Positions 1-42,734 of a stretch of 42,734 bases of DNA are shown one piece after another. A program made the translations under genes and the position numbers. The DNA comes from Catenovulum maritimum (GTDB lineage: Bacteria > Pseudomonadota > Gammaproteobacteria > Enterobacterales > Alteromonadaceae): positions 1-42,734 of the forward strand of contig NZ_KQ130510.1 of NCBI RefSeq assembly GCF_001050375.1, read 5' to 3'. Positions within the stretch are counted from its first letter, which is position 1. Every line of letters begins with the position of its first letter. Below the pieces are notes generated by a model that made no database searches, had not been told where the DNA came from, and worked only from the letters and a program-made list of their open reading frames with translations.

Positions 1-83
1 AGCTCTATATAAAAACCAAAAAATACATTTCTAACAAATAGCGCTAAATCAAAAGAAAACACATGCAGAATAAATATTGTAAA

Positions 84-1106
84 GTAAATGCTTACACCTT
101 TATATCTCGAGCTTCACTAAGCAGGTTGTTTTACAGCGTCAAATATATCTTAATCCAAGTGTTCAGGGCGTAAATCCATACACCTAACAAATAGAATAAA
201 CACATATGGTGTAAAGATTTACTATGTATGGCAAGTCAAGGTGTAACGATTTACGCGCTAAAAGTTGAATTCCCCCAAATGGTGTATAGATATACTTCAA
301 ATAATGCTGGGCTTTAGCCAAGGTGTAGTATTTTACTAGAGCAAACAGCTAAGGAAGCTATAACTAAAACGAAAAATATAGCTAAAGTGTAGAAATATAC
401 GCTCTAAGCACTGAAAGGTGTAGTGATTTACTCTTATGTTTGCTTTAAAGGTGTAATAATTTACGACCTTTCTTAATAAAGGTGTATATATATGCGATCT
501 TTGCGTATTTCAGGATAAGAGAGAAAGAGTTAGGGCCTTTACAGTGAAATAACTAGATAAAGCGAGCTTAAACGCCAAAAACTCGCTAAAAATAAAGGCT
601 AAGGTGTAAGGAAAAACTTGTGTAATAGCACATAAGGTGTAGTTATATACTTCTAAGGTGTATGATTATGCGCTTTTTAAAAAGTAAAACATTACACCTA
701 AACCAAGTAAAAAATTACACCTTGGTAAAACAAAACAAGTAAAATTATACACCTAATAAGTAGATGCATACACCTTAAGCAAGTACAACACTACACTTAG
801 CAAGTAAACTTCTACACTTTAAGTATCTAAGTGATTGAAAAATAGTAAGCAAAAACGATCAGATCAGATCTAAATTGTTTTTAAATAAAAAAGATCTAGA
901 TCTTAAACAGAGCTAATAAATATTAGTTTTTCATATTAAGAAGTAAAATAATACACCATTAAAGTAAAAGCTTACACCTTTAATATATAAGTTGTTGTTT
1001 TTTATAGGGCACACAGGGATCGTAAATGCAATAAAAATGTAAAAATAACCTTGAACATAACACTGTGTCATGATAATTTTGTATGATTAAAGGTGTAAAG
1101 AAATAC
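84..1106. repeat. Iteron-type replication origin (about 22 copies of a 15-bp repeat)
   Basis: The 1.1 kb before the Rep gene has no credible gene and is filled with copies of GGTGTA-N4-5-TWTAC or its complement GTAWA-N4-5-TACACC. By eye the 15-bp cores start at 84, 170, 208, 240, 281, 322, 386, 417, 450, 481, 603 (weak), 636, 657, 684, 707, 739, 760, 783, 804, 943, 964 and 1092. Copies from 208 to 657 read GGTGTA on the + strand, those from 684 to 964 are inverted, and the last, at 1092-1106, is forward again. Many neighbours are 21, 31-33 or 41 bp apart, close to whole helical turns. Such repeats are the binding sites of Rep_3-type initiators in iteron plasmids. The copy ending 4 bp before the rep start codon probably serves autoregulation. 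That this is a working origin is inferred from layout. Confidence 0.88.
857..904. other. GATC-rich, A/T-rich candidate DNA unwinding element
   Basis: Five GATC sites occur at 857, 862, 867, 893 and 899. The first three are in 5-bp steps, and an almost pure A/T stretch separates them from the last two. Positions 891-904 form a perfect 14-bp palindrome with two GATC sites. Clustered Dam sites next to an A/T-rich melting region are known from oriC and from the P1 and F family of iteron origins, where they tie initiation to methylation and SeqA. Placement inside the iteron field supports the same role here, by inference. Confidence 0.6.
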
Positions 1107-1110
1107 GATT

Positions 1111-2556
1111 ATGAGAGAAGAGTTAGAAATTGTAGGTAACAGTAATGAAGATGATCACGTCATCGTAAAAAGTGACAGGATTGTATCTTTTGCTACGCCC
1201 AATGGCTCACTCACATCTGCTGTTTACAAATGTATGAACGCCGTAATCCTTGCACTACAAAATGATGTAAAGCAAAAGTTTGAAAATTTTGAAGATGTCG
1301 ATAGAGCATATGGGGATAGTGTTGTATATGAATTATCTTTACCATTTGTTAAATTTGTTGATTACATGGGGTGGAAAAGCAACAACCGTACCGGTGCAAG
1401 AAAAGCGATAGATTTACTTGCAAATTTAAAAGTCGAGTGGGACATTTTAGAGAGCCAAGATGGCAAGGGTAATAAAGTCTCAGGCGATAGAATCGGCTTT
1501 AGACATTATGTTATGGCTGCTGAAATTGATGATGGCAGCCTTAAAATCCAAATTGCGCCTGAGATCAGAAGAGAACTTTTAAATTCATATAGTTCTAGCT
1601 TTTTAAATTTAAACTTAAGAATCGCGAACGATATCTGGTCAGATAAATATACACCTAGATTGTACGAACATTGTTTAATGTTTAAACGTGATGGCGTTAA
1701 AAAATTCGAATGGAGTGTGGCTAAATTCAAAGAATTGATGAATGTCCAGTACAACATAGTCGATGGCAAAAAAGAGTACGCTTATCCTGATTTTAAAGAG
1801 CTAAAAAGGATTGTTATTAATAAGTCTATTAATAACATCAATAATACCAATTTCATCGACTTTACCGTTACAGCTCAGTACGTTGGTAAGCCGGTGCGAA
1901 ATATAATGTTCTTTATTCAAGATAAGGTTCCTAACTTTAGCGCTTCTCCAAGATATATTGAGCTGAAAGACAAAATAGTAAAAGAGCTAAATGAACTTGG
2001 TTTCCTTCAAGTTGCTAAAGACTATTTTGATAAGAAACATTCTACAGAAGACTATTTTGACAAAGAAATATCGGTCAAAGAATTACATTACCTCAATTAT
2101 AATCTTAATCTTTATACCAACCAAAAACGTGCGGTTGAAAAGCCTTTAAGATATTTTCAAACTATCCTTAATAAAAATACCGCTTCTTTTGAAGATGCAT
2201 GGCTAAAAATCAAAGAAGACGAAAAAGTGCTTGAAAAGCAAGAGCAGCAGCGTAAGTCGATTGCTCAAGCTAAAAAGAATGAAGCGATGCAAAAAATAGA
2301 AAACGATGTTATTAAAGAATACAGGAAAGAGCTAGTAGACTCGTATTTATCGACACTGACAACGATTGAATATAATGAATTAGAAGCCAAGTGTAAGAAG
2401 CATAATCCTACACTTAAAAACAACCCATTGATATTTAAAGCAATGTTTCATAGTTACATTGTTGATCATTGTTTAGGTGATTTATTCGATCAAAAAGAGT
2501 TAAATAAGCTGATTAAAAAAGCTCAAGCCGAAGCAGAGCTTATTCTTGATTTTTAA
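1111..2556 (+). CDS. Rep_3-family replication initiator protein
   Basis: This 481-residue protein has the layout of iteron-plasmid initiators (RepB/RepE/Pi type). A first winged-helix region lies at about 20-150 (start ...IVSFATPNGSLTSAVYKCMN, then a GARKAIDLL helix), and a second at about 160-290 contains the segment SDKYTPRLYEHCLMFKR and a stretch like the family's strand-invading helix. The C-terminal ~180 residues are lysine- and glutamate-rich and probably helical, longer than in small plasmid Reps of about 250-350 residues. It should bind the iterons upstream and open the origin. The start is the ATG at 1111, four bases after the last iteron, so Rep binding there would block its own promoter. 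No parA/parB lies nearby in the window. The family call is from recognition of sequence pattern and the iteron context. Confidence 0.85.
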   Translation: MREELEIVGNSNEDDHVIVKSDRIVSFATPNGSLTSAVYKCMNAVILALQNDVKQKFENFEDVDRAYGDSVVYELSLPFVKFVDYMGWKSNNRTGARKAIDLLANLKVEWDILESQDGKGNKVSGDRIGFRHYVMAAEIDDGSLKIQIAPEIRRELLNSYSSSFLNLNLRIANDIWSDKYTPRLYEHCLMFKRDGVKKFEWSVAKFKELMNVQYNIVDGKKEYAYPDFKELKRIVINKSINNINNTNFIDFTVTAQYVGKPVRNIMFFIQDKVPNFSASPRYIELKDKIVKELNELGFLQVAKDYFDKKHSTEDYFDKEISVKELHYLNYNLNLYTNQKRAVEKPLRYFQTILNKNTASFEDAWLKIKEDEKVLEKQEQQRKSIAQAKKNEAMQKIENDVIKEYRKELVDSYLSTLTTIEYNELEAKCKKHNPTLKNNPLIFKAMFHSYIVDHCLGDLFDQKELNKLIKKAQAEAELILDF

Positions 2557-2570
2557 TCGTAACAAATAGT

Positions 2571-2622
2571 TATATACCTAAATACTAATAAAAGGAGCGT
2601 TTTAAGTGTTTTTAGGTATATA
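2571..2622. other. Inverted repeat just after rep
   Basis: TATATACCTAAA (2571-2582) is repeated as its exact complement at 2611-2622, with a 28-base loop that contains an AGGAG motif. It starts 15 bases after the rep stop codon. A transcription terminator is possible, but the loop is long and there is no T tract, so an operator or a structural element is equally possible. Confidence 0.45.
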
Positions 2623-2804
2623 GCGTTATCCCAATTTGTTCATATTTAAACAATTACCTACTTAAATTAAATTTATCAAAAAACTTACAAAAATTTACAC
2701 TTCTTCAGAATAAAAAAAATTACTTGTAACCAACTGTATTTTAATTAAAAAACTCATTTCCATAATAGTTTTGGGGATTTTTAGCATTTTCTTATTTGAT
2801 AAAT

Positions 2805-2816
2805 ATTGTTAACAAT
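2805..2816. promoter_or_regulatory. Palindromic operator candidate (ATTGTTAACAAT)
   Basis: A perfect 12-bp palindrome lies 55 bases before the anhydrogalactonate cycloisomerase start. The same 12-mer is found upstream of GH117 (15136-15147), and its 10-bp core occurs before the chemoreceptor (12417-12426). The TTGT-TA-ACAA shape fits operators of GntR regulators of the FadR type. No such regulator is encoded in the window, so the binding protein is unknown. Confidence 0.6.
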
Positions 2817-2871
2817 GTACAATTAACCTTAAGTTGTGAATGTTATTGGTGGTGTCGTGGTTGTAGCAAAT

Positions 2872-4005
2872 ATGAAATCAGATATATTAAATGTAGATAA
2901 TACGCCTTCGTTAATTAAGTCGGTTAAAACTGAGTATTATCAAATCCCACTTGCTGAAGTGTTAAGTGATGCTAAACATGGCGATCATACACACTTTGAA
3001 GTGATCGTATGTAAAGTCTTATGCCAAGATGGTTTTGAAGGTGTTGGTTATACTTACACTGGAGGAAAAGGGGGCAGGGCAATTTATTCATTAATTGAAG
3101 ATGAACTAAAGCCTAGCTTAATTGGTAAAGATGCTTCTAGAATTTCTCAGTTATGGGAAGAAATGACATATCACCTGCATTATGTTGGTCGTGGTGGTTT
3201 ACTGAGCTTTGCTATTTCTGCCGTTGATATTGCATTATGGGATATTCGGTGTAAGCGTCTAGGCGAGCCTTTATGGAAAGTTGCAGGCGGACATGCCGAT
3301 CGCACAAGATGTTATGCTGGCGGTATTGACCTTAACTTCACACAAGACAAATTACTTTCAAACATACAAGGTTATTTAGATTCAGGTTTTAAAGGAGTCA
3401 AAATAAAAGTTGGCAAACCTGATTACCGTGAAGATGTCGCTAGAGTAGCAGCTGTTCGTAATTTAATTGGCGATGATACAATTTTTATGGTTGATGCTAA
3501 TTACTCATTACCAGTAGAAACGGCAATTCGCTTCGCTAAAGCAATCGAACAATACGATATTAAGTGGTTCGAAGAGCCTACGTTACCTGATGACTATGAT
3601 GGTTTTGCTCGCATTGCTGAAAGCACATCTATCCCGCTTGCTATGGGTGAAAATCTACATACAGTTTATGAATTTAATTTAGCAGTTCAAAAGTCTAGAT
3701 TAGGTTTCTTACAACCAGATGCATCTAACATAGGTGGTATTACTGGTTGGATGAAAGTCGCTAATTTAGCGTATATCAATAATTTACCTATTTGTACTCA
3801 TGGTATGCATGAGCTTCATGTATCTCTAATGTCTTCTCAGCCTCATGCTGGTTACATGGAAGTACATTCATTCCCGATTGATCAATATACCATAGAGAAG
3901 TTTACGGTTGATCAAAACGGTAATGCTGTCGCGCCAAATGTGGCGGGTACAGGTGTTGAGTTTGATCCAGCCCTAGTTGGTCAGTATTTAATTAAACAAT
4001 CTTAA
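2872..4005 (+). CDS. 3,6-anhydro-L-galactonate cycloisomerase (enolase superfamily)
   Basis: It converts 3,6-anhydro-L-galactonate into 2-keto-3-deoxy-L-galactonate, the second step of anhydrogalactose catabolism. The sequence closely follows the characterised Vibrio enzyme as I remember it: IPLAEVLSDAKHGDH near the start, YTYTGGKGG, and DDYDGFA after the FEEP motif. The enolase-superfamily set is complete: K177-x-K179, metal ligands D208, E234 and E260, and H310 in the THGMHELH stretch. I chose the ATG at 2872 rather than an in-frame GTG at 2836, because the family's N-terminus aligns from there; neither has a strong ribosome site. It is the first gene of a four-gene run (2872-7271) and has the palindromic operator in its leader. 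Confidence 0.88.
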   Translation: MKSDILNVDNTPSLIKSVKTEYYQIPLAEVLSDAKHGDHTHFEVIVCKVLCQDGFEGVGYTYTGGKGGRAIYSLIEDELKPSLIGKDASRISQLWEEMTYHLHYVGRGGLLSFAISAVDIALWDIRCKRLGEPLWKVAGGHADRTRCYAGGIDLNFTQDKLLSNIQGYLDSGFKGVKIKVGKPDYREDVARVAAVRNLIGDDTIFMVDANYSLPVETAIRFAKAIEQYDIKWFEEPTLPDDYDGFARIAESTSIPLAMGENLHTVYEFNLAVQKSRLGFLQPDASNIGGITGWMKVANLAYINNLPICTHGMHELHVSLMSSQPHAGYMEVHSFPIDQYTIEKFTVDQNGNAVAPNVAGTGVEFDPALVGQYLIKQS

Positions 4006-4020
4006 GAAAGGTGTAACAAA

Positions 4021-5043
4021 ATGATTGCAGCAGAATATATCGGTAATAAAAGTTTTAAATTAGTAACCGCAGCAGAGCAAAAACCAGCAGCAGGTGAAGT
4101 AAAACTTGCCGTGGGTTATGTTGGTATATGTGGAACAGATATGCATATTTATCATGGTGTTATGGATCAGCGTGTTGCGCCTCCACAAACAATTGGCCAT
4201 GAAATGTCAGGCACAATCACTGAAATAGGTGAAGGCGTTGAAGGATTTGAACTAGGCGATCAAGTTGTCGTTAGACCATTAGATTGGTGTGGTACATGTC
4301 CAACTTGTGAAGCTGGCCATACTCACATTTGTCAAAATTTAAAATTCATGGGTATTGACTCTCCGGGTGCTTTCCAAAAGTACTGGACTGTAAAAGCAAG
4401 AACATTACATAAATTGCCAAAAACAGTAGACCTAAAGAAAGGTGCGTTAATCGAACCTTTATCAGTTGCTTGTCATGATATCCGTCGTTCTCGATTAAAA
4501 GCTGGCGAAAAAGCGGTCGTTATTGGCGGTGGTCCAATTGGTCAATTAGTTGCTGCAGTAGCTAAAAGTGTTGGTGCTGAGGTATTAATCTCAGAAGTTA
4601 ATGAAAGCCGACGTGAATTTGCTAACAAAATCGGTGTAGAGTCAGTAAATCCGTTAGAAACAGATTTAGCAGCTTACGTTGATGAATGGACAGGTACAAA
4701 GGGTGCAGACGTTGTATTTGAAGTATCTGGTGTACAACCTGCTATTGAAGCAATGACACAAGTTGCTGGCCGTAGAGCTCGAATTGTAATGGTTGCGATT
4801 CACTCACAACAACCGCCGATTGATTTATTCCAATTCTTCTGGAAAGAGCTAGAGTTATTAGGTGCTCGTGTATACGAAGCTGAAGATTTTGACTGGGCAA
4901 TTGAATTAATTGCGTCAGGTAAAGTTGATGTTGAACCTTTCATTAGTTCAGTTAACTCACTACAGTCTATTGGTGACGCATTTGCTTCTATGGATAACAA
5001 TCCACAGGGTATGAAAGCATTAATCTCATGTAACGAAGAATAA
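4021..5043 (+). CDS. Zinc-dependent dehydrogenase, probable 2-keto-3-deoxy-L-galactonate 5-dehydrogenase
   Basis: This 340-residue medium-chain dehydrogenase has the catalytic zinc residues C37 and H60-E61, the structural zinc cysteines C90, C93, C96 and C104, and a GGGPIGQ NAD-binding turn near residue 170. By general similarity it could be called a threonine or sorbitol dehydrogenase. Its place between the cycloisomerase and a KduD-like reductase matches the pathway reported for agarolytic bacteria, where 2-keto-3-deoxy-L-galactonate is oxidised at C5 and then reduced to the D-gluco epimer. Substrate assignment is therefore from context. It starts 15 bases after the previous stop with the ribosome site AAAGGTG. 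Confidence 0.78.
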   Translation: MIAAEYIGNKSFKLVTAAEQKPAAGEVKLAVGYVGICGTDMHIYHGVMDQRVAPPQTIGHEMSGTITEIGEGVEGFELGDQVVVRPLDWCGTCPTCEAGHTHICQNLKFMGIDSPGAFQKYWTVKARTLHKLPKTVDLKKGALIEPLSVACHDIRRSRLKAGEKAVVIGGGPIGQLVAAVAKSVGAEVLISEVNESRREFANKIGVESVNPLETDLAAYVDEWTGTKGADVVFEVSGVQPAIEAMTQVAGRRARIVMVAIHSQQPPIDLFQFFWKELELLGARVYEAEDFDWAIELIASGKVDVEPFISSVNSLQSIGDAFASMDNNPQGMKALISCNEE

Positions 5044-5053
5044 GGGTCGAAAA

Positions 5054-5818
5054 ATGTTAGAAAAATTTAGTTTAGAAGGTAAAGTCGCTCTAGTTACAGG
5101 TTGTAAACGAGGCATAGGTAAAGGTATAGCGCTAGGTTTAGCCGCTGCAGGTGCTGATATCATTGGCGTTTCAGCTAATTTAGAGCTAGAAGGTTCTGAA
5201 GTTGAGAAAGAAGTAAAAGCATTAGGTAAGAACTTTAAAGCATATCAGTGTGACTTTTCAGATCGTGATGCTCTGTATCGTTTTATTACTGAAGTTAAAG
5301 CTGACTTTCCAAAGATCGACATTTTAGTTAACAATGCAGGGACTATTTTAAGAGCGCCTGCCGCTGAGCATGGTGACGATATTTGGGATAAAGTAATTGA
5401 CGTAAACCTTAACTCTCAATTCATCTTAAGCCGAGAAATTGGTAAAGAAATGGTTGAGCGTGGCGAAGGTAAAATTATCTTCACAGCATCATTACTTACT
5501 TTCCAAGGCGGTATTACAGTACCTGGCTACGCGGCAAGTAAAGGTGCTATCGGTCAATTGGTTATGGCATTATCAAATGAGTGGGCTGGCAAAGGTGTTA
5601 ATGTTAATGCTATCGCTCCAGGTTATATCGATACAGATAACACAGAAGCTTTAAGAAATGATCCAGAGCGTTCAGCTGCTATTTTAGGTCGAATTCCACA
5701 AGGCAGATGGGGCAATCCTGAAGACTTTAAAGGTCCAGCAGTATTTTTAGCTTCAGATGCTGCAAGTTATGTTAATGGCGCCATTCTTTTAGTAGATGGC
5801 GGCTGGATGGGGAGATAA
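5054..5818 (+). CDS. kduD: KduD-like short-chain dehydrogenase (2,5-diketo-3-deoxy acid reductase)
   Basis: A classical SDR of 254 residues with the TGCKRGIG nucleotide loop (T15-G22), the NNAG motif near 91 and the catalytic S146, Y159 and K163. It resembles KduD (2-dehydro-3-deoxy-D-gluconate 5-dehydrogenase) over its full length. In pectin breakdown KduD interconverts 2,5-diketo-3-deoxygluconate and KDG. Here it would finish the C5 epimerisation begun by the upstream zinc dehydrogenase and yield KDG for the sugar kinase at 16.5 kb. It starts 10 bases after that gene's stop, consistent with one operon. Family is secure; the precise role is inferred. Confidence 0.83.
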
Positions 5819-5822
5819 TCTC

Positions 5823-7271
5823 ATGCAATTTAAAAACAATGTAAACTTTATTAATGGCGAATATATTGCTTCAGCTACTGATGGCATAATTCCTGTTCTT
5901 AGCCCTTCAACGGGTGAACAGATTGCCGAAATACCTTCAGGTTGTGCAGAAGATGCGCAGCTTGCTTTAGATACTGCTAATGCTGCTCAGAAAAAATGGG
6001 CTAAGTTGACTGCAAGAAAGCGTCAAAGTATTTTACGAGGTTTTGCTCAAAAAATTCGTGAAAATAAAGATTTATTAGCACCAATGTTAGTGGCAGAACA
6101 AGGTAAATTGCTTTCTGTTGCTGAAATGGAAGTTGAGGTAACGGCCACTTTTATTGAATACGCTTGTGATAATGCGTTAACAATCGAAGGTGATATCGTT
6201 CCTTCAGACAATGAAAATGAAAAAATTTATATTCATAAAGTACCACGTGGTGTTGTTGTTGGTATTACCGCTTGGAACTTTCCATTAGCATTGGCAGGGC
6301 GAAAAATTGGTCCGGCTTTAATCACTGGTAATACGATTGTTTTAAAGCCAACTCAAGAAACCCCTTTGGCGACGACTGAACTTGGTCGAATTGCAAATGA
6401 AGCTGGTCTACCACCTGGCGTATTAAACGTTATCAATGGCTCAGGTTCTGTGGTTGGTCAAGCGTTATGCGAAAGCCCAATTACTAAAATGATTACTATG
6501 ACTGGTTCTACATTTGCAGGTAAGCAAATATATAAAACGAGTGCAGAGTACATGACACCTGTAATGCTTGAGTTAGGTGGTAAAGCACCTATGGTAGTGA
6601 TGGATGATGCTAACATAGATGAAGCTGTGGATGCTGCACTATGGGGCCGTTTCACTAACTGTGGTCAAGTTTGTACTTGTGTTGAACGTTTATATGTACA
6701 CGAAGCTGTGTATGACACTTTCATGGATAAATTTTTGCCATTGGTAAAAGGGTTAAAAGTAGGTGACCCTATGAACCCTGAAACACAAATGGGACCTAAG
6801 TGTAATAAGCGTGAAATTGATAATATTGATCATATTGTCCAAGAAAGTTTGAAGCAGGGCGCTACACTGGCAACAGGCGGTAAAGTTGCCAATATTGAAG
6901 GTTTTGAAGGCGGTTGCTGGTATGAGCCAACAGTATTAGTTGATGTTGCTCAAGATAATATTGCTGTACATGAAGAAACTTTTGGTCCAATTTTACCAAT
7001 CGTTAAAATTAGTAGTATGGATCAAGCTATCGAGTATTGTAATGATAGTATTTACGGTTTGAGCGCATATGTGTACACCCAAAGCTTCTATGATATTCAG
7101 AAAGCAATTAATGAATTAGATGTCGGTGAAGTATATGTGAACCGCGGTATGGGTGAACAACATCAAGGCTTCCACAATGGCTGGAAACAAAGTGGTTTTG
7201 GTGGCGAAGACGGTAAGTTTGGTTTAGAACAATACCTTGAAAAGAAAACAGTTTACTTGATGGAAAAGTAA
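5823..7271 (+). CDS. Aldehyde dehydrogenase, probable 3,6-anhydro-L-galactose dehydrogenase
   Basis: This ALDH-family enzyme of 482 residues has the WNFP motif, E250 in LELGGK and the catalytic C284 in NCGQVCTC, plus the HEETFGP motif. Overall it looks like E. coli lactaldehyde dehydrogenase AldA, the group that also contains the anhydrogalactose dehydrogenases. In this operon it most likely oxidises 3,6-anhydro-L-galactose to anhydrogalactonate, the substrate of the first gene. I set the start at ATG 5823, preceded by GGGGAG; an earlier in-frame ATG at 5796 lies inside kduD. It ends the operon, and a hairpin follows 12 bases after the stop. An alternative is a general hydroxyaldehyde dehydrogenase. 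Confidence 0.83.
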
Positions 7272-7283
7272 ACAGATATCAAT

Positions 7284-7312
7284 AAGGTGATAGTAAAAAC
7301 TATCACCTTTCA
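7284..7312 (+). terminator. Terminator hairpin of the anhydrogalactose operon
   Basis: Perfect 11-bp stem AAGGTGATAGT / ACTATCACCTT with an AAAA loop, 12 bases after the aldehyde dehydrogenase stop. The T tract is short. Confidence 0.65.
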
Positions 7313-7485
7313 ATTATCTCAAATTTATATTTTTGGTAGATCACAAATCGCGCACGACCTTGTAATTGAATCAAAATGTTCACACACCAGTTTGCTCATT
7401 TTATAAATTCGTATGCTGCCATTTGTAAGGAAATAGGAAATAACGGACTCAGAGATACCTACCACAACCAGTCAAAGAGGTTTTA

Positions 7486-8352
7486 ATGCTTAAGTTTCCT
7501 TTATTTTTATTTTTACTTACTTTCAGTTTTAATTCTTTTGCTAAGTTATCTGTAACATTCGCTACAGGCGCGCTTGCTAATATCAAAGATGAATACGAAT
7601 ATAATGTCCTAAAGCTCGCACTCGATCACTCAATCGAGCAATATGGTGAGTATGAGTTAAATATTCGTCCTGGTAATGATGTACCAAGTTATACGCGCCT
7701 TAGAGTTGAAACTGAAAATAATCGTTATGAAAACATGGTGTATAAAGACTCTGTTTCTAATGAGTTAATGGATAAATTACTTGGAATTCCTTTTCCGGTT
7801 GATTTAGGTGCTGCTAGTTATAGAGTCGGTTTTGTTTCACCTGAATCTAGTCAGAAAATAAAGCATATAAAGACTAAAAATCAATTAACCAGCTTAACTA
7901 TGATCCAAGGCCGAGGCTGGTTAGATGGCGAAATATTAGAGTCACAAGGCTTTAAAGTCGTCGAAGGACGTTATATTGAAGGTTTATTTCATATGGCTGC
8001 TAACATGCGCGGTGATTTATTCCCATTAGGCGCGCATGAGCTTAAAACGGCTTGGGAACAGTTTAAACATATTGAATATTTAGATTACGATAAAAGTATT
8101 TGTATTTACTACCCATTACCAAAATTCTTTTTTACACATAAAGATAATGTTGAATTTGCCGAAAGGGTGAAAACTGGTTTAGAGAATGCTTATCAGTCTG
8201 GTGATTTGTTTAAGTTATGGAAAAAATATTTTTACGACAAGGTTATGTTTTCAAATTTATCTCAGCGAAAAATTTTCAAATTTGAAAACCCTAAAATAAG
8301 TGCTGTTGATAAAAGTTACGAACAATACATATTGGATCCAAGCACGCTGTAA
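7486..8352 (+). CDS. Orphan periplasmic solute-binding-like protein
   Basis: A 288-residue protein with a clear Sec signal peptide (hydrophobic 5-16, cleavage near A19) and the two-lobed pattern of type 2 periplasmic binding proteins: a segment like LDHSIEQYGEYELNI early, and YYPLPKFFF then GLENAYQSGDLFKLWKK near the end. It shares this plan, including the YPLPxxFF and G-HE motifs, with the protein at 24243-25118, so they are paralogues. There is no permease or ATPase next to it, so import is unlikely to be its whole function; sensing is possible. The ribosome site is AGAGG, 7 bases before ATG. Its ligand is unknown; proximity to agar genes is only suggestive. Confidence 0.65.
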   Translation: MLKFPLFLFLLTFSFNSFAKLSVTFATGALANIKDEYEYNVLKLALDHSIEQYGEYELNIRPGNDVPSYTRLRVETENNRYENMVYKDSVSNELMDKLLGIPFPVDLGAASYRVGFVSPESSQKIKHIKTKNQLTSLTMIQGRGWLDGEILESQGFKVVEGRYIEGLFHMAANMRGDLFPLGAHELKTAWEQFKHIEYLDYDKSICIYYPLPKFFFTHKDNVEFAERVKTGLENAYQSGDLFKLWKKYFYDKVMFSNLSQRKIFKFENPKISAVDKSYEQYILDPSTL

Positions 8353-8385
8353 GAAAACTTTGGCCTGTAAAAAGGCACCTCTGTT

Positions 8386-8410
8386 GCCTCATTCTATGAG
8401 GCTTTTTTTT
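8386..8410 (+). terminator. Rho-independent terminator
   Basis: Stem GCCTCAT/ATGAGGC with a TCT loop, followed by eight T, located 34 bases after the stop of the binding-protein gene. Confidence 0.88.
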
Positions 8411-8567
8411 GCCCAAAATAACCAAAATATTAAATTAGCTCTGTGAGCTTCTACTTGACGATATTTAGCTAAATCATTAAATTGTATTGGGTGCCCTACA
8501 ATATCCTCTTAGAATTGATTTAAAAGGCCATTTTTTTGCAAGGAAGGTGATAATAAAGGCGGGGGAC

Positions 8568-8582
8568 GTAATTCTTTACACC
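8568..8582 (-). repeat. Solitary origin-type iteron
   Basis: GTAATTCTTTACACC fits the inverted iteron pattern of the origin. It lies alone in the 358-base gap between convergent genes (8353-8710), which otherwise holds only the terminator at 8386-8410. A chance match is possible for a degenerate 15-mer. Confidence 0.4.
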
Positions 8583-8710
8583 ATCAAATTTAACTAACCT
8601 TAACTCGTGGGTCTTAATCTTTGTTTTATTTCTGCCTTGTCCAAGATCCTAAGTTAACGCTCAACTCTAATTATAAAGAAGGCAAAACAACTCACTAATT
8701 GATGGTTTCG

Positions 8711-9583
8711 TTATGGATTTAAGACTGACCAGTCGTTTGCTAGATCGTTTATAAATCCTGTCTTATGCAAGAGGTTTTTTATTTGACCGGACTGCTTCAT
8801 TTTAGCTAACCCTAGCTGCAATGCGTTATATATTTTATCCGCATTTGGTGCTTGCTTATTAATTATAAAGTGTCTGCTATCTCTAAAAACTACCTTTACA
8901 CCTGGTATATTAAATAATGTGATGTCGCCAAATTTGAATTGCATATTATTTGAAAACTCACCAAAACAAAAATCAGCTCTACCAGCTTGGATCATTTTGT
9001 GGATAGATATTTGATTTGGAGCATCAACAATAAGTGGTGTTATTGAATTGATAGCTTGCCAATCATATATCCATTTAGATGGCGTGATACCGACGTACCT
9101 TTTTTTGTTTTTCACAAAATATTCCGCAGAGGAGCTTCTGAGTACATGTTCTTCAGAAGTAAATAATGCTTTTTGGAATTGACCAGAATTAAAAATCGGA
9201 CTACTAATATTTACATTTAATACCTTGGCTTGCTCGTACCAAATAGTTTCTGCAATGGTATGTAAATCTTGGTTGACGAGTAATAATAAATTTCGCGTAT
9301 AGTTACCTGACTCTATCAGGTTCATCTTGTAGTTAAAGTTTGCAGCATTAAGGGCTTGGCAAAAAATCAGTAACTCGATAGCGCCTCTTGGGATACTTTC
9401 TTTTGGGAAATCAATTACGGCTTCACAAGCGGTGTTTTCAGTCCATCTTTGAAATATTTCATTTACTTCAATCGCAATACCAACATTGATATTAACCGGC
9501 TCTGCTGAAAATGTTTTAAAATGAATAGGCAAAAGCGAGACTACAAATAATATTTTTGTAATGGATAATAATAATTTTCGCAT
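8711..9583 (-). CDS. Putative periplasmic binding protein, SBP_bac_3-like
   Basis: A 290-residue protein with a signal peptide (hydrophobic 4-22, probable cleavage after FSA27). Features expected of type 2 binding folds are FCQALNAANFNYKMNLI in the first lobe and an exposed hinge region around 180-220 (IHKMIQAGRADFCFGEF), followed by GLAKMKQSGQIKNLL near the end. It differs clearly in sequence from the binding-like protein at 7486-8352, though the size is the same. No transporter partner is present. It is transcribed on its own, and the upstream 302 bases (9584-9885) hold only the terminator of the chemoreceptor gene. Ligand unknown. Confidence 0.55.
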   Translation of the reverse strand: MRKLLLSITKILFVVSLLPIHFKTFSAEPVNINVGIAIEVNEIFQRWTENTACEAVIDFPKESIPRGAIELLIFCQALNAANFNYKMNLIESGNYTRNLLLLVNQDLHTIAETIWYEQAKVLNVNISSPIFNSGQFQKALFTSEEHVLRSSSAEYFVKNKKRYVGITPSKWIYDWQAINSITPLIVDAPNQISIHKMIQAGRADFCFGEFSNNMQFKFGDITLFNIPGVKVVFRDSRHFIINKQAPNADKIYNALQLGLAKMKQSGQIKNLLHKTGFINDLANDWSVLNP

Positions 9584-9851
9584 TGGTTTCTCTTTATCTA
9601 CTTGCGCTTTAAATATAGCGCCTATTCAGAGTATCTACAATTAACGCTTTTTAGTATTCTGTCCTAATCAGAATGAGCTTTATCTACTATATAAAGTGTC
9701 ACACGATTTAAATGTTTTGCAAAGAATAAAAATTATTCCACACTGTACCGTTCAATTTTACGGCTCAAGTAGGCTGCTAGTATCAGTATTCTAGTAAATC
9801 ACGATTTAGATTCTTAGGATTTAACCTGTTGCCTATAGTAAATATAGACAA

Positions 9852-9882
9852 TTTTAGGTGGAAAGGGGATTTCCACCTAAAA
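9852..9882 (-). terminator. Terminator hairpin after the chemoreceptor gene
   Basis: Perfect 13-bp stem TTTTAGGTGGAAA / TTTCCACCTAAAA with a 5-base loop, starting 3 bases beyond the chemoreceptor stop on the minus strand. Confidence 0.75.
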
Positions 9883-9885
9883 ATT

Positions 9886-11940
9886 TTATTTAGCTATGCG
9901 AAATTCAAGTATATATTGATTAAGCTTAGATCCTGTCTCTTCTAGTTCTTTAGATGCTTGCTTGGTCGTATTGGTTTTGTTAGATACTCTATCTGCATCA
10001 TCTCTAATCGCGATTATGCGTTCATTGATTTCATTGGAAACACTCGTTTGTTCCTCTGCAGCCGTTGCTATTTGAATTGCCATTTGCATTACCTGGTCGA
10101 GTTCTTGTTTCATTATAGAAAACGCTTCTGCACTTTTTACCACTAATTCAACAGCAGCCTGGCCTTCTTTTTGTAATAACGCCATATTCGTAGTTGCGTT
10201 ATTCGCGCCATTCTGTAATGTTTCAATTTGCTTTTTAATTTGCTCTGTCGACTCTTGTGTGCGGCTTGCTAAGCTTCTAACCTCATCCGCTACAACAGCA
10301 AACCCTCGGCCTTGTTCACCGGCTCTAGCAGCTTCTATGGCCGCATTTAAGGCGAGTAGATTGGTTTGTTCAGCAATCCCTTGGATAACGTTTAATACAT
10401 TTCCAATTAGGCTCGCTTCTTGATTCAGTTGCTCTACCACTTGACTCGTTTTGCCTAATTCAAGCGTTAAGTTTTCCATTGTTAATTTACTAACATCCGC
10501 ATTTTTAGCACTGCTTATTGAGATTTCATGAGCCTTATGTACGGTTTCAGAGGTTGTACTCGCCATGTTTGCAACTTCACTAATCGTGGTTGCCATTTGA
10601 TTGATCGCCACAGAGATGCTGTCAGTTGCTTGCAGCTGACTATTTGATAAATGAGATGACTCGTTCATTTCAGATGATACTATATTTGTTTTGTCTAGGA
10701 TCGTCTGCGCTTCTATAGTTACCCCTTTTAAGGTTTGGTTAAAGTTAGCTATCAAACTATTGAAACTTGTTGCGACTTCCGCTAATTCATCAGTACCACT
10801 TTGATTCAGCTTAATGGACATATCTTTACTCTCTGCTAGTTCTGAGCACGAATGTACGACGGCTTTTAGTGGACCCGTAATGCTACGAGCAATAACGTAA
10901 GAAACGGCAGAAATTAGCACTATCAAAATGATTAGAAACGCGAGCGTTTGGTATACTAAAAATTGAGAATCAGCTAAAAGTTTGTTTTTATTTTCTACTA
11001 ACTCATCAGAAACAACTTTTGTTGTTTCTTCATATATGTCAAATACATCACTTGTTATTGCATCCCAATCTATTGATGGGTCGATCTTTAATGGTTGATT
11101 AACCGTTTTATAGATATTACTTCGCGCTTGTAAGCCAATTTGCTCTGCAATTTTATAATTTTTATCATTTAACATATTTTGGTATGCGTTTAGTGCAGTT
11201 GGTGATGCAAAGCTTCTAAATAGCTCTAAATCGCTTTGGGTTTTGGTTGCACCTCGAAATATCTCACCGAAAATATAAACATCAAGTCTCATGTTTTTTG
11301 CCGAAAAAACGAAACTATTGTGAAATGTATTTTCTACATTGGCAGCGATTAGGTAGTAGTAAGCATTCGCTAATTTTCCAAGCGTTTCATTTTGAGTTGA
11401 AATAACCACAATTTCACTGAGTGACAACAATAGACTTCTGATCGTACGCGTCATCTCATACATAGTATGTAGATCTCCGCCAAGCTCTTTTTTGAAGTCT
11501 TTGCTTAAATGTTGTTTTTTATCTGCGGCTTGACGATAGTATTTAAAGTTATTAATGGATACTTTTATTGCTTTTATCTGGTTATGTAGTAGTGAAAATT
11601 GAGATAAGGCTTCGTCTTGGTTGTTCACAAATTTAAGAAACAGTGCTTCTTTTTGTTGAGCTGCCTGTCTCGCATTAAGCATTTTTCGTCGATAAAACTC
11701 AGTTTTTTCAGGGCTACTATCTATATATAGTCGGCTGTAAAATGTTTCTTTTAAAGTTTGAGAAATATAAGGTGTTGTGACGTCCGCATAGTTAAGTACT
11801 ACATCTAATGATTTTATTTTATTTTGTTCATCAAATGCTCGATTGAGCCTTTCTATTGATAAGCCTAATGTTGCAATCAATGGGATGAGGACGAGTACAG
11901 TAATACGAGTTTTAATTTTTAAATTATTTAAGAATTTCAT
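9886..11940 (-). CDS. Methyl-accepting chemotaxis protein with NIT-like sensor domain
   Basis: An inner-membrane chemoreceptor of 684 residues. A first membrane helix (about 10-26) is followed by a ~300-residue periplasmic helical domain that resembles NIT sensor domains, a second membrane helix (about 328-350), a HAMP domain ([21 protein letters not shown]) and a long cytoplasmic coiled coil. The signalling tip is canonical ([23 protein letters not shown]). The start chosen is ATG 11940, preceded by AGAGTGAC; an upstream in-frame ATG at 11991 has no ribosome site and adds 17 polar residues. It lies within the agar region, and the TTGTTAACAA palindrome is in its upstream gap, so response to an agar-derived signal is plausible but unproven. 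Confidence 0.85.
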
Positions 11941-12151
11941 AATGTCACTCTGTTTAAGATCGGCAGTATTTTCATACCCTGTTTTTATCATTGTTTGAAA
12001 TATGAATCACAATGAAGACTACAGCCTAGGCTATGCATATACTCTAATAACTATCTTTAGCAAAATTGTAGTCTCTAATTTTAATATTAGCGAATACCCG
12101 AAGTACCTTATCTTTATGTATTTAAATGGTTTAGTTTAAATTTTTTGTAAC

Positions 12152-12167
12152 TGTGTTTTAGATCAAA
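12152..12167. promoter_or_regulatory. Weak CRP-like site upstream of the chemoreceptor
   Basis: TGTGTTTTAGATCAAA matches TGTGA-N6-TCACA at 8 of 10 fixed positions, about 210 bases before the chemoreceptor start. The rest of the 591-base gap (11941-12531) holds the TTGTTAACAA palindrome and the agarase terminator. Low confidence. Confidence 0.25.
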
Positions 12168-12416
12168 ATACGCGAAATAGATTAGGCCTTCTGGACTTTT
12201 TGAGATGTCTAATTAAAAACTTCTACAAGGTTTTTGCCCTATAGCTGACGTTCATTGTTTCTTGAATCAGCGGAGTGCTATTGTAATTTTGTTACTACTG
12301 TTGCCAGTATCAGATGCGATATCGAGAACAAAAGAGGGATTAGTATTTAACATAATTAGGTGCTTCATTTTTGGAATTTACAACACTTTATCATTTGTTT
12401 TGTTTGTTGTTAACAA

Positions 12417-12426
12417 TTTTTAATGT
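12417..12426. promoter_or_regulatory. TTGTTAACAA operator candidate
   Basis: An exact copy of the 10-bp core found before the cycloisomerase operon and GH117. It lies downstream of the agarase terminator and about 480 bases upstream of the chemoreceptor start, so the chemoreceptor is the only gene it could control in the usual way. Confidence 0.45.
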
Positions 12427-12474
12427 TTCGCTGGGTAGAATTTTATATGAAGTGGGCAGGGGTCATTGATATAA

Positions 12475-12504
12475 AAAGTAACCGACGTCCGTATCAGTTA
12501 CTTT
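12475..12504 (-). terminator. Terminator of the agarase gene
   Basis: Read on the minus strand, stem AAAGTAAC/GTTACTTT with a 14-base loop, followed by TTATAT, about 28 bases after the agarase stop. Confidence 0.6.
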
Positions 12505-12531
12505 GGGGAGATAGTTAATTATATATCTTGG

Positions 12532-14931
12532 TTATTTCTCTTGTTTGAGATCACCAAACCTTCTTTCATAAAGCTCTGTATGAAGTTCTCTCGCTGCTTT
12601 GACCATAGCGTTATACGGAATATCAGTTACAGAAACAAAGCCTACATTATAGTTCTCACCATCATAAGCTCGGCCTGTAATTGGCGAGTCTAAGTACTGG
12701 AACCAATGAGCACCGATAAAGTAATTATTATCGATAATTGAATGCATGTAGTCTTTGTACATTCTTGCTCTATCTTCTTGAGTTGCTGCATGGATTAATC
12801 CAGGGTGGAAGAAACCTGAAGCTGTTGTACCCATATGGAATTCACCTATTACAGTTGGCATATCTAACTCTTCTAAGAATTTCCATTTTTTCGGAGTTAA
12901 GCCTTCTTTGTATAAATTGAAGCTAACAACATCAACATATTTTTTAGAGGCTTGAACAACTGGCATAGGCATGCCCCAGTCAGCAAACCTAACGCCCATG
13001 TATAAGTGGTTAGGTAAATACTTCTCCAATGTGGTATCTACAATGCGGAAGTATTCGCTTGCATATTCATATAAAAGTTGTGAGTAATCAGCAATTTGAG
13101 CTTTATTGTTGGTATCTAATTTGCTATTGAATCCACCTTTTTGGAAGATATCCCAGCTAGGAATTGAAAGGTTCCAAGCTTGGTTTAATTTACTGATATC
13201 ACCATATTTAGCTTTCATTTTCTCAGTGAACATGTTTTTGGTTGGAGACTGTTTGCCATCTCGAGTTAGCGTATGAATTACAATACCAAGCTCAGTCACT
13301 TTTGATTCAGGACGACCCCAGCTTTTCTCGTTATCAATGAAGACACCGACACACCAAGGGCTATTGTCTACTTCTTTGGCAATTTGCTTAATTGTTACTT
13401 CAGCTCTTTCAGCAAATAATGGGTCAAATACGTCTGGTAAACCACCCCAGAAATCATTACCACTAGAAACCGTTTTAAAGTCACCTATGATCCAACCATT
13501 AGCAAAATATGGAATACGATCATTGTCGTAGTACATAGGGTCAATCCAGTTACCAAAAGAGGTGAAACCCCAGCTTAGCATGCGATCAACAGTTACTTTA
13601 GACCAATCGTTAAGGTATGAATAAGGTGTTGTTTCACCGTATTTACGCTCTAAATTTGCCATGTAGAAGCTAAATACTTCACCTTTTTGTAATGGCCCTG
13701 AGTGAGCAGAGCGACGGTAGCCAAAATTATTTGCTAAAGGATGATCGTAATCTTCAGGTAACCACTCAAACATATCAGCACGAGTTTCTGAAACTAAATG
13801 ACGTGTACCCGTTGCACTTTTTGGCGGTGGGTTTAAGCCTTGAGAATCTTCAGGTGTTACGTCAGATGAAGTTCGTTTATTGATAGCGGCTTGATCAAAA
13901 TCGTAACCGGTTAAAGTCGTCGCGTTAGACATACGAACATTGTCTATACCGGTTGTAAAATACAGATAACCTTCTGGATCAACTAGAGACCATTTTTCAC
14001 CTACTTTCTCTGTTCGGAAATAACCTGTCGCTTCTAACTTAGGACCTGATTTCCAACCACTAAATTTAGAGCGGTCAGCAATTTTTTCACCATTGTTTAG
14101 ACGCTTTATTTCCTTATCTTTAACGGCTAATAATTCATCCATAGAATGGATTTTTTCTTCATACTCTAAGCGAGTTGGTTGACCAAATTTATCAACAATA
14201 TGTTTTAAATAATCTGGGTTCATTTTTGGATGAGGCATTAATCGAACATTGTCGATAGTGACCTCTTTATCATGCAAATTGTATTGAACACTTAAAGAGA
14301 TACGCTTGATGCCAGAAGTATCTAAATTTTTGTTACCCCACATCCAGATGAATTGTACATCGTCTGTATCCCATGTTTCAGGGTTAGAACGTAAACCAGA
14401 ACTTAAATTTAATTCTACTTTTTCGCTATGTGCGTTGTTAGGGCTACCTAGATCATGGCCGGCCATTTTTGAATAATATGTTTTCGCATCGCCAACCGGT
14501 ACGTTGACACTACGAGTGTAAACTTGACCATTTTTGTCATATACATTTAAAAACAGTTGAGTTGAATACTGACCTTGGTTTGATATATCAAAAGCAATAC
14601 TAAAACTCTTGTATTTGCTCCAGTCCCAAACACCATTTTCTGGCACAAAATCAACAGAGGTCCATTCATGTTTAGCTGAATTAAATTTCACATTCAGCGC
14701 TTTGCTGCCATTTTGATCGGTTAATTCTGTTTTCGCATTCGCTGTTTTAACTTGAAGTGGGATACTGGTATTTTCAAAATCAAATAAGATTTGCTCTTTT
14801 TTGATTTCTTTTTCGACTTTCGCAGTAGTTTCACTTGACTGGCAAGCAACTAAAGCTGTCGATAATATAGAGAAAGCTGAGATTTGTATCACTTGTCGCA
14901 ATTTAGCTAAATTGCATCTTGGACCTTTCAT
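12532..14931 (-). CDS. GH50 beta-agarase, outer-membrane lipoprotein
   Basis: A 799-residue beta-agarase of family GH50, which cleaves beta-1,4 bonds of agar or neoagaro-oligosaccharides, typically giving neoagarobiose. The N-terminus has a lipoprotein signal with lipobox LVAC (C30). The residue after Cys is Gln, which predicts outer-membrane anchoring. A carbohydrate-binding-like beta domain (about 45-230) precedes the (beta/alpha)8 catalytic domain. The two catalytic glutamates appear as E535 (FIDNEKSWG) and E697 (VIGEFHMG), nearly the positions given for Saccharophagus Aga50D. The start is ATG 14931, 8 bases after AAGG; the in-frame GTG at 14940 overlaps that site. It is divergent from the GH117 gene, and its own terminator follows. 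Confidence 0.92.
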   Translation of the reverse strand: MKGPRCNLAKLRQVIQISAFSILSTALVACQSSETTAKVEKEIKKEQILFDFENTSIPLQVKTANAKTELTDQNGSKALNVKFNSAKHEWTSVDFVPENGVWDWSKYKSFSIAFDISNQGQYSTQLFLNVYDKNGQVYTRSVNVPVGDAKTYYSKMAGHDLGSPNNAHSEKVELNLSSGLRSNPETWDTDDVQFIWMWGNKNLDTSGIKRISLSVQYNLHDKEVTIDNVRLMPHPKMNPDYLKHIVDKFGQPTRLEYEEKIHSMDELLAVKDKEIKRLNNGEKIADRSKFSGWKSGPKLEATGYFRTEKVGEKWSLVDPEGYLYFTTGIDNVRMSNATTLTGYDFDQAAINKRTSSDVTPEDSQGLNPPPKSATGTRHLVSETRADMFEWLPEDYDHPLANNFGYRRSAHSGPLQKGEVFSFYMANLERKYGETTPYSYLNDWSKVTVDRMLSWGFTSFGNWIDPMYYDNDRIPYFANGWIIGDFKTVSSGNDFWGGLPDVFDPLFAERAEVTIKQIAKEVDNSPWCVGVFIDNEKSWGRPESKVTELGIVIHTLTRDGKQSPTKNMFTEKMKAKYGDISKLNQAWNLSIPSWDIFQKGGFNSKLDTNNKAQIADYSQLLYEYASEYFRIVDTTLEKYLPNHLYMGVRFADWGMPMPVVQASKKYVDVVSFNLYKEGLTPKKWKFLEELDMPTVIGEFHMGTTASGFFHPGLIHAATQEDRARMYKDYMHSIIDNNYFIGAHWFQYLDSPITGRAYDGENYNVGFVSVTDIPYNAMVKAARELHTELYERRFGDLKQEK

Positions 14932-14973
14932 ATGTTTCACCTTAAATATAATATGACGGGTATTACTTGTTAA

Positions 14974-14985
14974 TAGTTAACAAAA
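14974..14985. promoter_or_regulatory. Degenerate copy of the TTGTTAACAA operator before the agarase
   Basis: ATAGTTAACAAA keeps the central GTTAACAA of the shared palindrome and lies 43 bases before the agarase start codon. It is one of several possible sites in the 378-base divergent promoter region 14932-15309. Confidence 0.35.
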
Positions 14986-15102
14986 TGTTTTGCTTTTTGT
15001 AAAGTAAATAAGCATTTATTTTTCGGTTTTTAATGTTCACGGTTATTGTGACAAGCAAGCTTTATTTTTAATGATCCTTTAAAAACAATCACTTGAAAAT
15101 AA

Positions 15103-15121
15103 ATTGATGATTATCATTATT
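15103..15121. promoter_or_regulatory. Fur-box-like sequence in the agarase/GH117 divergent promoter region
   Basis: The segment with GATTATCATTAT matches one and a half of the three Fur hexamers (about 14 of 19 positions of the classical consensus). It could link agar genes to iron status, but A/T-rich DNA gives such matches by chance. Confidence 0.25.
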
Positions 15122-15135
15122 TTAAAACAATTAAA

Positions 15136-15147
15136 ATTGTTAACAAT
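15136..15147. promoter_or_regulatory. Palindromic operator candidate (ATTGTTAACAAT) before GH117
   Basis: Identical 12-bp palindrome to the one at 2805-2816. It is followed by ATATACA and, 9 bases further on, TGTATAT, an imperfect inverted pair. It lies 163 bases before the GH117 start. Confidence 0.58.
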
Positions 15148-15309
15148 ATACATTTATTGGTGTATATTCAATTAATGTTTTTATTGTTTTAGTTTTTTAT
15201 TTGTCTATTTAGTTATAGGCGGCTAAAACTAAGGTTGCAAATTTCAGCATCTCAGACCAGTCTTAATGATGTGGTTGCTAAGTAATATAGGTTCTATAGA
15301 GGTTTTAAT

Positions 15310-16389
15310 ATGTCGGATAAAAAATTAAGTCTTGCCAGTAAAAGAGCTTTAGAGCGGGGCTATGATCAGAAAGATTCACAATGGTTAATTGAATTTGATG
15401 TAGAACCTTTAAAAGGCGATTTCGAATATCAAGAAGGTGTGATTAGGCGAGATCCAACCGCTGTTATTTCTGTTGATGGTGTATATCACGTTTGGTATAC
15501 CAAAGGTGAAGGTGAGACGGTTGGTTTTGGTTCAGATAATTTAAATGATAAAGTTTTTCCTTGGGACTTAACCGAGGTATGGCACGCAACTTCTGAAGAT
15601 GGTGTTACCTGGAAAGAGCAAGGCAGAGCGATTGGTGCCGGTGAGCAAGGTCAATTTGATGACAGAGCTGTATTCACCCCTGAAGTTTTAGAGCATGAAG
15701 GTCGTTATTACCTAGTTTATCAAACTGTTAAAACGCCTTATACCAATCGTCAGTATGAAGAAATTGCAATGGCACATGCGGATTCCCCGTTTGGTCCTTG
15801 GACTAAGTTAGATGCGCCAATCTTAAGCCCTTCAAAAGATGGTGAATGGTTAGGTGATGAAGATAGCCGTTTTCAAGTTAAGAGTAAGGGTAGTTTCGAC
15901 AGCCACAAGGTTCACGATCCATGCTTGATGTATTTTAACAATCAATTTTTCCTTTACTACAAAGGCGAAACTATGGGTGAAGGGATGAATTTTGGTGGTC
16001 GTGAAATAAAGCATGGTGTTGCCATAGCAGATAATATTTTTGGACCTTATATCAAATCAGAATATAACCCTATTTCTAACTCTGGTCATGAAGTCGCGGT
16101 TTGGCATGTGAATGGCGGTATTGCTTCATTAATAACAACTGACGGACCTGAAAAAAATACGATTCAATGGGCTGCTGATGGGATTAACTTTGAAATTATG
16201 TCTCATATCAAAAGCGCGCCTGAAGCCTTAGGTATATATCGTTCCCCTGTCCACGAAGAAAATCAATTGCCTAATTTAAATTGGGGTTTGTGTCATAAAT
16301 ATGATGAAAGCTGGAACTGGAATTATATTTGTCGCTATAAAATTAAACGCCAAATTTTAGATTCAGGTACTTTTCAAAATTCCAATTAA
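15310..16389 (+). CDS. GH117 alpha-1,3-(3,6-anhydro)-L-galactosidase (neoagarobiose hydrolase)
   Basis: A 359-residue five-bladed beta-propeller enzyme that splits neoagarobiose into 3,6-anhydro-L-galactose and D-galactose. It matches the Saccharophagus enzyme almost throughout: IRRDPTAV (catalytic Asp D48), [33 protein letters not shown] (D203), [18 protein letters not shown] and NSGHEVAVW (H260). The N-terminal motif [15 protein letters not shown] is the helix-turn-helix-like dimer arm of this family. No signal peptide is present, so it acts in the cytoplasm and its disaccharide must be imported by transporters outside the window. Ribosome site GAGG is 8 bases upstream. Its product feeds the operon at 2872-7271. 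Confidence 0.95.
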
Positions 16390-16431
16390 TTTAACTATAT
16401 ATTGATTATTAGGCAGTTATATTTCTATATT

Positions 16432-16472
16432 AAGCTTCAAATTTTATAATAATCCAAATTTGAAGCTTTTTT
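16432..16472 (+). terminator. Rho-independent terminator between GH117 and the sugar kinase
   Basis: A perfect 13-bp stem AAGCTTCAAATTT / AAATTTGAAGCTT with an 11-base loop, then TTTT. It separates the two transcription units or attenuates read-through into the kinase gene. Confidence 0.85.
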
Positions 16473-16540
16473 AGCTATACTACCCCCTATTAGTGCAGTT
16501 CATTCACTGCGTTTGTTTTAATTTATATTATGGTGTGATT

Positions 16541-17464
16541 ATGGGTTCTTTATTGGCGCTTGGCGAAGGTATGGTTGAGTTAAAGCTTGACGAAACAGGC
16601 CAATTAATTCAAAAGTTTGCAGGTGATACTTTAAATGCTGCTATTTATGCGAAAAGATGGGCACCGAGCTTAGACGTATATTTTTATTCTGCCTTGGGCA
16701 AGGATATGTTCAGCGAGCAGATGCATCATTATTTAGAGTCAGAGTCTCTTAAAACGGATTGTATCTTAACTAGCCCTGATGCGAATATCGGGATCTACGC
16801 AATACAAACAGATGATACAGGTGAGCGTTCTTTTACATATTGGCGTAAAGAGTCTGCTGCAACTCAAATGATTCAGTTGCTACAAGATGATGGTGGTAGT
16901 AAGAGACTGGTTCAAGCTGACTGCGTTTTCTTTAGTGGTATTTCTCTAGCTATCTTATCTGAATCGGATAAAGAGCAATTGCTCACCGTTTTAGCTGAAC
17001 TGAAGGAGCAGGGTTGTAAAATCGCTTTTGATCCTAATTACCGCGCGAGAATGTGGCGCGATGAAGCGCATGCTAAAGAGTGGATGTCTAAAGCTTACTT
17101 GTTAGCTGATATTGTTTTGCCTGGTTTAGATGAACATGAAGATTTATTTGGACATACTAGTATTCAGGATGTTGTAGACTTTATGCAGCAGCATGAGGTT
17201 GCAGAGTATGTTATCAAAGCTGGAAAAGATGGTGTTTACGCTTATAACCAGGAAACGAATTGTCACATTGAGTTTAATCCTGCGCCAACTCAAGTCGATT
17301 CTACTGCTGCTGGTGATTCATTCGCTGGTACTTATTTGGCTTCTAGGGTATCGGGTGAGACTTTACTTGTTTCTATCCAAAACGCGGATAAGGTTGCAAG
17401 AGAAGTTGTACAACACAGAGGTGCTATCGTGGACTCTAAAATATTCAATGCTAAGTTTAAATAA
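16541..17464 (+). CDS. kdgK: PfkB-family sugar kinase, probable 2-keto-3-deoxygluconate kinase
   Basis: A ribokinase-family kinase of 307 residues, with the N-terminal LALGEGMVEL strand, the substrate stretch FAGDTLNAAIYAKRW, and the C-terminal anion hole DSTAAGDSFAG with catalytic base D259. It resembles KdgK, which phosphorylates KDG to KDPG. This fits the products of the anhydrogalactose operon. I start it at ATG 16541, where the family's conserved strand begins; an in-frame upstream start at 16493 adds 16 unrelated residues. No KDPG aldolase gene is in the window, so the final step must be encoded elsewhere. Confidence 0.82.
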   Translation: MGSLLALGEGMVELKLDETGQLIQKFAGDTLNAAIYAKRWAPSLDVYFYSALGKDMFSEQMHHYLESESLKTDCILTSPDANIGIYAIQTDDTGERSFTYWRKESAATQMIQLLQDDGGSKRLVQADCVFFSGISLAILSESDKEQLLTVLAELKEQGCKIAFDPNYRARMWRDEAHAKEWMSKAYLLADIVLPGLDEHEDLFGHTSIQDVVDFMQQHEVAEYVIKAGKDGVYAYNQETNCHIEFNPAPTQVDSTAAGDSFAGTYLASRVSGETLLVSIQNADKVAREVVQHRGAIVDSKIFNAKFK

Positions 17465-17496
17465 ACTTACTCTTCAACTTTAGCTCGACCTCATAT

Positions 17497-17535
17497 AGCT
17501 AAAGCTTTGTAATTCATACAAGCTTTAGCTTTTTT
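17497..17535 (+). terminator. Rho-independent terminator after kdgK
   Basis: Stem AGCTAAAGCTT/AAGCTTTAGCT followed by five further T, 33 bases after the kinase stop. Confidence 0.88.
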
Positions 17536-17599
17536 GTTTATAAACTATCAAGACTTCAAACAAACCTAGGTTAGCTATTTCACCAACCTAAATTGTTTA

Positions 17600-19624
17600 T
17601 TAGAATTGGTAATTAACTTTTACTCTTATACTACGAGGCTCTAGTGGATGGTAGTGAATATCTTCAACTGGTGAGCTTTCTGCTTTTAATTGTGATTCAT
17701 AGTAATATTCAATGTCATGATCTCCACTATCTAATAGATTCATAACTTCTAGTGCCAACCCTGCTTTATGCCACTGATAGCCTAAAGAAAAATTTATATT
17801 TTGGGTACTCGAGCCATTAATTTGGTTATAACTGTCGAGTGCTCTTGGTGCAAAGTATCTATATCTGAGAGCAGCCTGCCAGCCATGTTTTGTTACATAG
17901 TTGATGCCTGCGCTTGCTACAAAAGGTAATGCACCATCTATATATTTACCTTCTTCTAACACTGTATCTGAGTATCTTGCTTTGGTCCAAGCTAGCTCTA
18001 AGTCTATGTTCCAGTGGTGCTCAAACCAATAATAGCCGCTAAACTCAACACCAGACCTAGTTGATGGCCTGCTTGGCTCTGTATTGCCTGCATCACCTAC
18101 AAATAAAAGTTCTGAGTCTAGATCTAGCATCCATATCGCAGCTGAAATGTTTAAATTTTCATTATTATGCCAACGGAATCCTGTTTCCGCTCCAAAAGAT
18201 GAAACTAAAATATCTACAGCATCTTGCTTTAGCGTTGCGCCGCGGGCATCGTTTGAATGGTATCCTTCGCCGCTACTTAAATATAATTCTAAATTATCAT
18301 TCCATTGATAACTTAAATTTGCTTTCAAGCTGACTAAGCCGTCGTTTTCTTTTCCGCTGTCGGCTGCTTGTTGGCTTTCTACTTTTAAAGCAAAGTAGTC
18401 ATAACGTGCGCCTAGAGTTAAGCGCAGCGCCTCATTTAACTCAACACCTAATTGGCTCCATAATCCAATGGAGTATTCATCGACTTTATCTTGTTTGAGT
18501 GTGTTGTAAGCGATTTTATTTTCTGTTTGGTATAGCCCCACTTGGTTAATGCGGTCGAAGCGAGTTTGTAATCCTGAGATAATTTTTATCGGCTTGTTAA
18601 ACCAGCTCAGGTAGTCAGAGCTTTTTAATTCACCGCCTAATATCTGGCGCTTATCGACTTGTTGAAATTGATCCCCTTGCTCTGGGTTATCTAAGAAATA
18701 AGTAAAATTAGAAAATAACTCTAATTCAGAATCAATGAGATAAGCCGATGCATCCCAATCATTTTTTTGCCAGTTGGCTGATAAGCTATAACGTTTGCTT
18801 TTGCCGCCTAAATTAGTATCTAAAGAACCGTACTCTGTGATTAAGCCTTGGTTTATAGCTCTAGTCGGTATTTGATCGGCTGATTGCCAAGTGTTTTGAT
18901 ATAGCATGGCCGTTATAGAGAATGACTCATTGGCTTGGTTTGAGCTGAGTCTCATTATTAAATTGGTTTTATTAATGTTTTCATCAACATCATCCCAAGG
19001 ACCTGAGTAGTATTGTTTTTCTCCACCGAGTAAAAGTTGATACTGGTTTAATTGGGTCGAAGCTGCGGCAAATAATCTTTTATATTGAAACTCGCCAAGC
19101 GTTAAGCTTGCTTGTGGTGATTGATTCACATTCATTAGATTAAAGTGAGCTGCGCCTGCAGAAGAAAAATCACCTACATCAGCATAGTAACTGCCTTTTC
19201 TGTATTGAATGCTAGCAATTAGTTCAGGGATGATGAAATTAAGATCTGTATAGCCTTGGCCGTGTCCATGTGTTCGCATATTGACCGGCATGCCATCGAT
19301 TGAGGTACTAAAATCTGTGCCATGATCTAAATTAAAACCGCGTAAAAAATATTGATTAGCTTTACCACTACCACTGTGTTGAGTTACAACCATACCCGGA
19401 ACAAACTCTAGAATTTCGCCTGTTCTTAACAGCGGTCGAGTCCCAATTTCTTTATGATTAACATAACCCTGAGAAGCTGAAAGAGATTGGCCGATAGAGT
19501 TTACTTGGTATCCTCTAATATTAATTGTTTCTGTATCTTGTTTATTGTTTGTTTCATGGGCTATAACGCCAGAACTAAGGAAAAATGTAGAAAACAATAT
19601 GTTTTCTAGCGAAGAAAAACGCAT
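17600..19624 (-). CDS. TonB-dependent outer-membrane receptor
   Basis: A 674-residue receptor with a signal peptide (cleavage after IAHE or near residue 22) and a TonB-box-like segment (TETINIRGY). The plug domain contains LEFVPGMVVTQHSGSGKANQ and GTDFSTSIDGMPVNMRTHGHGQGYTD, and a 22-strand barrel ends in the expected aromatic residue (VKVNYQF). It is smaller than SusC-type glycan receptors and lacks their N-terminal extension. The Fur box at its promoter suggests uptake of iron or another metal complex. The histidine-rich plug segment (THGHGQGY) may bind ligand or metal. Being among agar genes leaves oligosaccharide uptake possible, but I favour a metal-related substrate. Confidence 0.8.
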   Translation of the reverse strand: MRFSSLENILFSTFFLSSGVIAHETNNKQDTETINIRGYQVNSIGQSLSASQGYVNHKEIGTRPLLRTGEILEFVPGMVVTQHSGSGKANQYFLRGFNLDHGTDFSTSIDGMPVNMRTHGHGQGYTDLNFIIPELIASIQYRKGSYYADVGDFSSAGAAHFNLMNVNQSPQASLTLGEFQYKRLFAAASTQLNQYQLLLGGEKQYYSGPWDDVDENINKTNLIMRLSSNQANESFSITAMLYQNTWQSADQIPTRAINQGLITEYGSLDTNLGGKSKRYSLSANWQKNDWDASAYLIDSELELFSNFTYFLDNPEQGDQFQQVDKRQILGGELKSSDYLSWFNKPIKIISGLQTRFDRINQVGLYQTENKIAYNTLKQDKVDEYSIGLWSQLGVELNEALRLTLGARYDYFALKVESQQAADSGKENDGLVSLKANLSYQWNDNLELYLSSGEGYHSNDARGATLKQDAVDILVSSFGAETGFRWHNNENLNISAAIWMLDLDSELLFVGDAGNTEPSRPSTRSGVEFSGYYWFEHHWNIDLELAWTKARYSDTVLEEGKYIDGALPFVASAGINYVTKHGWQAALRYRYFAPRALDSYNQINGSSTQNINFSLGYQWHKAGLALEVMNLLDSGDHDIEYYYESQLKAESSPVEDIHYHPLEPRSIRVKVNYQF

Positions 19625-19690
19625 ACTAGCCTCTAATTAGTTTTTTTGATAATTTCTAATTGATTGTTTTATATATCAATAAATATTTTT

Positions 19691-19709
19691 AATGATTCTT
19701 ATTATCATT
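19691..19709. promoter_or_regulatory. Fur box before the TonB-dependent receptor
   Basis: On the minus strand AATGATAATAAGAATCATT is close to the Fur consensus: TGATAAT is exact on one side, and AGAATCA matches 5 of 7 on the other. It lies 67 bases before the receptor start. Predicted effect is repression when iron is plentiful. Confidence 0.65.
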
Positions 19710-19758
19710 ATGTATTATTTTAATGGTACTTTCTATATTTTTACGGGTTGGTGAATTA

Positions 19759-20133
19759 GGTGTAATGGTTTACGTGTTATTCATCTAATAATGTGTGATT
19801 GGGCTCTCTTATTAAATTTAATGCATTTATCTTGCTTATAAAATGGATACAAGCGAGTCGCAAGTTTCTACACCTTAGTATACAAAGCGTGCAGCCCCCT
19901 TTTAAATTAAGTAAATATTTACACCTTTGTGTGTATATTGCTCAGCGTGAATAAATAGTGCGAGTCACTTCTTTTTATGTGACTCGATGCAAAGGCAAAT
20001 TTAACGACCATATTTGTTCTTTTTTGCAGAACTTTGTTGAATATGTGATACCAACCTAGAATGTGTAGCCGATTTATATACTTAGAGTTAGCTAATCTAC
20101 TTGTATAGTATCAACAAAGTAAATAACTACACT
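19759..20133. repeat. Scattered origin-type iterons leading into the tandem array
   Basis: Exact or near matches to the origin iteron occur at 19759-19773 (GGTGTAATGGTTTAC), 19911-19925 (GTAAATATTTACACC) and 20119-20133 (GTAAATAACTACACT). Between them, at 19961-19986, is an inverted repeat CGAGTCAC/GTGACTCG with a 10-base loop. The stretch 19625-20180 has no gene that I can see. Confidence 0.65.
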
Positions 20134-20180
20134 TTTGTATATAAAATGATTAGTTTAATCAGTGTATTAATCAATATAGA

Positions 20181-20878
20181 CGTAAAGTGCTACACCTTCT
20201 ATGCGTCTTAGGTTATCTAACTTGATTTAAGGACGTAAAACACTACACCTTGTATGCGTTTTAGGTTACCTAACTTGGTTTAAGGACGTAAAATACTACA
20301 CCTTGCATGCGCGTCTTAGGTTATCTAACTTTGTTTAGGACGTAAAATACTACACCTTGCATGCGCGACTTAGTTTATCTAACTTGGTTTTGCACGTAAA
20401 ATACTACACCTTGCATGCGTATTAGGTTATCTCACTTGGTTTAAGGACGTAAAATACTACACCTTGTATCCGGTTTAGGTTATCGAGCTTGATTTTTCAC
20501 GTAAAACACTACACCTTGCATCCGGTTTAGGTTATCTAATTTGATTTAGGACGTAAAATACTACACCTTGCATGCGTCTTAGGTTATCTAACTTGGTTTA
20601 GCACGTAAAATACTACACCTTGTATGAGCCTTAGGCTATTTAGCTTGGTTTAGCACGTAAAATACTACACCTTGTATGAGCCTTAGGCTATTTAGCTTGG
20701 TTTAGCACGTAAAATACTACACCTTGCATGCGTCTTAGGTTATCTAACTTGGTTTAGCACGTAAAATACTACACCTTGCACGAGTTTTAGGTTATCTCAC
20801 TTGGTTTAGCACGTAAAATACTACACCTTGCATGCGTTTAGGGCATCTAACTTGGTTTAGCACGTAAAATATTACACC
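20181..20878. repeat. Tandem array of 14 origin-type iterons, 51-54 bp period
   Basis: Each unit begins with CGTAAAATACTACACCTT or a close variant and continues with a spacer of the type GCATGCG-N2-TTAGGTTATCTAACTTGG-TTTAG. The 15-bp cores start at 20182, 20235, 20288, 20342, 20396, 20449, 20501, 20553, 20605, 20657, 20709, 20761, 20813 and 20864, so the step is 51-54 bp, mostly 52. That is close to five helical turns, which puts all copies on one face. The core GTAAAATACTACACC is the exact complement of the origin iteron at 322-336. The units starting at 20604 and 20656 are identical over 52 bp, a sign of recent duplication. No ORF of note crosses the array. Confidence 0.92.
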
Positions 20879-21199
20879 TAGTGTTAAGTGTTGGTCTTCG
20901 TTCAAAGCAGGGGGGAACCTGTGATAGACTTTAGCCATAATTATCTATTTTTAGGTTTATTAACTGAAAAATGAACGTAAAAAGATAGATCGAGTGCCTT
21001 TCTGACTAGCCTAATCAAGGTGAGCCGAAAATTATTTAACTTTTTGTGACCACTAACTCAAGTAAAAGGTAGCGCCTTATAATCTTAATCTTATCCAAAC
21101 TCACTGTTTAGTTGTGAATATAGACATTTTGCAAATTTTTTAGATGAAAAGTGAAGTAATAACTAAAGCAATCACTAAGATTAAAACTACATAGAAGAC

Positions 21200-21214
21200 G
21201 TAAATGTTTACACC
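21200..21214 (-). repeat. Last iteron of the remote cluster
   Basis: GTAAATGTTTACACC, 48 bases before the end of the esterase gene that follows. The 320 bases between it and the tandem array (20879-21199) show no gene or clear structure. Confidence 0.6.
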
Positions 21215-21262
21215 TTCTATGCGGGAGAGGGAAGGGATTAAAAAATAGGCGTTAAACCGTAT

Positions 21263-22075
21263 CTAGGCTTTGTCTTTCCTTGATTCCAATTGAGCAAAAA
21301 ATTGTATGGTTTTTTGCACGTGATTGTGCCAATAAGACCATTCATGCCCACCTGGAAATGAATAAAATTGATGTGGAATATTCGCGCTGGTTAAGCATTG
21401 TGTAAACGCTAGGTTGCCAGAATACAGCTCATCTTCTGTTCCGCAATCAAACCTTATTTCAGGTAAAATATCTTTATTTTTTTGCATCCAATATAAGATA
21501 TCTGCTTCGTTTTCTTGCTCACATTCGTACTCAGAGAGTGGTGTATCTACAAATTGGTTTAACTCAGTTATTTGAGTAATGGCGGAGTGGGCTGAAATTC
21601 CTTTAAATTTATCTGCATGCTTAGCACCTAACCTGAGCGCACCGTAACCACCCATGGATAAACCTGAAATGTATAAAGCACTGTGAGTTGTTACAGACTC
21701 AACAGTTTGCTGGACTGCTTGTATAACATCCTCCATTATCCAGCTTTCATAGTTACCATGCTTTAAAGTTGGTAAGTACCCACTGCCGTCAAAAAGTCCA
21801 CCATCTGATGGCATTGCGAGAATAAACTCTGGTATAGATAATGAAGCTTTCACTTTTTGGTAGGCGCTTTCAATACCGCCTAAGTGACTCCAAACCCAGC
21901 TATTTCCATAAACGCCATGTAGTAAAATAATGACGGGTAAATCTTTGCCCAATGCATCGACATTGTAGATGTTAATATCATGCCGGCCTTGCAGATTGGA
22001 CGAGTGTACCGTCACAATTTGATTATTGCAGGGAGTATATTCTGGGTTTGAAACTTCTAAACGAATGATTGCCAT
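21263..22075 (-). CDS. Alpha/beta-hydrolase, putative esterase (PF00756 type)
   Basis: A 270-residue cytoplasmic serine hydrolase without signal peptide. The visible triad is the serine in GLSMGGYG (about 142), the aspartate in the CGTEDELY segment (about 215) and the histidine in PGGHEWSYW (about 247). The oxyanion strand reads IILLHGVYGN. It belongs to the esterase D/acetyl-esterase superfamily; it does not closely follow S-formylglutathione hydrolase. It begins 10 bases after the stop of the alcohol dehydrogenase gene and is probably in one operon with it, under the divergent AraC regulator. Substrate unknown. Confidence 0.72.
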   Translation of the reverse strand: MAIIRLEVSNPEYTPCNNQIVTVHSSNLQGRHDINIYNVDALGKDLPVIILLHGVYGNSWVWSHLGGIESAYQKVKASLSIPEFILAMPSDGGLFDGSGYLPTLKHGNYESWIMEDVIQAVQQTVESVTTHSALYISGLSMGGYGALRLGAKHADKFKGISAHSAITQITELNQFVDTPLSEYECEQENEADILYWMQKNKDILPEIRFDCGTEDELYSGNLAFTQCLTSANIPHQFYSFPGGHEWSYWHNHVQKTIQFFAQLESRKDKA

Positions 22076-22084
22076 GACGCTTCC

Positions 22085-23203
22085 TTAATCAATTAAGATT
22101 ACACCTTTAGCTATTCTGCCATTAAGCATGTCGTCGAAACCTTCTGCTAAGTTTTCTAAGCTGTAGGTTTTGGTGACTAACTCATCCAATTTCAATTGAC
22201 CGTTTTGGTGAAGTGCTAAGATTCGAGGAAAATCACGGTCTGGATTACATTGACCATATAAAGGGTTAATATATATTTTATCCCATTCGAATAATTCACA
22301 GTCAAAATCGATTCTTTGTTCAATACCACTTACTTGTACAGCTGTGCCTGCATTTCTAATTAATGCCAGAGGCGCAGAGCCTAGAGCTGGTATTGCTGTA
22401 CATTCAAAAGCGTAATCAGCCCCCGCACCATTATTTAAGGATTTTACCTGAGAAGCGACCTGCTTAAAGTCTATATCTTCTTTTGTCGCTATAACGCCGT
22501 GTGTTGCTCCAAATTGTTTTGCTTGATCTAACCTATCTTGATTTATGTCGATCGCTATTATTTTTGCGGCACCTGAAATTTTAGCGCCTTGTATTGCATT
22601 TAAGCCAACACCGCCACAACCAATAATACAAACAGTTGAACCCGCTTGTACTTTAGCTGCGTTTACGACTGAGCCCCAACCTGTCATTACGCCACAACCG
22701 ACAATTGAAGCAGACTCAAATGAGATATCTGTATCAATTTTAACCACAGCGGATTCTTTTACGACTGTGTATTCTGACATAGTGCCTAGATGAAAAGACC
22801 TTTCAAGCGGTTTGGAATCTAACTGGCAAGCTTCTGGATGAGCGTGCCCGGCTAAACCACAGCCACACACGGGAGAGTTATTATCACAAATATGAGTGTT
22901 GCCTTCTAAGCATTGAAAACACTGTCCGCAAGGAATTGCCCAGTTCAATACAACTTTATCACCAACTTGGACTTTACTGATTCCCTCACCAATTGCTGTG
23001 ACTATGCCCGCACCTTCGTGCCCAACGATAAATTCTTTGTTCCAGTTTTGCACTGAATCCCAGTCTGTGTGACAAATACCAGAAGCTTTAATATTAATTT
23101 GAACTTCACCATAACTTGGTTCGCCTACTTCGACACTTGTTAATTTAAAATTGCCTTGACCGTCAGATACGATTGCTCGGGATTTGATCATCTTAATAAC
23201 CAT
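22085..23203 (-). CDS. Zinc-dependent alcohol dehydrogenase, class III-like
   Basis: A 372-residue medium-chain dehydrogenase with the class III opening MIKSRAIV, catalytic-zinc residues in SGICHTDW and GHEGAG, the structural zinc motif CGQCFQCLEGNTHIC, GCGVMTGWGSVVNAAKV, and the NAD loop GCGGVG. Class III enzymes act on S-hydroxymethylglutathione, so formaldehyde detoxification with the esterase is one possibility. This would suit bacteria that demethylate 6-O-methylgalactose of agar, but no P450 demethylase is in the window. The start may be ATG 23203 or ATG 23191; neither has a strong ribosome site, and the family favours 23191. Aryl or long-chain alcohols are alternative substrates. Confidence 0.75.
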   Translation of the reverse strand: MVIKMIKSRAIVSDGQGNFKLTSVEVGEPSYGEVQINIKASGICHTDWDSVQNWNKEFIVGHEGAGIVTAIGEGISKVQVGDKVVLNWAIPCGQCFQCLEGNTHICDNNSPVCGCGLAGHAHPEACQLDSKPLERSFHLGTMSEYTVVKESAVVKIDTDISFESASIVGCGVMTGWGSVVNAAKVQAGSTVCIIGCGGVGLNAIQGAKISGAAKIIAIDINQDRLDQAKQFGATHGVIATKEDIDFKQVASQVKSLNNGAGADYAFECTAIPALGSAPLALIRNAGTAVQVSGIEQRIDFDCELFEWDKIYINPLYGQCNPDRDFPRILALHQNGQLKLDELVTKTYSLENLAEGFDDMLNGRIAKGVILID

Positions 23204-23331
23204 TTAGTGATAAAAGTAAGATTAAATCATGTCGATACCATTTTTACTGTTAGATAGTGGCTATAAAATGTCAAAAATTTGCTATTTTTGTTTTTGTTTG
23301 CTGTAATTTGTAGACAAGTCTGGTGGGTGCT

Positions 23332-24189
23332 ATGAAAAATAAAAAAGTATATTGTGAGCCTTTTACCATAGAAAAAGGCTATAACTTCGAAGTTCATCGG
23401 GTTAATTATGCAGAAAATGATGATTATTCATGTTTTATGCATTTTCATCAGGTACATGAAATTATTATTTTTGACCAAGTTGATGGTGTTTATTTTTATA
23501 GCCAAGGCCAATCTAAATTGCAAGATAATGATATTGTTTTTACTCCGTCATTAGAAACGCATGACTTTGAATTAACGCCTGCAGAAAAATCTTGGCATAT
23601 TATTCAATTTTTACCTGAGTTTTTAGAGCAGCAAGGTTTACTCGAAGTTGCAGATTGTTTCCAACATGGTATGCATTTACGTTTGTCTGATGAGCATATT
23701 ACTGATATTAAGACTCAGGTTCGCTGGTTAGTCGCTGCTTATCAGCAAAACCCACATAGTGACAAAAGTCTGACATTGCTTAAGTTATTATTGATTTGGA
23801 TATCTGAAAATGCCATTTCTGTTGCCACCGAATCGAACCAAGCAGTCAAGAACCATTCCAGTTACTTAAGGTTAAAGCCGGTGATTGATTTGTTTAGGCA
23901 TCAAGCTTGTGTTGATATGAATTTGGATCAAGCTGCTGGGTTATGTCATTTGTCTCCTGCGTACTTTTCTCGGATGTTTAAATCTGTATTTAGATGTAAT
24001 TACTCAGAATACGCCAATCAGCATAAGATCTATAGCGCTGCCAGAATGCTGAGCCAAACAAACTTATCCATTACAGATATTAGTTTTGAGTTAAATTTTT
24101 CTAGTCCATCTCACTTTATTGCGTTATTTAAAAAGCAGTTTGGAATGACGCCGAAAAAATATAAGACGGAAATAGAAAGTCGAATTTAG
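23332..24189 (+). CDS. AraC-family transcriptional regulator
   Basis: A 285-residue regulator. The N-terminal cupin-like sensing domain (FMHFHQVHEIIIFDQVDG at about 32-50, then a second histidine pair) precedes a C-terminal DNA-binding domain (about 180-285) with the two helix-turn-helix units. The second contains TDISFELNFSSPSHFIALFKKQFG, near the AraC signature. It is divergent from the dehydrogenase-esterase operon across a 128-base gap and most likely controls it. An in-frame GTG at 23323 could also start it; I prefer the ATG at 23332 after GGTGGG. The inducer is unknown. Confidence 0.85.
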   Translation: MKNKKVYCEPFTIEKGYNFEVHRVNYAENDDYSCFMHFHQVHEIIIFDQVDGVYFYSQGQSKLQDNDIVFTPSLETHDFELTPAEKSWHIIQFLPEFLEQQGLLEVADCFQHGMHLRLSDEHITDIKTQVRWLVAAYQQNPHSDKSLTLLKLLLIWISENAISVATESNQAVKNHSSYLRLKPVIDLFRHQACVDMNLDQAAGLCHLSPAYFSRMFKSVFRCNYSEYANQHKIYSAARMLSQTNLSITDISFELNFSSPSHFIALFKKQFGMTPKKYKTEIESRI

Positions 24190-24242
24190 TAGCAGAAAAC
24201 AAAACACAAAAAATAAAACGGAGGTTTATGCCTTCAAAAATC

Positions 24243-25118
24243 TTATTTGAGCCAGTATTTATCTTGCTTTAGTAATGCTTTGGTTTGATGTGATAAATTA
24301 GGATTAATTAAATTGAATGATTTACGTTTGTGGAAATTAATTTTATCCATTGCTTCAGAATAGATGGGATGGTTGTTAAATAATTGGTCGAATTGACCTG
24401 TATCGATAAGGTGCTCTAGCCCCCAGGTTAATCTTTGGTGTAAAGCTTTATTGGCCGGGTTTACAAAGAAATATATTGGTAGAGGGTAATTAAGCATTAA
24501 ATTTTTTTCTATGCTAATTTGGATATCGGGCTTGAGCTCAACCCAAGGCTCATGTATACCACGAGAGTAGATATCGAAGCGCTTAGCTAAGAGCATTTTA
24601 ACGAGCCCACTGGCTTCTGCTTCTAATACGGTAAAACCGTTATGGCGTAAAATAGCATTGTCATTCCAAACTTTACCTTGTCCAATTGTAAACTGAGTGA
24701 GCTCTGCTAATGTGCTGATCGAATTAAATCTAGCTTGCTCCTCAGAGCGGATTAAAAATATTCTGTAGCCTAAAATACCTTTTATGACAGGTACATAAAC
24801 GGCCGATAATTCGGTTTCTAATTCCTTAGAAGTCGTGTTCCAAGTAATTGCATTGTTTTGTGATTTTACTAGGTGGAAAACTCTAACTTTAGGGTAGGGG
24901 GTTGTGACTATTTGTATATCATAATCGCCAAATTTACTTTTTCCAGCTTCTAATGCTAATAGCAATAACTCGACAGGATAGCTAAGCTTTTTTACTGAGT
25001 TGTTGTAATTTTGTGAGTATCTATCATATAAAGTAAAATTTGGTTTTAGATTATCTGCCGCAACCTGAATGCTGATTGCGTGTATCAGTAAGATGAAACA
25101 GGTTAAGCGCGCTAACAT
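24243..25118 (-). CDS. Orphan periplasmic solute-binding-like protein
   Basis: A 291-residue protein with a signal peptide ending near VAA22. Its layout parallels the protein at 7486-8352: a long helix ending in GDYDIQIV, a TIGQGKVWND segment, a G-HEPW motif, NYPLPIYFF and GLEHLIDTGQFDQLF. Similar orphan binding proteins are common in Alteromonadales, usually without permeases. It is convergent with the AraC gene and separated from ibpA by the ibpA terminator. The ligand cannot be read from the sequence. Confidence 0.62.
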   Translation of the reverse strand: MLARLTCFILLIHAISIQVAADNLKPNFTLYDRYSQNYNNSVKKLSYPVELLLLALEAGKSKFGDYDIQIVTTPYPKVRVFHLVKSQNNAITWNTTSKELETELSAVYVPVIKGILGYRIFLIRSEEQARFNSISTLAELTQFTIGQGKVWNDNAILRHNGFTVLEAEASGLVKMLLAKRFDIYSRGIHEPWVELKPDIQISIEKNLMLNYPLPIYFFVNPANKALHQRLTWGLEHLIDTGQFDQLFNNHPIYSEAMDKINFHKRKSFNLINPNLSHQTKALLKQDKYWLK

Positions 25119-25263
25119 AATATAATCACCTGCTTATTTTGTTTTAGCTAGAGCTTGCTGCGTTTAAACGTGATGAGTTAAAAGTATAGCTGAGGTTATT
25201 GAATTTTACGTAATAGGGGATGGCTATAATTAGAGTAGCGTCTTTTAAAGTATATAAAAAATT

Positions 25264-25295
25264 AAAAAACCGATGCTTTATTGCATCGGTTTTTT
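25264..25295 (-). terminator. Terminator of ibpA, possibly bidirectional
   Basis: Strong stem ACCGATGC/GCATCGGT with a 6-base loop flanked by A6 and T6 tracts, 16 bases past the ibpA stop. Confidence 0.88.
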
Positions 25296-25310
25296 AGGTA
25301 TCTGGAAGTA

Positions 25311-25763
25311 TTATTCGCTTTCAATTTGCTTAGTTTTACTTCCAATTGGTATTGTTCTTGGTTTCAGTGCTTCCGGTACTTCACGGTATAGCTCTATGTG
25401 TAGCAATCCATTGTCTATATCTGCACCACTAACTTTTATGTGGTCACTCAGCTGAAATTTTCGTTCAAAATTACGCTCTGATATTCCTTTGTAAATAAAG
25501 CGCTTTTCGTCTTTAGTTTCTTGAGTTTGGGGTTTTTCACCCGTTACTGTCAAGGTGTTGTTTTCTATACCTAAGGTGAGTTCTTCTTCGGAAAAACCAG
25601 CAACGGCTAGCGTGATACGGTATTTATCTTCTGCAATTAGCTCTATATTGTACGGAGGGTAGCCAGAAGATTTATCACTTCGAGCTGCTGCATCCATCAT
25701 AGACGCTAAGTGATCAAAGCCAATAAAAGAACGGTATAGTGGAGAAAGGTCAAAAGTTTTCAT
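25311..25763 (-). CDS. ibpA: Small heat-shock protein IbpA/Hsp20
   Basis: A 150-residue holdase chaperone that keeps unfolded proteins in a refoldable state. It has the IbpA N-terminus (PLYRSFIGFDHLASMMD), the alpha-crystallin domain (about 36-125; YNIELIAEDKYRITLAVAGFSEEEL, GISERNFERKFQL), and a C-terminal extension with the IPI-like anchor RTIPIGS. Two regulatory layers are visible: a sigma-32 promoter at 25861-25888 and a leader that folds like a ROSE thermometer. It is monocistronic, with its own terminator. Confidence 0.93.
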   Translation of the reverse strand: MKTFDLSPLYRSFIGFDHLASMMDAAARSDKSSGYPPYNIELIAEDKYRITLAVAGFSEEELTLGIENNTLTVTGEKPQTQETKDEKRFIYKGISERNFERKFQLSDHIKVSGADIDNGLLHIELYREVPEALKPRTIPIGSKTKQIESE

Positions 25764-25854
25764 AATTCATATCCTCGCAATTAAGCAATATGTTAAATTT
25801 AAATTGTGTGCCACCTAGTTAGGCTGGCGGTTTTGAGCCCGTTATCGGCGCTCA
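25764..25854 (-). promoter_or_regulatory. ROSE-type RNA thermometer in the ibpA leader
   Basis: On the minus strand, the ~90-nt leader can form three hairpins. Two upstream ones (TTGAGC-G-CCG/CGG-GCTCAA and GCCA-G-CCT/AGG-TGGC) each have one bulged G. The last (25769-25791) pairs ATATTGCTT with GAGGATAT, so that the UUGCU motif masks the AGGA ribosome site with a bulged G, the mark of ROSE elements. Heat would open it and allow translation. Confidence 0.75.
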
Positions 25855-25860
25855 ATTAAT

Positions 25861-25888
25861 AGATAGGGTCGGTTAAATATGTTTCAAG
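25861..25888 (-). promoter_or_regulatory. Sigma-32 heat-shock promoter of ibpA
   Basis: Minus strand CTTGAAA (25888-25882), 13 bases, then CCCTATCT (25868-25861), very near the sigma-32 consensus CTTGAAA-N13/14-CCCCATNT. Its -35 box overlaps the first codons of the divergent tatD-like gene. Confidence 0.8.
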
Positions 25889-26718
25889 CATTTTTTGAAA
25901 AAAAATTTAAAAATAATTATCCTTTAGTTGACTCTCATTGCCATTTGGATTTATGTAATAAATCTAACCAGTTGAATAATATAATTAAAAAATCAGAATC
26001 TAAGCACGTTAAATTTTTTGTTCTACCGGGTATAAATTCAGATAATTGGATTGAAATATTAAATATTGCAGCCCATTATCCAAATGTATTTTTTGCTTTA
26101 GGTATACATCCGTACTTTATTCAGTGTGAAGTGGATGCTCAAAACCAATTTAATCAATTGCAAAATATGCTAGAAGCGACGGACTTTATTGCGAGTCAAC
26201 AACAGTTTATTGCGATAGGTGAAATAGGTATAGACTCGAGTAGATCGGATATTAAACTACAGTCATTGATTTTTAAGCAGCAATTATTATTAGCACAAAA
26301 ACTTGCTTTACCCGTTATTATTCACCATAGAAATTCCATTGATTTAATTTGCCAGCTTGTTCGCCAAACAAATTTTAGCCATGGAGGCGTAGTTCATGCT
26401 TTTTCTGGGAGTCAGCAACAAGCTGATAACTTAATCGCTCTTGGTTTTAAATTAGGTGTGGGTGGTGTAATTACCTACCCAAGAGCAAGCAAAACCAGAA
26501 GGGTCATTCAATCTGTCAGTTTGGCGTCATTGTTAATTGAAACTGATTCTCCAGATATGCCGCTTGCTGGCTATCAGGGCCAAGACAATCATCCCAGCCA
26601 AGCTGTCTTGGTGTTTAAAGCTTTATGCGAGTTAAGACAAGAACCGCCCGAGGTGATTCAGCAAGCGTTATGGCACAATGTTAAAGCTTGCTTTCCAAGA
26701 TTCTTAGTCAGTTTGTAA
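25879..26718 (+). CDS. TatD-family metal-dependent hydrolase (YjjV-like)
   Basis: A 279-residue TIM-barrel hydrolase of the TatD DNase family. The metal-binding motifs are present: VDSHCHLD near 17-24, the metal glutamate in IGEIGID, the PVIIHHRN histidine, the HAFSGS histidine, and ETDSPDMPL. It most resembles YjjV, a presumed 3'-5' nuclease or deoxyribonuclease acting in DNA repair or turnover. No good ribosome site precedes the ATG, and its promoter region overlaps the ibpA sigma-32 promoter. It is convergent with the SPOR gene. Confidence 0.87.
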   Translation: MFQAFFEKKFKNNYPLVDSHCHLDLCNKSNQLNNIIKKSESKHVKFFVLPGINSDNWIEILNIAAHYPNVFFALGIHPYFIQCEVDAQNQFNQLQNMLEATDFIASQQQFIAIGEIGIDSSRSDIKLQSLIFKQQLLLAQKLALPVIIHHRNSIDLICQLVRQTNFSHGGVVHAFSGSQQQADNLIALGFKLGVGGVITYPRASKTRRVIQSVSLASLLIETDSPDMPLAGYQGQDNHPSQAVLVFKALCELRQEPPEVIQQALWHNVKACFPRFLVSL

Positions 26719-26752
26719 GTGTTCACTTTTAAATAAGGGATTAAGGCATCGT

Positions 26753-27802
26753 TTATTTAATTATTCTGACGATACCATCTATTCTCAGCTGTTGTTTGAT
26801 TTCAGCTTTAACTTTTATCGCCATTTGTTCTGTGTAATCTGCTGCAACTGAAACTAATTGAAAATTCCCTGATTGCGTTATTTTGCACTGGTAACCTAAA
26901 TTAGCTAATTTAGTCGCTAATTCTTTTGCATTGGCTGGATTAGAAAACGCTGCAAGTTGAACTTTATAAAAAGTTTCATTGGTTTTCGTATTGGCTATCA
27001 CTTCAGTTTTCGGGGTAACAATTGGTTTAGATTCAACTTCAATCTTAGGTTTATTTGATTCGGCTGCTACAGGTAAGTTTAAATTACTCTGCTGAGTCTG
27101 GCTTTTCTGCGTTTGGGTTATGGCTTGAACCTGTGGTTTGTTTAGTATCTTGGTTTCTGTATTAACCACAGACTGATTTGCATTACTACGAATTCTTTTA
27201 TCTTGTGCAGAAGCTTGGCTTGAGCCTGTGAACCATGCAACTTTTTCTGTTTTGGCTTTTTTGGGGCTAGTAGATGAAAATTTGTATCTAAGACCTAAAT
27301 TAGCGGTTGTTACTGAGCCGATAAAGTCCATATTGTTCACTTTATCCATTCCCAAATTGACAGACCAGCTTGGTGTAAGTGACCATTCAATTTCTGCCGC
27401 TAAATTTAATCCAGTGGTGCCTCTTTCGTGTTCAATTCGGTTAACGCCCGTTATTTGTGCTAACGAAGTTGCAGCACCTAAATGGATATTTAAGTTGATA
27501 TTGTCAGTGAGCTCTAAAGGTAATTTATAGCCAAATTTTATTATGGGCAAGTCATGTGCTTGCTCAAAACCATCTTGGTCAATAAAGGCATATTGGCTGA
27601 TTTGACCATAGCTAAGGTAAACCCCGCCTAAGTCACTATTGAGATAACTCGCTTGAAGCCTATAACCGCTTTGCTTATTAAGTTGATTCGCTTGACTAGC
27701 ATAAACAGAAGTGGATATTTGATTTGAGCCTTCCGCCTGAACCAATTGAGTGGTTAAGCTCGAAATCAGTAGCGCTTGGCAAGTTATTTTTATTAGATCC
27801 AT
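26753..27802 (-). CDS. Outer-membrane beta-barrel protein with C-terminal SPOR domain
   Basis: A 349-residue envelope protein. A signal peptide (cleavage after VQA23) is followed by a small beta-barrel-like region (about 30-180, alternating strands such as LNIHLGAATSLAQI and NLGLRYKF). A low-complexity linker rich in Q, T, S, K and P (about 185-270) follows, and then a SPOR domain (about 278-349; FYKVQLAAFSNPANAKELATKL). SPOR domains bind denuded peptidoglycan, often at division sites. The combination of barrel and SPOR would tie outer membrane and cell wall. Barrel identity is inferred from the strand pattern; the SPOR domain is clear. Confidence 0.75.
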   Translation of the reverse strand: MDLIKITCQALLISSLTTQLVQAEGSNQISTSVYASQANQLNKQSGYRLQASYLNSDLGGVYLSYGQISQYAFIDQDGFEQAHDLPIIKFGYKLPLELTDNINLNIHLGAATSLAQITGVNRIEHERGTTGLNLAAEIEWSLTPSWSVNLGMDKVNNMDFIGSVTTANLGLRYKFSSTSPKKAKTEKVAWFTGSSQASAQDKRIRSNANQSVVNTETKILNKPQVQAITQTQKSQTQQSNLNLPVAAESNKPKIEVESKPIVTPKTEVIANTKTNETFYKVQLAAFSNPANAKELATKLANLGYQCKITQSGNFQLVSVAADYTEQMAIKVKAEIKQQLRIDGIVRIIK

Positions 27803-28017
27803 TTGATAACATCAATACTGTAAATTTCATTTAGTTTAATTCTTTTTTAACTTGAGTCAAAAAAACCTCATAGTTTAATTAACCACTCCTAACGCAACTG
27901 TAAAAATAATGGTGATTTCATCCTCTCGTTAAATTAGAAATGATCTAAACTTAATGGTAGTTTCATTATCAATGAGTACTTTGGTCTTACTTGTTTGTGA
28001 TAATTTGGGAGGTTTTG

Positions 28018-29013
28018 ATGACAAAAGCATATTTTGTTAATTACCTTGATAATATTCTGGCAGGTAAAATAGATGAAGCTAAGCAGGGTATAGGGTTAGG
28101 TGTAAATGGAAGCCTTAAACAGCTTACTGCTGGTGTCATTCAGTTTCAGCCTGTCGCCTCAACGAATCGAGCTTTGATTTTATCTTGTGGTGTGCATGGA
28201 GATGAAACAGCACCTATGGAGGTAATTCAGGTTTTGATTCGTAACTTGATCTGCAATCGAGTTGCGCTTAACTGCAATTTATTAATTATCTTTGCTAACT
28301 TAGATGCTGTTCAACAGCAAAAAAGGTTTTGCCAAGAAAATCTAAATCGATTATTTAAACTAGATGAAAGCAAGCTTGATAATTTAACACTTGAGGCTTC
28401 AAGAGCTAAGTTATTAATTGAATGTCTAGAAGAATTTAGTTCGTGCTACCCTAATTTCTATCATCTTGATTTACATTCTTCTATTTATGATTCGTATTTT
28501 CCGATCTTTACTATATTGCCTAAAATTATGAGTAGCGTTAAGGGTAATATGGGGAATGGGCGTTTGAGCTTAAGTTGTGATGCTTCAATACAATCGAATA
28601 GTCCTTCAAATACATTTAGTTATTATACTGCTAATCGATTTGGTGCTGTTTCTGCGACTGTTGAATTGGGCCAAAGCAAACCGTTTAAGCAAAATGATCT
28701 TACTCAATTTAATCAGTTTTACGCAGCGGTAACAGATTTTATTCAAGGGCTTGATTCAGCTACGCAGTTACCTTTTATTGTGGCAAAACATCAGTTTAAG
28801 GTGCACCAAGTGCTAATAAAGAAGACCAAACAATTTCGTTTTACAGCACAGTTGCCGATAGTTAATTTTACTCAATTTTCAGCTGGATACTGTGTCTCAA
28901 CTGACGGTGAAAATCAGCCTTATCATGTTGGCGATGAAAGTGAATATATATGCTTTGCCAACCCAGGAGTGCCCATTAATGCTAGAGCAGGCTTGATGTT
29001 AAAACAGCTTTGA
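28018..29013 (+). CDS. AstE/AspA-family zinc deacylase (succinylglutamate desuccinylase-like)
   Basis: A 331-residue zinc hydrolase of the succinylglutamate desuccinylase/aspartoacylase family. The zinc ligands appear in CGVHGDETAP (H-x-x-E) and DLHSS (H), and the catalytic glutamate in ATVELGQ. AstE removes succinate from N-succinylglutamate in the last step of the arginine succinyltransferase pathway. No other ast gene is nearby, so the exact substrate is open. The start ATG 28018 has a strong GGGAGG six bases upstream; an in-frame TTG at 27991 does not. Confidence 0.82.
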   Translation: MTKAYFVNYLDNILAGKIDEAKQGIGLGVNGSLKQLTAGVIQFQPVASTNRALILSCGVHGDETAPMEVIQVLIRNLICNRVALNCNLLIIFANLDAVQQQKRFCQENLNRLFKLDESKLDNLTLEASRAKLLIECLEEFSSCYPNFYHLDLHSSIYDSYFPIFTILPKIMSSVKGNMGNGRLSLSCDASIQSNSPSNTFSYYTANRFGAVSATVELGQSKPFKQNDLTQFNQFYAAVTDFIQGLDSATQLPFIVAKHQFKVHQVLIKKTKQFRFTAQLPIVNFTQFSAGYCVSTDGENQPYHVGDESEYICFANPGVPINARAGLMLKQL

Positions 29014-29018
29014 ATATA

Positions 29019-31400
29019 TTAATAGGACGATGTTTGAAGCCAGTCCTCTGCGCTTTTCGGCTCTGCTAAATAGTAGCCTTGGGAATAATCAAAGCCCATA
29101 GATTTTACTTTTTCATATAAAGCGGCTGAATCTACAAACTCGGCAACCGTTTTCATACCTAAATTTTGTGCTGACTCAATAATGGTTTGAACGACTAATT
29201 CTGCTTTTTTATCTATCAAAATACGCTGAATTAAACTGCCATCTACCTTTAATTTATTCGCTTGCAAATCGAGAATATGACCGAAATTAGAGTAGCCAGT
29301 TCCAAAGTCGTCAATGGCAATTTCTGAACCTAATGCCTGTAGGTTTTTAATGATGGCACTGAATTCTTTATGATTTTCAATTTCTTCTGTTTCAGTTATT
29401 TCAAAACCTACTTTGTCTGCTAATTGGCTTTGCTTTAACGTGGTGAGTAGGTTTTCAAACTGGTTGTTGGCAACATCTAGTTGACTTATATTGATAGATA
29501 CTAGAGTATTTTCTTCTCGAACAAACTCTAAAGCTCGATGAAAAACGATATGTGTTAATTTATGGTAGAGGCGAGATTGTTTGGCGACTTCTAAAAAAAA
29601 GAATGGACCTACGACATTACCCTTGGTATCAATTAAGCGAATTAAGGCTTCATAACAAGCTATCTTGCCCGTTTTATTGCAGATTATAGGTTGAAAATAA
29701 GCCGTTATCCGATTGTCATTGATGGCTTGTTTTAGTTTATGGTGCCATTCTAAATTTTGCTGTTTTTTCTTTTGTTCGATCTGATTGTCGTTGTGAGTGC
29801 TAATTGGTGAATTGTGTTTTTTGGCGAATAGCAAGGCAGAGTGTGCTTGATTGATTTTCTCTGCAGATACATGGTGACTAATGCCTGCAGTAAAAGTTAC
29901 ATTAATGGCAATTGTTTCTGGTAAAAATTCAACTTGTTCAACCATGAATAGTAAGTTTTCGATTTCTTTAGTTAGGGCTTCTAATGGCGTTCCGGCAGGC
30001 ACGATAAGTGCAAAATTATCACCCGAAATCCTGTATAAATTAAATGTGGCTTTAATGTTTTGTTGTAACCATAGACTGACATTACAAAGTAGTTGATCTC
30101 CAATATCGCTACCATAAAAGGCATTAACGGTTCTGAAATTATTGATGTCTAGCAGAACTAAGCAGCAACTTGATTGTTTTTTTAGGTCTTCCACTAACTT
30201 TGTTCGGTTGGGAAGTTTAGTTAGCGTATCTGTAAATTGTTGATGAATTATATTGTTTCTATGCCTTAATAAGACAATGAGTCCTAATGAAAAAACGAAA
30301 AACATAATGCCAAAAACTATAGAAAAGAACGATATTTTTGAGTGATGTTTTTGATAGAAACTACTGGGCTGATTTAACACTATTGCAGAGTTAAAAAAAT
30401 CATTAGATAAATCTACTTTAAGTTTTTCAGCCACTTGGTAATCTATCACTAGCCTTTTTTTTGTACTCAGGGGGATAGGATACTTGTTTTGTTCGCTTGC
30501 ACCTTTAAGGATATTAATCGCTAAGTTAGCTGCACCTTCACCATATACAGCCTCTAAGTGGTAACCTGCAAGTGCACCGATTTCAAAGTTACCATTTAGA
30601 ACAATGATAGGGTATCTTGGTCTTAAAACACTTAACAGTTGATGTATGTTTACTAAAATATCATCGTCATCTTTAATTGCGCCGACAGAACCGATAATGA
30701 CGGGGAGATTCTGATACTCATCAAGCACTGCTAACAGGCTACCTAGTCGTTGTATGCTAATGTGCGTAATTTTAGAGTGGTTAATATGTTGACTGTTGTA
30801 ACGTTGAACCGCTGCTGAATTGACCTGATCAGTGACTGAATCATCCCCAATTAATAAAATGTCTTTTGCTTTAGGTGAGATTAGGTTTATTAGTTGGATA
30901 CTTTGTTTTATTCCTTGCTTCTCAATGACGCCTGTCGTTTTATTATGTTTTGCTTGAACAATAATTTGCTCATTATTTACACCGGAAAAGACCACGGGAA
31001 TATCTTTAATAAAATCAATTTCATTCTTTACGATAATTTCTGCAGCGTAATCATCCGTTAAATAAATTAAATCGGGCAAATGATTAGCGTACTTCTCTTC
31101 TAAGTATTGAATGATACGTAAGGAAAGCTCAGGAGTTGGCGTAATTTTTTTCGTATTTAGATATTCGGTAGAATAATTAAATTGAATATCGGGTCGTGCT
31201 TTAGCTAACCCAGATTTAAAAGAATCAAATTGATTTTTTGTCCAAGGAAAATCTTCATGGTATGAATGGATGGATAGAATTTCTATGTTTTCTTGAGTAA
31301 GTACTTGGAACGTGAAACAGAGTGATAATATCGTGGCTTTAGACAGATTAACTAGGATTGATTGCCCCGAATTGATTAACAAACCTAACTGTCTAAACAT
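29019..31400 (-). CDS. Membrane c-di-GMP phosphodiesterase: ABC-binding-like sensor, degenerate GGDEF, EAL
   Basis: A 793-residue signalling protein. After an N-terminal hydrophobic segment, about 40-320 looks like the PF04392-type periplasmic binding domain (LSIHSYHEDFPWTKNQ, IPVVFSGVNNE, DILLIGDDSVTD). A membrane helix (about 357-380) leads to a GGDEF domain whose active-site motif reads SGDNF, so it is unlikely to make c-di-GMP. The EAL domain (about 550-790) keeps YEALIRL, NISQLD, EITETEE and DDFGTGYSN, but has AEFVD where AEGVE is usual. Phosphodiesterase activity is therefore likely, with the degenerate GGDEF perhaps a GTP-sensing domain. Its stop lies 6 bases from the stop of the convergent deacylase gene. 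Confidence 0.83.
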   Translation of the reverse strand: MFRQLGLLINSGQSILVNLSKATILSLCFTFQVLTQENIEILSIHSYHEDFPWTKNQFDSFKSGLAKARPDIQFNYSTEYLNTKKITPTPELSLRIIQYLEEKYANHLPDLIYLTDDYAAEIIVKNEIDFIKDIPVVFSGVNNEQIIVQAKHNKTTGVIEKQGIKQSIQLINLISPKAKDILLIGDDSVTDQVNSAAVQRYNSQHINHSKITHISIQRLGSLLAVLDEYQNLPVIIGSVGAIKDDDDILVNIHQLLSVLRPRYPIIVLNGNFEIGALAGYHLEAVYGEGAANLAINILKGASEQNKYPIPLSTKKRLVIDYQVAEKLKVDLSNDFFNSAIVLNQPSSFYQKHHSKISFFSIVFGIMFFVFSLGLIVLLRHRNNIIHQQFTDTLTKLPNRTKLVEDLKKQSSCCLVLLDINNFRTVNAFYGSDIGDQLLCNVSLWLQQNIKATFNLYRISGDNFALIVPAGTPLEALTKEIENLLFMVEQVEFLPETIAINVTFTAGISHHVSAEKINQAHSALLFAKKHNSPISTHNDNQIEQKKKQQNLEWHHKLKQAINDNRITAYFQPIICNKTGKIACYEALIRLIDTKGNVVGPFFFLEVAKQSRLYHKLTHIVFHRALEFVREENTLVSINISQLDVANNQFENLLTTLKQSQLADKVGFEITETEEIENHKEFSAIIKNLQALGSEIAIDDFGTGYSNFGHILDLQANKLKVDGSLIQRILIDKKAELVVQTIIESAQNLGMKTVAEFVDSAALYEKVKSMGFDYSQGYYLAEPKSAEDWLQTSSY

Positions 31401-31525
31401 ATTAAAATAAAGTACATTTTTAAACCATGTTTAATGTATAACACATAGTTTGTAAAACAGTTAGTTAGAAATAGTTTGTTCTATTGGATCTATTGCCGTT
31501 AAATTAATTTTGGTTTATTACCAAC

Positions 31526-32047
31526 TTATTTAGGCTCTCTACTTATTTGTCGCTTTTTCCAATTATTCGCAACAGACATTCGCCAGATTAAAGAAATACC
31601 AATATAGCCTAATAGAGAAAATGTTACTGCGGCTATACCACAGCCTGTCAGCAATGCTGGACCAATAGTCGCCATGCTTTCAGTTAAAAATTGCCAACTC
31701 AATTCAAATTGGAAATTTTGCTGTTCTTGTCCTAAAACAAAAGAGCCTAGTAAATAACAAGCATAAAAAATAGGCGGGATAGTAAAAGGATTCGTTATCC
31801 AAACAATGGCGACAGAAAGCGGTAAATTGGCTCTAAAAATAATAGCCCCTGCTGCTGAAAGCCACATTTGAAATGGAACGGGTATAAAAGCATTAAACAA
31901 ACCAAGCGCAAAAGCGGTTGTTACAGAATGACGATTAAGGTGCCATAAATTTGGATCATGTAACAAGTTGCCAAATATTTTTAATGATTTTTGATTTTTA
32001 ATGGTTTGGTGATCAGGTAAAAATCGCTGTATAAATTTTTTAGGCAT
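31526..32047 (-). CDS. DUF2062 membrane protein
   Basis: A 173-residue protein with the DUF2062 signature (VTTAFALGLFNAFIPVPFQM, ANLPLSVAIVWITNP) and two to three membrane helices: about 42-60, 88-105 and 130-155. Members of this family sit in the inner membrane and their function is unknown. It lies divergently from comEC across 32 bases, a pairing seen in related gammaproteobacteria. Confidence 0.85.
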   Translation of the reverse strand: MPKKFIQRFLPDHQTIKNQKSLKIFGNLLHDPNLWHLNRHSVTTAFALGLFNAFIPVPFQMWLSAAGAIIFRANLPLSVAIVWITNPFTIPPIFYACYLLGSFVLGQEQQNFQFELSWQFLTESMATIGPALLTGCGIAAVTFSLLGYIGISLIWRMSVANNWKKRQISREPK

Positions 32048-32079
32048 ACAGTCTTAACTACTCTCTAAAAGGTTGACAC

Positions 32080-34392
32080 ATGGAAGCGTGTTTAATTTGG
32101 TTCATTCTTGGTAACTTAACTGCTAGTCAGTTTCCTAAGTTAATTAGTTTTGATGAACTAATAATGACAACTGCTTTAATGTTTTTAGCAATATTCTTCA
32201 AGCGCTTCCAAGCAGCTTGTTTTGCGCTGGGGTTTAACCTTTTATTTGCAGTTGTGCTGTTAACTATTTCAATACCAAGCAAGCATTTTAATTTGGGGAG
32301 TGACATTAGCATATCTGGACAAATCATCACACTAGTAAAGCAAGAAAAAAATAAAATTCGCTTCGATCTTGAAGTCGATTGCATATCAGTTAAAGCTCAG
32401 CAGAAAGATTTTATATGCGATACAAGCTTTTTGCTGAATCCCAAAGTACGTCTCGTTTGGTATTACCCTAAAACACAGCTTAGTTTGGGTAACCGAGTTC
32501 AGCTAAGCGTTAAGCTTAAAGAGTTGACTGGTTTGCACAATCAGGCGGGTTTTAATTACCAAAAATGGTTATTCTCTAAAAATTACCTGGCAACTGGCTA
32601 TATTAAACAGCTACTAAAAGTAGAGGATATTCCCAATAGTCGAGCAAATTACTTCAGTCGGTTTTTAGCTGAGTACGAGTCATACCCACATAAAGGTTTT
32701 ATGCTTGGGCTTTTACTCGGCAACCGAGATTATATTTCTGCGCCAGAGTGGCAGGTCTTAACTCGAACGGGGACAGGGCATTTATTAGCCATATCCGGTT
32801 TGCACTTAGGTTTGGTCTTTGGTTGGAGTTGGTTAGTTTTTAAGGTAATGGTTAGGCCGCTATCGCTATTGTTAAAGATCAATTTAGAATCTAGCTTACT
32901 GCTATTAGCGCTTTCTTCAACTTGGTTTTTTGCTTATTTTACTGGGTTAGCGACCCCTAGTATCAGGGCCGGCATATTTATCTCTATTTTTGTTGTATCG
33001 ATTTATTTAAAGCTTAATTTGAGTTGGCGATTAAAATATTTTCTTGCCATGGCTATGATTTTAACCATAGATCCGTTAGCCAGCTTGAGTATTTCTTTTT
33101 GGTTATCTTTTTATGCAGCTGCAGTTGTTTTGGGTCTAGTGTGGTTTTTGCGGCAATGGCAGTTTAAATCGACTGGATTAGTTCGCTACTTATATTATTT
33201 CTTAATTTTCCAAGCAGTTTTATTTATAACTTTACTACCGGTACAAATCGCTTTTTTTTCGCATATACCTCTGGTTAGTTTTTTTGCTAACACAATCGCA
33301 ATTCCAGCTGTGAGTTTTATTATTCTCCCCGTTCTTTTATTAAGTGCTTTGTGCTTGAGTTTGTCGAGTTATTTATCTATTTTTCTGGCGGATATCGCTA
33401 GCTATGTTTTAACTATTCTCTATCAATATCTATCTTGGCTTAGCCACATTAAATGGGCTTATGTAGCTGTGCCAAACAACTTTATATTTGAAATTTCTGT
33501 CGTTTTATTAGTGCTTTTATTGTTTGTAATTGCTTACATACTTAATTCGAATCGTAAGGTTTTTGTGAGCATCTTGGTGGGGTATAGCTCAATTTTTTTA
33601 GTCTATGTTCTGGGCGAAAAACCAACTTGGCAAATTGATGTAATGGACGTTGGTCAGGGGCTGGCTATTGTCATTAGCCATAATGGTCAAGCTGTTGTAT
33701 ACGATACTGGTGATGCATTTAATACAGGCTTTAATTTATTTGAAGCGGCGGTTGAACCTAGTTTAAAAGCTCAAGGGTTAAAATTGGTTGCTGTGATTAC
33801 CAGTCATGCAGATAAAGACCATGCTGGGGGGCTTGAATATATTCAAGCCAATTATCCTAGTACGAAAATTTGGTTCCCTGAACAGCACTGTCAAAATCTG
33901 GAGCAAAATTTAATAGGCTTATCATGGCAAGTTTTATGGCCTACCGCACAAGCTTTGCTAAATAAAAATCAAATCTCAAAAAATAACCTATCTTGCGTTT
34001 TAAGGGTCTCTAAATTCGGTAAAAGTGTTTTGTTAACGGGCGACATTGAAGCGGATACTGAAGCCAAGTTGGTTAACTTGCACTCTGACGAATTAATTTC
34101 AAATGCCTTCCTAGTGCCACATCATGGGAGTAAAACCTCAAGCCAGCAATTGTTTATTGACTCAATTTCGCCTACCTATGCCATTATTAGTCGAGGTAAG
34201 GATAATCGCTTTGGTCATCCACATTTGAGCGTGGTAGAAAAGTTAAATGCGAGCGAAATTCGAATACTAGATACAGCCGTTCATGGCCAAATACGCTTTC
34301 AATTTACCGCTAAGCAAGCCCCTAAACTGAGCTATTATAACCAGTCTGCTTTTATTCCTTGGCATAGTAAAATTTTTAGGGGTGATCTTTAA
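32080..34392 (+). CDS. comEC: ComEC/Rec2 DNA-uptake channel
   Basis: A 770-residue inner-membrane protein that carries single-stranded DNA into the cytoplasm during transformation. In order: N-terminal membrane helices and an OB-like DUF4131 region (about 1-170), the Competence domain with many helices (about 195-500; RTGTGHLLAISGLHLGLVFG is characteristic), and a C-terminal metallo-beta-lactamase domain (about 515-750; DVMDVGQGLAIV, TSHADKDHAGG, LLTGDIE, VPHHGSKTSS) with its metal ligands intact. The gene is full length. It is 47 bases upstream of msbA, the usual gammaproteobacterial order. Confidence 0.93.
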   Translation: MEACLIWFILGNLTASQFPKLISFDELIMTTALMFLAIFFKRFQAACFALGFNLLFAVVLLTISIPSKHFNLGSDISISGQIITLVKQEKNKIRFDLEVDCISVKAQQKDFICDTSFLLNPKVRLVWYYPKTQLSLGNRVQLSVKLKELTGLHNQAGFNYQKWLFSKNYLATGYIKQLLKVEDIPNSRANYFSRFLAEYESYPHKGFMLGLLLGNRDYISAPEWQVLTRTGTGHLLAISGLHLGLVFGWSWLVFKVMVRPLSLLLKINLESSLLLLALSSTWFFAYFTGLATPSIRAGIFISIFVVSIYLKLNLSWRLKYFLAMAMILTIDPLASLSISFWLSFYAAAVVLGLVWFLRQWQFKSTGLVRYLYYFLIFQAVLFITLLPVQIAFFSHIPLVSFFANTIAIPAVSFIILPVLLLSALCLSLSSYLSIFLADIASYVLTILYQYLSWLSHIKWAYVAVPNNFIFEISVVLLVLLLFVIAYILNSNRKVFVSILVGYSSIFLVYVLGEKPTWQIDVMDVGQGLAIVISHNGQAVVYDTGDAFNTGFNLFEAAVEPSLKAQGLKLVAVITSHADKDHAGGLEYIQANYPSTKIWFPEQHCQNLEQNLIGLSWQVLWPTAQALLNKNQISKNNLSCVLRVSKFGKSVLLTGDIEADTEAKLVNLHSDELISNAFLVPHHGSKTSSQQLFIDSISPTYAIISRGKDNRFGHPHLSVVEKLNASEIRILDTAVHGQIRFQFTAKQAPKLSYYNQSAFIPWHSKIFRGDL

Positions 34393-34439
34393 ATTTAGAG
34401 CGATTAGAATAGCGCCATCTTCTTACAGTAGTTAGCATA

Positions 34440-36191
34440 ATGACAAACACTCAAAAATCATCTTCAGATCCTGTTTTTCTTCGTTTACTAGGCTATGTTA
34501 AGCATTATCGTATCGGCTTTATTGCCGCTATTTTAGGTATGATTGCTTATTCCTCGATTGATATTTTCTTTTATTCACAAATTCAAACCTTTATCGATAA
34601 TGGATTGGTGGACAAAGATTATGAGCTCATTTACATGATGGGTATCGCTGTGCCTTTTGTCTTTTTGGCTCGAGGCATTGCTAATTTTATCGCTACTTAT
34701 AGTCTAAATTGGGTTGGAACCCGAGTCGTTGCTAGATTAAGGCAAGATGTATTTACCCATATGATGAAACTCCCCGTTCCATTTCATGACGAAAACTCAA
34801 CGGGAGATTTAATTTCTAAAATCACCTACGACATAGCTCAAGTTCAGCAAGCTTCAAGTAAGGCATTAATGACCTTGGTTAGAGAAGGTGCTTTTGTCAT
34901 TGGTTTAGTTGCTTACATGTTTTACTTAAGTTGGCAATTGTCGGCTATTTTCTTATTAATAGGGCCTCTAGTTGCTGTCATAGTTACCTTTGTTAGCAAG
35001 CGTTTTAGAATGGTTAGTAAGAAGTTGCAGCAAGCTGCTGGTGGGGTTACAACCGTATCCGAGCAAATGCTGAATGGGCATAAAGTTGTCGTAATGAACA
35101 ATGCTCAGCAGACTGAGTTTGAAAAGTTTTCTGAAGTAAATAACCTTAGTCGCCAACAGCAAATGAAAATGGTTAGTACAACTGCGGTAAGTGTTTCGGT
35201 TATTCAAATTATAGCCTCGCTAGCTTTATCAGTGGTGCTCATTATTGCAAGTAACCCTGAATTTATGGAGACATTAACTGCAGGTACTTTCACAACTATT
35301 ATCACCTTTATGATGACTTTGCTTAGACCACTTAAGTTATTAACGACAGTGAATAGCGAATTTCAACGAGGGATGGCGGCTTGTGCAAGTGTGTTTGAAT
35401 TGTTGGATGAGAAAACCGAAAAAGACAAAGGGAAATTAGAAGTTGAGCGAGTTGCAGGTGAAATAAAGTTTGATAACTTAACTTTTACTTATGCAACTAA
35501 GGATGAGCCAGCGTTAAACTCGGTAAATCTACATATACCAGCAGGCAAAACTTTTGCTCTCGTCGGTCAATCAGGTAGTGGTAAATCGACAATCGTCAGC
35601 TTATTAACTCGTTTTTATGATTATCAATCTGGGGTGATTGAAATCGATGGTCATAAAATTACCGATTACAGTTTAAGCTCATTAAGAGATCAGTTTGCTT
35701 TGGTTTCTCAGCAAGTTATTTTGTTTAATGACACGATTGCCAATAATATAGCATACGGTATCGATGGAGTAACACGGGAGCAAGTGGAGCAAGCGGCTGA
35801 TGCTGCTTATGTAACTGAGTTCACTAACGGTTTACCCGAAGGGTTAGATACTGAGATTGGTGAAAACGGTGTCAGTTTATCTGGTGGACAAAGACAAAGA
35901 GTGACGATTGCTCGAGCTATCTTGAAAAATGCACCTATATTAATTTTAGATGAAGCGACTTCAGCTTTAGATACAGAATCGGAACGCCGTATCCAAATGG
36001 CATTAGATGAACTCAGTGAAAATCGCACTGTTATCGTAATTGCGCATAGGCTTTCTACTATTGAAAATGCAGATTCAATTGTGGTGATGAGCCAAGGTAA
36101 AATTGTTGAGCAAGGTAGCCATGCTGAGTTGTTACAAAAACAAGGGTTTTACCATCAAATACATAGCTTACAATTTTCAACAGAGGTTTAA
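34440..36191 (+). CDS. msbA: Lipid A flippase MsbA (ABC exporter)
   Basis: A 583-residue half-transporter that flips lipid A-core across the inner membrane as a homodimer. Six membrane helices (about 20-310) precede an ATPase domain with Walker A GQSGSGKST (about 377-385), Q-loop SQQ, signature LSGGQRQR, Walker B ILILDEATSALD and the switch histidine in IAHRLST. Length is the family's usual one. Its stop codon is 2 bases before the lpxK start, so msbA and lpxK form one operon as in E. coli. Confidence 0.95.
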   Translation: MTNTQKSSSDPVFLRLLGYVKHYRIGFIAAILGMIAYSSIDIFFYSQIQTFIDNGLVDKDYELIYMMGIAVPFVFLARGIANFIATYSLNWVGTRVVARLRQDVFTHMMKLPVPFHDENSTGDLISKITYDIAQVQQASSKALMTLVREGAFVIGLVAYMFYLSWQLSAIFLLIGPLVAVIVTFVSKRFRMVSKKLQQAAGGVTTVSEQMLNGHKVVVMNNAQQTEFEKFSEVNNLSRQQQMKMVSTTAVSVSVIQIIASLALSVVLIIASNPEFMETLTAGTFTTIITFMMTLLRPLKLLTTVNSEFQRGMAACASVFELLDEKTEKDKGKLEVERVAGEIKFDNLTFTYATKDEPALNSVNLHIPAGKTFALVGQSGSGKSTIVSLLTRFYDYQSGVIEIDGHKITDYSLSSLRDQFALVSQQVILFNDTIANNIAYGIDGVTREQVEQAADAAYVTEFTNGLPEGLDTEIGENGVSLSGGQRQRVTIARAILKNAPILILDEATSALDTESERRIQMALDELSENRTVIVIAHRLSTIENADSIVVMSQGKIVEQGSHAELLQKQGFYHQIHSLQFSTEV

Positions 36192-36193
36192 AC

Positions 36194-37174
36194 TTGAATT
36201 GGTTTGAACGAGGCTGGTATCAGCAGCACAAAGGCACCTTACTATTTTTGCCATTAAGCGGGGTGTTTTGGCTACTGTCGACGCTGAGACGAACTTTGTT
36301 TAAATTGGGTGTTAAACAAAGTGTTGAACTTGAAAAACCTGTTATTGTGGTTGGTAATATCACAGTTGGCGGCACAGGAAAAACACCTTTTGTAATTTGG
36401 TTAGTTGAGCATTTACGAAGCAAAGGTTGGAACCCAGGTGTTATTTCCCGTGGTTACGGTGGCCAAATTAAAACTGAGGTACATCTAGTTCAACCTCAAG
36501 ATAGTGCGAGCTTTATTGGTGATGAAGTTAAGCTGATATTTAATCGCACTCAGGTGCCAATTGCTGTGTCTAGTCAAAGAGCCAATGCAGCTAAGGCTCT
36601 GATTGAAAAATGTCATTGCGATATTATTATTTCTGATGACGGCTTACAGCACTACCAACTAAACCGAGACGTTGAAATTATTTTGATCGATGGCAGCCGT
36701 CAATTAGGTAATCAATTTTTATTGCCAGCAGGGCCTTTAAGAGAAGGACTGTGGCGTTTGAATACCAGTGACTTGGTGATTCAAAATGGTCAAAGTTCAC
36801 AAGCGTCGTTTACGCCTCATATGTTTACTACCCAAATAAGTGAACCTAAGCCGGTTGTTGGCACTGATTCCTATCAAATATTCGATTATTCAGCTACTTA
36901 CCATAGTGTTTGCGCTATAGGTAACCCTCAGCGATTTTTTGATTCTCTCTCGCAAAAGAATATAAAAATTGCATCTGAAAGTGTGTTTTTAGATCATTAT
37001 CAATATATTCAGTCAGACTTTGGTCAGTTTGAGCAAGAGATTATAATGACAGAGAAGGACGCGGTTAAATGCATGGACTTTGCTCAAACAGGTTGGTGGT
37101 ATTTGCCAATTTCAATCCAACCAGACCTTTTATTTATTGATAAATTGGACAAGAAATTAAATTCTTTAAGGTAA
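36194..37174 (+). CDS. lpxK: Tetraacyldisaccharide 4'-kinase LpxK, TTG start
   Basis: A 326-residue peripheral membrane kinase that adds the 4'-phosphate of lipid A. It has an N-terminal hydrophobic helix (about 14-33) and the P-loop VGGTGKTPF at about 57-65, followed by the family motif VISRGYGG and the Walker-B-like IISDDGLQH. The start is TTG at 36194 with AGAGG eight bases upstream; no ATG lies close enough to keep the conserved N-terminus NWFERGWY. The weak start codon, 2 bases after msbA, suggests coupled translation. Confidence 0.93.
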
Positions 37175-37178
37175 AAAT

Positions 37179-37367
37179 ATGCTTTTTGACAAAAAATTAT
37201 TAGACATAGTCGCTTGTCCTATTTGCAAAGGTAAATTAGAGTTAAAAAATGATTTAAATGAGCTTTGGTGCCGTGGTGATAGATTGGCATATTCGGTCAA
37301 AGAAGGGATCCCTGTATTGTTAGACAGCGAAGCTCGCACTTTAACTATGGATGAACTTGAAAAATGA
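37179..37367 (+). CDS. ycaR: UPF0434/Trm112-like zinc-ribbon protein YcaR
   Basis: A 62-residue protein with the opening [17 protein letters not shown] and a second half ([25 protein letters not shown]) typical of YcaR, which sits between lpxK and kdsB in most gammaproteobacteria. The fold is the Trm112 zinc-ribbon type, but with fewer cysteines (C13, C16, C31). It starts 4 bases after lpxK and overlaps kdsB by 4 bases (ATGA), so translation is coupled. Function is not established. Confidence 0.93.
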
Positions 37368-38140
37368 GCTATACAATTGTAATTCCAGCAAGATATGCAT
37401 CCACTAGATTCCCAGGCAAGCCTCTTGTTGATATCGCTGGCAAAACTATGCTGCATAGAGTTTACAAACAATGTAAAAAAACTCATGCTAATAGAATCAT
37501 TATTGCGACAGATGATCAACGTATCGCAGACGAAGCTGAAGCGATAGGGGCTGAATGTTGTATTACTTCTGTTAATCATGAATCTGGCACTGAGCGAATC
37601 GCGGAAGTGATAGATCAAATGAACTTGGCTGCCGATGAAATCATTGTCAATGTTCAAGGTGATGAGCCGTTTATCCCTAGCGCTATTATCGATCAAGTCG
37701 CGAATAATATGGGGTTATATACTGAAGCTGACATGGCAACTTTATCTGTACCTATTACTGATGTAGAAGAAGTATTTAACCCCAATGTGGTTAAAGTGGT
37801 AACAGATAAGAGTGGTTATGCGCTTTATTTTAGTCGCAGCACTATGCCATACGATAGAGCGCGTTTTTTAAATCAAGACGATATTAAAGAAATCGGCAAT
37901 TATTATTATCGTCATATTGGCATTTACGCTTATCGAGCTAAGTTTGTAAAACAGTATTTGAATTGGCCGGCTAGTCCGCTTGAACAAGCAGAATCTCTTG
38001 AGCAGTTAAGAGTTTTATGGCACGGCGAGAAAATTCATGTTGGCGTTGCAAGTGAAATACCACTTGGGGGCATAGACACCCCGGAAGATTTAGACAATGC
38101 GATTATTCAATTTAAAGCTAGGAAGAAAGAAAAATCATGA
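37364..38140 (+). CDS. kdsB: CMP-KDO synthetase KdsB
   Basis: A 258-residue nucleotidyltransferase that activates KDO with CTP for addition to lipid A. Diagnostic motifs are [15 protein letters not shown] at the start, the VNVQGDEPF metal-binding motif and the [16 protein letters not shown] segment, with HIGIYAYR later. Length is normal. It lies in the msbA-lpxK-ycaR-kdsB operon and overlaps genes on both sides by 4 bases. Confidence 0.95.
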
Positions 38141-38427
38141 GTACGACAGAAGAGAAAATTGAAGCTGCGGCGTTTAGACGCCTACTTGCACATTTAGATG
38201 CCAATAAAGATGCGCAGAATATAGATCTTATGATATTGGCAGGTTTTTGTCGTAATTGCTTGGCTAAATGGTATATGGCTGAAGCGGAAAAGCTTGGTGA
38301 ATCAGTTGATTATGATCAAGCAAGAGAAAAAATATACGGCATGCCATATTCAGAATGGAAAGATAAACATCAAGAAGACGCAACGCCTGAGCAACTTGAG
38401 AAGTTTGCACAAAGGCAAAAGAAGTAG
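38137..38427 (+). CDS. DUF1244 family protein
   Basis: A 96-residue protein with the DUF1244 core [20 protein letters not shown] and [11 protein letters not shown], which carries two conserved cysteines (C46, C49). The family is common in proteobacteria and is without a settled function; it is mostly helical. It overlaps kdsB by 4 bases, so it is the last gene of the lipid A/KDO operon here. Confidence 0.9.
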
Positions 38428-38446
38428 TTGGTCATAAAGTTCTATT

Positions 38447-38480
38447 GTGAATAAACTTGGGTTTTCCTTGGTTTATTCAC
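38447..38480 (+). terminator. Hairpin after the lpxK-kdsB operon
   Basis: Perfect 10-bp stem GTGAATAAAC/GTTTATTCAC with a 14-base loop, 19 bases after the DUF1244 stop. There is no T tract, so termination efficiency is uncertain. Confidence 0.5.
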
Positions 38481-38539
38481 ATTCCTCTTAAGATAAATAT
38501 CCATTTATTTTTGCACTAACACTACAGTTTTATTCAAAA

Positions 38540-38568
38540 TTGATTAGAATAGCATCTTTGTTTTATTA
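38540..38568 (+). promoter_or_regulatory. Candidate sigma-70 promoter of aroF-tyrA
   Basis: TTGATT (38540-38545) and TTATTA (38563-38568) are separated by 17 bases, 89 bases before the aroF start. No clear TyrR box (TGTAAA-N6-TTTACA) is visible nearby. Confidence 0.3.
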
Positions 38569-38656
38569 AAATTTTGCCAAGTGCTTTATTTTTTAATAAA
38601 AAACCATATTTACAGCAGTATATTGCAGAAACGCTTACTTATAACTGGAATTCTTA

Positions 38657-39724
38657 ATGTTAAAAGATAGATTGAATAACGTACACGTTAACGACGAAAA
38701 AGTCATAATTACCCCTGAAAAATTAAAACAAGATCTACCGGTTTCTGCAAATGCTCTAAACTATATCGCAACTGCAAGGCAGACTTTATCAGACATCATC
38801 CATAAGAAAGACAAACGCTTTATGGTGATTAGTGGTCCTTGTTCTATCCATGATGTAGAAGCCGCACTAGATTACGCACGTAGATTAAAAAAATTACAAT
38901 TAGAATTGTCAGACTCTATTTATATTGTAATGCGTGTTTATTTCGAGAAACCTAGAACAACAGTGGGTTGGAAAGGCTTAATTAATGATCCTAATATTGA
39001 TGGCACTTTCAGCATAGAAGAAGGCTTATACAAGGCAAGAAAGCTATTGCTTGAATTAGCTGAAATGGAAATTCCAATGGCGACTGAAGCGCTTGATCCT
39101 ATCAGTCCTCAGTATTTAGCTGAGCTTTTCTCTTGGTCTGCAATCGGAGCCCGTACCACTGAATCTCAAACGCACAGAGAAATGGCTTCTGGTTTATCTA
39201 TGCCTGTTGGTTTTAAAAATGGCACAGATGGCAGTTTAGATACGGCCATTAATGCGCTTAAAGCTGCCGCTGAAGGCCATAGCTTTATGGGTATTAATCA
39301 AGAAGGTCAAGTCGCTGTGATATCAACATCAGGTAACCCTGATGGCCATGTTATATTACGTGGTGGTAAAGCACCTAACTATGATTCAGACAGTATCAAA
39401 CTTTGTGAAGAAAAATTACTTAAAGCCGGTTTAAATGATGCGTTAGTGGTTGACTGTAGCCATGGCAACTCTTCTAAAGACTATAAGCGTCAACCTGTTG
39501 TTACTAAAGATATTATTGAGCAAATCCAAAATGGCAATAAGTCGATCATTGGTATTATGCTAGAAAGCCATATTAATGCAGGTAACCAATCATCTGATAA
39601 ATGTGTTGCTGACATGGAATATGGCGTTTCTATTACGGATGCTTGTATCGATTGGGAAACAACAGAATCTCTATTAAGAGAAATGGCAGACTCTCTGAGC
39701 AAGCCTTTAGCTGATAGAGTTTAA
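38657..39724 (+). CDS. aroF: DAHP synthase, AroF-like
   Basis: A 355-residue class I 3-deoxy-D-arabino-heptulosonate 7-phosphate synthase, the entry step of the shikimate pathway. Conserved blocks include GPCSIHD (catalytic Cys), [58 protein letters not shown], and the metal motifs DCSHGNS and ES...N. The opening LNNVH and the position 8 bases before tyrA match the tyrosine-sensitive AroF of E. coli, which also precedes tyrA. Confidence 0.93.
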
Positions 39725-39732
39725 ATTTTTAC

Positions 39733-40707
39733 ATGGTAGAAGTTGTACTCAAAGCTAACCTTGAAACGATTGAAGCACAAATCTCTGAGCTTCAATCGAA
39801 AAAAGCGCAATTAGAAAGCCTGCTGGAAGATATTTATTTTCAACAAAGATTGGCTCAAAAAGCGGTTATTGCTAAAAATATTACTGTCATTGGCGGTGCG
39901 GGTAAGCTTGGTTCACTATTTGTTCGAGTGCTAACTCAGCTCGGGCATAATGTAAGTGTATTTGAGACTCAAGATTGGCCGAATGCAGAGGCGCTTCTCA
40001 CTAATCAAGATTGTGTCATCGTTTCTGTTCCGATTAACCTAACCCTTAGTTTAATTGAAAAAGTTGCCCAAATTATTAGCCCTGATACTGTATTGGCCGA
40101 TTTAACCAGTATTAAGGTAAAACCTCTGCAAGCTATGCTTAGTGCGCATGCTGGACCTGTAATCGGCTTGCATCCTATGTTTGGCCCTGATGTTGCTGAT
40201 ATTGAAGATCAGGTGATTGCTTATAGTGAAGGTCGAAACACTCGAGCTTGCCAATGGCTTCTGGACGACCTCTCTATTTTAAATCCTACTTTATATCCTG
40301 TCTCAGCTGAAAATCATGACAAGGCTATGGCTTTCATCCAGGTCATGCGTCATTTTTCTACTTTTGTCTATGGGGTGCATTTAAAGGATGAAGATCCTTG
40401 TCTACGCGAATTAATTGCAATGAGCTCGCCAATTTATCGCTTAGAACTCGCTATGATCGGACGATTATTTGCTCAAGACTCTCAACTTTACGCAGACATT
40501 ATATTTTCAAATCCTGACAACTTTGAGTTGTTAAAAAGGTTTCAACAAAGATATCAAAGTGGTATCGAACTGTTGGAGTCTGGAAATAAGGAATTATTTA
40601 AGCAATCTTTTGCCGATGTAAACCTCTGGTTTGGAGAGTTTGCAGAACACTTCCTTGAAGAAAGTCGTTGTTTACTGGAAGCTGCACATCAATATCGCGT
40701 TAAATAA
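39733..40707 (+). CDS. tyrA: Prephenate dehydrogenase TyrA with shortened chorismate mutase region
   Basis: A 324-residue TyrA. From about residue 50 on it follows the E. coli prephenate dehydrogenase domain closely: [12 protein letters not shown] (NAD loop), [23 protein letters not shown] with the catalytic His, [12 protein letters not shown] and [20 protein letters not shown]. coli TyrA (373 residues) begins with a ~90-residue chorismate mutase domain; here only ~48 residues remain. They form a probable coiled coil ([20 protein letters not shown]) and lack the arginine/lysine active-site pattern. The start cannot be earlier because aroF ends 8 bases upstream. Chorismate mutase activity would have to come from elsewhere, such as PheA. 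Confidence 0.9.
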
Positions 40708-40827
40708 AGCGTTTGATTAAACACTATTAATCCCCTGAAACAGTTAAATTTTTTTTTAATAAATTTAGCAGTAATCCATTCCTAGTCTAATATTAATTTT
40801 ATTGAATAAATTAATTTTAGGCTCCCT

Positions 40828-42360
40828 ATGTCAGATATGGATTTTTTGTCTTGCGAAGAAGATGAAAGCCAAACCCCAGCGGATTTATCCGGTTGGAAAG
40901 TATTGGTCGTAGATGATGATAAATTTATCCATCAAGTAACAAAGTTAGTTTTATCTAACTTGGTCATTGAAGGGCGTCATATTGACATATTAGCTGCCTA
41001 TAGCGGCCAAGAAGCACGCGAGGTGATTGCTCAGCATGATGACATTGCGTTAGCATTTGTCGACGTTGTGATGGAAACGGACGACGCGGGTCTAGAACTC
41101 GTTAGATGGATTAGAACTGAGCTGAAAAATCATATTACTCGTCTAATATTGCGCACAGGCCAAGCAGGTAGTGCCCCTGAAGAAAAAGTAATCCGTGAGT
41201 ACGATATTAATGATTACAAAGAAAAAACGGAGTTAACCGCTAGTAAGCTCACGACAGCTGTTTATGCTGGTATTAGATCTTACCGAGACATAGTCACAAT
41301 TAAGAACAGTTTGGATGGCTTCGAAAGACTTGTCCAAGCCTCAACACGTATTTTAAAAACCCACTCGTTAATGGATTTCGGTACAGCTTCTTTACAGCAG
41401 TTGTTTAATTTACTTGAAATGGAGTGCTCCTCTTTATATGTAGCCCATATTACGGAAGACATATACCACGATTCAGAGCGAACTGTGCTGGGCGCAACAG
41501 GGGATTATGTGGGCTTTGGTTATAGTTACGAAAGTGTTGAAATTCCAGCTGAATATAAAGCTCTAATCGATGAGGCATTTGAAGAAGGATGTTCAAAATT
41601 TACGGATGAAGTTTTTGTTGGTTATTATGCAACAACGGATAACACCACCTCGGTATTATTAGTTAAATTTGACCAGCCATTAGATAAGTTTCAGCTCAAT
41701 TTACTTGAAATCTATGCAACCAATGTCGCGCTAATATTTGAAAATGTAACTTTTAGAGATGACATTGAATCAACACAAGCTGAGTTAATTTATATTTTAG
41801 GCGATGCAATCGAAGCTAGAAGTAAAGAAACCGGTGCCCATGTTAAACGGGTCGCTTTTATTTGTTTTGAACTTGCGCAACTTTTTGGTTGCGATGAAAA
41901 GTTCTCAACTATTTTGTCTAGAGCTGCGCCTTTGCATGACATAGGAAAAATTGGCATACCTGAATCTATTCTTCATAAGCCTGGTAAGTTAGAAGGCGAA
42001 GAGTGGGAAATAATGAAAACCCATGCCGCTTTAGGTGGTGATTTACTAAAATCATCGCGCAAAGCGATCGCTAAAGCAGGGGAAAAGCTTGCTAGGTACC
42101 ATCATGAAAACTGGGATGGAACAGGTTACCCAGAAGGGTTAGCTGGAGAAGATATACCACTAGAAGCCAGAATAATGGCTGTTGCGGATGTATTTGATGC
42201 ACTTGGCTCAAAAAGGAGCTATAAAAGCCCTTGGACAGAAGAGAAAATAATCGATTATTTTAAAGAAGAAAGAGGTAAAAAATTTCAACCAGAATTAGTC
42301 GATTTATTATTAGAGAACTTTGAAGCCTTTACTCTAATTAGACAGTTGAATCCTGACTAG
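40828..42360 (+). CDS. Response regulator with DUF3369 and HD-GYP c-di-GMP phosphodiesterase domains
   Basis: A 510-residue cytoplasmic response regulator. The receiver domain (about 22-150) has the acidic pair D29/D30 and the phosphoacceptor D79. A DUF3369 region (about 155-315) follows; it resembles a GAF-like sensor. The HD-GYP domain (about 320-505) keeps HDIGKIGIP with the metal pair H370-D371, HHENWDGTGYP with the GYP motif, and ADVFDALGSKR. All key residues are present, so c-di-GMP hydrolysis to GMP is expected. No sensor kinase is adjacent in the window. Confidence 0.9.
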   Translation: MSDMDFLSCEEDESQTPADLSGWKVLVVDDDKFIHQVTKLVLSNLVIEGRHIDILAAYSGQEAREVIAQHDDIALAFVDVVMETDDAGLELVRWIRTELKNHITRLILRTGQAGSAPEEKVIREYDINDYKEKTELTASKLTTAVYAGIRSYRDIVTIKNSLDGFERLVQASTRILKTHSLMDFGTASLQQLFNLLEMECSSLYVAHITEDIYHDSERTVLGATGDYVGFGYSYESVEIPAEYKALIDEAFEEGCSKFTDEVFVGYYATTDNTTSVLLVKFDQPLDKFQLNLLEIYATNVALIFENVTFRDDIESTQAELIYILGDAIEARSKETGAHVKRVAFICFELAQLFGCDEKFSTILSRAAPLHDIGKIGIPESILHKPGKLEGEEWEIMKTHAALGGDLLKSSRKAIAKAGEKLARYHHENWDGTGYPEGLAGEDIPLEARIMAVADVFDALGSKRSYKSPWTEEKIIDYFKEERGKKFQPELVDLLLENFEAFTLIRQLNPD

Positions 42361-42429
42361 TAATATTAAATAACATCATTCTAGCATTAGCTTGAGTTGC
42401 ATTCGTTGAACTATTTAAATCTATTATTC

Positions 42430-42734
42430 GGTAGTGTTTAGAAATCTATGTCATTTCAATCTATTATTTAGATAAAACAGGAGTGACATATGACTCAAGA
42501 ATTTGACTTCAATGCAGCGTTAAAACAACTTCAATCTGGGAAAGCGCTAGTTGGTAAAGATGGTGTTCTTACTCCATTAATCAAACAACTGACCGAAGCC
42601 GCTTTGAAAGCGGAACTAGAGCAGCATCTTGAAGATGATATCCAGCCCAATCGTAAAAATGGCTCAATATCCAAAACGATTAAAACCTCAACCGGTGAAT
42701 TTGAATTAGAAACCCCCAGAGACAGAGCGGGTAG
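42430..42734 (+). mobile_element. IS256-family insertion sequence, 5' part (cut by the window end)
   Basis: The transposase below is preceded by a GGTAGTGTTTAGAAATC stretch at 42430, which has the look of an IS256-family end. I cannot see the other end or the target duplication, so the left boundary is provisional. Confidence 0.6.
42490..42734 (+). CDS. IS256-family transposase, N-terminal fragment
   Basis: The first 81 codons of a Mutator-type (PF00872) transposase: GKDGVLTPLIKQLTEAALKA, then EQHL, NRKNGSISKTIKT and GEFELETPRDRAG, which is the typical N-terminus. The window ends inside the gene and the frame is open to the edge; the DDE residues lie beyond it. Ribosome site AGGAG is 6 bases before the ATG. 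Confidence 0.92.
   Translation, partial: MTQEFDFNAALKQLQSGKALVGKDGVLTPLIKQLTEAALKAELEQHLEDDIQPNRKNGSISKTIKTSTGEFELETPRDRAG

Follow-up and report, generated by a model that had tools for sequence, protein, structure and literature searches.

The analysed window, the whole 42,734-bp stretch of a single 42.7-kb contig of Catenovulum maritimum, carries a putative replication origin, the adjoining gene of a predicted replication initiator (Rep) and a tandem array of origin-type repeats (array 1), which lies 17.6 kb past the 3' end of rep and 19 kb from the origin. A second array of the same repeat (array 2) is found on another contig of the genome, C1 (Table 1). No Rfam family matched the window at gathering thresholds. 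The contig ends, at positions 42500-42734, inside a gene that by eye resembles that of an IS256-type transposase.

Table 1. Replication-related features of the window and the second array on contig C1 (positions refer to the window unless C1 is given)
Feature	Position	Strand	Description
Contig left end	1..165	+	Identical to C1:140769-140933, directly before a 20-N scaffold gap
Putative replication origin region	84..1110	.	22 iterons of at least 12 bits, in both orientations; GATC-rich stretch near 857-905
Rep, predicted Rep_3-type initiator, 481 aa	1111..2556	+	Pfam Rep3_C above cut-off; Pi protein by profile; Foldseek match to Pi and RepE
Flanking iteron	19758..19773	-	Opposite orientation to array 1; pattern and matrix
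Flanking iteron	19860..19875	+	Matrix
Flanking iteron	19911..19926	+	Pattern and matrix
Degenerate flanking iteron	20119..20134	+	63 bp (one step) upstream of array 1; matrix
Phased iteron array 1	20181..20879	+	14 units of consensus GTAAAAYACTACACCTT plus a spacer of about 35 bp, steps 51-54 bp
Flanking iteron	21200..21215	+	Pattern and matrix
Array 2	C1:390905-392032	-	22 units in 21 uniform steps of 53 bp

The assignment of Rep draws on domain, profile and structure comparisons. The protein matches Pfam Rep3_C with 25.3 bits (cut-off 21.1) and, in a profile search, the Pi protein (E 3.3e-6). Rep3_N gave no match in it at E 0.001, although this domain is matched by its homologue RepB from plasmid pMBL6842 of Pseudoalteromonas rubra. 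A structure model (pLDDT 71.6, pTM 0.54) was matched by Foldseek to Pi (E 5.8e-7), RepE (1.7e-5) and, in all, 46 PDB chains at E <= 0.001, the geometry of these matches being weak (TM by query 0.20-0.29, rmsd 6-12). Those to Pi and RepE span 213-276 columns, with a TM by target of 0.38-0.56. With a predicted two-winged-helix Rep_3 fold and iterons adjoining its gene, the protein can be placed as a putative initiator of the Rep_3 (RepE/Pi) family.

Array 1 had been described in a first-pass annotation as 14 units in steps of 51-54 bp at 20181-20878, a description borne out by TRF, which reports one array in the window (20180-20879, period 52, 13.3 copies, 87% matches), by pattern matching and by a weight matrix built from the origin alone. 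The 13 steps between the 14 units measure 53, 53, 54, 54 and 53 bp, followed by seven of 52 bp and one of 51 bp. DNA has a helical repeat of 10.5 bp per turn, and on this value the steps of both arrays are close to five helical turns. The 15-mer at 322-336, in the origin, is an exact match to the array repeat on the other strand, as had been stated. Further copies around the array are present as well, but there are five of them and not the four originally counted. The central four bases of the iteron are variable among origin copies and read ATAC or ACAC in 12 of the 14 copies of array 1.

The distribution of the iteron in the genome was followed by pattern and by matrix, each with controls. 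The pattern GTAAANNNNTACACC has 56 matches in the complete 4.55-Mb genome, compared with one for the reversed pattern. They are located in the origin (12), array 1 (14), the flanks of array 1 (3), C1 (24) and elsewhere (3), and 53 of the 56 fall on just two contigs, the window's own (C29, with 29) and C1. The weight matrix was trained on 24 of the 25 pattern matches of the origin (one lacked a flank); two of these training sites, scoring 6.4 and 7.0, are dubious. At a threshold of at least 12 bits it finds 22 sites in the origin, 14 in array 1, five flanking the array and three in the remaining 40 kb or so of the window, and it recovers every unit of both arrays (14 of 14 and 22 of 22). Control searches at 10 bits or above returned 47 matches in 1.2 Mb of the C. 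adriaticum chromosome, which corresponds to about 0.03 expected in 700 bp, and 19 matches in 400 kb of C1 samples from which the one with array 2 had been excluded. There is good support for array 1 being a distant set of Rep iterons, as the array is predicted by a matrix that was trained on the origin only and the initiator matches the RepE/Pi family; it is further backed by a published iteron-binding homologue and by a remote cluster of a different iteron in a related replicon, pG7, both described below.

Both phased arrays conserve the iteron more strictly than the DNA between its copies. Pairwise divergence in array 1 is 0.056 for iteron columns versus 0.248 for spacer columns (14 rows, including the degenerate upstream unit and leaving out the last unit), and in array 2 it is 0.036 versus 0.168 (21 rows, last unit left out), a roughly 4.5-fold lower divergence of the iteron in each array. 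The consensus spacers of the two arrays are unrelated (632 of 2000 shuffles reach their alignment score), and array 2 itself has two spacer types of equal length behind the same iteron, represented 5 and 16 times among 21 spacers. The contrast between iteron and spacer is the strongest evidence for function, because neutral amplification of a unit would treat both parts alike. A functionless tandem amplification of a stray iteron is therefore an unlikely origin for the arrays: it would fit the many identical neighbouring units of array 2, which indicate recent duplication, and the failure to find an array in several relatives, but not this contrast, nor the nearly equal steps kept by unrelated spacers, nor the existence of a remote cluster in pG7. 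The same data leave unsupported the earlier suggestion that the shared spacer (TTAGGTTATCTAAC) binds a second protein, since the spacer of array 2 is unrelated at a nearly equal step and spacers drift so much faster than the iteron. The protein adjoining array 2 has no relative in the other seven genomes of the genus.

Rep homologues define the group of replicons to which the window can be compared. They occur in six of eight genomes of the genus, the window's own included, and in none of 52 other genomes searched, with one more on the P. rubra plasmid; an alignment query of Rep found five loci, where a search with the single Rep sequence found none. The carriers are Catenovulum sp. 2E275, C. 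agarivorans YM01 and DS-2, Gayadomonas joobiniege G7 on pG7 (770 kb) and C. adriaticum on pCadTS8_1 (672 kb). Twenty positions, counting M1 and including F79 and Y223, are common to the window's Rep and P. rubra RepB alone, which in a set of eight sequences is a lead only.

The left end of the window gives a further indication of its context. Just left of the sequence that it shares with C1, at C1:138049-139985, lie genes for ParA (PF13614) and a ParB-like protein, the latter with no Pfam match and 38% identity to pCadTS8_1 ParB over 89 aa; on pCadTS8_1, ParA and ParB are encoded directly upstream of rep. The 165-bp identity beside these genes, together with the parAB-rep order of pCadTS8_1, suggests that the window most likely continues leftwards into the left part of C1. 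A 20-N scaffold gap at C1:140935-140954 follows right after the shared stretch, and C1 may be mis-scaffolded. Of 30 window ORFs, seven strongly match the sampled part of pG7, where the matches form one block at 149-162 kb and another at 178-180 kb, near the pG7 origin at 141 kb; none has a strong match in the 380 of 672 kb of pCadTS8_1 covered, where Rep itself (45%) falls below the threshold. The window is most likely part of a large secondary replicon from the Catenovulum/Gayadomonas group that uses the pCadTS8_1/pG7 initiator family, and the size and content of the related replicons point to a chromid.

Several other observations concern these replicons. Five ORFs at 25311-38140 of the window have their matches at 1.094-1.147 Mb of the C. 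adriaticum chromosome, four in collinear order; they lie downstream of an agar-type catabolic cluster that matches pCadTS8_2, an arrangement read as replicon exchange. pCadTS8_2 (NZ_CP109967.1) carries blocks of core genes at 110-220 kb, namely rpsB, tsf, dnaE, bamA, accA, lepB, era and rpoE. Six perfect copies of GACATTTAA adjoin the origin of pCadTS8_1 (NZ_CP109966.1). On pG7, a dif-like site and a Tus gene are close to rep and the origin (116.6, 137.6 and 141.3 kb), and GC skew is positive in 23 of 24 samples spread around it, so this replicon looks unidirectionally replicated, as do many Pseudoalteromonas chromids.

A search of related genomes for the 52-bp unit near the same Rep family, proposed in the first-pass annotation, gave a divided answer: no array of that type was found, with 0-7 matches of GTAAANNNNTACACC in each of the other seven genomes of the genus, and a remote iteron cluster was found in pG7. 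This second cluster consists of pG7's own iteron type (AAGGTGGCNNNNTGTAC) and is situated at 308.9-309.7 kb, 168 kb from the pG7 origin. It comprises 16 sites by pattern with up to three mismatches; a strict matrix assigns 11 sites to it, nine to the origin and three to isolated positions in the 475 of 770 kb scanned. Its steps of 21-85 bp are unphased, which indicates that phasing is not a general property of such clusters. The main-chromosome contigs of G. joobiniege were searched by pattern only, and the pattern is imperfect for its iteron. In C. adriaticum, a whole-genome pattern search with up to two mismatches finds a cluster at the origin only, the scattered two-mismatch matches being at about control level, and the matrix likewise finds only the origin cluster in 380 of the 672 kb of pCadTS8_1. 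Since this replicon shares the initiator family, remote arrays are not required for its use. In 2E275, YM01 and DS-2, no cluster of at least three sites away from rep was found by pattern, which fits YM01 and DS-2 poorly, and no remote cluster by matrix in 29-40 kb per locus, where contig 9 of YM01 has one isolated site. Remote arrays are present in two of the six Rep-bearing genomes of the genus searched, that of the window and that with pG7; the two genomes without Rep stand outside this count.

Among the homologues of Rep considered here, published iteron binding was seen only for RepB of pMBL6842, which is 33% identical to Rep over 94%. The iteron of its origin (GTGTAG...TTTACG) closely resembles that of the window, in which GTGTAG is also present. 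RepB has been reported to bind a 36-bp origin site with GTGTAG iterons, by EMSA and footprinting (PMC7848731). The pMBL6842 iterons are also bound by the antitoxin PrpA, in competition with RepB (PMC7848731), so that such sites may have ligands other than Rep. That the array iteron is mainly read by another protein of this kind, for example a PrpA-like ribbon-helix-helix antitoxin competing with Rep, is nevertheless very unlikely, given that the PrpA-like family is absent among the 20 window ORFs scanned. Loose iteron matches on pMBL6842 number 23, of which 14 form one cluster upstream of rep and nine are scattered, and a matrix built from only four sites found no second cluster there.

Plasmid centromeres have a geometry akin to that of tandem phased arrays. 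This general resemblance favours another role that had been suggested, a centromere-like or pairing site at which Rep or another protein would position or cohere sister replicons. The role is nonetheless quite improbable: ParA and ParB-like genes are located just left of the origin, the iteron-like sites of pMBL6842 cluster at rep and not at parA about 10 kb away, and the remote cluster of pG7 matches the type of pG7's own origin. No support was found for a Rep-based centromere.

Taken together, these comparisons argue that array 1 is probably a remote regulatory set of predicted Rep-binding iterons on a chromid-like replicon, operating through titration or handcuffing. Long-range control of this type would be the most likely role of the array, and both arrays may act as decoys that prevent excessive copying of the replicon. 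Array 1 would soak up Rep, and its Rep-bound sites could pair with Rep-bound sites of the origin (handcuffing). A fork starting at the origin would copy the array early, only 19 kb along its path, so that the decoy sites would double and free Rep would fall. Lower free Rep would in turn damp re-initiation within the same cell cycle, a scheme already put forward for datA and for the external RctB sites on chromosome II of Vibrio cholerae. The step of about five helical turns would place bound Rep molecules on one face of the DNA and would favour a compact complex across the whole array. Array 2 would act likewise, later or from another place. By count alone, the arrays, with 14 and 22 sites versus 22 at the origin, could hold more Rep than the origin does. 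The sites, their spacing, the stronger conservation of the iteron, the Rep family and the remote cluster of pG7 are what we observe; that Rep occupies the array, that it is titrated or handcuffed there, and that this serves timing are what we infer.

The location of array 2 bears on a different interpretation, in which array 2 is part of the main chromosome and, like crtS of V. cholerae, signals chromid initiation when it is replicated, with array 1 as the chromid-side partner. thrA, thrB, pdxH and tRNA-Arg are found on the same part of C1 as array 2, and thrA of C. adriaticum shares a contig with dnaA. Chromids of Pseudoalteromonas terminate in synchrony with the chromosome, and a crtS-like site was proposed, but not found, by the authors of that work (PMC7858055). 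Gene content, however, does not favour a chromosomal C1. Matches of C1 ORFs per sampled Mb of C. adriaticum amount to 17 for the chromosome, 53 for pCadTS8_2 and 50 for pCadTS8_1 (the 296 stop-to-stop ORFs were taken from about 0.43 of the 0.73 Mb of C1, with 20, 29 and 19 of them matching targets of 1.20, 0.55 and 0.38 Mb), and the 20 chromosomal matches are concentrated at 165-202 kb (14, with six elsewhere). C1 also carries a Tus gene (PF05472, at 602 kb), whose observed relatives are on secondary replicons or Rep-bearing contigs, namely pCadTS8_2, pG7, pMBL6842 and the rep contigs of YM01 and DS-2; none was found in the 1.2 of 3.2 Mb of the C. adriaticum chromosome searched. Moreover, crtS is another kind of site than iterons (PMC3937223), whereas both arrays are made of origin-type iterons, and by pattern no array of its own iteron turns up on the C. 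adriaticum chromosome.

Compositional signals from C1 are equivocal. A tetranucleotide classifier trained on C. adriaticum, with a cross-validated accuracy of 85% for chromosome and 73% for megaplasmid windows, assigned four of 21 C1 samples (at 1, 40, 500 and 680 kb) to megaplasmid and 17 to chromosome, including the sample with array 2 (0.35). At face value this counts against a non-chromosomal C1, but the classifier was treated as uninformative because both halves of the window were also called chromosomal. GC skew on C1 is slightly negative in the four samples before 140 kb and positive from 160 kb onwards (all 14 samples), which fits either location. A genome-wide search for dif-like sites yielded just two, on contigs C8 and C37. 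The view of array 2 as a chromosomal crtS analogue, which arose from thrA synteny, is weakened because C1 is a scaffold interrupted by a 20-N gap, because its left part ends in the first 165 bp of the window beside the ParA and ParB-like genes, and because most of the sampled C1 is not chromosome-like by gene content; it is retained as a doubtful alternative. It is similarly unlikely that the two phased arrays constitute a two-station replication clock with array 2 on the main chromosome, where fork passage would reset free initiator and couple chromid initiation to the chromosome through plain iterons instead of a crtS-like site.

Remote control by decoy iterons, the preferred reading, can be set beside several known systems. 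P1 incA, which adjoins repA, is an extra iteron set able to titrate or handcuff; array 1 could do the same, but sits well beyond the end of rep. To our knowledge, Rep_3 initiators do not use ATP. The E. coli datA locus resembles array 1 as a remote set of initiator sites that is duplicated soon after initiation, and differs in that it promotes DnaA-ATP hydrolysis (PMC3937223). The RepB origin of pMBL6842 has a homologous initiator and nearly the same iteron, with its iterons clustered at the origin only. If array 2 were chromosomal, V. cholerae crtS would be comparable, being bound by the initiator at a great distance from ori2; it is, however, a different kind of site, located on chromosome I, and it activates, while the arrays described here consist of origin-type iterons.

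The control of one replication round per cell cycle in plasmid-derived chromosomes has been studied mostly in V. cholerae (PMC3937223), and the mechanism of chromosome and chromid synchrony in Pseudoalteromonas was considered worth further study by its authors (PMC7858055). The arrays offer a direct test of titration versus handcuffing and of helical phasing, as they are discrete and removable and have a near-uniform site in fixed phase; the remote cluster of another iteron in pG7 suggests repeated emergence of remote initiator sites on replicons of this kind. The first-pass annotation knew of no described case of this geometry. For remote origin-type sites as such this does not hold, as they are already known from V. 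cholerae chromosome II (PMC3937223); for a large, helically phased tandem array far from the origin it does, none being described in the titles and abstract openings listed by our searches of open-access papers, and such an array is new as far as these searches go. On chromosome II, five scattered iterons and a 39-mer are spread over 74 kb, at a distance of about 40 kb from ori2 (Baek and Chattoraj 2014, PMC3937223). These external sites are reported to bind and titrate RctB, to inhibit replication and to lower the copy number of an ori2 plasmid; as proposed there, being duplicated early would let them guard against premature initiation (PMC3937223). Array 1 resembles them in placing origin-type initiator sites tens of kilobases outside the origin of the same, plasmid-derived replicon; the two arrays differ in that five single iterons and a 39-mer are replaced here by 14 and 22 tandem sites in steps of 51-54 bp, predicted to serve another initiator.
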